This document shows, piece after piece, positions 1 through 45,797 of a stretch of 45,797 nt of DNA. Both the position numbers and the translations under genes were made by a program. The stretch covers positions 1 to 45,797 of the forward strand of contig JAJYCL010000024.1 in NCBI GenBank assembly GCA_021778415.1. The letters are read 5' to 3'. This stretch comes from a bacterium (GTDB lineage Bacteria; Vulcanimicrobiota; Vulcanimicrobiia; Vulcanimicrobiales; Vulcanimicrobiaceae). The notes under the pieces are model-generated. The model searched no databases and was not told the DNA's origin. It was given only the letters and a program-made list of their open reading frames with translations. Position 1 is the stretch's first letter, and the number at the start of each line of letters is the position of its first letter.

Positions 1-1
1 C

Positions 2-664
2 GCCGGATTTTATACGCTATTCGCTCGCACGTCCGATACTGGCGGCAAGGGTTTGAGCGCGTTTATTGTTCCAGGTGATGCCCCAGGTGTGAGCGTTGTC
101 GAACGTATCGTGACGAGTTCTCCGCATCCTCTAGCGAAATTGCGATTCGATGGTGTTCGCGTTGGGCCGGATGCCATTATTGGAGAAGAGGGAGATGGGT
201 TTCGCATTGCGATGGCCGTGCTTGATCTCTTTCGTCCGAGCGTTGCCGCAGCGGCAACCGGCTTTGCGCGCCGTGCCTTAGATGAAATGCTTGCTCACGC
301 GAAATCACGCGAAATATTTGGTGGAACGCTTGCTGATCTGCAACTGACGCAGAGCTCCTTGGCAAGCAGTGTTGCGGAAATCGACGCGAGCGCGTTGCTC
401 CTTTATCGGGCAGCCTGGGCGACGGATGTCGGTGCTGCACGCACCACGCGCGAATCTGCAAGCGCAAAATGGTTTGCGACCGAGGCGGCAGGTCGAATTA
501 CCGATCGCGCGGTGCAACTCTTAGGTGGCCGAGGCGTTGTCGTTGGCGAAATTGTCGAGCGATTGAATAGAGACGTCCGTGCGTTGCGCATTTACGAGGG
601 AGCAAGTGAAATTCAACAGATTGTCATTGCGCGCAATCTTCTTGCCGAGGACTATAGCGGTTGA
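2..664 (+). CDS. Acyl-CoA dehydrogenase, C-terminal part (5' end outside window)
   Basis: The frame is open from the first bases of the window, so the N-terminal part is missing. The visible 220 residues cover the middle beta domain and the C-terminal helical domain of a flavin-dependent acyl-CoA dehydrogenase. Family signs are the [15 protein letters not shown] segment, the QLLGGRGVV segment and the closing [17 protein letters not shown], whose Glu in YEG is the usual catalytic base position. The enzyme should oxidise an acyl-CoA to the 2-enoyl-CoA with FAD. Its stop codon overlaps the TTG start of the following acyl-CoA ligase, so the two are probably translated together and act on the same acid. 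The substrate cannot be read from the sequence. Confidence 0.9.
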
Positions 665-2271
665 GCGCCCACACAGATCGATTTGTCTTAGACAGACTCC
701 CTCAAGACGAAAATCAGCCGACATTTCTTTTTGATGACCTCAACTACCCGAAGATGCTCAATGCAGCGGACGTTTTGTTGGAAAAATATGTCGCGCTGAC
801 TCCCGACGCACCATGCCTCCTTTCGCTTTCCGAGCGGTGGACCTATCGCCAAACGAGCGAACACGTCAGTCGGATCGCACACGTTCTTGTCGACGATCTT
901 CGCGTCGTTCCAGGAAACTGCGTGCTTTTACGAGGGCCGAACTCGCCGATGCTAGCAGCATGCTGGTTGGCCGTTCTCAAGGTTGGTGCCATTGCCGTCA
1001 CAACCATGCCGCTCTATCGACAACAAGAACTACGCACGATGATCGACAAAGCGGAAATTCAATTTGGGCTATGCGACACGCGGTTTATGGGCGAGCTACA
1101 GGAAGCTACCGCTGAACACCCCTCATTTGTTTGTCTCAGTTTCGGCGAAGAAGGTTCGCTCGAAAATCTGATGCGCGAGAAGCCGACGAATTTCGTGGCG
1201 GTGCCTACCTTTGCTACCGATCCGGCAATCATTGCGTTTACATCCGGGACAACCGGAGTTCCGAAGGCTGCTGTGCATACGCATCGTGATGTACTCGCAA
1301 CCTGCGATACCTTTAGTGCCAAAATTTTACGCCCCAGCAACGGTGATCTTTTTTGCGGTAGCCCTCCGCTCGGCTTCACGTTCGGCCTGGGTGGTCTTTT
1401 GCTTTTTCCGCTGCATTGTGGCGCTGCAACGCTCCTGTTAGAAAAGGCCGGTCCCTCGGAGTTGTTGGCGGCAATCGAATCGCATCGCGTTACGACGCTT
1501 TTTACGGCACCGGTGGCTTACCGTGCGATGTGTTCGCTGCTTGATACGCATGATATTTCCTCGCTACGGCAGTGCGTATCGGCCGGAGAGTCGTTAGCGC
1601 TTCCGATCTGGGAGGAGTGGCTTCGACGCACGGGAGTCCGCATTATTGATGGCATTGGCTCGACGGAAATGCTACATATTTTTATTGCGTGTGATGAAGC
1701 CACGTTGCGTCCCGGAGCAACTGGTAAAGCCGTTCCCGGCTACCGCGCAGAAATTCACGACGAGCATGGGAACACGCTTCCACCGAATACGGTCGGTCGA
1801 CTAGCCGTTATCGGCCCAACGGGTTGTACCTATCTTGATGACGCGCGTCAGGGGACGTACGTTCAACAGGGCTGGAACTATCCGGGCGACACCTATCGCA
1901 TGGACGAGGACGGATATTTTTGGTATGTCGCGCGAAGCGACGACATGATCATTTCGGCCGGGTACAACATTAGCGGGCCAGAAGTCGAGGAAGCATTACT
2001 CGCCCATCCTCACGTTCGCGAATGTGCCGTTGTTGCAAAACCGGATCCGAAGCATCATACCAACGTCGTCAAAGCGTATGTCGTGCTTGATGAGTCGATG
2101 AAACCCGATGACGCTTCGGCGTTGGCTCTCATGGAGTTCTGTAAAGCGCGAATAGCCGCGTGGAAGGCTCCACGAGAAATTGAATTCGTTTCCGATATTC
2201 CGCGGACGCAAACAGGTAAAGTTCAGCGCTATAAATTGCGTGAGCGTGCGTCGTCGGAATTATCGAGGTGA
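661..2271 (+). CDS. Acyl-CoA ligase of the benzoate / 2-aminobenzoate-CoA ligase type
   Basis: A 536-residue member of the AMP-forming acyl-CoA synthetase superfamily, which activates a carboxylic acid to its CoA thioester through an acyl-adenylate. Visible motifs are the P-loop-like [16 protein letters not shown], the [11 protein letters not shown] block typical of benzoate and 2-aminobenzoate CoA ligases, the hinge region [18 protein letters not shown], and the C-terminal catalytic lysine region [15 protein letters not shown]. The start is TTG inside TTGA, overlapping the stop of the upstream dehydrogenase by four bases, which implies translational coupling. The aromatic substrate is an inference from the GSTEMLHIF block. 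Another short or aromatic acid is possible. Confidence 0.88.
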
Positions 2272-2709
2272 CGCCGAGACCCCTCCGAAGCTGAGAGGAA
2301 AATCTTCCTCGTCGCTTTGACCGCTTGCATTTCGGGCGATGACCCGCAGCGTATACGTCCGTTGTAAGAAGGGCGGTAGATCAAGAATGTGGATGCGAAA
2401 AACAAATTGACCGAATGATTTTCGCGGAACGTTTATCGTAAAGGACTCCGTGCGGACTTCAACGCTGGCAACATTGGTTGTTGTCGCGATTTTACCGGTC
2501 CACGTATCTCCAACGTTGACGGAGAGATTTGAGAAATGTACTGCAAGGATATGCGGTGCATCGTTTGCGGCGGCAACTGATGCGGCCGGCCACGGAGAGG
2601 AAGGTGCGTTGAGGCCTGGACGGCCGGGTGCCGGCGGCGTGCATGCGGTGACGGCGACGAGCGCAACGTACGCTAACATAACGATGTGTTTTGACATGTG
2701 AGCGGACAC
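2260..2709 (-). CDS. Small putative lipoprotein
   Basis: A protein of 149 residues with an N-terminal hydrophobic segment ending in a lipobox (VAVTAC, Cys23), so it is probably lipidated and anchored in the envelope. A Pro/Ala/Ser-rich linker follows. The remaining 100 residues look like a beta-sandwich with alternating hydrophobic positions, though I recognise no family. The GTG start at 2709 was chosen because an AAGGGA-like ribosome binding site lies at suitable distance. ATG at 2697 is the alternative and leaves the lipobox intact. Its 3' end overlaps the end of the convergent CoA-ligase gene by 12 bp. Confidence 0.7.
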   Translation of the reverse strand: MSAHMSKHIVMLAYVALVAVTACTPPAPGRPGLNAPSSPWPAASVAAANDAPHILAVHFSNLSVNVGDTWTGKIATTTNVASVEVRTESFTINVPRKSFGQFVFRIHILDLPPFLQRTYTLRVIARNASGQSDEEDFPLSFGGVSASPR

Positions 2710-2797
2710 TTGCCGTCCCTTCCGTTGCTATTGACAGAGGATAATTCCCCCGCTGGAAGGTAGGACAGAGTGAAATCTGTTTCCTTGGAGCCTGTGC

Positions 2798-3835
2798 GTG
2801 AAACCACCGCTAGATCGCCGTTTCGATTGGCTTGTTGCTTGCGCGAGTTATCTCTTGAGCGGCGGAATCTTAATCGACGCATGGTCCCACTATCACGAGA
2901 CGATCGAAACCTTTTTTACCCCTTCGCATGCAGTTATCTATGGAGCTTTCGCGATTCTTTTCGGCACATTTGGCTGGAAAGTACTCTCCAATAAAATGCA
3001 TGGGTACGCATGGAATGATTGTCTGCCTCATGCATATCGATGGTCGGCTCTTGGAATAGGAATATTCTTTATTGGGGGTTTGGGCGACATGGCGTGGCAT
3101 GCGATTATGGGTATTGAGCAAGGCATCGATGTGCTCTTAAGCCCAACGCATATGACGATCGGCCTAGCGATTCTTCTTATTATATCCGGCCCCATACGTT
3201 CGAATATGGAAAACCGTCCGAGTGAATCGTCGTTTATAAATCAGTTGCCTGCATGGATATCGCTTGCTGCGATACTGTCGGTTTTCCATTTTGCGACGCA
3301 ATTTGCTATGCAACCTGGAGCCGATGCGGCAAATGCTCCGCTTGGATTTCACGGTTTCTCACCCGATCTTTTGACGCTTCTCACGCTCGGGTTTTATAAA
3401 CAGGGATTTGGACTGGTCATCATGATGCTTCAGGCGCTGCTTATGAGTGCCATCAGCCTCTTGGCCGTAACGAATTTGCCGCGATTCCCCGGCATGTTGA
3501 CGATTATTCTCGTTCTAGGAAACATTCAGGCTGGAGCGATGCTCTCGAACGGGCCGGTCTTTTTTGTGACGATCGCCGTCATGAGTGTCGTCGCCGGAAT
3601 CGTCGGCGATGTTTACGTGTGGCGTTTTGACCCGTCGACGATACGCGTTGGTGCACTACGCGTTTTCGGCGGGCTCGTGCCTGCCGTTTATAGTGCCGCC
3701 TATATACTCACTACCGACGTTGTGGCGCATGGGGTTTGGTGGGATCCGAATGTGATTTTCGGTGCTATTTTGTATTCTGCAGCTGTTGGACTCGGCTTAA
3801 CGTTTCTGGTTGTCTCTCGGGGGGCAAGCATCTGA
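2798..3835 (+). CDS. Uncharacterised polytopic membrane protein with two histidine repeats
   Basis: A 345-residue protein with about nine to ten hydrophobic segments. The GTG start follows TTGGAG at about 7 nt. Two N-terminal stretches look like copies of one unit: DAWSHYHETIETFFTPSH (about residues 28-45) and GDMAWHAIMGIEQ...LLSPTH (about residues 92-117). Each places a W-H or H-Y-H pair before a (T/S)P(S/T)H motif at the start of a membrane helix. The histidines could bind a metal or haem, but that is inference. I cannot name the family. The next gene, a glycosyltransferase, appears to start on its stop codon. Confidence 0.75.
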   Translation: MKPPLDRRFDWLVACASYLLSGGILIDAWSHYHETIETFFTPSHAVIYGAFAILFGTFGWKVLSNKMHGYAWNDCLPHAYRWSALGIGIFFIGGLGDMAWHAIMGIEQGIDVLLSPTHMTIGLAILLIISGPIRSNMENRPSESSFINQLPAWISLAAILSVFHFATQFAMQPGADAANAPLGFHGFSPDLLTLLTLGFYKQGFGLVIMMLQALLMSAISLLAVTNLPRFPGMLTIILVLGNIQAGAMLSNGPVFFVTIAVMSVVAGIVGDVYVWRFDPSTIRVGALRVFGGLVPAVYSAAYILTTDVVAHGVWWDPNVIFGAILYSAAVGLGLTFLVVSRGASI

Positions 3836-5367
3836 AAACGCGTCCGGAGCGCTGGTGGTTGTGGTTAGCATTGGGCACTTTTGCGTTGCACCTTTTCGGC
3901 GCCGCACGCTTCGGTTTTTTTCGGGATGAACTGTATTTCATAGCGTGTTCCCAGCATTTGGCGTGGGGGTATGTTGATCAACCTCCGTTTGTCGCGCTGG
4001 TCTCGGCGCTGGCGGCTCCATTTCATTATTCGCTGCTCGCGGTGCGGTTGACGCCGAGTATCGCCGCAGCGCTTACCGTCTACGCCGTCTGTTTTCTTGC
4101 GCGTGATCTGGGCGCGGGTCGTTTCGGTCAACTCCTTGCGGGCGTTGCCGTGCTTTTCATGCCGGCCAATTTGGCGTTGGGAAGCATGCTCGCGACGACC
4201 TCATTCGAGCCGCTAACGTGGACCTGCACGATACTCGCGGCGATGCGCATTCTTTCGGGTGGTGGCGCTCGTGCGTGGTCTATGGTAGCCCTTATCGTTG
4301 CCGCCGGCTTCTATGCCAAATATACGATCGTCTTATTGGCCGTCGCTCTGCTTATTGGAATACTCTTTACTCGCGAACGTCGGGTTCTCCGTACTCCCTG
4401 GCTTGGTCTTACGAGCCTGTTCTGTCTCATTCTTGTGGCGCCGAATCTCTTCTGGCAGGTGTCGCACCATCTCCCATTTCTTGATGTCATTCATGGCGAT
4501 GCGGTGAAACGGCACGCGCTCCAGAATGGTCTCCAGACAGAATTTCGCAGTACATGGCATAACGCCGTTGCTTTTTTTACTGAACAAGTACTCTATACCG
4601 GCCCGTTGACAACGGCGATGTGGCTCCTTGGCGTTTGGTACTTTTGGCAACGTCGCCCGGAGTATCGCTTCATCGTCGTCGCGTATGTTTTCTTGCTTGG
4701 CGTTTGCGTCGCATTAGGGGCCAAGGGATACTACATTATCGGGGTTTATCCGGTTCTTGTGAGTGGAGGAGCGGTCTTGCTCGACGAGCTTCTTGGGCGC
4801 AAGGCGATTGCTCGGACCCTCGTCTTTGCATCGGTGCTGGTATTGGGCGCGTTTCTTACTCCGCTTTCGATGGCGGTACTGCCGGTGCAGCGCTTTGTTC
4901 AGTATTCGCAGATGCTGCATCTTACCGGGTACGGTAAGAATGCACATCTCATACAGCCACTCTATGCCGATGAGTTCGGTTGGCGTGGGACGGCAGAGCA
5001 TGTTGCTCGCGTCTATGATGCGTTGCCTGCGGCGCAGCGAGCAAAAACGGCGATATATGCCGATACCTATGGTTACGCGGGGGCGCTCAATCTCTATGGC
5101 CCGAGGTATGGCCTGCCGACGCCATTGGGCGGTCAGAATACATTCTGGCTTTGGGGAACGCACGGATACGACGGATCGTCGGTTATTGCCGTCGGTGCAA
5201 CGCAATACCATTTGTTCGTGCAACTTTTTAAGAGCGTGAAGCAAGTGGATGTCTACACAAATCCCAATCGTTGGGTGCTCGAGGGGCCGCTTCCGATCTA
5301 TCTTTGCACCGAGCCGATCGCCCCTCTTGCGATTATGTGGCCTCGTTTTCGTTACTACGGGCCTTAA
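3832..5367 (+). CDS. GT39/ArnT-like integral membrane glycosyltransferase
   Basis: About 511 residues with many membrane segments. It resembles the dolichyl-phosphate-mannose-protein mannosyltransferase/ArnT superfamily, which transfers a sugar from a polyprenyl-phosphate donor on the outer face of the membrane. The diagnostic part is the N-terminal FFRDELYFIACSQHLAWGY..DQPP segment. In this family its first acidic residue, in the first periplasmic loop, is catalytic. There is no ATG at the expected place. CTG at 3832 overlaps the stop of the preceding gene (CTGA) and has a G-rich stretch 8 nt upstream. TTG at 3859 is an alternative. The frame stays open further upstream, but that part reads against the preceding gene. 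Acceptor unknown. Confidence 0.82.
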   Translation: MKTRPERWWLWLALGTFALHLFGAARFGFFRDELYFIACSQHLAWGYVDQPPFVALVSALAAPFHYSLLAVRLTPSIAAALTVYAVCFLARDLGAGRFGQLLAGVAVLFMPANLALGSMLATTSFEPLTWTCTILAAMRILSGGGARAWSMVALIVAAGFYAKYTIVLLAVALLIGILFTRERRVLRTPWLGLTSLFCLILVAPNLFWQVSHHLPFLDVIHGDAVKRHALQNGLQTEFRSTWHNAVAFFTEQVLYTGPLTTAMWLLGVWYFWQRRPEYRFIVVAYVFLLGVCVALGAKGYYIIGVYPVLVSGGAVLLDELLGRKAIARTLVFASVLVLGAFLTPLSMAVLPVQRFVQYSQMLHLTGYGKNAHLIQPLYADEFGWRGTAEHVARVYDALPAAQRAKTAIYADTYGYAGALNLYGPRYGLPTPLGGQNTFWLWGTHGYDGSSVIAVGATQYHLFVQLFKSVKQVDVYTNPNRWVLEGPLPIYLCTEPIAPLAIMWPRFRYYGP

Positions 5368-5759
5368 GGTTCCAGAATTGCGGTAGCCTCGATTTCAACT
5401 CGCGCGCCGGGTTCGAGAAGTGCTGCGACGACAAGTAAACTCATTGCGGGATAGTGCGGTCCGAAGATCTGCCGATAGATCGTTCCGAGGTCTTTTGCGC
5501 ATGAGCGATAATCGTCGGCATCAACGACATACCAGGTGAGACGGGCAACGTGTTCGGGGCGACCTCCAGCCGCGCGAACGATCGCGACGATGTTCTCTAA
5601 GGCGCGTTGGGCCTGCGCGAGAAAGCCGTCGCCCACGAGCGTTTCGCTTTCATCCCAGCCGACTTGCCCTGAAATAGCGAGATACGTTCCTTGCGCTTTG
5701 ATGGCATGGCTATATCCGCTTGCGCGTTTCCATGTGTTTGGTGTGATCGAAGCACTCAC
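5364..5759 (-). CDS. RidA/YjgF/TdcF family protein
   Basis: A 131-residue protein of the Rid family, whose best-known members hydrolyse reactive enamine/imine intermediates released by PLP enzymes. Visible features are the early YSHAIKAQGTYLAISGQVGWDE segment, the ALENIVAIVRAAGGRPEHVARLTWYV core and the C-terminal GARVEIEATAILEP, where the Glu of the VEIEA motif is conserved. The expected catalytic Arg (RVE) is present. The GTG start lies inside GTGA and overlaps the stop of the upstream symporter by four bases, so the gene ends a coupled transport operon. The stop overlaps that of the convergent glycosyltransferase gene. The true substrate may be an amino-acid derivative carried by the symporter. 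Confidence 0.85.
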   Translation of the reverse strand: MSASITPNTWKRASGYSHAIKAQGTYLAISGQVGWDESETLVGDGFLAQAQRALENIVAIVRAAGGRPEHVARLTWYVVDADDYRSCAKDLGTIYRQIFGPHYPAMSLLVVAALLEPGARVEIEATAILEP

Positions 5760-7216
5760 GCCGGAATCTCCTTTCGGGTAACGAGATGCGTAACGCCGAC
5801 GACAACGATGTTGGCCATCAGCGCATAAAGGCTTACCGCACCGGGTAGTGTCATTGCAGCAATGTGGATGGTAAAGAGTGCCGTAAATCCATTGGTCATG
5901 ACCATCGCGAGCGTACATGCCAAGCCGACTGCCCATCCGAGGACGAGTGCGCGAGGATCGATGCGTAGTTTAAAAAGTCCCGCAATAAACATCGGGACGA
6001 TCGCCACCATAATTGCACCGCCGACAAGCTGAAAATTGATCGTATATTGCGCATGGATCAGCAATGCCGGAATTAATGCAGCGGCGCAAAAGACGACCGT
6101 GATCATTTTTGCGCTGCGAAGTTCACCGTCAGGTCGCGTTGTGCTGAATTGTCGCAGAATATTACTGGCAAATAGGTTCGCGGCGCCGATCGCCATAATT
6201 GCCGCTGGCACCAAGGCGCCAACGACAATTGCGGCATCGGCAATCCCAGCGAACCAGGCCGGAAAGTAGCGGGAAAAGAGTATAGGAACAACGTCGTTCG
6301 GCTTGGCGTGAATGCCGGCGGCAACTGCGCACACTCCAAGCAGTGCGAGAAAGCCGAGAAGGAGCGAATACAACGGCAATAGCACGGCATTGCGTTTGAC
6401 GACATCGACATTACGTGCCGCTAGTAAGCTCGTAATCGAATGCGGATACAAAAAAAGCGAGAGCGCAGAGCCAAGTGCAAAACTTGCATATCCGAAGCTT
6501 AAACTCGGCGGAAGGAGGATATGCCCGGGAACAGGCCGCGCAGCATAGATCGGTGCAGCATGCGCAAAAATGGCACCCCAACCTCCTAATGCCGCGGGAA
6601 TCACGATGATTGCGGCGATGACGGTCACATAGATGAGCGTGTCTTTGACGAACGCGATGAGTGCCGGAGCTCGCAAACCGCTTGAGTACGTATAGGCTGC
6701 CAAAAGGGCAAATGCGACAATCAGTGTCGCCGTAGAACCCACTTGGGTAAACGGTGGGCCGAGGCGTTCAAAGACGCTACGCATTCCTAAGAGTTGCAAC
6801 GCGATATATGGGAGTGCCGCGAAGACGCCGGTGAGTGCAACGCAAAGTTCGAGCGTTCGATTTCCGAAAATATCGCGAGCGAAATCGGCGATGGTGAGAT
6901 AACCGCGCTCGCGAGCGAGTGTCCAAAATCGCGTAAGGAAGAGAAAAACGAGCGGATAGGCGATGGTGGCGTAAGGGACGGCAAAAAAACCGAAAGCACC
7001 GGTTCCGTAGACGAGTGCGGGCACGGCAAGAAACGTATATGCGGTATAGAGATCGCCGCCGAGGAGAAACCACGACACGACCGTGCCGAAGCGCCGACCG
7101 CCAAGCGCCCATTCATCGAAGCTTGCGAGGTTGGCCGCTCCCCAACGCGACGCAACAAAGCCCAAAATCGTCACAAAAGCGACGATCCCAACGGTGATGA
7201 TTGCCGGGATACTCAT
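5756..7216 (-). CDS. Sodium:solute symporter (SSS) family permease
   Basis: A 486-residue protein with about 13 hydrophobic helices. The N-terminal half carries SSS hallmarks: FDEWALGGRRFGTVVSWFLLGGDLYTAYTF and the RERGYLTIADF segment. It should import a small organic solute, for instance a carboxylate or amino acid, with sodium. The ATG at 7216 sits in ATGA and overlaps the stop of the small DUF3311 gene. An in-frame upstream start at 7294 would lie within that gene and is rejected. The pairing with a DUF3311 protein and a downstream RidA gene suggests a two-part importer with detoxification or processing of the imported compound. Confidence 0.9.
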   Translation of the reverse strand: MSIPAIITVGIVAFVTILGFVASRWGAANLASFDEWALGGRRFGTVVSWFLLGGDLYTAYTFLAVPALVYGTGAFGFFAVPYATIAYPLVFLFLTRFWTLARERGYLTIADFARDIFGNRTLELCVALTGVFAALPYIALQLLGMRSVFERLGPPFTQVGSTATLIVAFALLAAYTYSSGLRAPALIAFVKDTLIYVTVIAAIIVIPAALGGWGAIFAHAAPIYAARPVPGHILLPPSLSFGYASFALGSALSLFLYPHSITSLLAARNVDVVKRNAVLLPLYSLLLGFLALLGVCAVAAGIHAKPNDVVPILFSRYFPAWFAGIADAAIVVGALVPAAIMAIGAANLFASNILRQFSTTRPDGELRSAKMITVVFCAAALIPALLIHAQYTINFQLVGGAIMVAIVPMFIAGLFKLRIDPRALVLGWAVGLACTLAMVMTNGFTALFTIHIAAMTLPGAVSLYALMANIVVVGVTHLVTRKEIPA

Positions 7217-7398
7217 AGACTGCGTCTCTTTGTCAGCAGATAGACGATCGAGAGGAGTGCTGCCGTAATCACCACCCACGATAACTGATACCAATAAAAA
7301 AATGGCATCCCAAAGAGCGTCGGGTCACTCCGATTATAGAGTGGAGGATAGAGTAGCGCGAGAAATGGCGCTAGCAACAAAAGGTACCAAGCTCGCAT
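7213..7398 (-). CDS. DUF3311 family small membrane protein
   Basis: A 61-residue protein with two hydrophobic helices and the FGMPFFYWYQLSWVV motif typical of DUF3311. These proteins are regularly encoded directly before SSS-family symporters, as here, and are presumed accessory subunits. No ribosome binding site is obvious. Its start is only 11 bases after the stop of the EamA gene, and its stop overlaps the symporter start by four bases. It is therefore probably co-transcribed and coupled. Confidence 0.85.
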   Translation of the reverse strand: MRAWYLLLLAPFLALLYPPLYNRSDPTLFGMPFFYWYQLSWVVITAALLSIVYLLTKRRSL

Positions 7399-7409
7399 GC
7401 GGCCAGGGT

Positions 7410-8345
7410 TTAGCGCGTCGTAGGGAGCGTCCTCTGCGAAGGCCTGATTGATCGACTTCCGAGAAATTGCGCGATCGCCATTCCGAGAAGTGCAACACCG
7501 GCCCCAACGAGTTCATAGTGAGGAATGCGCGCATGTAAAAGAAAAGCGCTGGCGATCCCGGCAAAGACGGGTACGAGAAAACCGAACAGGGCAACGCGCC
7601 CTGCCCCGATACGGGTGATTCCGTACGACCACACGGGATACGTGAGGAGTATCGGAAAGATGACGGAGTAGATGTACGTCGCCGTAGTCAATGCAGAAAA
7701 CTGCGGTATTCCGTGCCGCATCAGTGACCAGAGGCCGCCGGGCAGAATCATCATCGTTCCCATCGTGATGGTGATCGCGAGGAGAAGAACGGGTGAATAG
7801 CGATCCAAGAGGCGCGCGCTCGTAACGTTGTAGCTGGCAAAACTTACTGCAGCAAGTAAGGTGAGGCCATCACCGAGTCGAATCGCAAATCGCCCCACGA
7901 GAATACCTTCGAAAATCGCAATCCCGAAAAACGCTACGATCGCGCCCAACCACCGTCCACTGCGAACACGTTCGTGACCGAAAACAGCCACAATAGCTAA
8001 CGTAAAAATCGGCGTCGTCCCACCGAGAAGAGCGCTGGCAAAGGCCGTCGTATGCGAGAGCCCAATGACCCACAAATATTGGTAGACACCATAGCCGCAT
8101 GCGGCGCAAACGAGTAGCTCCGGGATGTCCTGTGTGCGAATGGCGATAACTTCACGCCGAGCCGCGACGAATACCCATGCCAGCGGCGTCATCGCAAGGA
8201 AACGGAACAGGGTAAAGGTGAGCGGGTCGATCTGCGTGACCGCAAGCTTGACGAATACCGTATTTAACGCCCACGCGATCGATACGTAGAGCAGTCCGCC
8301 GAAAACGAGCAGGCGCGTACGACCGGAAATTCGTAGAGGTGTCAC
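7410..8345 (-). CDS. EamA/DMT-family transporter
   Basis: A 311-residue protein with ten predicted membrane helices arranged as two EamA repeats (about residues 13-145 and 160-295), matching drug/metabolite exporters. Typical parts are the N-terminal WALNTVFVKLA segment and the LLGGTTPIFTLAIVAVFGHERV segment at the end of the first repeat. It is the first gene of the minus-strand transport operon with DUF3311, SSS symporter and RidA. The start given is GTG at 8345, which directly abuts the GTG of the divergent hydrolase. If both starts were real there would be no room for promoters or binding sites, so one or both may begin further in. Confidence 0.85.
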   Translation of the reverse strand: MTPLRISGRTRLLVFGGLLYVSIAWALNTVFVKLAVTQIDPLTFTLFRFLAMTPLAWVFVAARREVIAIRTQDIPELLVCAACGYGVYQYLWVIGLSHTTAFASALLGGTTPIFTLAIVAVFGHERVRSGRWLGAIVAFFGIAIFEGILVGRFAIRLGDGLTLLAAVSFASYNVTSARLLDRYSPVLLLAITITMGTMMILPGGLWSLMRHGIPQFSALTTATYIYSVIFPILLTYPVWSYGITRIGAGRVALFGFLVPVFAGIASAFLLHARIPHYELVGAGVALLGMAIAQFLGSRSIRPSQRTLPTTR

Positions 8346-9176
8346 GTGGCGCAGAACACGGATGATGAGTGTCGGGATGCACGGTACGTCGATAATAACG
8401 GCGTGTCGCTACGCGTCGATCGCTTTGGACATGGGCCCGAGCAGCTTCTGTTCTGCCACGGGTGGATCTCGTCACGGCGAATGTTTCACGGTCTCGTCGG
8501 CACGTTGGATGCGACGAAGTTCACGCTCCATCTCATGGATTTTCGTGGATGCGGGCTCTCGGATCGCGTCGATGTCGGGCATGATCTGGCGGGCTACGCA
8601 AGCGATCTCAGAACTGTTCTCGCATCGATATCCGGGGAGGTCACGCTCATCGCGCATTCGATGGGGGCTCGGGTTGCTATGGTCGTGGCGGCCGAAAGGC
8701 CAAAGAACCTCAGGCGGCTCATTCTCCTAGCGCCAGGTTCGCCGCTCTCGGTTCGTGTCGATCCCAGGCATTACGCCCTAATGGCGCAGGCGTATGGGGT
8801 ACGAGCTCGCTTGGCACCGTTCATTGCGGGTTCCATGGCGGCGCATCGAGAGGCCGAGATCGTCGAGCGCTTGGTTGACGATGCGTTGGTTGCGCAGCGC
8901 GAACACTGGTTCGGATGGTACGATCACGGTCGGCGCGAGGATATTCTCCACCTTTTGCCGTCCATTTCCGTTCCGACGCTCATCCTCTCAGGAAGCCGTG
9001 ATCCGCTCGTCAGTGTCGGCATGCTGAAAAGGACGTTGGCGCCGGCAATCGGGGGTGCGTCGCTGATCCAACTCAAAAATGTGGGTCACAATCTTGCAAT
9101 CGAGGCGCCCGACGATGTGTGCGAGGCGATTGTCCGTTTTTCGCGAAGCGACATTCCAAACTCTTCGCTCCACTAA
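8346..9176 (+). CDS. Alpha/beta-fold hydrolase
   Basis: A 276-residue alpha/beta hydrolase. The oxyanion-hole HGW lies near residue 38. The nucleophile elbow AHSMG has Ser105. A likely catalytic Asp lies in GSRDPL, and the catalytic His in NVGHNLAIEAPDDV near the C-terminus. It probably hydrolyses an ester, lactone or similar small substrate in the cytoplasm, since no signal peptide is seen. The GTG start is uncertain because it abuts the divergent EamA start. The NGVSLRV segment at residues 18-24 is where the fold begins, so a GTG there is an option. Confidence 0.87.
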   Translation: MAQNTDDECRDARYVDNNGVSLRVDRFGHGPEQLLFCHGWISSRRMFHGLVGTLDATKFTLHLMDFRGCGLSDRVDVGHDLAGYASDLRTVLASISGEVTLIAHSMGARVAMVVAAERPKNLRRLILLAPGSPLSVRVDPRHYALMAQAYGVRARLAPFIAGSMAAHREAEIVERLVDDALVAQREHWFGWYDHGRREDILHLLPSISVPTLILSGSRDPLVSVGMLKRTLAPAIGGASLIQLKNVGHNLAIEAPDDVCEAIVRFSRSDIPNSSLH

Positions 9177-9202
9177 GCATTTTCTTTCAAGGAGATTTTA
9201 TT

Positions 9203-9571
9203 ATGGCAATGCAGCAACCGACAGATACCCCATTCGGACTTCAGCCGAACGTTGCGGCCGGCTTGGCGTATCTGTTAGGAATCCTCGGCGGCATCATCAT
9301 GCTCGTCGGCGGCGGCACCAACGGTTTCGTGAAATGGGCCGCAGCACAATCGATTACGTTCTGGGGTCTGTATATTGTCGTTATGATCGCGCTTCCGATC
9401 ATTGGCGGCGTTCTTCACATGTGGGGGCTCTTTTTCCTCATTGCGCGCCTTTGGCAACTTCTGGGATTAATCGTTTGGCTCGCAACGTTTATCACGGCAT
9501 TTCAGGGCAAAGAGCTGCGATTGCCGGTGATCGCGGATCTCACGACGCGTCTCTTCCCGGGTGTCGCATAG
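9203..9571 (+). CDS. Small membrane protein (DUF4870-like)
   Basis: A 122-residue protein with three to four hydrophobic helices and the order AAGLAYLLGILGG, then FVKWAAAQSITFW, then a final ARLWQLLGLIVWLATFITAFQGKELRLPVI. This pattern (a helix, a polar H/Q-rich turn, and a C-terminal helix ending in GKE.. P.I) fits the DUF4870/Tic20-like group of small membrane proteins of unknown role. A clear AAGGAG site lies 8 nt before the ATG. It follows the hydrolase gene by 26 nt and may be read with it. Confidence 0.75.
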   Translation: MAMQQPTDTPFGLQPNVAAGLAYLLGILGGIIMLVGGGTNGFVKWAAAQSITFWGLYIVVMIALPIIGGVLHMWGLFFLIARLWQLLGLIVWLATFITAFQGKELRLPVIADLTTRLFPGVA

Positions 9572-9574
9572 GCG

Positions 9575-10198
9575 CTAATTGCTCCATGACGGCGGCGCGG
9601 GCGGAGCACTCGTTTGCGTGAAAATATCGCCTGAAAACGATGCGCCAGTGGTGAGATTTCGGTAGAGAATGTGGACGGTGGTCGGGGCAGTTCCGCCATC
9701 GTCCGCAGCGCCCGACCCTTCGGTCCGCGTCGTCGTATCGCGGGATGCGGCCAACGTAACGAACGGTGGTACGCGAAACTCGCGAAGTGCAAGCAATCGA
9801 GAACGACGGGCGATAATCGTGCCGTCGTTTTTGCGTGCAATGGCAAGCAAACGGTACGCAGCACGACGCTCGTCGATCAGTGCGTTGCCTTGCTCGTTCC
9901 GGATATCCCCGGTGAGCGCGGAGAGTGGCGATAATTCAACGGAAATGCTAATGACGCAGTGTCCGCGATGCAGCATGGCGCATGTTTGGGGGAATGTCGG
10001 CGTATCGGGCGGTGGCGAGCTTGACTGTGTACGACTGCGCTCGTAGCGCAGCAGTGCGGATTGCCCGTTATCCAAGTTTTGTCGTATGGCTTGGACAACT
10101 CGTGCCGACGTCATCGCGAGCGTCATTCCGTGAATCGTGATCATGATCGTCGAATACATCGCAACGATGATGCCGAGTGTCACGAGCATTCGAAGCAT
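9575..10198 (-). CDS. Single-pass protein downstream of a pseudopilin
   Basis: A 207-residue protein with one N-terminal hydrophobic helix (about residues 4-24) and a soluble remainder containing Ser/Pro and Ala/Pro runs. The architecture resembles a minor pseudopilin or assembly subunit, but no Gly-type prepilin peptidase site precedes the helix. I recognise no family. The ATG lies two bases after the stop of the upstream pseudopilin-like gene, so the two are probably one operon and may work in the same envelope assembly. Confidence 0.6.
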   Translation of the reverse strand: MLRMLVTLGIIVAMYSTIMITIHGMTLAMTSARVVQAIRQNLDNGQSALLRYERSRTQSSSPPPDTPTFPQTCAMLHRGHCVISISVELSPLSALTGDIRNEQGNALIDERRAAYRLLAIARKNDGTIIARRSRLLALREFRVPPFVTLAASRDTTTRTEGSGAADDGGTAPTTVHILYRNLTTGASFSGDIFTQTSAPPAPPSWSN

Positions 10199-10200
10199 GG

Positions 10201-10644
10201 TTATGGCGCTCCGGTCGGTGGTGCGACCGGTGCATTTTGCATGACGGTTCCGGGAAGCGGGACTTGTGCCGGAAGAATCACGCTGCGCATGACCGATTTC
10301 GACGCTCCATCGCGTGCATACGACGCGATGAGCGTGATCGTCTCAGAACCATCCGTTGCAGGGGCGATCGAGAGACGCAGGTCGACGGGTATCGGCGAAC
10401 GCATCGGGACAGGGACACTCGTTGCAATCGAGGTTGGTGGGATTGCATTCCCGGCGTATTTGAGCGCATCTGCAAGGCGAGTCTGTTCGTTGTCGAGCAG
10501 ACTCTGCACGGCAGCATCCGTGCTATTCGGGAGTGCTTTGGCTACGCCGAGCGACGTCGGGCCGATAAGGCAGGCGAGTATGACGGCAAAAATTGCCGTC
10601 GCAAGCAGCGTATCGAGAAGCATAGCGCCGGATTGTCGATGCAC
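10201..10644 (-). CDS. Type IV pilin-like (pseudopilin) protein
   Basis: A 147-residue protein starting HRQSG-AMLLDTLLATAIFAVILA after the initiator. This is a short basic leader, a Gly, then a hydrophobic helix with a Thr-Leu-Leu pattern, as in prepilin peptidase substrates. The usual Glu at mature position 5 is replaced by Asp. The rest has a helical spine and a beta-rich tail ending in APVAPPTGAP. The GTG start at 10644 was chosen because it gives the short leader and lies two bases after the acyltransferase stop. Longer in-frame starts would run into that gene. It is probably a minor pilin of a type IV pilus, type II secretion or competence-like machine. Confidence 0.65.
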   Translation of the reverse strand: MHRQSGAMLLDTLLATAIFAVILACLIGPTSLGVAKALPNSTDAAVQSLLDNEQTRLADALKYAGNAIPPTSIATSVPVPMRSPIPVDLRLSIAPATDGSETITLIASYARDGASKSVMRSVILPAQVPLPGTVMQNAPVAPPTGAP

Positions 10645-10646
10645 AT

Positions 10647-11810
10647 TTACGTCGTATCCCCGGATGCCGCTTTCTCGGACTTCCCGAAGCGTACGTGCAG
10701 CAGCGGGCGTTCGACGAGATACGTAAAGAGCGCGGCTTGGGCGATGGTTATGCCGATGGCAATCAGCGTGTATTCGACTTTCCACGTCGGATCAAAATGC
10801 GGATCTCCGTAAAACGGGGGAATCTTCCATGTGAGCAGTTCGCGGGCGATCATTTGATGATAGAGATAGAGATTATAGGAAATGAAACCGAACCACATGA
10901 GTAGACGGTTTGCAAATATTGCTCTCCACCACGAGAATGCGCCAAGCGATCCGAACGCGATGCATGCAAAGACGATGCCCATCAGCGGGCGTTTATCGAT
11001 TTGCCACACATACGCCCATTGATCGGCAAGGCGAAAGCCGAACAGCGACTGCATAATGAGAATGAGTCCGAAAACACCCGCGATTGCTAGGAGCGTGTGG
11101 GCCAGTAACCGTCGTGGCGATTCTGTCGCGTTGCGAGTGCGAGCGTAGGCCCACGCCGTAAGCATGCCGCAGGCGAAGATGTCCAGGTATCCGGGAAGAT
11201 TTTCGTAGACTTGGACATACCAGCCGTTGTAGCAGCATGCCGTTGCATAGTGACGCCAAGCGAGTGCAATCAGTACCATTACGCCGGCGACGAGCCATGG
11301 TTGGCGACGAAATCCCCACCAAATGAGCGGAAAGCAAAGATAAAATTCGACTTCGATCGCTAGTGTCCAAAGGACGCCGTTAATGGCTCCCGCCGTCTCC
11401 GGCCACCAGGTATGGACGAAGAAGAGATGCGCGACAATATCGGCGAGCGGTGCATGGCCCTGTGTTTGTGCGTAGCCGATGGCGTAGGCGATGATGATCG
11501 AAAGCCAATACGACGGGAGTATTTTGATCGCACGACGCCAGTAGAAGTGCCGCCAACTGGGCGGCTCCGTTCGATCGATAAGCGCACGTACGAACGGCCA
11601 CGTAATCACAAAGCCGGAAAGAAAGAAGAAGAGGTGGACCCCGATAAAACCGGTTTCCGGGAGAAATTCAATTTGCGGCCAGGGTGCGGGCAACCAAGAA
11701 ATTTCCCATACGTGGTACCAAAGCACAAGGAGCACGGCAATACCGCGCAACCCGTCAAGTACATCGAGTCGTCCTTGCTTCACTCCCGGGAAAGTTATCC
11801 CGAACGGCAT
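10647..11810 (-). CDS. Acyltransferase family 3 (OafA/YrhL-like) membrane protein
   Basis: A 387-residue integral membrane acyltransferase with about ten helices. Hallmarks are LDVLDGLRGIAVLLVLWYH near residue 15 with the conserved His, GVHLFFFLSGFVITWPF, and the FYWRRAIKILPSYW segment. Such enzymes transfer acetyl or other acyl groups to cell-surface sugars, peptidoglycan or lipids. It is the first gene of a minus-strand unit with two pseudopilin-like genes. The ATG at 11810 lies 36 bases from the promoter of the divergent membrane-protein/YtrA operon. The acceptor is unknown. Confidence 0.9.
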   Translation of the reverse strand: MPFGITFPGVKQGRLDVLDGLRGIAVLLVLWYHVWEISWLPAPWPQIEFLPETGFIGVHLFFFLSGFVITWPFVRALIDRTEPPSWRHFYWRRAIKILPSYWLSIIIAYAIGYAQTQGHAPLADIVAHLFFVHTWWPETAGAINGVLWTLAIEVEFYLCFPLIWWGFRRQPWLVAGVMVLIALAWRHYATACCYNGWYVQVYENLPGYLDIFACGMLTAWAYARTRNATESPRRLLAHTLLAIAGVFGLILIMQSLFGFRLADQWAYVWQIDKRPLMGIVFACIAFGSLGAFSWWRAIFANRLLMWFGFISYNLYLYHQMIARELLTWKIPPFYGDPHFDPTWKVEYTLIAIGITIAQAALFTYLVERPLLHVRFGKSEKAASGDTT

Positions 11811-11845
11811 TGCATTACTGCCGAGAACGTGTTTGTATTAAGGAG

Positions 11846-11875
11846 TTGACACAATGCGCGCGTTTGTGTTATTGT
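11846..11875 (+). promoter_or_regulatory. Promoter of the membrane-protein/YtrA/hydrolase operon
   Basis: TTGACA at 11846-11851 is followed after 18 bp by TATTGT at 11870-11875, with an extended -10 TG at 11867-11868. Transcription should begin near 11882, only a few bases before the first start codon at 11885. The mRNA would then be leaderless or nearly so. The -10 overlaps the palindrome at 11871-11886. Confidence 0.7.
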
Positions 11876-11886
11876 ACTAATACAAT
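11871..11886. promoter_or_regulatory. Probable operator of the YtrA-type repressor
   Basis: A perfect inverted repeat, ATTGTA-CTAA-TACAAT, overlaps the -10 element and the first start codon. GntR regulators of the YtrA subfamily typically bind short palindromes of the TGTA..TACA kind over their own promoters. A YtrA-type gene is third in this operon (13542-13925). Autorepression is the obvious reading but is inferred. Confidence 0.7.
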
Positions 11887-12727
11887 GAGTATGCAGCTAT
11901 TCGATCGCGACTTTTTCACTGGTTTTTTTATCCTCTATGGCCTGTACATGGCCGTTCGGCCCGTGTGCTTCGCTCAAGTTTGTCCGCTATTTTCGGGTAT
12001 CGTCGTTCCGGATCATGAGCTTGCTATGAGGCTACGTTCCGCTCAATTGCGTCGCAAAGAAGCGGAAGGCATTCCGCTTCGGCTGGGGTGGGCGGTCGCT
12101 CTCGTTGCGTTTCTATGCGCGGGGCTGAGTTGGTTTACGAGCGTTCCGCAGCAACTATGGTATGCGCTGCTCTGTGTTTGTATTGCGGGTTCGTTTGGGA
12201 TTGCGTATTTAAGCATACGATCGGCGACGAAAAAACGGAGCGCTATTTTACATCAACGATCTATTGGAGCACCCATTTGGGTCTTTATCGTGGCGGTCTT
12301 GAGCGCGCTCTCGTTGTTTGTCTATGCAGACAACGCAAAACTGGCCTTTGCCGTGAGTCTGGTTGCCGCATCGTGTATTTTTACCAGCTTTTTAGCATGG
12401 CGAGTGGCAACGATGCCGGCTCTCTTAACCGGTCAAGACAATGTTGTCGAGGTATTTGTTGATGATCGCCTTCGTCGAGTTCGAGCAGGAGCGGTCGTAA
12501 CGTTTGCGGTGGTTCCGCAATTTGTCTATGCGAGTTTTTCCGGATGGCAGACGAGCGAAATCCATGGTATCGCTTGGGTAGTAACCCTCATTTCCTGGGT
12601 CGCGGTTTCTCTCCAAATTTTGATAAGCCGACGTCGCTCACCAAATAGACTTGAAATTGCAACCTGGCGCAATGCTAGTCCCGAGCATTTGGTGACGACA
12701 ACCTCTTCAGGTGGCGCTCAATGTTGA
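11885..12727 (+). CDS. Membrane protein, first of a paralogous pair
   Basis: About 280 residues with seven or so hydrophobic helices. Near residue 200 it has VVEVFVDDRLRRVRAG followed by a helix. The next gene has the matching VVERMVDDRVRGGRAK at the same relative place, so the two look like diverged copies. The family is not recognised. The start at 11885 fits the promoter position and implies an almost leaderless transcript. ATG at 11891 is the alternative. The frame is open further upstream but overlaps the promoter and is rejected. It ends in a 7-bp overlap with the second copy, and the YtrA regulator and hydrolase follow. A role in sensing or resisting envelope stress is inference from that context. 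Confidence 0.78.
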   Translation: MSMQLFDRDFFTGFFILYGLYMAVRPVCFAQVCPLFSGIVVPDHELAMRLRSAQLRRKEAEGIPLRLGWAVALVAFLCAGLSWFTSVPQQLWYALLCVCIAGSFGIAYLSIRSATKKRSAILHQRSIGAPIWVFIVAVLSALSLFVYADNAKLAFAVSLVAASCIFTSFLAWRVATMPALLTGQDNVVEVFVDDRLRRVRAGAVVTFAVVPQFVYASFSGWQTSEIHGIAWVVTLISWVAVSLQILISRRRSPNRLEIATWRNASPEHLVTTTSSGGAQC

Positions 12728-13545
12728 TAGCATGGCATGGGCTTCCCATTTCGACTATTTTCGCGGTGATGTTGCTTGTCGTGGCGGTCATCATCCTCGC
12801 CTTTCCACAGCGATTTGTTGGGAACGCGCGATGCTTTCTCTCCGTCGGGCCACGGTGTACGAAAGATCTGCAGGCGAGGCTTCTCGCGGCAATGGATCGG
12901 TACGACTCCGAAAGTACGCCAGCCGAACAGTATGCATACGTGTTAGCCGGTATTCTTGGACTACTCGCGGCATTATCGTTTTGGCGGGTCCTAAACCCAC
13001 AGTTAGCCGTGGTCCTCGCAGTTCTTGCATCAGCTGCTGTGCAGGCCTGGGCCTTGCTTTTGACGCGTCGTGAACCAGCGAAGCGCTTGGCCTTGCTCTT
13101 TCAACGTCCCCTTTTCACACGCGTAAGCACTGGCGATATGCTTGCGGGGCTGCTGATGATCATACTATGGACGGCATGGGATTTTATCGTACTTCCAAAC
13201 TCACGAGGTTGGTTGTCCGTCAACACGCTCATAGCGCTGATGTTTTTCTTATTTTCTATCGTTGGCGCTTCGGCTGGGAGCGCAATCGGCTCAACGGATC
13301 CCGTTGTCGAACGAATGGTCGATGATAGGGTGCGCGGCGGTCGGGCAAAAATGCTCATAACGATTGCGGTTTTCTTGGCACTAGCACCGCAAATGATCTC
13401 AGGGTCCGTAAACGTTATGCCATTGTTCGAGCGAGGGCTTTTTACGATTGCCATGATCGCTACGATCGCTGTAGGTTTTCGGTCGGCGTCTCCGATTTCT
13501 CAACGCGATATCGAAATGCTATCGATATCGTCCTTGCCATCGTGA
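12721..13545 (+). CDS. Membrane protein, second of a paralogous pair
   Basis: A 274-residue protein with about seven hydrophobic helices. It has the same layout as the preceding protein: a first helix, a cytoplasmic charged stretch, paired helices, then the VVERMVDDRVRGGRAK motif before the last helices. The conserved DDR sits in a short loop and is a candidate functional site. Start and stop overlap both neighbours (7 bp upstream, 4 bp GTGA downstream). This points to equal expression of the two copies and possibly a heterodimer. I know of no described family that I can assign. Confidence 0.78.
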   Translation: MLIAWHGLPISTIFAVMLLVVAVIILAFPQRFVGNARCFLSVGPRCTKDLQARLLAAMDRYDSESTPAEQYAYVLAGILGLLAALSFWRVLNPQLAVVLAVLASAAVQAWALLLTRREPAKRLALLFQRPLFTRVSTGDMLAGLLMIILWTAWDFIVLPNSRGWLSVNTLIALMFFLFSIVGASAGSAIGSTDPVVERMVDDRVRGGRAKMLITIAVFLALAPQMISGSVNVMPLFERGLFTIAMIATIAVGFRSASPISQRDIEMLSISSLPS

Positions 13546-13925
13546 ATCCGGTCTTTCTTGCCGTCGATCTTTCTCTGGATGCGGCTCCGTATTCGCAGAT
13601 CGTTGAGCAGATTCGTGGATTTATCGAGCGCGGGGATCTGCAGCCCGATGATGCGCTGCCTACCGTGCGTCAGCTGGCCGGTGATCTAGGCGTTGCTCCT
13701 AACACGGTGGCACGTGCCTATACGGAACTTGGCGAAGGTGGTTGGATTACGAGCGACGGGCGGCGTGGAACGCGCGTTGCTTCGCAAACGCCTGCCACCG
13801 ATAAGCGCGCGCGGTCGCGCGCCTTGCACGAAGCCGTTTCGCAATTTCTTTCTTCCCTCACTCATCGTGGCTATTCGACGGACGAAGTCGTCGCCGAACT
13901 GCGCCGCGTGAAAGGACTCTCATGA
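13542..13925 (+). CDS. GntR-family transcriptional regulator, YtrA subfamily
   Basis: A 127-residue protein. The N-terminal winged helix-turn-helix of GntR type (about residues 12-80) shows YSQIVEQIRGFIERGDLQPDDALPTVRQLAGDLGVAPNTVARAY and the GWITSDGRRGTRV wing. A short C-terminal helical tail of about 45 residues follows and there is no large ligand domain, which defines the YtrA subgroup. Such repressors often govern membrane export systems induced by cell-wall-active compounds. Start (GTGA) and stop (ATGA) each overlap the neighbours by four bases. The palindrome at 11871-11886 is its likely target. Confidence 0.9.
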   Translation: MNPVFLAVDLSLDAAPYSQIVEQIRGFIERGDLQPDDALPTVRQLAGDLGVAPNTVARAYTELGEGGWITSDGRRGTRVASQTPATDKRARSRALHEAVSQFLSSLTHRGYSTDEVVAELRRVKGLS

Positions 13926-15334
13926 TTATTCGCATCTTGGCAGCCCTACTCGCACTCTTTATTAGCGCTCCGATGATGGCATCGGCTGAATCGATCTCCG
14001 CAATTATCGCGAGTTCCGGCGAGACTGCCCTAAAGACAGGAGTTGCGCCAGGTATTGCTATCGCGGTCGTTCGCAACGGGACAATTATTGCAGCGCAAGG
14101 TTTCGGGTACGCGAATATCACGACAAAACGAGCGGTGACTCCCGACACGCGATTTGCTATCGGCTCGCTGACAAAGCAGTTCACTGCAGCAGCCATCATG
14201 TTGCTGGTGAACGATGGGAAGCTTCGATTAGACGATACGCTGGCTGCCTATTTTCCAGCGTTGCCTAACGCGAAAACGATCACACTGCAAATGTTACTGA
14301 ACCAAACGTCGGGCTTACACACCTATCCGCTCCTTTCCGAACATCCGTGGCCGCTAAAAGGCTCTATCGCAACATCAACGATTCTCTCATACCTCGCAAG
14401 CGACCATCCGGATTTTTTGCCTGGAACGAAATGGGCCTACAGTAACGCGAATTATGCGGTCCTCGCCGCGATCATTGAAAAAGCGAGCGGCGAATCGTAC
14501 GGCACGTTCTTGCAACGACACATTTTTAGGCCGCTCGGTATGGCCAAGAGCGGCTACGGATTCCTCGCGCAAACAAGCGCACCGATTGCCGTTGGCTACG
14601 AGAAGGGGCAAGCTGAAAGTCCGGCATTGAGCTTGGACCTGTTGAGCGGTGCCGGCGGCATCGTCTCTTCGGTGAATGATCTTGCGCGTTGGGATAGCGC
14701 ATTGATGGGGAACACGCTGCTCACGAAGGCCGATCGTCACGCCATGTGGGCAGCCGGTGAACTCCCTGATGGGGCAAAAATTCCCTACGCCATGGGCTGG
14801 ATTCCAACCCAGATCGCCGGACATCGCGAGGTATGGCATAACGGGCTTGCGCCCGGTGTCGGCGGCTATTGCTATAACGCGATTTTCCCCGACGATAACG
14901 TGGCCATTGTCGTCTTGACGAATGGCTTTGCAGCCGGCGGTATTCCCGAACGGATTGTCGCAAACGTGGCCGCGTCGCTTGGAATCGGTCAACTTCCCAG
15001 CGATACGAAACCGCAATCCGCCCCTGGAGACGACCCGAACATCGATGCGCTTGCGCAAAAATTCTGGAGCCAACTTGCGAGCAACACCGTCGACTCGTCG
15101 TTGCTCGAGGCAAAGTTTGCCGATGCGCTCACGCCGTCGCTTCGCAGCGAAACCGCGCAAGGAATCACGATCATGGGGCCCGTGAAATCGTGGACGTTCG
15201 TTGGAAAGAGTAGGCTCGGCGAGGGTCTTCTGGCGTATCGCTATCATCTAATCTTCGTCAGCGGTCAAACGCACGATTGGGCGATCGTCATCGATCACGC
15301 GGGGAAAATTGCCGGTTCGCGCCTGGTACAATAG
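13922..15334 (+). CDS. Serine hydrolase of the beta-lactamase / class C penicillin-binding fold, secreted
   Basis: A 470-residue protein with a signal peptide (residues 1-23, ending near SAPMMASA). The serine beta-lactamase-like domain shows the SxxK catalytic pair in GSLTKQF (Ser82, Lys85), YSN at residues 173-175 and an HNG triad in VWHNGLAPGVGGY near residue 300. About 120 further residues form a small C-terminal domain of the type attached to many of these hydrolases. It may act on D-amino-acid peptides or esters outside the cytoplasm. It is last in the YtrA operon, coupled by an ATGA overlap. True beta-lactamase activity cannot be claimed. Confidence 0.88.
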   Translation: MIIRILAALLALFISAPMMASAESISAIIASSGETALKTGVAPGIAIAVVRNGTIIAAQGFGYANITTKRAVTPDTRFAIGSLTKQFTAAAIMLLVNDGKLRLDDTLAAYFPALPNAKTITLQMLLNQTSGLHTYPLLSEHPWPLKGSIATSTILSYLASDHPDFLPGTKWAYSNANYAVLAAIIEKASGESYGTFLQRHIFRPLGMAKSGYGFLAQTSAPIAVGYEKGQAESPALSLDLLSGAGGIVSSVNDLARWDSALMGNTLLTKADRHAMWAAGELPDGAKIPYAMGWIPTQIAGHREVWHNGLAPGVGGYCYNAIFPDDNVAIVVLTNGFAAGGIPERIVANVAASLGIGQLPSDTKPQSAPGDDPNIDALAQKFWSQLASNTVDSSLLEAKFADALTPSLRSETAQGITIMGPVKSWTFVGKSRLGEGLLAYRYHLIFVSGQTHDWAIVIDHAGKIAGSRLVQ

Positions 15335-15396
15335 AGTACGACGCGGCACCGACGTGCGGTACAGGGAAAACCCGTCGCTTCTCGCATCGTGAGGCT

Positions 15397-16062
15397 ATGA
15401 TACCGCGTCCTATGCTACGATCCGCCGCCTGGTCCGGACTAGTGTTTCTTGTGATTGCCATCGGTGGTGGGCTAGCGCCTGGAGCGCTTCCGCCGCTCAC
15501 CACGCCGCCGATCGAGATTGCGTCGTATATCGATGCCCACCGATTCGGTCTGTTGCTGGGAGCGTGGCTCAACCTCCCAGCGGCGGCGTTCTTCCTCTGG
15601 TTTGTCCTGGGGCTCCGATCGGTGTTGCGCCGGGCTTCCGGCGATGATGAGAGCCTCCCGATGTTCATGCTCATTGCGGCTGTGATAACCGGCACCCTGA
15701 CGCTTATTGGCGCGTCGGCCCAAGCCTTGCTTGCCTATGCGTTGTTCGGTCCGGCTGCCGCAGCGCTACTGTACGGCCTCATGGCGCTCCTGGGATGCTT
15801 TGCCTTCGGAACTGGGGGAGTGATGATCGCTGTTGCTGCGCAGAGCATCATGCGTAGCCGCTGCGCGCCGATCTGGTTGGCCTGGTTTGGGTATCTTGCG
15901 GCGCTTGGGTGCGGCGTCGCCTCGCTCGGGGTTTTCGTCCAGTCGGGCTTCTTTGCGGCTGGCGGCGCAGGCTCGCTTGTCGTCGGCTTCTTGCCGCTTA
16001 CCATCTGGATCGTCGGCGTCTGCGTTTGGATGCTTCGAACCCCTCGCGCGAGCGTGGTTTAG
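15397..16062 (+). CDS. Uncharacterised membrane protein
   Basis: A protein of 221 residues with six hydrophobic helices, rich in Ala, Gly and Leu. The ATG at 15397 follows a GTGAGG sequence. The frame is open further upstream but overlaps the hydrolase gene, so the later start is preferred. General layout resembles DUF4386-like membrane proteins, but I see no decisive motif. Its stop lies four bases before the -35 element of the str-operon promoter, so it is not part of the ribosomal operon by design, although readthrough is possible. Confidence 0.65.
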   Translation: MIPRPMLRSAAWSGLVFLVIAIGGGLAPGALPPLTTPPIEIASYIDAHRFGLLLGAWLNLPAAAFFLWFVLGLRSVLRRASGDDESLPMFMLIAAVITGTLTLIGASAQALLAYALFGPAAAALLYGLMALLGCFAFGTGGVMIAVAAQSIMRSRCAPIWLAWFGYLAALGCGVASLGVFVQSGFFAAGGAGSLVVGFLPLTIWIVGVCVWMLRTPRASVV

Positions 16063-16065
16063 CGC

Positions 16066-16094
16066 TTGACGAAGGTGCTTATCCCCTGTAGTAT
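16066..16094 (+). promoter_or_regulatory. Promoter of the str operon (rpsL-rpsG-fusA-tuf-rpsJ)
   Basis: TTGACG at 16066-16071 and TAGTAT at 16089-16094 are separated by 17 bp, a good sigma-70-type promoter. It leaves an untranslated leader of about 55 nt before the rpsL GTG at 16156. Confidence 0.75.
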
Positions 16095-16105
16095 GTCGTA
16101 GTTCC

Positions 16106-16126
16106 GGCCCACCGCGCGGTGTGGCC
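16106..16126 (+). promoter_or_regulatory. Hairpin in the str-operon leader
   Basis: The leader RNA can form a compact stem of GGCC-CACCGC paired with GCGGTG-T-GGCC, with a single bulged T. It lies between promoter and rpsL ribosome binding site (GAGGAG at 16145-16150). It is followed by CTTTG rather than a run of T, so it does not look like a simple terminator. A regulatory role is possible but unproven. Confidence 0.5.
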
Positions 16127-16155
16127 GCCTTTGTGTGTCCGTCTGAGGAGTTCGA

Positions 16156-16596
16156 GTGCCGACTATCAATCAGCTGGTCCGCGCGGGTCGCGATAAGACC
16201 TCAAAGAAGGTCAAAACGCGTGCCTTCCGTGTGATCCAAACGGGGCCGAAGCCAGGTCATCCTGACTTGCCGACCCGCGATTTCGAAGTGATGGGGAATC
16301 CCCAGCGTCGCGGCGTGTGTACGCAAGTCAAGACGGTCACTCCGAAGAAGCCGAACTCAGCTCTCCGCAAAGTTGCGCGTGTTCGTTTAACGAACGGCGA
16401 AGAAGTCACCGCATACATCCCGGGCATCGGCCATAATCTCCAAGAGCATTCGGTGGTGCTCGTGCGCGGTGGTCGTGTCAAGGATCTCCCGGGCGTTCGT
16501 TATCATATTATCCGCGGCACGCTCGATACTGCAGGTACCGCCAACCGCAAGCAAGCCCGTTCCAAATACGGCGCGAAGCGCGACAAGAAGAAGTAA
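16156..16596 (+). CDS. rpsL: Ribosomal protein S12
   Basis: A 146-residue S12 of the decoding centre of the 30S subunit. The core is intact: [10 protein letters not shown] (Lys64 matches the E. coli Lys43 position linked to streptomycin resistance) and [13 protein letters not shown], which contains the Asp that RimO methylthiolates in many bacteria. Compared with E. coli there is an insertion of about 21 residues between the N-terminal arm and the PQRRGVCT segment (residues 25-48). It is longer than the related insertion of Firmicutes. GTG start with a GAGGAG site. First gene of the str operon. Confidence 0.98.
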
Positions 16597-16602
16597 GGAC
16601 AG

Positions 16603-17073
16603 ATGCCACGTAAAGGACCGGCGCCTAAGCGCCAAATTCTCCCCGACGGACGCTTCAATAGCAAAGTGCTGGCGCGTTTCATCAATAAAATTATGCTTGA
16701 CGGTAAGAAATCGACCGCCGAGCGCGTCACCTATGGTGCCTTGGATATGCTTGCCGAAAAGACCGGCCGCGATCCGATGGAAGTTTTCTCGCAGGCGCTC
16801 TCCAATGCGATGCCGCTGGTCGAAGTGCGACCGCGCCGCGTCGGTGGTGCCACGTACCAAGTTCCGATGGAAGTGCGTCCGGATCGTCGCCAGGCAATGG
16901 CGATGCGCTGGCTGATCAACTACGCTCGTGCGCGCGCCGGACGTTCGATGGAAGAAAAGCTCGCGTATGAGCTGATGGATGCGGCGAACAACACCGGAGC
17001 CGCCATCAAGAAGCGTGAAGACACCCATAAGATGGCCGAGGCAAATAAAGCCTTCGCGCATTATCGCTGGTAG
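16603..17073 (+). CDS. rpsG: Ribosomal protein S7
   Basis: A 156-residue S7, the primary 16S rRNA binding protein that starts assembly of the 30S head. The N-terminal [15 protein letters not shown], the central [34 protein letters not shown] hairpin and the C-terminal [20 protein letters not shown] are all typical and full length. It follows rpsL by six bases. In other bacteria S7 represses translation of this operon. No matching site was identified here. Confidence 0.98.
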
Positions 17074-17082
17074 TCGATCATC

Positions 17083-19182
17083 ATGGCAGCTAGGGAGTTT
17101 CCGCTCGAGCGGACGCGTAATATCGGCATCGCCGCGCATATCGATGCAGGCAAAACGACGTGTACCGAACGCATTCTGTTCTATACCGGTCGAGTCCATA
17201 AAATCGGCGAAGTCCACGATGGCGCCGCCACCATGGACTGGATGGTTCAGGAGCAGGAGCGCGGCATCACGATCACGTCGGCCGCAACGGCTTGTACGTG
17301 GCGTGAGACGCGTATCAATATCATTGATACGCCAGGCCACGTTGACTTTACCGTCGAGGTCGAGCGCTCGCTTCGCGTGCTCGACGGCCTAGTCGCGCTC
17401 TTTGATTCGGTTGCCGCCGTGCAGCCGCAATCCGAAACCGTCTGGCGTCAAGCCAACAAATATAAAGTTCCCCGCGTCATCTTTGTGAACAAGATGGATC
17501 GCATGGGAGCCGATTTCTTTAATTGCGTCGATAAGATTCGCGAACGTCTCGGAGCGAAAGCCGTTCCGATTCAGGTTCCGATCGGCGCAGAAGATAAGTT
17601 CCTCGGCATCGTCGATCTCTTCACCATGAAAAAGGTCGTCTACACCGACGATCTCGGATCGGTGATGGATGGCGAACATGATGTCGAAGGCGAACTCAAA
17701 GAAGTCGCAATGAAGTGGCGTCAGGAACTCGTCGAAGCCATCGCCGAGCAAGACGATGAATTGCTCGAGATGTTCTTCGACGGCAAAGAATTGCCGATCG
17801 ATCGCATGAAGACGGCGTTGCGTAAAGCGACGATCGCCGGCGACGTGTTGCCCATGCTGTGCGGTTCGGCGTTTAAGAACAAAGGCGTTCAGCCGTTGCT
17901 CGATGCGATTGTGGAGTATCTCCCATCGCCGATCGATGCAAAGCCGATCATCGGTATCGATCCCAAGACCGATACCGAAATCCGTCGCATGGCCGATGAT
18001 GCCGAGCCGTTCGCCGCACTTGCCTTTAAGATCGCTACCGATCCATACGGCAATTTGACGTATTTCCGCGTCTATTCCGGAACGCTTGAAAAAGGCTCGT
18101 ACGTGTATAACGCACGCACCGGTCGTAAAGAGCGCATCGGTCGCATTCTGCGGATGCACGCCAATCATCGTGAAGATATCGATTCGATCGGTGCCGGCGA
18201 TATCGCCGCAGCCGTCGGTCTTTCTAACACGAACACCGGCGATACGCTGTGCGATGAAAAAAATCCGATCGTTCTGGAAAACATTGTGTTCCCGGAACCC
18301 GTGATTTCGCAAGCCATCGAACCGAAATCCAAAGCGGATCAGGATAATCTTTCCAAGGGGCTGCAACGCCTCGCGCAAGAGGATCCCACCTTCCGTATGC
18401 GCACCGACGAAGAGACGCAACAAACCATCATCGCCGGAATGGGCGAGTTGCATCTTGAGATCATCTTGGATCGTCTCAAACGCGAATTCAAGGTTGAAGC
18501 CAACGTCGGTAAGCCGCAAGTTGCATATAAAGAAGCGATCACCAAAACGGTTGAAAAGCAAGGCAAGTTCGTGCGTCAATCGGGTGGTAAAGGGCAATAC
18601 GGAGACGTATGGCTTCGCTTGGAGCCGCAGGAGCCGGGTACCGGTTTCGTGTTCGAATGGGCCATCGTCGGTGGTTCGATTCCTCGCGAATATCAAAAAG
18701 CGGTCAATCAGGGCGTTGAAGAGGCCTGCCAAAACGGTGTTCTCGCCGGCTTCCCCGTCCTCGATTTCAAGGTGACGGCGTTCGATGGCTCGTACCACGA
18801 TGTCGACTCGTCGGAAATGGCGTTTAAGATCGCGGCTTCGATGGGCTTTAAAGAAGCCAATCGCGCTGCCGGACCGATCTTGCTCGAACCCATTATGAAG
18901 GTCGAAGTCACCACTCCCAAGGATTACATGGGCGCGATCACCGGCGATCTCAATCGCCGTCGCGGCATGATTCAAGCTTCGGATGAAGCTCAAGGTGGAG
19001 CGCAGATCATTACTGCAAATGTTCCACTCTCCGAAATGTTCGGTTACGCGACCGACATGCGCTCGGCAACACAAGGCCGAGCAACCTATACGATGGAGTT
19101 CTCGCATTACGAAAAGGCGCCGAAATCCGTCGAAGAAGAGATCATCGCTAAACACGCCGGGAAGCGCAAAGCGGATTCCTAA
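17083..19182 (+). CDS. fusA: Elongation factor G
   Basis: A 699-residue translocase GTPase. GTP motifs are AHIDAGKT (residues 18-25), the switch region [17 protein letters not shown] and NKMD. Domains II to V follow at normal length, ending in a short basic tail. It drives translocation of tRNA and mRNA on the ribosome and, with RRF, recycling. It follows rpsG by nine bases in the classical str order. The opposite strand holds a long open frame that is only a consequence of codon bias. Confidence 0.99.
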
Positions 19183-19215
19183 CTCCACCTGTAAAGAGGA
19201 AAGACACGATCAATC

Positions 19216-20421
19216 ATGGCTAAGGCAAAGTTCGAGCGGACGAAACCGCATGTCAACATCGGTACGACCGGTCACGTCGACCACGGTAAGACGACGCTGA
19301 CGGCGGCGATCACCCATTGTCTCTCGACCGAAGGTCTCGCTCAAAAGCGCGGCGTCGACGAGATCGATAACGCGCCTGAAGAAAAAGAGCGCGGTATTAC
19401 GATTGCCATTTCGCACCAAGAGTACGAAACGGCAACGCGTCATTACGCCCACGTTGATTGCCCGGGTCACGCCGACTACATCAAGAACATGATCACCGGC
19501 GCCGCGCAAATGGACGGAGCAATCCTCGTTGTTGCTGCGACCGACGGCCCGATGCCGCAGACGCGCGAGCACATTCTGCTCATGCATCAAGTCGGCGTTC
19601 CGCGTATCGTGGTGTTCTTGAACAAAGTCGACCTCGCAACCGACGAAGAGCTCCTTGAGCTCGTCGAAATGGAAATCCGCGAACTGCTCACCAAGAACGA
19701 TTATCCGGGCGACGACACGCCGATCATCCGCGGTTCGGCGCTGAAGGCACTGCAATCGTCGGGTCGTAAAGATGATCCCGATGCAGCTCCGATCTTCAAG
19801 CTGATGGAAACCGTCGATTCCTACATTCCGCAACCGGAGCGTCAGGTTGATCGTCCGTTCCTCATGCCGATCGAAGACGTTTTCACGATCACCGGTCGTG
19901 GCACCGTCGGCACCGGTCGTATCGAGCGCGGTCAAGTCAAAGTCGGCGAAGAAGTCGAAATCATCGGTCTGCAGGAAGATGCTCGCAAGACCGTCGTCAC
20001 CGGCATCGAAATGTTCCGCAAACTCCTCGACATGGGCATTGCCGGCGATAACGTCGGTGTGCTTCTGCGCGGTATCGATCGCAATGACATCGAGCGCGGC
20101 CAGGTGCTTGCCAAGCCGGGTTCGATCAAACCGCATAAGAAATTCAAAGCCGAAGTCTACGTCCTCTCGAAGGATGAAGGCGGCCGTCACACGCCGTTCT
20201 TCGGAAACTATCGTCCGCAGTTCTACTTCCGCACGACCGACGTGACCGGAACGATCAAACTGCCGGAAGGTGTCGAGATGGTCATGCCAGGCGACAACAT
20301 CCAGATGGAAGTTGAACTCATCACGCCGATCGCGTGCGAAGAGGGTCTTCGTTTCGCGATTCGTGAAGGCGGCCGTACCGTCGGCGCCGGCGTCGTCACC
20401 TCGGTTATCGCCGAAAAGTAG
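19216..20421 (+). CDS. tuf: Elongation factor Tu
   Basis: A 401-residue GTPase that delivers aminoacyl-tRNA to the ribosome. GTP-binding motifs GHVDHGKT (residues 19-26), DCPGHADY and NKVD are intact, as is the effector-loop region [16 protein letters not shown]. Domains 2 and 3 are complete, ending TSVIAEK. It lies 33 bases after fusA with an AAAGAGGAAAG-type ribosome binding region. No second tuf copy is in this window. Confidence 0.99.
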
Positions 20422-20471
20422 TTCGTTCTTCCACCTCCGTACCTTGACAACCGAAAGCGAGAATTTCCCCC

Positions 20472-20780
20472 ATGACTAAGCAGAAAATTCGTATCCGCCT
20501 CAAGGCGTTCGATCATCAGGTCCTCGATCAATCGGCCGAACGTATCGTCGAGACGGCACGTCGTACCGGTGCCTTCGTGAACGGTCCGATTCCGTTGCCG
20601 ACAGAAATCAATCGTTTCTGCGTCCAACGCTCGACCAATAACGATAAGAAATCGCGCGAGCATTTCGAGATGCGCACGCATAAGCGCCTCATCGATATCT
20701 TGCAAGCCTCGCCGAAGACGATGGATGCGTTGATGCATTTGGATTTGCCGGCAGGCGTCGACATCCAGCTCAAAGCGTAA
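20472..20780 (+). CDS. rpsJ: Ribosomal protein S10
   Basis: A 102-residue S10 of the 30S head, also known as NusE in antitermination. Typical parts are [12 protein letters not shown], the [38 protein letters not shown] loop and VDIQLKA at the end. It follows tuf by 50 bases. In most bacteria rpsJ leads straight into rplC. Here it is followed by a terminator and 6.8 kb of unrelated genes, so rpsJ has become the last gene of the str unit. Confidence 0.98.
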
Positions 20781-20847
20781 AACTCGCGCTTTTTCCCCTA
20801 GTTTTATGGTGGAAACCGTTTAAGGGTTTGAATTCTCGTGGTTGTGG

Positions 20848-20884
20848 AAAGCGGCTTGACAGTGATGTCGGGCCGCTTTTTTTT
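20848..20884 (+). terminator. Intrinsic terminator after rpsJ
   Basis: AAAGCGGC (20848-20855) pairs with GCCGCTTT (20872-20879), and the run of T extends to 20884. The long loop of 16 nt is unusual, but stem and T-tract are strong. It separates the str operon from the inserted block. Confidence 0.8.
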
Positions 20885-20958
20885 GCCTGACGGGGTTTAG
20901 AATTCGGTGCGACGAAAGGCGGGTTCTGAAATCGACGCTCTTCTGGAGGACTATGATC

Positions 20959-21195
20959 ATGGAAGTCAAGCCAACGTATCTCGGCACCATGCTGTCGCTC
21001 GCGACCGTTGCATTCGGTCTGCTTGCTGCAGGTGCATGGAATAAGGCGATTAGCGATCTTCTTGGCCTCTTTTTAAAAGCCGGTAGCGGTCCTTGGGCGG
21101 AGCTTGCCTATGCGGTGATCGTCACGATTATCGCAATCGTTGTGATGCAAAATCTTGCGCGGATTGCCGAGAAAGATTCCGGGCCGAAAAGCTGA
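20959..21195 (+). CDS. DUF5654-like small membrane protein
   Basis: A 78-residue protein with two hydrophobic helices. The pattern TYLGTMLSLATVAFGLLAAGAWNKAISDLL, then a loop, then AELAYAVIVTIIAIVVMQNL fits the DUF5654 family, whose function is unknown. The second ATG (20959) is preferred because GGAGGA at 20945-20950 is 8 nt upstream. The first ATG at 20953 would be only 2 nt from it. It is the first gene of the block that interrupts the S10 operon and lies five bases before the methyltransferase start. Confidence 0.75.
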   Translation: MEVKPTYLGTMLSLATVAFGLLAAGAWNKAISDLLGLFLKAGSGPWAELAYAVIVTIIAIVVMQNLARIAEKDSGPKS

Positions 21196-21200
21196 TCGCA

Positions 21201-21998
21201 ATGGAGCAGCCGACGTCGCGTTTTTCGAATCGCGCGAGTACCTATGTGCGTGCTCGTCCAAGTTACCCGCGGGAATCCGTCGCCTGGCTGCTCGACGGAT
21301 TTGCCGATCGTTTTGCCTTGACCGCGGCCGATATCGGTGCCGGGACGGGCATCTCGGCGCGCTTATTGGCGGATTTTGTCGGAGCGGTGATTGCCATTGA
21401 GCCGAATGCCGAAATGGCTGCGGCTGCTGAATCGCATCCGCGGGTCAGCTATGTGAGTTCGCGCGCCGAATCGACGGGCTTACCATCGTCATCGGTAGAT
21501 CTTGTGACCTATTTTCAATCGCTTCATTGGTGCGAACCTGCGGCGGCGTTTTATGAAGCAGCGCGTATTTTACGTCCGGGCGGTCGCTTTGCCGCTATTT
21601 GGAATGAACGAGACGAACGCGATGCATTTTCGTCGGGCTATGGTGCGGCGATCAAAGATGCTGCCGGCGAAGAGGCCTGCCGAATTCTTGAACGGCGCGC
21701 TTGGCGTCCCGATTATGCCGGAGAACTCAAACGGCATCGCTTCGAGTACATCGAGCACGCGGTTTTCCGGAATGCACAACGACTGACGCGAGAGATGCTC
21801 CTCGATCGGGCACGTAGCGCTTCGTATGTACCACTTGAAGGGCAAGCGTGGGCATCGCTTGAGGAACGCCTACTGACGTTGCACGAAACGTTCGCCGACG
21901 CGCGCGGCGAGGTGACGCTACGCTATCGGACATCCGTGCATCGTGCGACGTATATTCATGCCGCGCCGATGGGGAGGCGTTCCTCCGACCGCGAATAG
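21201..21998 (+). CDS. Class I SAM-dependent methyltransferase
   Basis: A 265-residue enzyme. The Rossmann-like methyltransferase fold shows motif I ADIGAGTGISARLL (about residue 47), motif II AIEPNAEM, motif III SRAESTGLPSSSVDLVTYFQSLHW and the motif IV-like ARILRPGGRFAAIWNERDE. The N-terminal RFSNRASTYVRARPSYP is common in the group that includes small-molecule and quinone methyltransferases. Substrate unknown. It follows the DUF5654 gene closely and precedes the START-like gene by 8 bases. Confidence 0.88.
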   Translation: MEQPTSRFSNRASTYVRARPSYPRESVAWLLDGFADRFALTAADIGAGTGISARLLADFVGAVIAIEPNAEMAAAAESHPRVSYVSSRAESTGLPSSSVDLVTYFQSLHWCEPAAAFYEAARILRPGGRFAAIWNERDERDAFSSGYGAAIKDAAGEEACRILERRAWRPDYAGELKRHRFEYIEHAVFRNAQRLTREMLLDRARSASYVPLEGQAWASLEERLLTLHETFADARGEVTLRYRTSVHRATYIHAAPMGRRSSDRE

Positions 21999-22006
21999 GC
22001 GGGAAT

Positions 22007-22432
22007 ATGCCGATACCTGTCCTTGCCAAACGCCAACGCACCTTTACCGGAACGAAACGGCGTCTGTATCATCTGCTCGAAGTCATGGGGACCTCAAACG
22101 ATCAAATTTGGCCGTTTGCCGCTCAACCATTCATGCGCTCGCCTGGTCCGCTGACTCCTGGACGAACTGAAGAGTGGCATTTGGGGGTTCATGCGATGCT
22201 CGAAGAGGCTGTTCCGGAAGAACACATCGTTTGGCGCTTTCTCAATGAGGGCATTGATGGAACGCACGGGTTCTATATCACTGCAGATGGCAAACAAGTG
22301 ACACTTGAAATGCGCGTTGAAGCGGCCCTGAGTGAGCCGGAAGGACGCATGCTGTGGCGGCGCCTCGAAGATGGGTACGAACGCTCGTCGGAAGCGCTGT
22401 TTGATAAGATAACGCGCGTTCTCAAACGCTAA
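22007..22432 (+). CDS. SRPBCC/START-like domain protein
   Basis: A 141-residue single-domain protein. The layout ends in a long C-terminal helix ([23 protein letters not shown]). The [23 protein letters not shown] and IVWRF..GTHGFYI segments correspond to strands of the SRPBCC helix-grip fold, which forms a deep pocket for hydrophobic ligands. No catalytic site is evident, so a ligand-binding role is most likely. It lies between the methyltransferase and the aldo-keto reductase genes with short gaps, so probably in one transcript. Confidence 0.65.
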
Positions 22433-22442
22433 GGAGCGATCC

Positions 22443-23429
22443 ATGATGTTACGTTCATTAGGAACGAACGGGCCGCGAGTTGCCGAGCTTGGACTCGGCT
22501 GCATGGGAATGTCCGAGTTCTATGGCGTCCGCGACGACGCGGAATCCATTCGCACCATTCATCGGGCCCTTGAACTTGGCGTGACGATGCTTGACACGGC
22601 CGATATGTATGGTCCGTTTATTAACGAGGAACTCGTTGGCCGAGCGATAGTCGGGAAACGCGAAGGCGTATTTTTAGCGACGAAATTCGGCATCGTTCGC
22701 GACGCGGTTGATCCATCGCAACGTGGCATCAGCGGCGATCCGCAGTACGTTGCGTCGGCGTGTGAAGCGTCGCTACGTCGGCTTAACGTCGATCATATCG
22801 ATCTCTATTATCAGCATCGTGTCGATACGAAGACGCCGATTGAAGAAACCGTTGGTGCGATGGCACGATTGGTGGAACAGGGGAAGGTTCGTTATATCGG
22901 ATTATCCGAGGCGAGCGAGACATCGATTCGGCGGGCGGCAACGGTGCATACGATTACGGCTCTGCAAAACGAGTGGTCGTTATGGTCCCGCAATCTCGAA
23001 AGCAATGGTCAGCTTCTCGCGGCTCGTGAATTAGGAATCGGGATCGTGGCGTATAGCCCGCTCGGACGCGGCTTTCTCACCGGTGCGATACGTTCTTCTA
23101 AGGATTTTTCGGCCGATGATTTTCGGCGCACGTCGCCGCGTTTCAGCGGAGAGAATTTTGAGAAAAATCTGCGCCTCGTCGATGCGGTGCGCGAAATTGC
23201 GCAACAAAAAAACTGCACGGCCGCGCAGCTTGCCCTTGCCTGGGTGCTCGCTCAAGGCGATGATATCGTTGCGATTCCAGGCACCAAGCGTGTTTCGACA
23301 CTCGAAGAAAACATTGCCTCGACGAACATTCATTTAAGCGCCGCGGATCTTGCCGAAATCGAGCGAGTCTTTCCGCTCGATGGCGCTTCCGGTGCTCGCT
23401 ATGCCGATATGAGTTTTGTGAATAGATGA
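22443..23429 (+). CDS. Aldo/keto reductase
   Basis: A 328-residue NADPH-dependent oxidoreductase of TIM-barrel type. The catalytic tetrad is visible: Asp and Tyr in [10 protein letters not shown], Lys in VFLATKFG, and His in [10 protein letters not shown]. The cofactor region [17 protein letters not shown] is also typical. The N-terminal [23 protein letters not shown] is that of the common bacterial subgroup acting on small aldehydes. An AAGGAG site precedes the ATG pair at 22443/22446. The stop overlaps the following dehydrogenase start by four bases (ATGA). Confidence 0.92.
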
Positions 23430-24610
23430 TTACCGCTCGCGTGGCATCGCCAGATGCTCTTGATTTCCTGAATCTCGACGCGCTCTTCTCCGAAGAAGAG
23501 CGGCTTATTCGTGAAACCGTCCGGCGCTTCGTTCGAAGCCGCGTGCTTCCCGACATTGCGCAATGGTTTGAAGATGGGATTTTGCCGCGCGAGCTCGGTC
23601 GCGAACTTGGGGCTTTGGGTCTGCTTGGAATGCATCTCCATGGTTACGGATGCCCCGGTGCTAGTGCGACGGCCTACGGCATAGCTTGCCTCGAACTTGA
23701 AGCCGGCGATGCCGGCGTTCGCAGTTTTGCGTCGGTTCAAGGATCGCTTGCAATGTATGCTATTTACCGCTGGGGAAGTGAAGAGCAAAAGCAACGCTTT
23801 CTTCCCGGCATGGCGCAAGGAGAAACGATTGGGTGCTTCGGCTTAACGGAGCCTGATTTCGGCAGCAATCCGGCGGGAATGCGCACGCACGCGCGCCGAG
23901 ACGGCGATGACTTCATTCTTAACGGCACGAAAATGTGGATCACGAATGGATCGATTGCCGACGTTGCGATCGTTTGGGCGCAGACCGATTCCGGCATCGC
24001 GGGATTTCTCGTTGAGCGCGGCATGCCGGGCTTTACTGCGACCGATATTCACAAGAAAATTTCATTGCGCGCATCGATTACGAGCGAATTGCATTTTAAC
24101 GACGTTCGCTTACCAGCGAGCGCGCAGCTCCCCGGCGCGAACGGTTTGTCGGGGCCGCTCGCGTGTCTCACCGAGGCTCGCTTCGGCATCATTTGGGGGG
24201 CAATGGGGGCGGCGCGCGCATGCTTTGAATCCGCGCTTGACTATAGTAAAACCCGCGTCCAGTTCGGCAAGCCGATCGGTGGCTTTCAGCTCACACAAGA
24301 AAAGCTGGCGAATATGCTGCTCGAATTGCAGAAGGGCAGTTTGCTTGCCTTGCATCTCGGACGCATGAAAGACGAAAGTCGGCTCCATCCCGCGCATGTA
24401 AGTTTCGGCAAGCTCAACAACGTTCGCGAAGCCTTGGCGATTTGTCGCGAAGCTCGGACTATTTTAGGAGCCAACGGTGTCACGCTCGAATATCCGGTCA
24501 TTCGTCATATGAACAACCTCGAATCGGTTCTCACGTACGAGGGGACGAGCGAGGTTCATACGCTGGTATTGGGAGCAGCCTTAACGGGCATCGACGCCTT
24601 CACGGGCTGA
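23426..24610 (+). CDS. Acyl-CoA dehydrogenase, glutaryl-CoA dehydrogenase-like
   Basis: A 394-residue flavoprotein. It has the [17 protein letters not shown] and [22 protein letters not shown] segments of the FAD-binding domain. The end is [24 protein letters not shown], with catalytic Glu near residue 372. The YEGT.. H.L.LG.A.TGI pattern is that of glutaryl-CoA dehydrogenases, which oxidise and decarboxylate glutaryl-CoA to crotonyl-CoA. A different short acyl-CoA is possible. It is coupled to the aldo-keto reductase by an ATGA overlap. Its last 97 bp recur at 25112-25208. Confidence 0.9.
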
Positions 24611-24645
24611 ATGACGGGCGTGCTCGGCCCGCTTTTTGGCCGACG

Positions 24646-25014
24646 TTAGTCCGAGATGATCTCAATGCGATTGCCAAAGGGATCGAAGATATAGCAATGC
24701 GCTTTCCCTTCGAAGAGATTTTCGTCGGGCACGATGGTGATTCCATGGCGATGCACATGCTCAAGTAGCTCATGGTAGTTCCCGCAGCGAAAGGCCGGAT
24801 GAGCCTTCTTGCTCGGGGTAAACTCGGGTTCGACCCCGTAATGCAGGCAAACCGAGCCGGTTCGAAACCAAGCGCCGCCGCGATTGGCGAGCTCCGGCGG
24901 CTTAGGGACTTCATCGAGTCCAAGAACATGGACGCAAAACGTTCGCGCGAGACTTTCTTGGCCGGCCGGCATCGCCAGCTGAACGTGATCGATGCTTCGA
25001 AGTATCCCCGTCAT
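24646..25014 (-). CDS. VOC-family (glyoxalase/dioxygenase fold) protein
   Basis: A 122-residue protein with the paired beta-alpha-beta-beta-beta modules of the vicinal oxygen chelate superfamily. Candidate metal ligands are His10 in IDHVQLAM, a central His in the KKAHPAFRC strand and Glu in the final FDPFGNRIEII strand. The function could be an isomerase, lyase, dioxygenase or drug-binding protein. It points against the acyl-CoA dehydrogenase gene and sits inside the duplicated segment discussed below. Confidence 0.85.
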   Translation of the reverse strand: MTGILRSIDHVQLAMPAGQESLARTFCVHVLGLDEVPKPPELANRGGAWFRTGSVCLHYGVEPEFTPSKKAHPAFRCGNYHELLEHVHRHGITIVPDENLFEGKAHCYIFDPFGNRIEIISD

Positions 25015-25020
25015 AGAGGC

Positions 25021-25093
25021 TTGACGCTTCCCTCGTGGGCGAGAGACTCCTCGGGTTGCGCTTTCGACCAGGCGGCGCTCTTTGCGTGCGCCG
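25021..25093 (+). repeat. Degenerate copy of the rplC promoter and leader
   Basis: This 73-nt stretch aligns without gaps to 27444-27516, the promoter and first part of the leader of rplC. By eye 61 positions agree, and 45 of the last 48. The TTGAC of the -35 is kept, but the -10 position reads GAGACT instead of TATACT, so the promoter copy is probably dead. It is followed at once by the duplicated dehydrogenase end. Confidence 0.85.
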
Positions 25094-25111
25094 CCGGGAG
25101 TACAATTCCAC

Positions 25112-25208
25112 CAACCTCGAATCGGTTCTCACGTACGAGGGGATGAGCGAGGTTCATACGCTGGTATTGGGAGCAGCCTTAACGGGCATCGACGCCTCTA
25201 CGGGCTGA
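25112..25208 (+). pseudogene. Duplicated 3' end of the acyl-CoA dehydrogenase gene
   Basis: The 97 nt match 24514-24610 (the last codons and stop of the glutaryl-CoA-dehydrogenase-like gene) at 94 positions. The differences are one C-to-T change and a TC/CT swap near the end. It keeps the stop codon but has no start and no upstream part, so it is a gene fragment, not a gene. Confidence 0.93.
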
Positions 25209-25242
25209 ACGAAGGGCCGCCGTCACCCTCATATGATGTGAA

Positions 25243-25420
25243 GCCGGGGGCGTAGAACGCCCCCGGCACGGTGTCGGTACACTGGTTTCACCCTAGGGCC
25301 CTAGAGCCCGTTCCTCAGATCAGTGACCGCACCACGGCTGACGAGCAGATCGGACGGTATCGTGGGACTCGTTTTTAACGGTGATCCTGAATGTATGAGG
25401 TTGATCTTTAGGCTCGTCTA
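25243..25420 (+). ncRNA. Probable bridge RNA of the IS110 element
   Basis: The non-coding left end can fold into a perfect 11-bp 5' hairpin (25243-25253 with 25257-25267) and two stem-loops. Loop 1 has stem CGGT-CACTG with CAGTG-ACCG, 25275-25284 with 25321-25329. It holds TCACCCT (25288-25294), identical to the left target flank, and TCCTCAG (25312-25318), complementary to the right flank CTGAGGA. Loop 2 has stem GACGAGC-AGATC with GATCT-GCTCGTC, 25340-25351 with 25403-25418. It holds ACGGTATC (25354-25361), identical to the element's right end, and TATGAG (25394-25399), complementary to CTCATA at its left end. Size and order match the published IS621 bridge RNA. Boundaries are approximate. 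Confidence 0.82.
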
Positions 25421-25447
25421 TTTCGTTTCATAATGGGAGACGGTCCT

Positions 25448-26404
25448 GTGGATTTTCTCGGAATCGATATTTCTAAAGGTGATTTTCACGCGCATTTGTT
25501 GCAGGGCAATCGTTCTGCAAAAAAGGTCTTTCCCAACTCGCTGGTCGGCTATAAGCAGTTAGGGAAATGGCTCGACAATCGCAAGAGTAGCGAGTTGCAT
25601 GCGTGCATGGAGGCAACGGGTGCCTATTGGTTGGGAACCGCTATGTTTTTGCACTCGCATTACGGTATGGTAAGCGTTGTCAATCCCACGTGCATTAAGA
25701 TGTTTGCTCGCAGCAAGCTACGGCGTACGAAAACCGACAGCGTCGATGCAGAGATTATTGCAGAATATTGCATCACGCAAAATCCTCGGGTATGGGTACC
25801 ACCAGCCAAGGAAAGCCTCGAAATACGGGCACTTCTGACCTATCGCGATGAATTAGTTGCCGAAAAACTGCGTATTAAACAAATCAGCACTTCGGTGCAT
25901 GAGGCAGGCGTTTTCCAAGCTACGGCAACCCAGCATCGCGAAAAACTCGAAGAGTTTATCGAAAACGTCGAACAGCAATTGCGAGTGCTCATTCAAAGCA
26001 CGCCGGAGCTTTCAATCGCGGCAAAAAATTTGCAGACGATTCCCGGAATCGGATGGCTTACGGCGGCATCGTTGCTTGCTCGGCTTCCGATGGATCGCTT
26101 GGCAAATAGCAAAGCTGCCGCAGCCCATGCCGGCCTAGCGCCGCGCGAGCGGCAATCGGGCACCTCGGTTCACGGGCGTGCTCGAATCTGTAAAACCGGC
26201 GACGCACACCTGCGCAAAGCGCTCTACATGCCGGCCTTGGCGGTTCTGCGTGGCAGTTCGCCACTCGGCCAATTCGCAGCTCGGCTGAGCGCCGCCGGAA
26301 AAACTGGTAAGGTCGTCGTCGTTGCAGTTATGCGCAAACTCGTCACGATCGCCTACGCCATTCTCAAGAGCGGAAAACCCTATTCGGTTCCCGCCGTGTC
26401 TTGA
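25448..26404 (+). CDS. IS110-family recombinase (transposase)
   Basis: A 318-residue protein. The N-terminal RuvC-like DEDD domain shows Asp7 in LGIDISK, Glu55 in CMEATGAYW, and Asp97 and Asp100 in TKTDSVDA. A coiled linker follows, then the Transposase_20 domain beginning IPGIGWLTAASLLARL. The APRERQSG segment holds the serine expected to be the nucleophile in this family. All key residues are present, so it may be active. The GTG at 25448 is preferred because GGGAG lies 8 nt upstream. An in-frame ATG at 25433 would add five residues. It would work with the bridge RNA encoded just upstream. Confidence 0.93.
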   Translation: MDFLGIDISKGDFHAHLLQGNRSAKKVFPNSLVGYKQLGKWLDNRKSSELHACMEATGAYWLGTAMFLHSHYGMVSVVNPTCIKMFARSKLRRTKTDSVDAEIIAEYCITQNPRVWVPPAKESLEIRALLTYRDELVAEKLRIKQISTSVHEAGVFQATATQHREKLEEFIENVEQQLRVLIQSTPELSIAAKNLQTIPGIGWLTAASLLARLPMDRLANSKAAAAHAGLAPRERQSGTSVHGRARICKTGDAHLRKALYMPALAVLRGSSPLGQFAARLSAAGKTGKVVVVAVMRKLVTIAYAILKSGKPYSVPAVS

Positions 26405-26419
26405 CAACCAACACGGTAT

Positions 26420-26617
26420 CTGAGGAGCGCACGCAGTGCGCGTCTCGAAGGGCCCCCGTCACCCTGAGGAGCACGCGAAGCGTGCGTCGCCCCGTCATCC
26501 TGAGGAGCACGCGTAGCGTGCGTCTCGAAGGACGAGACGCGATGCTTCGCATCGCTCCTCAGCATGACAGTAAACGTCACCCTGAGGAGCGCACGACGTG
26601 CGCTCCTCGAAGGGCCA
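26420..26617. repeat. Cluster of REP-like palindromic units
   Basis: Five units follow the pattern GTCA(C/T)CCTGAGGAGC, a short palindromic hairpin of varying sequence, then (T)CTCGAAGG. The first (from 26420) is the right half of the unit split by the IS. Others begin near 26458, 26494 and 26576. One, 26534-26568, is in reverse orientation. Hairpin arms differ (for example GCACGC/GCGTGC against GCGCACG/CGTGCGC) while the flanks are kept. The units lie between the IS and the 3' end of the lipoprotein gene and contain no gene. Confidence 0.88.
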
Positions 26618-26640
26618 CCGGGCTGGTGGGTTTTTGCGCG

Positions 26641-27342
26641 TTAGTGACAGGCGACAGCGACGACTTGTTGGCCCAGGATATCGATCGTGTTGGGCGACGG
26701 TAGTGTTTGGGCGGGAAGCGATGCTGTGGTGCCAGTAATCGTTCCACCTGTGGCGACCGTTTTCCACGTCGGCGCGCCGCCGCCGCTAGAGTAGCTGTCA
26801 AGCTCGCAACTGGTTGCTGTGCCGAATCCCGCCGAGTTCGTGACCGTCATAACCGGAGTTGTGTTTCCTAAGCTGATCAGTGTCCCGCTATTATAAAGGG
26901 AAAAATAGATGACCGGCGTCGCAGCGGAGGCGTTGTCCGCTGGGAGTGTGTTCGGCGTAACGTCACCGGAATTCGTCGCGTCCGAGACGCTGATGGTGCC
27001 GCTTCCCACGGAGGCCGTGCCAAATTGGATGGTGGCGGAGATGTTTTGGTACGCTGATAGTGAGACGAGTCCGGGGACTTGCCCGTTGGTCGCCGTGAGG
27101 GTTGCCGTGGAGCCACCGAAGGTCCATGTAGCCGGAGCTGCTGTGGGCGCGGCAGTTGGGGCCGCTGTTGGAGCCCCAGTTGGGGCTGCTGTTGGAGCCC
27201 CAGTTGGGGCTGCTGTTGGGGCTGCTGTTGGGGCTGCTGTTGGCGCCGTCGCCCCGCCGCCACCACTCGAACCGCCGCAAGCAGCAAGTGCCGAGGCTAA
27301 AACGAGCGCTAGAGAGCTGGAAAATAGGGCTCGCGATTTCAT
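26641..27342 (-). CDS. Lipoprotein with (PTAA)n linker
   Basis: A 233-residue protein. The signal peptide ends in a lipobox (SALAAC, Cys22). Then come a Gly/Ser stretch, ten PTAA/PTGA repeats (residues 33-70) as a flexible stalk, and about 160 residues of beta-rich domain with many Thr, Ser and Gly. The ATG at 27342 has an AAGGA site at 8 nt. An earlier in-frame start is not needed. The C-terminal domain is unknown to me. The gene sits back to back with the rplC promoter, about 100 bp away, and is the last gene of the block that splits the S10 operon. Confidence 0.8.
   Translation of the reverse strand: MKSRALFSSSLALVLASALAACGGSSGGGGATAPTAAPTAAPTAAPTGAPTAAPTGAPTAAPTAAPTAAPATWTFGGSTATLTATNGQVPGLVSLSAYQNISATIQFGTASVGSGTISVSDATNSGDVTPNTLPADNASAATPVIYFSLYNSGTLISLGNTTPVMTVTNSAGFGTATSCELDSYSSGGGAPTWKTVATGGTITGTTASLPAQTLPSPNTIDILGQQVVAVACH
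27133..27246. repeat. 12-bp tandem repeats coding for PTAA/PTGA
   Basis: Near-perfect 12-base units, with a 24-base higher-order period where PTAA and PTGA alternate. The count can change by slippage without breaking the frame, which would lengthen or shorten the stalk of the lipoprotein. Confidence 0.88.
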
Positions 27343-27443
27343 GAACGTGGTCCTTTCCGACCGAAGTCGTCGAAAATTGTACCGATTCATCGAGTTTAGC
27401 GTGACCGTTGGAATTTTTAGAGAAAATCACGCGATTGGCACGC

Positions 27444-27471
27444 TTGACTCTTTGTCCGTGCGTGATATACT
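27444..27471 (+). promoter_or_regulatory. Promoter of the rplC-rpsM ribosomal operon
   Basis: TTGACT at 27444-27449 and TATACT at 27466-27471 have a 16-bp spacer and an extended -10 TG at 27463-27464. It lies about 120 bases before rplC and gives the detached S10/spc genes their own start of transcription. A damaged copy is at 25021-25048. Confidence 0.82.
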
Positions 27472-27477
27472 CCTCGG

Positions 27478-27587
27478 GTTGCGGTTCCGACCCGGCGGCG
27501 CTCTTTGCGTGCGCCGGGAAAGAAGAAGAACAGTACGCCAGGCACCGTGGCAATTATTACTCAGAGATCAACTATAGGACGAGGATC
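27478..27587 (+). promoter_or_regulatory. rplC leader with hairpin
   Basis: An untranslated leader of roughly 110 nt. CCCGGCG (27491-27497) can pair with CGCCGGG (27512-27518), and an overlapping GGCGC/GCGCC pairing is an alternative. The best-conserved part between this leader and its copy at 25021-25093 is exactly this hairpin region. A GAGG ribosome binding site precedes rplC. Autoregulation by an early product such as L4 would be in line with other bacteria, but no match to a known leader class was seen. Confidence 0.5.
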
Positions 27588-28229
27588 ATGAAGAACATCC
27601 TTGGCCGCAAGGTTGGGATGACGAGCGTGTTTACCGAGGATGGCCGTTCAGTGCCAGTCACGGTAATCGAAGCCGGTCCCTGCACAGTGGTCGAACGTCG
27701 CACGAAAGAGCAACATGGCTATGATGCCGTGGCGCTCGGATTCGGCGCGGTCAAAAAGACGCGACTCACACGTGCCCTTGCTGGACATTTCAAGAAGCAG
27801 AATGTCGAACCCGCGCGCGTTGTGCGCGAGTTCCGCAATGACATCGATGGCGTCGAACTCGGAGCGACGATCACGGTTTCGGAATTCGAAGCCGGGGATC
27901 GCGTTGATGTGGTCGGCGTATCGAAGGGTCATGGTTTTGCCGGCGGTATTAAGCGCCACAATTTCAAAGGCGGCCCGGCTAGCCACGGTTCGATGATTCA
28001 TCGTCAACCGGCATCAAACGGCGATACCAATGCCGGACGCGTTGCCAAAGGCAGCCGTCGTCCGGGGCACTACGGTGTCGATCGTACCACGCATCAGAAT
28101 TTGGAAGTCGTACGCGCAGATGTTGAGCGCAATTTGTTGCTCGTTCTCGGCCCCGTTCCGGGTCCGAAGAACGCTCTCGTGATCGTGCGCAAGTCAGTCA
28201 AGGCTAAATCAGCCGTGGCGGAGGGCTAA
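27588..28229 (+). CDS. rplC: Ribosomal protein L3
   Basis: A 213-residue L3, an early 50S assembly protein near the peptidyl transferase centre. It shows the N-terminal MKNILGRKVGMTSVFTEDGRSVPVTVIEAGPC and the central loop GHGFAGGIKRHNFKGGPASHGS, which reaches toward the catalytic site. The start at 27588 gives the standard N-terminus. The frame is open upstream into the leader and promoter but is not coding. First gene of the detached S10/spc operon. Confidence 0.98.
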   Translation: MKNILGRKVGMTSVFTEDGRSVPVTVIEAGPCTVVERRTKEQHGYDAVALGFGAVKKTRLTRALAGHFKKQNVEPARVVREFRNDIDGVELGATITVSEFEAGDRVDVVGVSKGHGFAGGIKRHNFKGGPASHGSMIHRQPASNGDTNAGRVAKGSRRPGHYGVDRTTHQNLEVVRADVERNLLLVLGPVPGPKNALVIVRKSVKAKSAVAEG

Positions 28230-28232
28230 GCG

Positions 28233-28892
28233 ATGGCCAACGTCATCGATACAACCGGAAAAGTGTTGCGCGAAATCGCGACTCCGGCACAATTCACCAC
28301 TGATCACAGCTCGAAAGCGCATACGATCTTCCGCGCCGTTTATCGCGAATTCGCGAATCCGCGCGCCGGAACGGCATCCACCAAGAAGCGCGATGAAGTC
28401 GCCGGTGGCGGACGCAAGCCGTGGAAGCAAAAGGGTACCGGACGTGCGCGTCAAGGTTCCATTCGGTCGCCGCAATGGCGTCACGGTGGCGTGGTCTTCG
28501 GGCCCCAGCCGCGCTCGTACATCAGCGATCTCAACAAAAAAGAACGCCGTTTAGCCTTCATTGCCGCGCTTTCTGAGCGCTTCGCAAGCGGTGCGGTTAC
28601 GATCGTCGATACGACGAATTTTGCCTTCGAAAAGACGGCGCAATTCGCTGCGTTTCTTTTCGGTTCGGCCAAAGCCGCTAAGAGCGGTCCGACCACCCTC
28701 GTTGTTGCAGCGTGGAACGAACCGCAAGTGCATCTCATCGAACGCGTCGGACGCAACCTTTCGCGCGTTGGGCTGACCCACACCGGAGCTCTCGATATCA
28801 AAGATATTCTGCGCTTCGAACGGATCGTCTTTACCACGGCCGCGTTTGATTCGTTGCTCGCAGCGTATGAAGTGCAGGAAGGGAACGCATAA
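28233..28892 (+). CDS. rplD: Ribosomal protein L4
   Basis: A 219-residue L4, which lines the exit tunnel. The tunnel loop region KKRDEVAGGGRKPWKQKGTGRARQGSIRSPQWRHGGVVFGP is intact. The C-terminal Rossmann-like part ends YEVQEGNA. In Gammaproteobacteria L4 represses its own operon, a possibility for the leader upstream of rplC here. It starts three bases after the rplC stop. Confidence 0.98.
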   Translation: MANVIDTTGKVLREIATPAQFTTDHSSKAHTIFRAVYREFANPRAGTASTKKRDEVAGGGRKPWKQKGTGRARQGSIRSPQWRHGGVVFGPQPRSYISDLNKKERRLAFIAALSERFASGAVTIVDTTNFAFEKTAQFAAFLFGSAKAAKSGPTTLVVAAWNEPQVHLIERVGRNLSRVGLTHTGALDIKDILRFERIVFTTAAFDSLLAAYEVQEGNA

Positions 28893-29200
28893 TGCAGGCG
28901 CATGACGTCATTCTTTCGCCGCGTATCACTGAAAAATCGATGGGCAACGCCCTCGGCCATCAGTACACGTTTACGGTGCACCCATCTGCCACCAAAACGC
29001 AGATTCGCCACGCCATCGAAGAGATTTTCTCGGTGAACGTTGTGAATGTGAATACGGTCAATGTGCGCGGTAAGAAGCGCACCTTCGCACGCAAAAAAGT
29101 GCGCACGGCTGGTAAGCAGCCCGATTTCAAAAAAGCTATCGTCACGCTCAAAGCCGGTCAAAAGATCGAGCTCGGTGGCGTGAATTATTTTGAGCAATAG
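28892..29200 (+). CDS. rplW: Ribosomal protein L23
   Basis: A 102-residue L23 at the tunnel exit, docking site for trigger factor and SRP. It has ITEKSM near the start, the [27 protein letters not shown] core and the basic loop [11 protein letters not shown]. The start shares one base with the rplD stop (TAATG). Confidence 0.97.
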
Positions 29201-29211
29201 GGCGAAGAGAT

Positions 29212-30036
29212 ATGCCAGTTAAAAAGTATAATCCGACAAGCCCGGGTCGTCGCTTCATCACGACGATGGATTTCTCCGATCTTTCGAAAGTCGATCCTGA
29301 ACGGTCGCTGATCGAAGTTCGCAAGAAGCATTCGGGACGTAACTTCAACGGACACATCACCGTTCGCCATAAGGGCGGCGGCACGCGCAAGATGTATCGC
29401 ATCATCGATTTCAAGCGCTCCAAGGATGCGATTCCGGCCAAAGTTGCGACCATCGAATACGATCCCAATCGCTCGGCGCGCATTGCTCTGTTGCATTACC
29501 GCGACGGTGAAAAGCGCTATATTCTTGCACCGCTCGGCCTCAAAGTCGGCGACATGGTCGAGTCGGGTTCAGCTGCGGATATCAAGCCGGGTAACTGCCT
29601 GCCGATCAAATCGATTCCGGTCGGTACCGTCATTCACAACATCGAGCTTCGCCCCGGTGAAGGCGGCAAGCTCGTGCGTAGTGCCGGCGTGAGCGCTCAG
29701 CTCATGGCCAAAGAAGATGAGTATTCGCAAGTCCGCATGCCGTCGGGCGAAGTGCGCAAGATCCATATCTTGTGTCGCGCAACGATCGGCCAGTTGGGCA
29801 ACATCGAACACGAAAACCAAGTGATCGGCAAGGCCGGCCGCTCGCGCCATATGGGCAAGCGCCCGTCGGTTCGCGGTATTGCCATGAACCCGGTCGACCA
29901 TCCGCACGGTGGTGGTGAAGCGCGCTCGACCTCGGGCCGCCCGCCAACAACGCCGTGGGGTCAAATGACCATGGGTAAAAAGACGCGTCGCAACAAGCGC
30001 ACCGATTCGATGATCGTGCGTAAACGGAAGGCGTAA
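29212..30036 (+). CDS. rplB: Ribosomal protein L2
   Basis: A 274-residue L2, needed for subunit joining and peptidyl transfer. Full length, with [27 protein letters not shown] and the conserved C-terminal [18 protein letters not shown] loop containing the key His, and the basic tail [10 protein letters not shown]. Normal position between rplW and rpsS. Confidence 0.99.
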
Positions 30037-30039
30037 GCA

Positions 30040-30315
30040 ATGGGACGTTCACTAAAAAAAGGTCCGTTTGTCGCGGATCATCTCGTCAAGAAAATCGATA
30101 CGATGAATGAAGCGCGTGAGAAGCGGGTCGTCAAGACCTGGTCGCGCGCCTCGACGATCATCCCAACGATGGTCGGTCATACGATCGGGGTTCACAACGG
30201 CAAAATGCACGTTCCTGTGTATGTCACTGAGAACATGGTCGGGCACAAGCTCGGCGAGTTCGCACCGACGCGGCATTTCAAAGGCCACGGCGGCGATAAG
30301 GCGGGAGTGAAGTAA
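30040..30315 (+). CDS. rpsS: Ribosomal protein S19
   Basis: A 91-residue S19 of the 30S head. [19 protein letters not shown] and [46 protein letters not shown] are canonical. Starts three bases after rplB and overlaps the start of rplV by one base. Confidence 0.98.
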
Positions 30316-30788
30316 TGGCTGAACAGACTGCACCGGCACAACAGGCCAAAGCGCATCTCAAGTTTGCGCGCATCGGCCCTCGTAAGCTGCGTCGCGTTGC
30401 CGATGCCATCCGTGGCAAATCGGTTCGCGAAGCGTTGGTTCTCCTTGCATTCGCCGATGTTTATGCCGCAAAGCCGCTCGAACGTCTCGTTCGCAGCGCC
30501 GTTGCAAACGCCGGAAACAATCACGAGATGAATAGCGATGCGCTGTATATCTCGCGAATCACCGTTGACGGTGGTCCAGGCGGCGGCATGACCAAGCGTC
30601 TCGATCCTCGCGCGCAAGGTCGCGCATACTTCAAGCGCAAGCGTCTCTCGCATGTCACGGTTATCGTGAGCGAGCAGCCGCCTGTCAAGAAAATCAAGCG
30701 TCGCGGCGGTGCTTCCGTCGTCGCCGCTCACCAGCCCGCGAGCCGTCCGCGCCGTGCGCAGACTGCCGCTGCAGGAGCGACCGAGTAA
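30315..30788 (+). CDS. rplV: Ribosomal protein L22
   Basis: A 157-residue L22 of the exit tunnel. The core has RIGPRKLRRVADAIRGKSVREAL and the beta-hairpin PRAQGRAYFKRKRLSHVTVIV. About 35 residues beyond the usual C-terminus are rich in Arg, Ala and Gln (IKRRGGASVVAAHQPASRPRR and on to ATE) and should extend as a disordered tail on the ribosome surface. The start shares one base with the rpsS stop. Confidence 0.97.
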   Translation: MAEQTAPAQQAKAHLKFARIGPRKLRRVADAIRGKSVREALVLLAFADVYAAKPLERLVRSAVANAGNNHEMNSDALYISRITVDGGPGGGMTKRLDPRAQGRAYFKRKRLSHVTVIVSEQPPVKKIKRRGGASVVAAHQPASRPRRAQTAAAGATE

Positions 30789-30791
30789 CAT

Positions 30792-31649
30792 ATGGGTCAG
30801 AAGATTCATCCCATTGGTTTGCGCCTTGGGATCACGCGTACGTGGGATAGCCGTTGGTTCGAAGATAAGAACTACGTTGAATGGCTGCACGAAGATACGA
30901 AGATTCGCAAGTATCTCGAGCGCTGGTCGCGTCAAGCGGGTATTTCGCGCATTGAAATCGAGCGTCGCCCCAACCAGGCGCGCGTCATCGTGAGCACGGC
31001 CAAGCCCGGTATCATTATCGGCAAGCAGGGCGCCGGCATCGAAGAAAAACGCCGTGGCCTTGAGAAGCTGACCGGGAAATCGGTTTCGCTTAACGTCATG
31101 GAAATCAAGACGCCGGAACTCGATGCACGTCTCGTCGCGCAGAACATCGTGGATCAGCTCGAAAAGCGCATTGCGTTTCGTCGCGCTATGAAGCAATCGA
31201 TTCAGCGTTCGATGAAGGCTGGAGCAAAAGGCATCAAAGTCCAATGTTCAGGTCGTCTCGGTGGCGCTGAAATTGCTCGCACGGAGCGTTCGTCGGATGG
31301 AAAGGTGCCGCTGCACACGCTGCGCGCCGACATCGATTATGCCCATGTCGAAGCATTCACGACGTTCGGTCGCATCGGCGTAAAAGTCTGGATCTATCGT
31401 GGGGAAGTCTTGCCGGATTCACGTCCGGATAACAACCGCGTGGATCGTAACGAACGCGGTAATCGCGGAATCGGCGGAGCCGCACGCGGCGGCGCTGCCC
31501 GTGGTGGCCGTCCGGCGCGACGCGAAGGCGGAGCACCTGCTCCCCGTGCGGCGCAGGTAATGGCGACGGATTCAAGTGTCGACGCTGTCATCGCGGAAGC
31601 CGCAAGCGCTCCTGTCGATGCCGCGCAATCTACGGAGGTGAGCGAATAA
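30792..31649 (+). CDS. rpsC: Ribosomal protein S3
   Basis: A 285-residue S3 of the mRNA entry channel, with the KH domain motif [20 protein letters not shown] and the C-terminal domain around [12 protein letters not shown] and [15 protein letters not shown]. After the normal end at about residue 215 there is a 70-residue low-complexity tail, first Gly/Arg/Ala-rich ([19 protein letters not shown]), then acidic and Ala-rich. Such tails occur in some lineages. Function not known. Begins three bases after rplV. Confidence 0.98.
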
Positions 31650-31650
31650 A

Positions 31651-32070
31651 ATGCTTACACCAAAACGAGTCAAATGGCGACGCGTTCATCGCGGCCGTAT
31701 GTCCGGAAAAGCGATTCGCGGTAGCACGCTGACGTTCGGTGAATTTGGTTTGCAAGCCACCGAGCCTTGCTGGATGACGAACCGTCAAATCGAAGCTGCA
31801 CGTATTGCTATGACGCGTCACATCAAACGCGGCGGTAAAGTGTGGATCAAGGTGTTCCCGGATAAACCGGTCACCAAGAAGCCTGCCGAAGTTCGCATGG
31901 GCGCCGGTAAGGGTAATCCGGAGTTCTGGGTTGCCGTTGTCCGTCCGGGACGAGTGTTGTTCGAGCTTTCGGGTGTCGATGCAACTGTTGCAAAGGAAGC
32001 GCTGCGTTTGGCTGCTGCGAAGCTGCCGATCAGCACGAAGGTCATCACCCGTGAGGAGGTTCACGCATGA
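31651..32070 (+). CDS. rplP: Ribosomal protein L16
   Basis: A 139-residue L16 near the A site of the 50S subunit. It begins [17 protein letters not shown] and has the central [61 protein letters not shown] is also typical. The start follows the rpsC stop with one base between. The stop overlaps rpmC by four bases. Confidence 0.98.
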
Positions 32071-32291
32071 AACCAGCTGTCGATTTAGGACATCTGCGCG
32101 AGTTGAGCGTAGTTGAACTTCAACAGAAAGCCCGCGAAACAAAGGCTGAATTATTCAACCTCCGCTTCGCGTTGCGTACCGGACACCTTTCGGATTTCAC
32201 GCAAATCAAATTAAAGCGCAAGGCGTACGCGCAAATTCAAACCGTTATCTCCGAGAAGCGCTCGGTCGAGGGTCAGCATGGAGCAGCTTAG
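32067..32291 (+). CDS. rpmC: Ribosomal protein L29
   Basis: A 74-residue two-helix L29 at the tunnel exit. [55 protein letters not shown] is typical in pattern, slightly longer than the usual 60-70 residues at the N-terminus. Starts in an ATGA overlap with rplP and overlaps the following rpsQ by 14 bp. Confidence 0.95.
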
Positions 32292-32547
32292 TGTCGAGCG
32301 CGGAGCGCGCCGAGTAAAACAAGGTCGCGTCAAATCGAGCAAGATGGACAAAACGATCGTGGTCGTGACGGAAACGCGCGTGCCGCATCCTACCTATGGG
32401 AAGATTGTTCGTAAATCGGTGCGATTCAAAGCGCACGATGAAAAGAACGAAGCCCATGATGGCGATCTCGTGCGTATTGCCGAGTGCCGTCCACTCTCAC
32501 GCGATAAGCGTTGGCGTCTCGTCGAAATAGTGGAGCGCGCGAAGTAA
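32278..32547 (+). CDS. rpsQ: Ribosomal protein S17
   Basis: An 89-residue S17 with the OB fold: [40 protein letters not shown], then [25 protein letters not shown]. The 14-bp overlap with rpmC is longer than usual for this operon. The ATG at 32278 is the one given, and the core begins around residue 12, so a later start is conceivable, but no ATG, GTG or TTG codon was seen that improves it. Confidence 0.96.
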
Positions 32548-32548
32548 T

Positions 32549-32926
32549 ATGATTCAACAAGAAACACGACTCAAAGTTGCCGATAATTCAGGCGCACGTG
32601 AGTTGCTCGTGATCCACATTTCCGGCGGCAGCCGTCACAATTACGCGCACGTCGGCGATATCGTCGTCGGCAGCGTCAAGTCGGCAATTCCCGGAGCTGC
32701 AGTGAAGAAGGGTCAGGTCGTTAAGGCCGTGATTGTTCGCACCTCGGCCCCAGTTCGTCGTGCCGACGGCTCAACGGTTCGTAGCGATGATAACGCCTGC
32801 GTCATCATCAAAGGCGATAAAGACAATTTAGATCCGCGCGGCACGCGCGTCTTCGGACCCGTCATGCGCGAACTGCGTGATCGCGGCTTCTTGAAGATCG
32901 CCTCGCTTGCGCCGGAGGTTCTCTAA
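32549..32926 (+). CDS. rplN: Ribosomal protein L14
   Basis: A 125-residue L14 at the subunit interface, also the binding site of the silencing factor Rsf[49 protein letters not shown] and the end [22 protein letters not shown] are canonical. Starts one base after the rpsQ stop. Confidence 0.98.
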
Positions 32927-32930
32927 GCTC

Positions 32931-33293
32931 ATGGCAAGCAAAATGAATATTCTCAAAGGCGATACCGTGTTAATTCGCCGTGGTAAAGAAAAGGGCAAGC
33001 GCGGAACCGTGAAGGCAGTGATGCCCGACGCCGGAATGGCGACGGTTGAAGGCTTGAACTTGGTCAAGCGCCATATGAAGGGCGGCCAACAAAACGGCTC
33101 GTCCAACGCGGCGACGCAAGCCGGCGGCATCATCGAGAAGGAAGCGCCGCTTCCTGTTTCGGTGCTGATGTATGTGTGCGAGAAATGCAAAACCCCGGCG
33201 CGTATCCGTCATGGACGTACCGCCGACGGTCATGCGCAACGCCTCTGCGCGAAATGCGGCGCACCGGCCCGTGAATCGGCAAAGGGAGCATAA
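32931..33293 (+). CDS. rplX: Ribosomal protein L24 with C-terminal zinc-ribbon-like motif
   Basis: A 120-residue L24, an assembly-initiating 50S protein. The KOW region is MNILKGDTVLIRRGKEKGKRGTVKAV. The C-terminal part has CEKC and CAKC separated by 21 residues, so it can bind a zinc ion, as in a subset of bacterial L24 proteins. ATG at 32931 is used. The internal ATG at 32943 starts exactly at the KOW region and is possible. The GGAGG at 32913-32917 is nearer the first. Confidence 0.96.
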   Translation: MASKMNILKGDTVLIRRGKEKGKRGTVKAVMPDAGMATVEGLNLVKRHMKGGQQNGSSNAATQAGGIIEKEAPLPVSVLMYVCEKCKTPARIRHGRTADGHAQRLCAKCGAPARESAKGA

Positions 33294-33296
33294 ATC

Positions 33297-33875
33297 ATGG
33301 CTATGACGCGTTTGCGCGAAAAATATCAGGGATCGGTCGTTCCGCTCTTGCAGACCAAATTCGGCTATAAGAACGTCAATCAGATTCCAAAACTCGATAA
33401 GGTCGTCATCAACATGTCTGTTGGTGAAGCGATTACGAATCCTAAGGCACTCGATGCTGCCGTTGCCGAGCTCGTTGCGATCAGCGGTCAGAAGCCGCTC
33501 ATCACCAAAGCGAAGAAATCCATCGCCGCATTCAAACTGCGCGAAGGCATGAACGTCGGCGCAAAAGTGACGCTCCGCGGTGAGCGCATGTATGTGTTCT
33601 TAGATAAGCTCTTTTCGGTCGTTCTTCCGCGTATTCGCGATTTCCGCGGCTTGCCGCCGAAATCGTTCGATGGTCGCGGCAATTACAATCTCGGCCTCAA
33701 AGAACAGATCGTCTTTCCGGAGATCAACTTCGATAAGGTCGACAGAATGCGCGGCATGGATATCACGATCGTGACTACGGCGAAGAACGATGAAGAAGCC
33801 ACCGAGTTTCTCGTCGCGATGGGATTGCCGATTGCGAATGCTTCATCATCGGGCCCCGGGCTCAAGAGGTCTTAA
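33297..33875 (+). CDS. rplE: Ribosomal protein L5
   Basis: A 192-residue L5, which binds 5S rRNA and contacts P-site tRNA. The N-terminal [58 protein letters not shown] and [23 protein letters not shown] segments are typical. A short C-terminal tail (GPGLKRS) extends slightly beyond the common end. Begins three bases after rplX. Confidence 0.98.
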
Positions 33876-33878
33876 GAC

Positions 33879-34064
33879 ATGGCAAAAACCTCAATGATCG
33901 TTAAATCGGAGCGTAAGCCCAAGCATACGGTCCAAGCGCATAATCGCTGCAAACTGTGCGGACGCCCACGCGGCTATCTTCGCAAATTTGCGATGTGCCG
34001 TATTTGCTTCCGCGAACATGCGCACCGCGGCGTTGTGCCGGGCGTAACGAAAGCTTCCTGGTAG
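33879..34064 (+). CDS. rpsN: Ribosomal protein S14, zinc-binding short form
   Basis: A 61-residue S14 of the short (type Z) form. Four cysteines form the zinc site: CKLC, then 15 residues, then CRIC. The Arg-rich start and the end [18 protein letters not shown] are standard. Starts three bases after rplE. Confidence 0.98.
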
Positions 34065-34084
34065 GCTGACGGGGAAAGAAGAAC

Positions 34085-34486
34085 ATGGCAGCAACAACTG
34101 ATCCAATAGCAGATATGCTTACCCGCATTCGCAACGCGAACATGGCCAACCACAAAGTTGTCGATGTTCCGCTGTCGCGAACGAAGCATGCAATTGCAGA
34201 AATTCTCAAAGAAGAAGGCTTCATCGATGGAGTCGAGCGCACGAGCGAAGGTCCGCAAGGCACGCTTCGTATCACGTTGCGCTACGGCCCGGAGAAAGAG
34301 AAAGTCATCACCGGTCTCCGTCGCATCTCGCGCCCCGGTCTTCGCGTGTATAGCGCCAAGACTGAGATCCCGCGCGTGCTCGGCGGACTCGGCTTAGTCA
34401 TCCTGTCCACTTCCCATGGCATCATGTCGGGCAAACGCGCCCGCAAAGTTGGTGTCGGTGGTGAAGTGTTGGCGTACGTCTGGTAG
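34085..34486 (+). CDS. rpsH: Ribosomal protein S8
   Basis: A 133-residue S8 that binds the central domain of 16S r[45 protein letters not shown] and the C-terminal [29 protein letters not shown] are canonical. In E. coli S8 represses the spc operon by binding the rplE region. Not examined here. Confidence 0.98.
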
Positions 34487-34500
34487 TCGAGGAAATATGT

Positions 34501-35052
34501 ATGTCTCGTATCGGTAAGTTGCCCGTCGCGGTTCCGACCGGCGTCGATATCAAAATCGACGGCGCGATCGTCCGCGTTAAAGGCCCTAAAGGCGAACTCG
34601 CGCAAGCGATTCTCGCCGACGTCGTCACCATTGAAATCGATGGCGGTCATGTTGTGGTCGCGCGCAAGGGCGATTCCAAAGATCAGCGTTCTGCTCACGG
34701 CTTAACGCGCACGCTCATCGCGAACATGGTTCACGGTGTCAGCCAAGGTTTTCGTAAGAGCCTCGAGATTCAAGGGGTCGGCTATCGTGCGGCTAAGGCC
34801 GGCGAAAACCTCAACTTGACGCTCGGCTATTCGCATCCGGTTGTCTACCATGCGCCAACGGGTATCACGCTCTCGGTTGAAGGCCAAAATAAGGTTCACA
34901 TCGACGGCATCGATAAACAAAAAGTCGGTCAGGTCGCGGCGGAAATTCGCGATTTGCGTCCGCCGGAGCCCTACAAGGGTAAGGGCGTTCGCTATGAAGG
35001 CGAAGTCGTCCGTAAGAAACTCGGTAAAGCCGGAAAGGCCGGTAAGAAATAA
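34501..35052 (+). CDS. rplF: Ribosomal protein L6
   Basis: A 183-residue L6 near the GTPase centre, made of two related domains. [21 protein letters not shown] opens the first. The second has [28 protein letters not shown] and ends [35 protein letters not shown]. The stop shares one base with the rplR start (TAATG). Confidence 0.98.
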
Positions 35053-35417
35053 TGTCCCAGCATTCTAAAGATCAAACTCGCGCCAAGCGTCATTTGCGTG
35101 TGCGCAAAAAGGTTGCCGGCACGGTTGACCGTCCGCGCCTGATGATCCGTCGTACGTTGCATCACATCTATGCAACGATCGTCGACGATGCCAAGGGGCA
35201 CACGCTTGTCGCCGCATCGACGCGCGAAAAATCGCTCGCCGATGCGCTCGAATCGAAAACGAACATCGATGCTGCCAAGCGCGTTGGAGCGGCAATCGCT
35301 CACAAAGCCAAAGCAGTCGGTGTCAGTGCGGTTGTTTTCGACCGCGGTGGCTATCAATATCACGGACGTGTTCAGGCGCTCGCCGATGCGGCGCGCGAAG
35401 CGGGGTTGGAGTTCTAA
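35052..35417 (+). CDS. rplR: Ribosomal protein L18
   Basis: A 121-residue L18 that binds 5S r[40 protein letters not shown] and the end [26 protein letters not shown] are typical. It directly abuts rpsE, whose ATG begins at the next base. Confidence 0.98.
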
Positions 35418-35939
35418 ATGAACTATCGTAATAATGGCGGAAATCGCGATCGCGATAACTCCGGTTTTGAAGAAAACGTCGTACGCGTCAATCGCGTGGC
35501 TAAAGTCGTCAAGGGTGGTAAGCGATTCAGCTTTAGCGCACTCGTTGTCGTTGGGGATCGCAAGGGCAAAGTCGGTTTTGCTATCGGCAAAGCGGGCGAA
35601 GTGCCTGAAGCAATCCGCAAAGGCGTCGAGCAAGCCAAGAAAAATCTCGTTACCGTACCGATGGTCGGCGCGACGATTCCTCACGAAGTGAAATTGCAGA
35701 TCGGTGCTGCGCACGTGTTGCTTAAGCCCGCCGCTCCCGGTACCGGCGTCATCGCCGGTGGCTCGATGCGTTCGGTGCTTGAGCTCGCCGGTATCCACGA
35801 TATTTTAACGAAGTCGCTCGGGACATCGAATCCGATCAACGTCGTGCTCGCGACCTTCGAAGCGTTGCGGTCGCTCAAAACTGCAGAACAAGTTGCCGCA
35901 TTGCGCGGTAAAACCAAGAAAGAAATTTTCGCAGCGTAA
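35418..35939 (+). CDS. rpsE: Ribosomal protein S5
   Basis: A 173-residue S5, important for decoding fidelity. It has [41 protein letters not shown], the site region where spectinomycin-resistance changes fall in other bacteria, and [34 protein letters not shown]. The first 12 residues are Asn/Arg/Gly-rich. The usual next gene, rpmD (L30), is absent. Only 37 bases separate S5 from L15. Confidence 0.98.
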
Positions 35940-35976
35940 TTTCGCTGCGAAAACTACACACTAGAGAAAGATCGAG

Positions 35977-36540
35977 ATGGCAGAGAAGAAGACCAAGGCC
36001 GCATCGAGCGCAAAGACCAGCGCGAACGGTGCGGGAATCGCAACTGCAAGCGGCGAGCTGCTCAAGCTCGGCGCTCTTAAACCCGCCAAGGGTTCGTGGC
36101 CGAAGCGTACGCGCGTCGGTCGTGGACACGGTTCGGGCATGGTCAAGACCGGCGGCGAAGGCGGCAAGGGTCAGACGGTGCGTTCGGGCGGTGGTAAGGG
36201 CCCAGCCTTTGAAGGCGGCCAGACACCGTGGGCACGGCGTTTGCCGCATAAACGCGGCTATTCGCAGAAAGCCCGCGATATCGGTCATTTCCGCGGTCGC
36301 TATGCGATTGTCAATCTGCATCAACTTTCGACCTGGGATGTCGCCGTAGAAGTCAATCCGGAAACGTTGCAGCTCAAGGGAATCCTCAAGGGTATTCTCG
36401 ATGGCGTCAAGATTCTCGGCGGACATCGCACCGGTGCGAACCTGCCGACCGGTTTGAAATTCCGCGACGTTCTGTTCTCGGCTTCTGCGCTAGACGCGCT
36501 TAAGGCCGCCGGCGCACACATCGACCAAAACGAAGGATAG
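35977..36540 (+). CDS. rplO: Ribosomal protein L15
   Basis: A 187-residue L15, an assembly protein of the 50S subunit. LLKLGALKPAKGSWPKRTRVGRGHGSGMVKTGGEGGKGQ and FEGGQTPWARRLPHKRGY are recognisable. The first 30 residues (MAEKKTKAASSAKTSANGAG and following) are an added Ala/Ser/Lys tail. It follows rpsE directly, without rpmD. Confidence 0.95.
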   Translation: MAEKKTKAASSAKTSANGAGIATASGELLKLGALKPAKGSWPKRTRVGRGHGSGMVKTGGEGGKGQTVRSGGGKGPAFEGGQTPWARRLPHKRGYSQKARDIGHFRGRYAIVNLHQLSTWDVAVEVNPETLQLKGILKGILDGVKILGGHRTGANLPTGLKFRDVLFSASALDALKAAGAHIDQNEG

Positions 36541-36543
36541 CGC

Positions 36544-37836
36544 GTGTTCGATAAACTTCGCGATGCTCTCTCGATTCCGGATATTCGGAATCGAGTCGGT
36601 TTCGTTTTCTTCGCGTTTGCCTGGTTCGTCTTTATGATTCACGTCCAGTTGCCCGGTGTAAACCAGGCGGCTTGGTCGAAAGTCTTAGCGTCCGGTGCGT
36701 TCTATAACTTGCTTGGCTTCCTCTCCGGCGGCGCACTGCAAAAACTTTCAATCATTGCGATGGGGATTACGCCCTATATCAACGCCTCGATCATCATGCA
36801 ATTGATGACGGTGGTGTTGCCGCAGCTTGAAGATATGGCCAAAAAGGGCGGCGAAGAAGGCCGCAAAAAAATCAGCCAATACACTCGTTGGTTGACGATT
36901 TTTCTCGGCACCATTCAATCGACGTTCATGGTTATCGCCATGAAAAACTCTGGCGTGTTTCTCGATACGTCCGTGTTATTTATGATATTCGCCGTGATTA
37001 TGTTTGTCGCCGGTACGATGTTCTTGATGTGGCTTGGCGAGCAGATCTCCGATAAGGGAATCGGTAACGGCATCTCACTGATCATCTTCGTCGGTATCGT
37101 GCTGCGTTTTCCGCAATATGTTGGGCAAACGTACGCATCGACGAGCCAAGGCGGTGAATCGGTCATTAACCTGGTGATTTACATTGCCGTTGCATTGGCC
37201 TCGATCGTTTCGATCGTGTTTCTCTATCAAGGGCAGCGTCGCGTTCCGATTCAGCAGGCTCGTCGCACGGTCGGCCGCAAGATGTTCGCCGGGCGTTCGA
37301 CGTATATTCCGCTGCGCTTAAATAACGCCGGCGTGATCTCGATCATTTTCGCGATCTCTATTCTGTTGCTGCCGCAACAGGCGCTATCGTGGTTTACCCA
37401 TTCTGGCTCAACCGGAATTATGGCGAACATCGGCACGTTTTTGAACGTTTGGTTTGCGCCGTCGACGCTGCTCTACAACATCGTGTACTTCTTGCTCGTC
37501 GTTGTCTTCACGTTCTTCTATTCGGCCATCGTGCTCAATACGCGAGATGTGGCGGATAATCTGAAGAAGAGTGGATCATTCGTGCCGGGGATTCGCCCGG
37601 GACAGCCGACGGTTGACTATTTCAATAAGATTCTCGTTCGCCTAACGACGGCATCGGCGATCTACCTTGGTTTGCTCGCCGTGCTCCCCGGAGCTTTGCA
37701 GCGCGGCCTTTCGGTAACGACGTTCTATCTTGGTTCTACCTCGCTACTGATCGTCGTCGGTGTGGCGTTGGATACGATCACTCAAATTGAAGCGCGTCTT
37801 GCCATGCGTGATTACCGCGGCTTCATCAAACAGTAG
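36544..37836 (+). CDS. secY: Protein translocase subunit SecY
   Basis: A 430-residue SecY, the channel of the Sec translocon, with ten transmembrane helices. MGITPYINASIIMQL (helix 2 region), the QYTRWLTIFLG segment, GIGNGISLIIFVGIV and the cytosolic loop KSGSFVPGIRPGQPT are diagnostic. GTG start four bases after rplO. It inserts and exports the many lipoproteins and membrane proteins coded nearby. Normal neighbour of adk and map. Confidence 0.98.
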   Translation: MFDKLRDALSIPDIRNRVGFVFFAFAWFVFMIHVQLPGVNQAAWSKVLASGAFYNLLGFLSGGALQKLSIIAMGITPYINASIIMQLMTVVLPQLEDMAKKGGEEGRKKISQYTRWLTIFLGTIQSTFMVIAMKNSGVFLDTSVLFMIFAVIMFVAGTMFLMWLGEQISDKGIGNGISLIIFVGIVLRFPQYVGQTYASTSQGGESVINLVIYIAVALASIVSIVFLYQGQRRVPIQQARRTVGRKMFAGRSTYIPLRLNNAGVISIIFAISILLLPQQALSWFTHSGSTGIMANIGTFLNVWFAPSTLLYNIVYFLLVVVFTFFYSAIVLNTRDVADNLKKSGSFVPGIRPGQPTVDYFNKILVRLTTASAIYLGLLAVLPGALQRGLSVTTFYLGSTSLLIVVGVALDTITQIEARLAMRDYRGFIKQ

Positions 37837-37837
37837 C

Positions 37838-38488
37838 GTGCGACTGATCTTTCTCGGACCGCCCGGTGCGGGTAAGGGCACGCAAGCGCGTATCATTGAA
37901 GAACGCTTTGGTGCGCGTCAGATTTCAACCGGTGATTTATTGCGCGAACATCGTGCCCGCAAGAGCGAACTCGGCAGCCAAGCCGAGGGCTTTATGCAGC
38001 GCGGCGAACTCGTTCCCGATGCGCTCATCATCTCGATGATCGAAAGCGAACTCGACGCGCATGCAGGTACGGGTTTTGTGATGGATGGGTTTCCTCGCAC
38101 GATCGCTCAAGCGGAAGCCTTCGATGCCCTGCTGACGCGAAAGGGCTGGGCGCTAGACGGCGTCGTCCTTTTTGACGCGGATCGCACCACGCTCACCCAG
38201 CGCCTGACCTCGCGCTGGACGAACCCGCGTAACGGTCGCACGTACAATACGCTTTCGAATCCACCGCGTGTGATCGGCATCGACGACGAAGATGGCGGCC
38301 CGCTCGTACAGCGTGAAGACGATAAACCCGAAACGGTAGCGACGCGTCTGGACGTCTATGAAGCGCAGACGAAACCGCTCGTTGCGTATTATCGTGCGCA
38401 GGGGGTGCTCATTGAAATCGATGGCCTGGCTCCGGTAAGCGACGTCACGTCGGCGCTCATTGCAGCCGTGCAAAAACGGGGCGAGTAA
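37838..38488 (+). CDS. adk: Adenylate kinase
   Basis: A 216-residue enzyme converting AMP and ATP to two ADP. It begins RLIFLGPPGAGKGTQA with the P-loop. The AMP-binding ISTGDLLR and the GFVMDGFPRT motif follow. The lid segment contains SRWTNPRNGRTYN and lacks a four-cysteine zinc site, so this is a zinc-free lid of long type. The GTG at 37838 is one base after the secY stop. The frame is open upstream but within secY. Confidence 0.97.
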   Translation: MRLIFLGPPGAGKGTQARIIEERFGARQISTGDLLREHRARKSELGSQAEGFMQRGELVPDALIISMIESELDAHAGTGFVMDGFPRTIAQAEAFDALLTRKGWALDGVVLFDADRTTLTQRLTSRWTNPRNGRTYNTLSNPPRVIGIDDEDGGPLVQREDDKPETVATRLDVYEAQTKPLVAYYRAQGVLIEIDGLAPVSDVTSALIAAVQKRGE

Positions 38489-38492
38489 AGCC

Positions 38493-39296
38493 ATGATTGC
38501 TTTGAAATCCGCACGTGAGATCGATACGATTCGTCGTAGTGGGAAGATCACTGCGACGGTGCTGACGATGCTCATGAAGGCTGCAAAACCGGGCATGACC
38601 ACCGCACAGCTCGATGAAATCGCCGAACGAGAGATTCGCGCCCGCGGAGCCGTCCCGACGTTCAAGGGCTACCACGGCTTTACGGCGTCGATCTGCGCGT
38701 CCGTTAACGATGAAGTCGTTCATGGTGTGCCCTGCGATCGTCCGCTCGAAGACGGCGATTTACTTTCCATCGACATTGGCTCGACGTTCGAAGGCTTTGT
38801 GAGCGACACCGCGGTGACCATTCCCATCGGCACGGTCTCTCCGGAAGCCCAAAAACTGCTGACGGTGACCCAAGAGTGCTTGATGCTGGGCATCGCCCAG
38901 ATGAAGGCCGGGAACCGCGTCGGCGATATCGGCTATGCCGTGCAGCGCCACGCCGAAGCCAACGGCTACGGTGTCGTTCGCGAGCTCGTGGGCCATGGTG
39001 TCGGCCGCGAGATGCACGAAGAGCCTCAGGTTCCCAATTATGGGAGTCGCGGTGCCGGCCCCGAGCTTCGCTTAGGCCTTGTTTTGGCGATCGAACCGAT
39101 GATCACCCAGGGGGCTCGCGAGGTCGAGGTGTGTGAAGATGGCTGGACAGTTGTGACCAAAGATGGTAAACTCGCCGCGCACTTCGAGCACACGATTGCC
39201 GTGACGGCGGATGGGCCAAAAATCCTCACGTTGCGTGATTTCGGGGAACACCCCGATGTAGCGCACTACCGCCCGAAGGAAGAATCAATCGTATGA
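38493..39296 (+). CDS. map: Methionine aminopeptidase, type I
   Basis: A 267-residue metallopeptidase removing the initiator Met. It has the pita-bread fold. Five metal ligands can be placed: Asp in LLSIDIGST, Asp in FVSDTAVT, His in [12 protein letters not shown], Glu in LAIEPM and Glu in HFEHTI. The substrate His is in YHGF. It lies between adk and infA as in many bacteria. Confidence 0.97.
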
Positions 39297-39312
39297 TATC
39301 GGAGGTGTCGTA

Positions 39313-39606
39313 ATGGCACGGGGTAAGCGCGGCGGGCGCCGCCCGGATCGGGCAAAGAAGAAAGCCGAGCGATCGGCTGCAAGCGCTTCGCCCAAAGAAG
39401 AGGCTATTGAGGTCGAAGGGACGATCGTCGAACCTCTACCCAACGCGATGTTTCGCGTCGAGTTGGCCAACGGACATCGCGTGCTCGCGCACGTGTCTGG
39501 GAAAATTCGAATGCATTTCATTCGAATTCTTCCGGGGGATCGGGTTCTCGTGGAACTCTCGCCGTACGATCTCACGCACGGCAGAATCACGTACCGCTAC
39601 AAATAG
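39313..39606 (+). CDS. infA: Translation initiation factor IF-1 with basic N-terminal extension
   Basis: A 97-residue protein. The last 70 residues are IF-1: [68 protein letters not shown], an OB fold that binds the A site of the 30S subunit. The first 28 residues ([20 protein letters not shown] and on) are an extension absent from the usual 72-residue protein. A strong GGAGGTG at 39301-39307 sits at the right distance from the first ATG, so the extension is probably translated. Confidence 0.95.
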
Positions 39607-39625
39607 TCAAGGTAGGGAAGAGAAA

Positions 39626-39742
39626 ATGAAAGTTCGACCGTCAGTAAAACGGATCTGTGAAAAATGCAAGGTCATTCGCCGCCACGGAAAAGTGCGCGTG
39701 ATCTGTGATGTCAATGCCAAGCACAAACAGGTGCAGGGCTAA
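39626..39742 (+). CDS. rpmJ: Ribosomal protein L36
   Basis: A 38-residue L36. [21 protein letters not shown] is canonical, with the zinc ligands Cys11, Cys14, Cys27 and His33 of the C+ form. GGGAAGAG precedes the ATG. Normal place between infA and rpsM. Confidence 0.98.
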
Positions 39743-39764
39743 GTTAGGAAAGGGACGCTAAGCA

Positions 39765-40148
39765 ATGGCACGTATCGCCGGTATCGATCTTCCACGCGAG
39801 AAGCGCGTTGAAATCGCGCTAACCTATATTTATGGCATCGGAAGCACGACGGCTCGCAAGTTGCTTGCGCACACCGGCATTAGCCCCGACCTTCGCGTTA
39901 AAGAGATGAGCGAAGACGATGAAAAGCGTCTGCGCGACGCCATCGATGCGCTGCAAGTGCGCGTTGAAGGTGATCTTCGTCGCGAGATCAGCGGCAATAT
40001 CAAACGCTTGATGGATATCGGCTGCTATCGCGGCATCCGTCATCGTCGTGGTCTGCCGGTTCGTGGTCAGCGGACGAAAACGAACGCTCGTACCCGCAAG
40101 GGTCCAAAACGCACGGTGGCCGGTAAGAAGAAAGTCACCAAGAAGTAG
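39765..40148 (+). CDS. rpsM: Ribosomal protein S13
   Basis: A 127-residue S13 of the 30S head, contacting the 50S subunit and t[28 protein letters not shown] and the [30 protein letters not shown] tail are canonical. Usually rpsK, rpsD, rpoA and rplQ follow. Here a terminator follows and then unrelated genes, so the alpha-operon part is elsewhere. Confidence 0.98.
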
Positions 40149-40154
40149 CGATGC

Positions 40155-40183
40155 ACGAGCCCGGCGAACGCCGGGCTCGTTTC
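40155..40183 (+). terminator. Terminator hairpin after rpsM
   Basis: ACGAGCCCGGC (40155-40165) pairs perfectly with GCCGGGCTCGT (40170-40180) around a GAAC loop, then TTCATT. The stem is very strong but the T-run is short. It begins seven bases after the rpsM stop and probably ends the ribosomal operon. Confidence 0.75.
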
Positions 40184-40186
40184 ATT

Positions 40187-40930
40187 ATGGCGACTATTGA
40201 GAACGTCGTGATCACGGCCGGCGGACGGATCGACGGCGCGTTCGCAGCGCGAGCAGGCACGAATCTGAAAGCACTCGTCGCCGTTCGCGGCGTCACGCTG
40301 CTGGCATCTGCCATCGCCGCAGCGCGTGCTGCAGGTGCCTCGCGTATCGCCGTCATCGGTGATGACGAGATTCGGCGCGCATGTCGGAGCGACGTCGATG
40401 CGATTATCGCCGATACCGGATCAGGCGGCGGAAACGTGCGCGCCGCGTTGCGCGCGTGGCCTCAAGATGAGCCGTTGCTGTATCTGACGAGCGATATGCC
40501 CTACATCAGCGCGGCACATCTCAGCGATCTGCTCTCGCGAACCGACGATGAGACGATGGCGTTGCCGTTGGCCTCGCATGCGGCATATTCCCGACGATTT
40601 CCATCGGCACCGCGTGCCGGCGTTAGGTTACGTTCCGGAACGTTCGTCAATGGCGGCGTCTTTGTTTTGCCCGCTGGAACGAGCGCTCGTCTGGAATCCG
40701 TCGCATCGCGTTTTTTCGAGGCGCGGAAATCGCCGTTACGCATGGCGCGCCTTGTTGGCCTACCGTTTCTTTTTGCCTTTCTTACGCGGCGTCTGGATAT
40801 TTCCGCACTTGAAGCGCGCGCAGAAGCGGTCCTGGGCGTGCGCGCTCGTGCCGTTGTTGATGCGGCGCCGGAACTTGGCTTTGATATCGACGATGTCGAG
40901 CACTACGACTATGCGTGTGAAAACGAATAG
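40187..40930 (+). CDS. MobA-like nucleotidyltransferase
   Basis: A 247-residue protein of the nucleotide-diphospho-sugar transferase fold. The N-terminal VITAGGRIDGAFAARAGTNLKAL corresponds to the GG..R...K nucleotide-binding motif. SDMPYI carries the metal-binding Asp, and GTFVNGGVFVL is a typical later motif. It could transfer a nucleotide to a sugar phosphate or a molybdenum cofactor. No partner gene points either way. The ATG at 40187 is preferred to 40151, which lies in the terminator stem. Its end overlaps the MFS gene by 20 bp. Confidence 0.78.
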   Translation: MATIENVVITAGGRIDGAFAARAGTNLKALVAVRGVTLLASAIAAARAAGASRIAVIGDDEIRRACRSDVDAIIADTGSGGGNVRAALRAWPQDEPLLYLTSDMPYISAAHLSDLLSRTDDETMALPLASHAAYSRRFPSAPRAGVRLRSGTFVNGGVFVLPAGTSARLESVASRFFEARKSPLRMARLVGLPFLFAFLTRRLDISALEARAEAVLGVRARAVVDAAPELGFDIDDVEHYDYACENE

Positions 40931-42101
40931 CGCATGGCGCCTCGGCGCCTTGTGGTTTGGACTGCAACTGGTCTGGGGTGCCGTTCTTGGCGTTGCCTTG
41001 CAATCGCGCATCGATGCACTCGCCGGAGGCGACGCCCTTGTGCGCTTTGCGCAAATCGTTCCGCTTGGCGCATTGGTTGCGGCGATAACGCAGATTCTCG
41101 TCGGGATTCTTTCTGATCGACGACGTAAGCAGGGGAGTTCGCGCGTTGAATTTTATGTCGTTGGCATCATCGTCGCAGTACCCGCGCTTTGGGTGTTGAT
41201 GACGGCGGGGACGCTCGCGATGCTCGTCGTTGCGTTCCTTGCCTTGCAAATCGGCGCGAATATTGCCACGGGTCCGCTGCAGACGACGATTGCCGAGTAC
41301 ATTCCGGCGCAGCGCTACGGCGCGGCATCGGCAGCGATGGGCGCGTTACAAAGCCTCGGCAACGCCGTTGGTGCTCTTGTTGCCTCGCAAATTCCGGATG
41401 CACGTCTTGTTGCGCTCATCATGATGCTCTCGCTTCTCGTTAGTGCATTCATAACAATTCAGGATGTGCGAACGAGTGCTCCTTGCGAATCGGCGTTGCT
41501 TGACGATGTTCTCATCGTGCGGGATCGAAGCGTTTTATTTCTGTCGCGTGCGCTGGTCTATCTCGGCTTGTATTCTCTGCTTGGGTACGCATATTTTTTC
41601 ATCCGCGATGCGCTTGGCCTCACTGCCGAGAGTAGCGTTCGGTCGAGCGGCGTTATGCTTTTGGCGTTCACGATCGGTGGTGCGCTTGGGGCAGTTCTTG
41701 CGGGTCGTCCATCCGATCGCTTGGACCGGCGCGTCCCGGCCTTGGTGGGTGGCGGACTTGCAAGCGGGAGCCTTGCGTTGATGGCCTTCTGGGTTTCATC
41801 GGTGCCGGGAGCCTGGCTTTGCGCCGGTATTGCCGGGCTTGGTTGGGGCGCCTTGCTCGTGGCCGACTGGGCGATTGCGACGCGACTCTTGCCCCCAACG
41901 GTGCGAGCGACGGCCATGGGGATTTGGAATCTGGCAGTCGTCGTGCCGCAAATGCTCGCGCCCGTGCTGGCCGCTGGCCTGGTTGCCGCATTTGCCGTCG
42001 AGACGAGTGCCGCGCCGCGCTGGGCGTTGGGGCTGGCAGCGATATGGATCTGCGCCGGAACCGTGATCTTAGGGGTTTTAAACCGCAAAGCGACTGGGTA
42101 G
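40911..42101 (+). CDS. Major facilitator superfamily transporter
   Basis: A 396-residue protein with twelve hydrophobic helices. The loop between helices 2 and 3 has GILSDRRRKQG, and the equivalent loop in the second half has AGRPSDRLDRRVPAL, both MFS signature A. The layout and the YFFIRDALGL region resemble sugar-porter-like MFS proteins of the GPH or sucrose type, but the cargo is not clear. The ATG at 40911 overlaps the preceding gene by 20 bp, suggesting coupled expression with the nucleotidyltransferase. Confidence 0.88.
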   Translation: MRVKTNSAWRLGALWFGLQLVWGAVLGVALQSRIDALAGGDALVRFAQIVPLGALVAAITQILVGILSDRRRKQGSSRVEFYVVGIIVAVPALWVLMTAGTLAMLVVAFLALQIGANIATGPLQTTIAEYIPAQRYGAASAAMGALQSLGNAVGALVASQIPDARLVALIMMLSLLVSAFITIQDVRTSAPCESALLDDVLIVRDRSVLFLSRALVYLGLYSLLGYAYFFIRDALGLTAESSVRSSGVMLLAFTIGGALGAVLAGRPSDRLDRRVPALVGGGLASGSLALMAFWVSSVPGAWLCAGIAGLGWGALLVADWAIATRLLPPTVRATAMGIWNLAVVVPQMLAPVLAAGLVAAFAVETSAAPRWALGLAAIWICAGTVILGVLNRKATG

Positions 42102-42217
42102 CTTTGTAAAGAGACGGTTTCGTCGATGGAACCCTTTGCATGCACCAAGCGTTAGGGTGGGTGAAGGGACGGCAACGTTCGTCTCTCTACACAAAATCTT
42201 TCAACTTGGAGGCTCTC

Positions 42218-43498
42218 GTGAAACGACTGAGCACCGTCGCCCTGGCTGCACTTTTTGTGTCGGCACTTGGGCTCAACGCGGTTGCGGCTACGTCGCAGAA
42301 CCAATCGGCGGGAAACTTTGGAAGCCGCACGATTGCGCAGGCGAATATGCCCGCTGCAAACTTCGGTACTCCGCCGTCGGGACAAATCCCGATACTCTAT
42401 AACGATCATCACGTCTATTCCAAGCCTTCGACGCTTAGCCACGGCCGCGTTCTCGCAGCCATGGTCAAGAACGGCACCGTTCTCATTCCACTTCGCTCGA
42501 TGTTCGAGCAAATGGGTGCCACGGTTTCGGTCAACGGCAAATCCGTGACGGTCAGCAAAGCTGGAGCATCGGCGACGGTCACCGTCGGCAGCCACTCAGC
42601 AACCATTAACGGACAGGCGCGCACCCTCGACGTCGCGCCGATGATGGTCAAGGGCACCTTGATGGTGCCGATTCGCGTCCTTTCGGAAACGATGGGCGCG
42701 TATGTTCAATGGGTTCCGGACCAGAAGCTGGTCGTTGTGCGTTATAGCCCAGCGACGCCGCCTCCGCCGGTTCCAGTAGCAACGGCCGCACCGGCTCCGA
42801 CGCCGGAAGCAACCGTTCCTCCGACGCCGACCCCGGCGCCGAAGGCAGCACCGGTGCAAGAGCACTTCATTGCTGGCGATTATATCTTCTCACCGAAAGT
42901 GTACGATGAGTTCAGCCCTGGAAACACCGGGAAATCGTCGTATGCCGTTCGTGGAGCGGCAGAGTTCTCGGCATTGAATCTGCCGTGGATGCTCGAAGGC
43001 AGCTTCACCACGTTCGGGTACCCGCATAACGCGGGCAACGTCACCGTCATTGGTGGCGGCGGTTCGACGCTGGTTCCAGCATTCAACGTTCGTACGTCAG
43101 ATTTTGACGGCCGCTTCGCGTTGAAGGTTGCCGACCCGCGCATCTACGTCGGCGTGGGATATCTCTCGCGTCAAAACAACGCCGGTTATCCGAATCTCAA
43201 AGCGTTCGGTTTCGGCGCTGAAAAACTCCCGGATCTGGATCAGCAGCTTTCGTTCTTCGGCAGCTACTGGTACTACCCGAATGTCAAGGGCACGTGCGGT
43301 ACGTCCGTTTGCCCGACCGGACCGTACACGTTGGCCTACAACGTCTCGAAATACCAAGTTGGTATTGCCTTGACGATGCCCAGCCAGCCGGTCTTCCTTG
43401 AGCTCGGCCTCGTCGGTGAGTCCGCAGCCAACAAGACTAACGCTCCAGGTGGCTTCACGGCAAATGGACCGTTCGTCGGCCTCGGGATCAAGTTCTAA
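42218..43498 (+). CDS. Copper-amine-oxidase-type stalk domain fused to a probable outer-membrane barrel
   Basis: A 426-residue secreted protein. A signal peptide (to about residue 24) is followed by a stalk domain of the copper amine oxidase N-terminal type (about residues 70-175). The stalk shows two repeats: VLIPLRSMFEQMGATVSV and LMVPIRVLSETMGAYVQW. A Pro/Ala/Thr linker comes next (residues 186-215). The last 200 residues have alternating strands and a terminal Phe (GLGIKF), the mark of many outer-membrane barrels. The stalk may bind peptidoglycan, tying barrel to wall. GTG start with TTGGAGG at 5 nt. The 116-nt region upstream contains no gene. Confidence 0.8.
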   Translation: MKRLSTVALAALFVSALGLNAVAATSQNQSAGNFGSRTIAQANMPAANFGTPPSGQIPILYNDHHVYSKPSTLSHGRVLAAMVKNGTVLIPLRSMFEQMGATVSVNGKSVTVSKAGASATVTVGSHSATINGQARTLDVAPMMVKGTLMVPIRVLSETMGAYVQWVPDQKLVVVRYSPATPPPPVPVATAAPAPTPEATVPPTPTPAPKAAPVQEHFIAGDYIFSPKVYDEFSPGNTGKSSYAVRGAAEFSALNLPWMLEGSFTTFGYPHNAGNVTVIGGGGSTLVPAFNVRTSDFDGRFALKVADPRIYVGVGYLSRQNNAGYPNLKAFGFGAEKLPDLDQQLSFFGSYWYYPNVKGTCGTSVCPTGPYTLAYNVSKYQVGIALTMPSQPVFLELGLVGESAANKTNAPGGFTANGPFVGLGIKF

Positions 43499-43523
43499 AA
43501 CGCGCACCGTCGCGTAGCGAACA

Positions 43524-43559
43524 AAAAACGGCCCCGGCAGCAATGCCGGGGCCGTTTTT
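43524..43559. terminator. Strong, nearly symmetric terminator
   Basis: ACGGCCCCGGCA (43528-43539) pairs with TGCCGGGGCCGT (43544-43555) around GCAA. AAAA precedes and TTTT follows, so it can work in both directions. It lies 25 bases after the stalk-barrel gene. Confidence 0.92.
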
Positions 43560-43624
43560 GTTACCGCTTGTCACGCGCGCGTGGTCGCGTGATGGGGTTT
43601 GCGAGAAAGGATGGTATACTAGCA

Positions 43625-44125
43625 ATGGCAATGAGTATGGAGATGATCGGGCAGAGATTGGCCCATCTCGAAGGAAGCTACGAGCAGATTTCGCATCGAC
43701 TTGTCTCCATTGATAACAGGTTGGATCGGATCGAAAGCAGATTCGATAGTGTCGATGGGCGCTTCGTGCAGATCGAAGCGCGCTTTGTTCAAATCGATAG
43801 CCGTTTTGCGCAGATCGACAGCCGCTTTGCGCAGATCGAGCAGCGTTTTGATGGGCGCTTCGCGCAGATTGATGGGCGCTTCGCGCAGATTGATGAACGC
43901 TTGGCAAAAATCGATCAACGGTTTGATCGGATGATGCTGTGGCAATGTGGGCTGCTCGCGACCGTTATCTTACGAATCGACTATGCCGAACGGTTGCCAA
44001 CCGAGTTGCGCATCGGCGATGCCGCGGGCGACGGTAGCATCGATGAGATCCTGCCGGTTAAAACCTTGGATGCTGACGGGAAGCGTCGATGTCGGCTGAA
44101 TGATCGAAAGCGTGCTGCTTGCTAG
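43625..44125 (+). CDS. Heptad-repeat coiled-coil protein, 3' end apparently replaced
   Basis: About 166 residues. Residues 10-100 are a long coiled coil of 7-residue units, many reading RFAQID(S/G/E), coded by near-identical 21-bp repeats. After MMLWQCGLLATVIL, which looks like the beginning of a membrane anchor, the frame runs on antisense through the 3' end of the convergent patatin gene for about 155 bp. Related short proteins generally end soon after such an anchor, so the tail is probably an accident of a deletion or rearrangement. An extended -10 (TGGTATACT, 43612-43620) lies just upstream. The start may be 43625, 43631 or 43637. Confidence 0.6.
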   Translation: MAMSMEMIGQRLAHLEGSYEQISHRLVSIDNRLDRIESRFDSVDGRFVQIEARFVQIDSRFAQIDSRFAQIEQRFDGRFAQIDGRFAQIDERLAKIDQRFDRMMLWQCGLLATVILRIDYAERLPTELRIGDAAGDGSIDEILPVKTLDADGKRRCRLNDRKRAAC

Positions 44126-45208
44126 CGACTGCGTAAATTTCACGAAACGCGCAGCGCCACTGGATTCGTGCATTGCAAGTGAATGAAACTCTTTCGAAGA
44201 CAGCGCGTTGAGTGCGTTGAGCCCTACGCCTTCGATGTATATTCCATGGAGCTCGGCGTTGAGAATTTTGCGTTGCATGGCAGTAAAGACCGCCAAACCG
44301 ACATCGACGGCATTTTCAATCGGTTCGACCGATCGATGCGGATCGAGCATGATGACGCGGACATCTTCGGCAAAGGTGCGAGCGAAGTTGATGGGCGTAT
44401 TGTTGACGACTCCGCCATCGCAATAGAAATCGGTGTCGTCGCCATTCGGCGATGGGAGTTGCACTGGGTTAAAAAACACCGGAATCGCAGTTGATGCAAA
44501 CAAGGCATCGATCAAGATATCGTCGGTCGCTTCGCGTACAATGGCGTTTGGCCCAAGCGTCGTGGTGAGCGCACTGAGAACCGCACTTCGATCGGTGATC
44601 TGAAAATTTTCTGGGAGCCGATAAAAAAATTCGGGCGTGGCACGCGAAAGATTGGTCACCGTCCACACGAGCGGAAGAAGAACGGGATCCGAGAGATTCA
44701 CATGATTGCGCATCCAAGTACGAATAGCTGCAGAATCGGCAACGCCGCGAACGTTTTTGGTGAGGCCAAGCGCAAGGCGAATCGCTTGCGACAATCGCGA
44801 CGCAACGCCGCTCGTGCTTTGGGTGAGTTTTGCAAACCGATGCTGCAAGCGAATGATATCGTTGCTTGCAATGGTGGCCCATAGCGCGCGAAGTTTGGTG
44901 TATTGCCCGGTCGCGACAAACCACCCGTTAAGAGCGCCGATAGATGTCCCGCAGACAATGCCAAACGGAGCCAGAGGTTGCCCGTCGCGAATTCCGCCGC
45001 TGCGGGCGAGTTCTTGGATGATTCCCGCCTCGTAGGCGCCGCGAGCCCCACCCCCACTTAATACTAATGCGGTGCGATTGCGGCGAAGTGGCGATGGGGT
45101 CGAGAATGAACCTTCGTTATTGCTTGCAGCGATTGCCGGGGCCGATGTCAGGAGTGCGGCTGCCGCAGCGCCGCCGAAAAGTACCTCCCGACGAGTCATT
45201 CGATTCAT
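43970..45208 (-). CDS. Patatin-like phospholipase with twin-arginine-like signal
   Basis: About 412 residues. The N-terminus MNRMTRREVLFGGAAAAALLTSAPAIA has a twin-arginine-type signal, so the enzyme is probably exported folded. The patatin domain shows the oxyanion loop LSGGGARGAYEAG, the nucleophile elbow GTSIG and the Asp of the dyad in YCDGGVVNNTP. It should hydrolyse ester bonds of lipids. The start at 45208 fits the signal best. The frame is open to 45265 and ATG 45199 is also possible. The 3' end is overlapped by the coiled-coil frame. Confidence 0.88.
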   Translation of the reverse strand: MNRMTRREVLFGGAAAAALLTSAPAIAASNNEGSFSTPSPLRRNRTALVLSGGGARGAYEAGIIQELARSGGIRDGQPLAPFGIVCGTSIGALNGWFVATGQYTKLRALWATIASNDIIRLQHRFAKLTQSTSGVASRLSQAIRLALGLTKNVRGVADSAAIRTWMRNHVNLSDPVLLPLVWTVTNLSRATPEFFYRLPENFQITDRSAVLSALTTTLGPNAIVREATDDILIDALFASTAIPVFFNPVQLPSPNGDDTDFYCDGGVVNNTPINFARTFAEDVRVIMLDPHRSVEPIENAVDVGLAVFTAMQRKILNAELHGIYIEGVGLNALNALSSKEFHSLAMHESSGAARFVKFTQSLASSTLSIIQPTSTLPVSIQGFNRQDLIDATVARGIADAQLGWQPFGIVDS

Positions 45209-45338
45209 GCGTTGCACCGTTCGGGTTGATCCATCGTTTTCTTTTGGGCGAGCGTTGTCGTGCATCGCTTTTGTGGTGTGCGTAAAAAATGTTCAATAGA
45301 CGCAAAGTTTTCATCCGTTTCACGCGAATGGACGACAC

Positions 45339-45797
45339 ATGAGAAGCACGATCGCGTTATGTGGATTCGCGTTCATTATTGCATTGGCGGCCTGTGGTGG
45401 CGGCGGCTCCGGCCCAGGCACCAATCCCCCGGTCGGCGGGCCATCGCCCACTACCGCACCGCCCACCACGCAGGCCTGTGCGCCTGCTTCCGGTGCGCTT
45501 CCAACCTTGGGTGTCTACGGCTGCGTCCGCGTGTTGGCTTCGGCGAACCCGCAGGCTACGAATCAGGCCCCGAACGGATGGGTCGTGCCCGGAGCTAACG
45601 GCCTGGCAACGCAAGACGTCGGCGTTCCCACGACGACCTTCCATGTCTACATCGGGGGCGTCTATCACGATCCGTTGCATCAACCCACGGGCAGTATCGC
45701 CGTAACGACCGATGCCAACGGCTTCTTCGCCAGCAACGATCCCACGCTCATGGCCGATCTCGCTGCATCCACGGCCTATTATGGTGCCACGGATAAG
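45339..45797 (+). CDS. Putative lipoprotein, 3' end outside window
   Basis: The frame starts at ATG 45339 and is still open at the end of the window (153 codons). The N-terminus MRSTIALCGFAFIIALAACGGGG is a lipoprotein signal with lipobox LAAC (Cys19). A Gly/Pro/Thr linker follows, then a domain with two nearby cysteines (QACAP and VYGCVRV) and an FHVYIGGVYHDPLH segment. I recognise no family. It is divergent from the patatin gene, with about 130 bp between. Confidence 0.75.
   Translation, partial: MRSTIALCGFAFIIALAACGGGGSGPGTNPPVGGPSPTTAPPTTQACAPASGALPTLGVYGCVRVLASANPQATNQAPNGWVVPGANGLATQDVGVPTTTFHVYIGGVYHDPLHQPTGSIAVTTDANGFFASNDPTLMADLAASTAYYGATDK

Follow-up and report, generated by a model that had tools for sequence, protein, structure and literature searches.

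The window, a stretch of 45,797 nucleotides from a member of the Vulcanimicrobiaceae, carries on its forward strand four overlapping genes behind one promoter. The first two, M1 (11885–12727; 280 aa) and M2 (12721–13545; 274 aa), were recognised from their translations and from profile matches as members of one family of seven-helix membrane proteins, referred to here as M. They are followed by the gene of a YtrA-type GntR repressor of 127 aa (13542–13925) and by that of an exported S12 serine hydrolase similar to class C beta-lactamases and DD-peptidases (13922–15334). Rechecking of the open reading frames and their starts gave overlaps of 7 bp between M1 and M2, 4 bp between M2 and GntR and 4 bp between GntR and the hydrolase, in keeping with the 4–7 bp given in an earlier, sequence-only reading of this DNA. 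A further polytopic protein, P0004 (15397–16062), is encoded 62 bp past the hydrolase and is a possible second cargo gene; it matched no Pfam or NCBIfam family. Neither the two membrane proteins nor the S12 protein nor P0004 has an ABC match in Pfam, and the earlier statement stands that a membrane family without a name takes the place of the usual ABC genes here. The core unit, as the comparisons below show, is M plus GntR and is smaller than the four-gene operon.

A family profile from which M2 had been left out still matches it (E 1.1e-26), and M1 is also matched by the family profile; on this comparison the two are paralogues. No convincing family was found for either in Pfam, NCBIfam, PHROGs or PADLOC. 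Membership of a known family, for example the ABC permeases, had been named beforehand as the outcome that would tell against a novel module, and no Pfam or NCBIfam family was matched. Comparison of 20 M members with Pfam returned only weak matches, each in a single member, and a sequence comparison with the PDB returned none. The AlphaFold2 model of M1 (pLDDT 86.5, pTM 0.84) has seven membrane helices. None of its 320 Foldseek matches to solved structures at E <= 10 reached E <= 0.001, and the best VIA-align Z score of 7.0, in a list led by talin bundles and GPCRs, is what helices packed in a common way would give. Two further ideas about M were rejected: an internal duplication, since hhalign could align no more than 13 columns between its two halves, and a relationship to DUF1648/SdpI proteins, as the hhalign probability was 0.2% in a comparison with 13 of the phylum's DUF1648 proteins (the rows kept from 20 DUF1648 loci). 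PF07853 was not among the families matched by the 20 M members at E 0.1, and no GntR gene was found in the examined stretch around any of the 20 DUF1648 loci.

Lys and Arg residues number 5.8, 4.9 and 3.4 per M sequence in loops 1–2, 3–4 and 5–6, respectively, versus at most 0.3 in the loops of the opposite side, which are 3–5 residues long. Seventeen of the 30 most conserved M positions lie in loops 1–2, 3–4 and 5–6, and the conserved charged residues there face the cytoplasm according to the predicted topology. Selection on M is purifying (dN/dS 0.14–0.36 in eight close pairs).

Candidatus Eremiobacterota is a little-studied phylum of soil bacteria with few cultured members. M was present in 42 of 117 genomes of the class and in none of the 32 other genomes of the phylum that were searched. 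A wider scan of contigs with M1 alone gave no match, and one with a seven-member sub-alignment (A2) gave nine loci, six in Candidatus Eremiobacterota and three corresponding to the class members G084, G085 and G086; the A2 patterns reach the short M subgroup only, so absence of M outside the phylum is weakly supported. Three M-like sequences were left out of the counts of modules and tandem copies: a match of 49 residues with an internal stop in G049 (locus L105 has no M open reading frame), a match in G075:C12 (E 6e-5) and a second M fragment in L089.

The winged-helix domain of the GntR protein was identified by PF00392 (E 5.6e-15). Its model (pLDDT 90.1) consists of the winged helix-turn-helix and two helices, at 88–108 and 113–123, and has the small C-terminal domain, some 50 residues long and made of two helices, that marks YtrA-type repressors. 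An M gene lies directly upstream on the same strand in 45 of 48 close relatives of this GntR; of the remaining three, two are at contig ends and one has lost M. The association proposed by the sequence-only reading therefore recurs in a neighbourhood search. M was beside none of 17 weaker YtrA matches, and in the source genome a separate YtrA gene on contig C21 sits beside a gene that, judged by eye, encodes an ABC-type ATPase. Two membrane proteins, taken earlier as the rule, proved exceptional, as tandem full-length M genes precede a single GntR in only 3 of 44 GntR-bearing loci (the window, L024 and L075). The genome without M, G092, retains the repressor and a perfect second operator, and in G103 only a broken GntR gene remains. 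Distances among M proteins correlate with those among their GntR partners (r 0.71, 41 loci, reached in 0 of 2000 permutations), as would be expected from co-inheritance alone. An acyltransferase gene is found nearby in 21 of 44 loci, and rpsL in 18.

Reading of the promoter by eye gave a -35 hexamer, TTGACA (11846–11851), an 18-nt spacer and a -10-like hexamer, TATTGT (11870–11875), which is the probable -10 element, followed by the M1 ATG at 11885. Two predicted 22-bp operators with the inverted-repeat pattern TTGTATTA-N6-TAATACAA overlie this promoter. O1 (11833–11854; two mismatches, 14 of 16 half-site matches) includes the -35 hexamer in its right half, and O2 (11864–11885; one mismatch, 15 of 16), beginning 31 bp after O1, spans the -10 region, its last base being the A of the ATG. 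The sequence-only reading had placed an operator on the -10 and start codon; that site was confirmed by the sequence comparison, the operator is larger than stated, and O1 had been missed. The predicted sites would be of the kind typical of YtrA proteins, whose operator is a long palindrome that keeps GT and AC at a distance from its centre.

Both sites are kept across relatives well above shuffled controls, in counts drawn from related genomes, so that the modules are not independent: TTGAC[AG]C was found at 45 of 48 modules, and both operators scored at least 10 of 16 at 40, where 29 pairs are spaced by 31 bp and seven by 30 bp. Among 30 loci held out from the spotting of the motif, 24 scored at least 12, versus 0.6% of shuffled sequences. 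The scan near the start did not find the pair at the other eight modules. In three of these, L095 and the incomplete M genes L099 and L101, a -35-like word is missing around the start that was scanned, and in five (L033, L085, the first copy in L091, L094 and L100) one site or both score below 10. In the source genome, the only sites with at most two mismatches are O1 and O2 of the window (N6 pattern) and those at a second M-GntR copy on contig C9 (N5 pattern). An ATG stands at the end of the second operator in 29 of 48 modules, which suggests that the mRNA of the module may be leaderless. The predicted pair of operators, over the -35 and over the -10 and start codon, appears to be a new feature of this module.

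The sequence-only reading had the hydrolase complete the unit. Its description as an exported SxxK serine hydrolase with Ser82/Lys85 was confirmed: PF00144 matches residues 38–337 of 470 (E 3.8e-70), leaving some 130 residues beyond the match, and the SxxK, YxN and HxG motifs are present as SLTK (Ser82/Lys85), YSN (Tyr173) and HNG (His306). The signal peptide was read by eye only. The motifs and PF00144 are shared with other S12 serine hydrolases, namely class C beta-lactamase and the two best NCBIfam models, D-aminopeptidase and AmpH, whereas the hydrolase has the extra residues and scores under the NCBIfam cut-offs listed. A role as a class C beta-lactamase resistance enzyme was not supported, the beta-lactamase cut-offs being far from reached (bla_class_C, 103.2 bits versus 415). 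The hydrolase is not core to the module. It lies directly after GntR in only 7 of 44 loci, in two genera (g1 and g24), and is an occasional passenger, or cargo. A relative of P0004 directly follows GntR in L024 and stands after a gap behind GntR in L122.

The earlier remark that the module matches no described kind was too strong, since YtrA-type repressors with membrane-protein partners have been described in Sulfolobales and, as SCO3812, in Streptomyces coelicolor (PMC6746942). The closest likeness is to YtrA_Sa of Sulfolobus acidocaldarius with Saci_1850/Saci_2078, an autorepressor of an operon with a membrane protein, having a very small regulon and an operator that covers the site where transcription starts; in S. 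solfataricus the operon has a second membrane-protein gene (PMC6746942). In that system, unlike here, the regulator gene comes first and the core site is 14 bp, whereas GntR follows M here and the predicted sites are paired and of 22 bp. Helix alpha4 of YtrA_Sa is short, and in an alignment the repressor here (P0002) has five more residues there than 6sbs_A, which we take to be YtrA_Sa. YtrA of Bacillus subtilis is also an autorepressor of the subfamily, and its ywoBCD target joins a membrane protein and a hydrolase (PMC12772383); the ABC transporter genes of ytrGABCDEF are absent here. Among PMC-licensed papers, we found none on the M-GntR module and none combining Eremiobacterota, or DUF1648, with GntR.

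We propose that predicted GntR dimers on O1 and O2 would keep the operon nearly off. The 31-bp spacing is about three turns, so that both sites would look to roughly the same side of the DNA, and with the pair occupied neither the -35 nor the -10/start would be accessible. Such autorepression of the shared promoter, taken by itself, is very probable. Because an effector domain is all but missing from YtrA proteins, the signal may enter through M, with its conserved charged residues in predicted cytoplasmic loops. M would sense an envelope ligand or membrane state and then hold the repressor at the membrane; the promoter would open, and the products would be M, GntR and whatever cargo gene follows, in the window that of the S12 hydrolase. 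The YtrA_Sa study reports no identified ligand (PMC6746942). The logic would be that of SdpI, a polytopic membrane protein that holds SdpR, the autorepressor of its own operon, at the membrane (PMC1626106). The likeness would be one of logic only, as M lacks profile similarity to DUF1648/SdpI-type proteins. SdpR is ArsR-type, whereas the repressor here is a GntR protein. We consider this combined model, autorepression plus capture by M, a reasonable possibility that falls somewhat short of being probable. The repressor kept in G092 counts against it, as a repressor can evidently outlive its proposed sensor.

M could instead be output only: when a small cytoplasmic ligand relieves GntR, without contact with M, the cell would make M as a transporter, a channel or a protein that handles lipids. 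YtrA operons usually work in this way (PMC4494728), and tandem M genes with one GntR resemble effector dosage. The polar residues D185, E189, D193 and R197, one every four positions, could line a substrate path, and a part in transport or catalysis would explain the conserved Asp, Glu and Arg residues of M just as well. The modelled tail of GntR is, however, two helices with no obvious pocket, and the predicted cytoplasmic loops, not the membrane-embedded parts, contain many of the best-conserved positions of M. No transporter family or fold was recognised, although a missing match proves nothing. An output role is a serious possibility, to which we give somewhat less than an even chance.

The sequence-only reading favoured a cell-wall antibiotic response in which the hydrolase acts on a drug or peptidoglycan. 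YtrA operons of B. subtilis are induced by lipid II-cycle inhibitors, and YtrA also controls ywoBCD, with its membrane protein, hydrolase and transporter, but that study found no consistent role in antibiotic survival (PMC12772383). The enzyme is indeed of the S12 type with D-aminopeptidase and AmpH as best models, yet its scarcity among loci and its low beta-lactamase scores make this explanation improbable. It is less probable still that M is harmful when overproduced and is silenced by dual operators in an addiction-like or decaying element without a sensor. Two operators on one promoter, the near-obligate pairing, the patchy distribution and the remnants in G092, the sole exception, and G103 would fit such an element, whereas the conserved place of the module near the acyltransferase and rpsL genes, rather than in mobile contexts, and the purifying selection on M do not.

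On the proposed sensor model, the further suggestion that M is the founder of a new receptor family, with seven helices, N-out/C-in topology and no enzyme domain, whose members grip a dedicated YtrA repressor as its missing input, with exchangeable cargo behind, is tentative and on balance unlikely. A near-fixed membrane partner with a conserved face predicted to be cytoplasmic offers a concrete, testable answer to how a signal could reach YtrA-type repressors, with their very small C-terminal domain. The M family itself is without a Pfam or NCBIfam entry, and the layout of operators and promoter is easily recognised across a phylum of which so little has been cultured. Overall, the nearly constant position of M directly before the putative repressor of their shared promoter would fit a sensor in the membrane with control over the repressor encoded beside it.

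The M family of seven-helix membrane proteins and the YtrA-type GntR repressor were rarely found apart. When a profile of the repressor (A3) was run against 117 genomes of the class, 48 strong matches were recovered (E 3.2e-51 or better), and 17 weaker ones (E 1e-35 to 1e-25) were set apart. M lay directly upstream on the same strand in 45 of the 48 strong matches and beside none of the 17 weaker ones, among which G103 has a broken GntR gene and no M. Two strong matches (G025:C197 and G063:C235) sit at contig ends. In G092:C104 (locus L122), M is absent, a perfect copy of the second candidate operator, O2, stands just before the GntR gene, and a gene resembling P0004, the polytopic protein downstream of the window operon, occurs further on. 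The pair is therefore near-obligate, with M having been lost at least once, and the association proposed for a neighborhood search in the sequence-only reading does recur.

In searches with a 20-member M alignment, M was present in 42 of the 117 class genomes, or 42 of 149 in the phylum, and the profile search found it in none of the 32 genomes of the phylum outside the class. The named M-bearing records are Candidatus Eremiobacterota MAGs. Among 48 loci (the window and 47 fetched stretches), M occurred in 47, the exception being L105, and GntR in 44. In three loci with M and no GntR (L099, L102, and L104), the contig ends no more than 82 bases from the M reading frame. Contig C9 of the window's own genome carries another M-GntR pair (L020), with a gene for an SLT-type lytic transglycosylase (PF01464) roughly 1 kb away. 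In L024 (5799-8240, G036:C4), one GntR gene is preceded by three tandem M paralogues.

In the window, four overlapping genes were found on the + strand, encoding M1 (11885-12727), M2 (12721-13545), GntR (P0002, 13542-13925; PF00392, E 5.6e-15), and a putatively exported S12 serine hydrolase (13922-15334; PF00144, E 3.8e-70) with motif residues Ser82, Lys85, Tyr173, and His306. Their overlaps of 7, 4, and 4 bp agree with the 4-7 bp originally reported. M1 and M2 are paralogous, as M2 matched an M profile built without it at E 1.1e-26. A divergently oriented Acyl_transf_3 gene lies upstream, and P0004 (15397-16062, +), which has no family in Pfam or NCBIfam, and rpsL lie downstream. On the - strand, 10201-10785 encodes a protein that has no Pfam match and, judged by eye, a hydrophobic stretch of the prepilin type.

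The hydrolase had been thought to complete the unit, a view that was not supported: an S12 gene directly follows GntR in only 7 of 44 loci (the window, L034, L087, L088, L089, L090, and L101), confined to genera g1 and g24. S12-like genes (24-31% identical) also occur in L085 and L086, just downstream and on the opposite strand; L085 carries an additional one on the same strand. The gene immediately after GntR in L024 resembles P0004, as does one farther downstream in each of L021 and L122. The upstream acyltransferase was seen in 21 of the 44 loci and the downstream rpsL in 18, short contigs hiding others. We read the genes after GntR as exchangeable cargo. Seven S12-type matches to the hydrolase were observed in the window's genome, the six others being on contigs other than the window.

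The window promoter (TTGACA, an 18 nt spacer, TATTGT, then ATG) is overlain by two copies of a candidate 22-bp operator, the inverted repeat TTGTATTA-N6-TAATACAA. O1 (11833-11854, two mismatches) covers the -35, and O2 (11864-11885, one mismatch) covers the -10 together with the A of the ATG, where the sequence-only reading had also placed an operator. Scores of at least 12 of 16 were obtained in 17/17 discovery loci and 24/30 separate loci, versus 0.6% of Markov-shuffled sequences. Both sites scored at least 10 in 40 of 48 modules (search around the -35), spaced by 31 bp in 29, 30 in 7, 34 in 2, 29 in 1, and 33 in 1. The start codon begins, in frame, at the last base of O2 or the next base in 29/48 modules, so the mRNA would have hardly any leader and translation may be leaderless. 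The L020 operators have a 5 bp spacer, versus 6 bp in the pattern. Paired sites are unusual for a YtrA regulon, since most have single sites and ABC genes, according to a comparative study (PMC4494728).

When up to three mismatches were allowed, the N6 pattern occurred at five places in the window's genome: O1, O2, and three others (three mismatches each) on C21, C44, and C61. A reversed control pattern gave four, so the number of three-mismatch places is no higher than chance would give. An N5 pattern found only the C9 module (control, 0). Together, these scans indicate that the full site marks the genome's two module copies. The C21 and C44 places are just upstream of two further YtrA genes. 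Behind the C21 gene come genes for a membrane protein and an ABC ATPase (both read by eye), the ATPase first, so the genome also holds an ordinary YtrA-ABC operon. On C44 (L130, 3039-3891), the YtrA-type gene overlaps an HxlR-type regulator gene (by eye) and lies downstream of an inverted repeat that resembles an operator.

P0002 has the usual YtrA architecture, a wHTH with two C-terminal helices (88-108 and 113-123). Aligned with 6sbs, which we take to be YtrA_Sa, its tail has five more residues. This is in line with the class of YtrA proteins with longer alpha4, which bind longer sites (PMC6746942).

The description of the membrane proteins as uncharacterized was upheld: M1 and M2 have no Pfam or NCBIfam family, and an AlphaFold2 model of M1 (20-row alignment; pLDDT 86.5, pTM 0.84) had no Foldseek match in the PDB at E <= 0.001 and none above Z 7.0 with VIA-align. 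The model has long helices at 2-24, 66-84, 89-116, 131-147, 151-175, 186-219, and 225-250, plus a helix at 44-61. Across 47 aligned members, Lys+Arg per sequence averaged 5.8, 4.9, and 3.4 in loops 1-2, 3-4, and 5-6, versus at most 0.3 in the opposite-side loops of 3-5 residues. Based on the positive-inside rule, the large loops are predicted to be cytoplasmic and the N-terminus outside. These loops hold 17 of the 30 most conserved positions, including R118, L122, R125, P178, G183, D185, E189, D193, and R197. The dN/dS of 0.14-0.36 (eight close pairs) indicates that M is a working gene.

From the pairing and the candidate operators, autorepression of the M-GntR operon follows as the predicted mode of control. 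M may transmit a signal to the repressor: no other gene accompanies GntR consistently, a YtrA protein has next to nothing in the way of an effector domain, and the side of M that is conserved is predicted to face the cytoplasm. SdpI/SdpR offers a precedent for such logic (PMC1626106). The main alternative, in which M is simply an effector, has a similar likelihood. An antibiotic response, as initially proposed, would rest on analogy with B. subtilis, for which a recent paper reported no consistent role in antibiotic survival (PMC12772383).

The module can be classed with the autoregulated operons of the YtrA subfamily that include a membrane partner, a type described in Sulfolobales (PMC6746942). 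It differs from those operons by its unnamed M family, its gene order, its paired candidate operators at fixed spacing, and a start codon at the operator edge.

Follow-up and report, generated by a model that had tools for sequence, protein, structure and literature searches.

An IS110-group insertion sequence with a predicted bridge RNA and a REP-like target in a probable Eremiobacterota genome

In 2024, bridge RNAs were reported for IS621 of E. coli and across thousands of IS110 elements (PMC11208160, PMC11208158). The bridge RNA of IS621 is 177 nt long (PMC11208160); the catalytic serine of its recombinase is S241, and a handshake guide position was defined in the same system (PMC11208158). 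The seekRNA of IS1111/IS110 elements (PMC11187229) follows the same principle under another name. In IS110-type elements its non-coding region lies upstream of the gene, as at the present locus, whereas IS1111 elements carry the RNA downstream together with long subterminal inverted repeats. That IS110 elements can target REP sequences was already known in 2006 or before, and ISPpu9, ISPpu10, ISPa11 and ISRm19 of this family each have one fixed insertion point in REP (PMC1525189). These four share that habit with the element reported here, although they reside in other hosts and other REP families and were described before bridge RNAs. Among the papers searched, none mentions both IS110 and Eremiobacterota.

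The window analyzed here is a stretch of 45,797 nucleotides from an uncultured bacterium, most likely a member of the Eremiobacterota. It almost certainly contains an intact IS110-group (IS621-type) insertion sequence with a bridge RNA, a clear new example of a known mechanism. The element, its recombinase gene and its flanks are as follows.

25228..26419, + strand: whole IS110-group element, 1,192 bp with the CT core counted once
25223..25229, + strand: left target half TCACCCT including the CT core (25228-25229), identical to the left target guide at 25288-25294
25228-25233, + strand: left end of the element, CTCATA, from the sequence
25433..26404, + strand: IS110 recombinase, 323 aa, assigned from domains, family score and catalytic residues
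26413..26420, + strand: right end of the element, ACGGTATC, which is ACGGTAT plus the core C, from the sequence
26420..26426, + strand: right target half CTGAGGA including the core, whose reverse complement is the right target guide
26420..26620, + strand: array of the host REP-like repeat that is the element's target, with TCACCCTGAGGA at 26459 and 26577

The left end measures 205 nt and the right end ∼15 nt, so that a long left end carrying a structured non-coding RNA is paired with a short right one. The initial annotation had called the left-end region free of ORFs, and indeed no ORF of at least 60 aa overlaps 25147-25432. Assignment to the IS1111 group was rejected on the position of the RNA in the left end, the right end of ∼15 nt and the absence from view of long subterminal inverted repeats. 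The layout is that of IS621: an RNA of ∼177 nt in the left end, running from a 5′ stem-loop to a target loop and then a donor loop, a CT core, a junction promoter, a DEDD and serine recombinase and a REP-like target. The two elements differ in phylum, in their recombinases (distant, with no near identity), in the target, which is TCACCCTGAGGA here and not the IS621 REP target, and in the guides. The right guide pairs over 7 nt, and the left guide matches over 7 contiguous nt versus 8-9 in IS621.

The recombinase contains a DEDD RuvC-like domain (PF01548) and a Transposase_20 domain (PF02371), both above the Pfam cut-offs, and scores 224.9 bits with the NCBIfam IS110 “RNA-guided transposase” model. 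Using phmmer against structure chains, the solved IS621 and ISCro4 recombinases were matched over nearly the whole length (E=2e-57 and 1e-55), and the fold was considered settled due to this sequence match. Residues D12, E60, D102, D105 and S242 do not vary when the protein is aligned with ten relatives; as read from the match to the solved recombinases, they are the counterparts of the IS621 DEDD motif and catalytic serine. Its nearest named relatives are encoded in MAGs labelled Candidatus Eremiobacterota (60%, 47% and 50% identity), which makes this phylum the most likely one for the host. Single-sequence scans of genome contigs and viral contigs returned no relatives; an alignment query did find them. 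A TIGR-Tas assignment was rejected, the Tas endonuclease model giving a partial match of 26.5 bits, below its curated cut-off of 100 bits.

A REP-like repeat has the predicted 12-bp target, TCACCCTGAGGA, at its head. This 12-bp sequence occurs 273 times in the 2.59-Mb genome versus ∼0.3 expected by base count, the reversed control occurs 0 times, and each of ten relatives holds 0-1 copies. When the two flanks of the element are joined they give CCGTCACCCTGAGGAGCGCACGCAGTGCGCGTCTCGAAGGGC, a REP-like unit, of which an identical copy over ∼39 bp is present elsewhere in the genome (L067). The repeat family is often found in local arrays, and in the array at 26420-26620 the repeats lie in both orientations, with heads TCACCCTGAGGA and TCATCCTGAGGA.

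A putative promoter was recognized when the ends of the element were joined as they would be in a circle. Its two halves are at opposite ends of the integrated element:

26401..26406, + strand: −35 half TTGACA of the junction promoter, from the sequence; it overlaps the stop codon of the recombinase gene
25232..25237, + strand: −10 half TATGAT of the junction promoter, complete only in the circular form, from the sequence

The joined ends read TTGACA-ACCAACACGGTATCTCA-TATGAT, with 11 matches to the 12 consensus bases and 17 nt between the two hexamers. This spacing recurs in 24 of the 25 junctions compared, counting the present one, and the scan for a promoter-like site in the integrated form found none. 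Were transcription to start ∼6-7 nt downstream, the 5′ hairpin would come first in the RNA and the transcript would measure close to 177 nt. The initial annotation mentioned neither this promoter nor the handshake bases that follow the right guides, and did not recognize the target as a high-copy REP-like repeat specific to its host.

It is unlikely, with some weight left to the idea, that the guide system is real and this copy has lost its activity. The genome search found the element in one copy, its recombinase gene being the sole IS110-type gene of a genome with 273 exact target sites, which speaks for such a loss and gives no sign of recent mobility. Against loss of activity stand the ORF, both ends, all guides and both promoter halves, every one of which is intact, and the catalytic residues, which are kept.

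The RNA region was mapped by folding and by comparing its loops with the flanks and ends of the element. Features of the region are:

25238..25418, + strand: bridge RNA as matched by covariance model R1, 176.8 bits (the window supplied one of the six model members)
about 25243-25420, + strand: predicted bridge RNA transcript of ∼177 nt
25243..25267, + strand: 5′ stem-loop of a perfect 11 bp (25243-25253 with 25257-25267), from the fold
25270..25333, + strand: target-binding stem-loop with the first internal loop, from the fold
25288..25294, + strand: left target guide TCACCCT, from the guide and flank comparison
25312..25318, + strand: right target guide TCCTCAG, followed by AT (25319-25320), a putative handshake guide to the donor
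25340..25418, + strand: donor-binding stem-loop with the second internal loop, from the fold
25354..25361, + strand: left donor guide ACGGTATC, the same as the right end of the element
25394..25399, + strand: right donor guide TATGAG, reverse complement of the left end CTCATA

The perfect hairpin and the two stem-loops were in the initial annotation and are borne out by folding, the region being 5.4 standard deviations more stable than dinucleotide shuffles (z −5.4). Each guide, flank and end string that had been read from the letters was found where it had been placed. The four guide strings occur once each in the RNA region, in the order left target, right target, left donor, right donor, and the base after the right donor guide is a G, a putative handshake guide to the target base C. 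All four strings occurred together in 0 of 20,000 dinucleotide-preserving shuffles, and two or more in 45 of 20,000; the product of the single-string frequencies is 5e-8, or 2e-9 with the order required. No Rfam family matched the region at gathering score. The sole weak match, to ncS037 on the minus strand (E 0.37), was taken as chance.

To derive a consensus fold, six Eremiobacterota left ends were aligned, that of the window included. Of the 50 pairs in the fold, 16 stay paired although at least one sequence differs at both positions. Covariance model R1 was built from the same six left ends. In most of ∼80 further IS110 loci, which come from many phyla, it finds a match immediately before the recombinase gene, for example with 60.1 bits in another Eremiobacterota genus outside the model set and with 47.8 bits in a Thiomicrorhabdus MAG; it misses some IS110 loci at E 0.05. 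Within the window there was no second match above 12.3 bits. Searched with filters off against an IS621 copy on an E. coli plasmid, R1 aligned over the full model to positions 410-592 of the locus (28.8 bits, E 1e-7). This match lies directly upstream of the recombinase, in the region that encodes the IS621 bridge RNA, and the target-then-donor order that had been claimed as that of IS621 agrees with the full-length alignment. By eye, the left ends of three Eremiobacterota elements (L034, L041 and L043) seem to lack a separate 5′ stem-loop and to begin at the target-binding stem.

For the covariation test, only donor guides were used to place the element ends, after which the target guides were set against the resulting flanks. 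Right guides agreed with the right flank of their own element at 4.18 of 6 non-core positions versus 1.90 when permuted (n=45, Z 13.0). The left-side test was also run on 25 elements with at least 5 of 6 donor-guide matches, because several distant left ends were mislocated automatically; left guides matched their own left flank at 5.04 of 7 positions versus 2.36 (n=25, Z 9.8). Neither observed value was reached in 20,000 permutations, and Eremiobacterota alone gave Z values of 6.2 and 6.5 (n=11 each). Note that these Z values overstate independence due to the shared ancestry of the sequences and should not be considered strict probabilities. The initial annotation had named beforehand two findings that would count against a bridge RNA, namely no conserved fold among related elements and guides that do not follow insertion sites. 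The fold and layout proved to be conserved in six relatives and in IS621, and the guides follow the insertion sites on both sides.

The covariation signal is carried by close relatives with different guides. Genome G008 holds several copies of one element (L014), whose right flanks start CTGAGCT in 8 of 8 cases and whose left flanks end GTCACGCT in 4 of 4; its guides are GTCACGC and AGCTCAG, compared with TCACCC and TCCTCAG in the window. The left target guide of that element has a C at the expected core T (TCACGCC versus the target TCACGCT), yet many copies are at the same target. Donor guides vary with the element ends as well (CGGTAT, CGGAAT, CCGTAT, CAGTAT). The base after the right donor guide, which occupies the handshake guide position of IS621, is complementary to the target base preceding the core in 21 of 25 elements (permutation p 0.002), and G-C, C-G and T-A versions of this handshake pair were all found. 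Element anatomy, guide-target match and guide-target covariation are demonstrated by these comparisons.

Such a structure, just upstream of the recombinase start codon, could instead regulate recombinase expression as a 5′ UTR fold or through small RNAs, without acting as a guide, and the report on ISPpu9 describes regulatory small RNAs (PMC8450116). Regulation would not call for loops whose bases change with the insertion site and ends of each element, or for a structure that aligns with the bridge RNA of IS621, and we consider it highly improbable as a replacement for guiding; a regulatory side role of the left-end structure beside guiding may exist. The chance that the guide matches are accidental, or a by-product of REP-like palindromes inside the left end, is negligible: REP-like repeats are dense beside the element, but the guides sit in internal loops outside the palindromes, relatives with other targets carry other guides, and this reading is refuted by the shuffle test and by guides that follow flanks in the G008 copies.

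For a guiding bridge RNA, we infer transcription, binding and catalysis from IS621. Excision as a circle would join the right end, the CT core and the left end, creating a sigma-70 promoter from which the left-end bridge RNA of ∼177 nt would be transcribed. The element's DEDD/Ser recombinase would presumably bind this RNA. In the first loop, the left guide would pair with the bottom strand of the target TCACC-CT-GAGGA and the right guide with its top strand; the second loop would pair with the joined element ends ACGGTAT-CT-CATA. Strand exchange by the recombinase at CT would then insert the element into the REP-like repeat.

The nearest relatives are Eremiobacterota elements (L069/L032, L003, L033, L014 and L070/L035), which have recombinases 44-59% identical, the same RNA fold and the same promoter spacing, and differ in target guides and insertion sites. 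The elements of G008 and G121 use GTCACGCT-GAGC(T) sites, unlike that of the window. The corresponding target, TCACGCTGAGCT, occurs 60 times in G008, 6 times in G121, twice in the window's genome and 0-1 times in the others, and the G008 relative, with correspondingly different guides, is inserted in its own host's repeat. From these copy numbers, each element is therefore aimed at a repeat abundant mainly in its own host. We tentatively propose, as a possibility less probable than not, that Eremiobacterota target guides are tuned to each host's private high-copy REP-like repeat and change as the repeats change. The basis is two element lineages and two repeat families, each of these abundant in its own host alone, and the same data fit guide change or a simple sorting of elements into hosts holding their target. 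If host-tuning were true, the element would be locked to a harmless, abundant and host-specific landing site, and guide loops would be a record of past repeat families.

Elements of this class are of interest as programmable recombinases. From a phylum with hardly any cultured members, the present locus contributes an intact IS110 recombinase together with a bridge RNA, and its target, donor and guides can all be read. Its Eremiobacterota relatives make up a natural retargeting series in which similar RNA scaffolds carry different guides for different host repeats.

Two further observations concern the surroundings. Between the REP array and ribosomal protein genes, an ORF on the minus strand (26641-27390) has a lipoprotein-like start and many PTAA/PTGA repeats. 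On the other side, the last ∼100 bp of an acyl-CoA dehydrogenase gene (24508-24611) are near-exactly duplicated ∼600 bp downstream, at ∼25108-25212, with ∼3 differences by eye; the duplicate adjoins the left side of the REP unit that bears the element.
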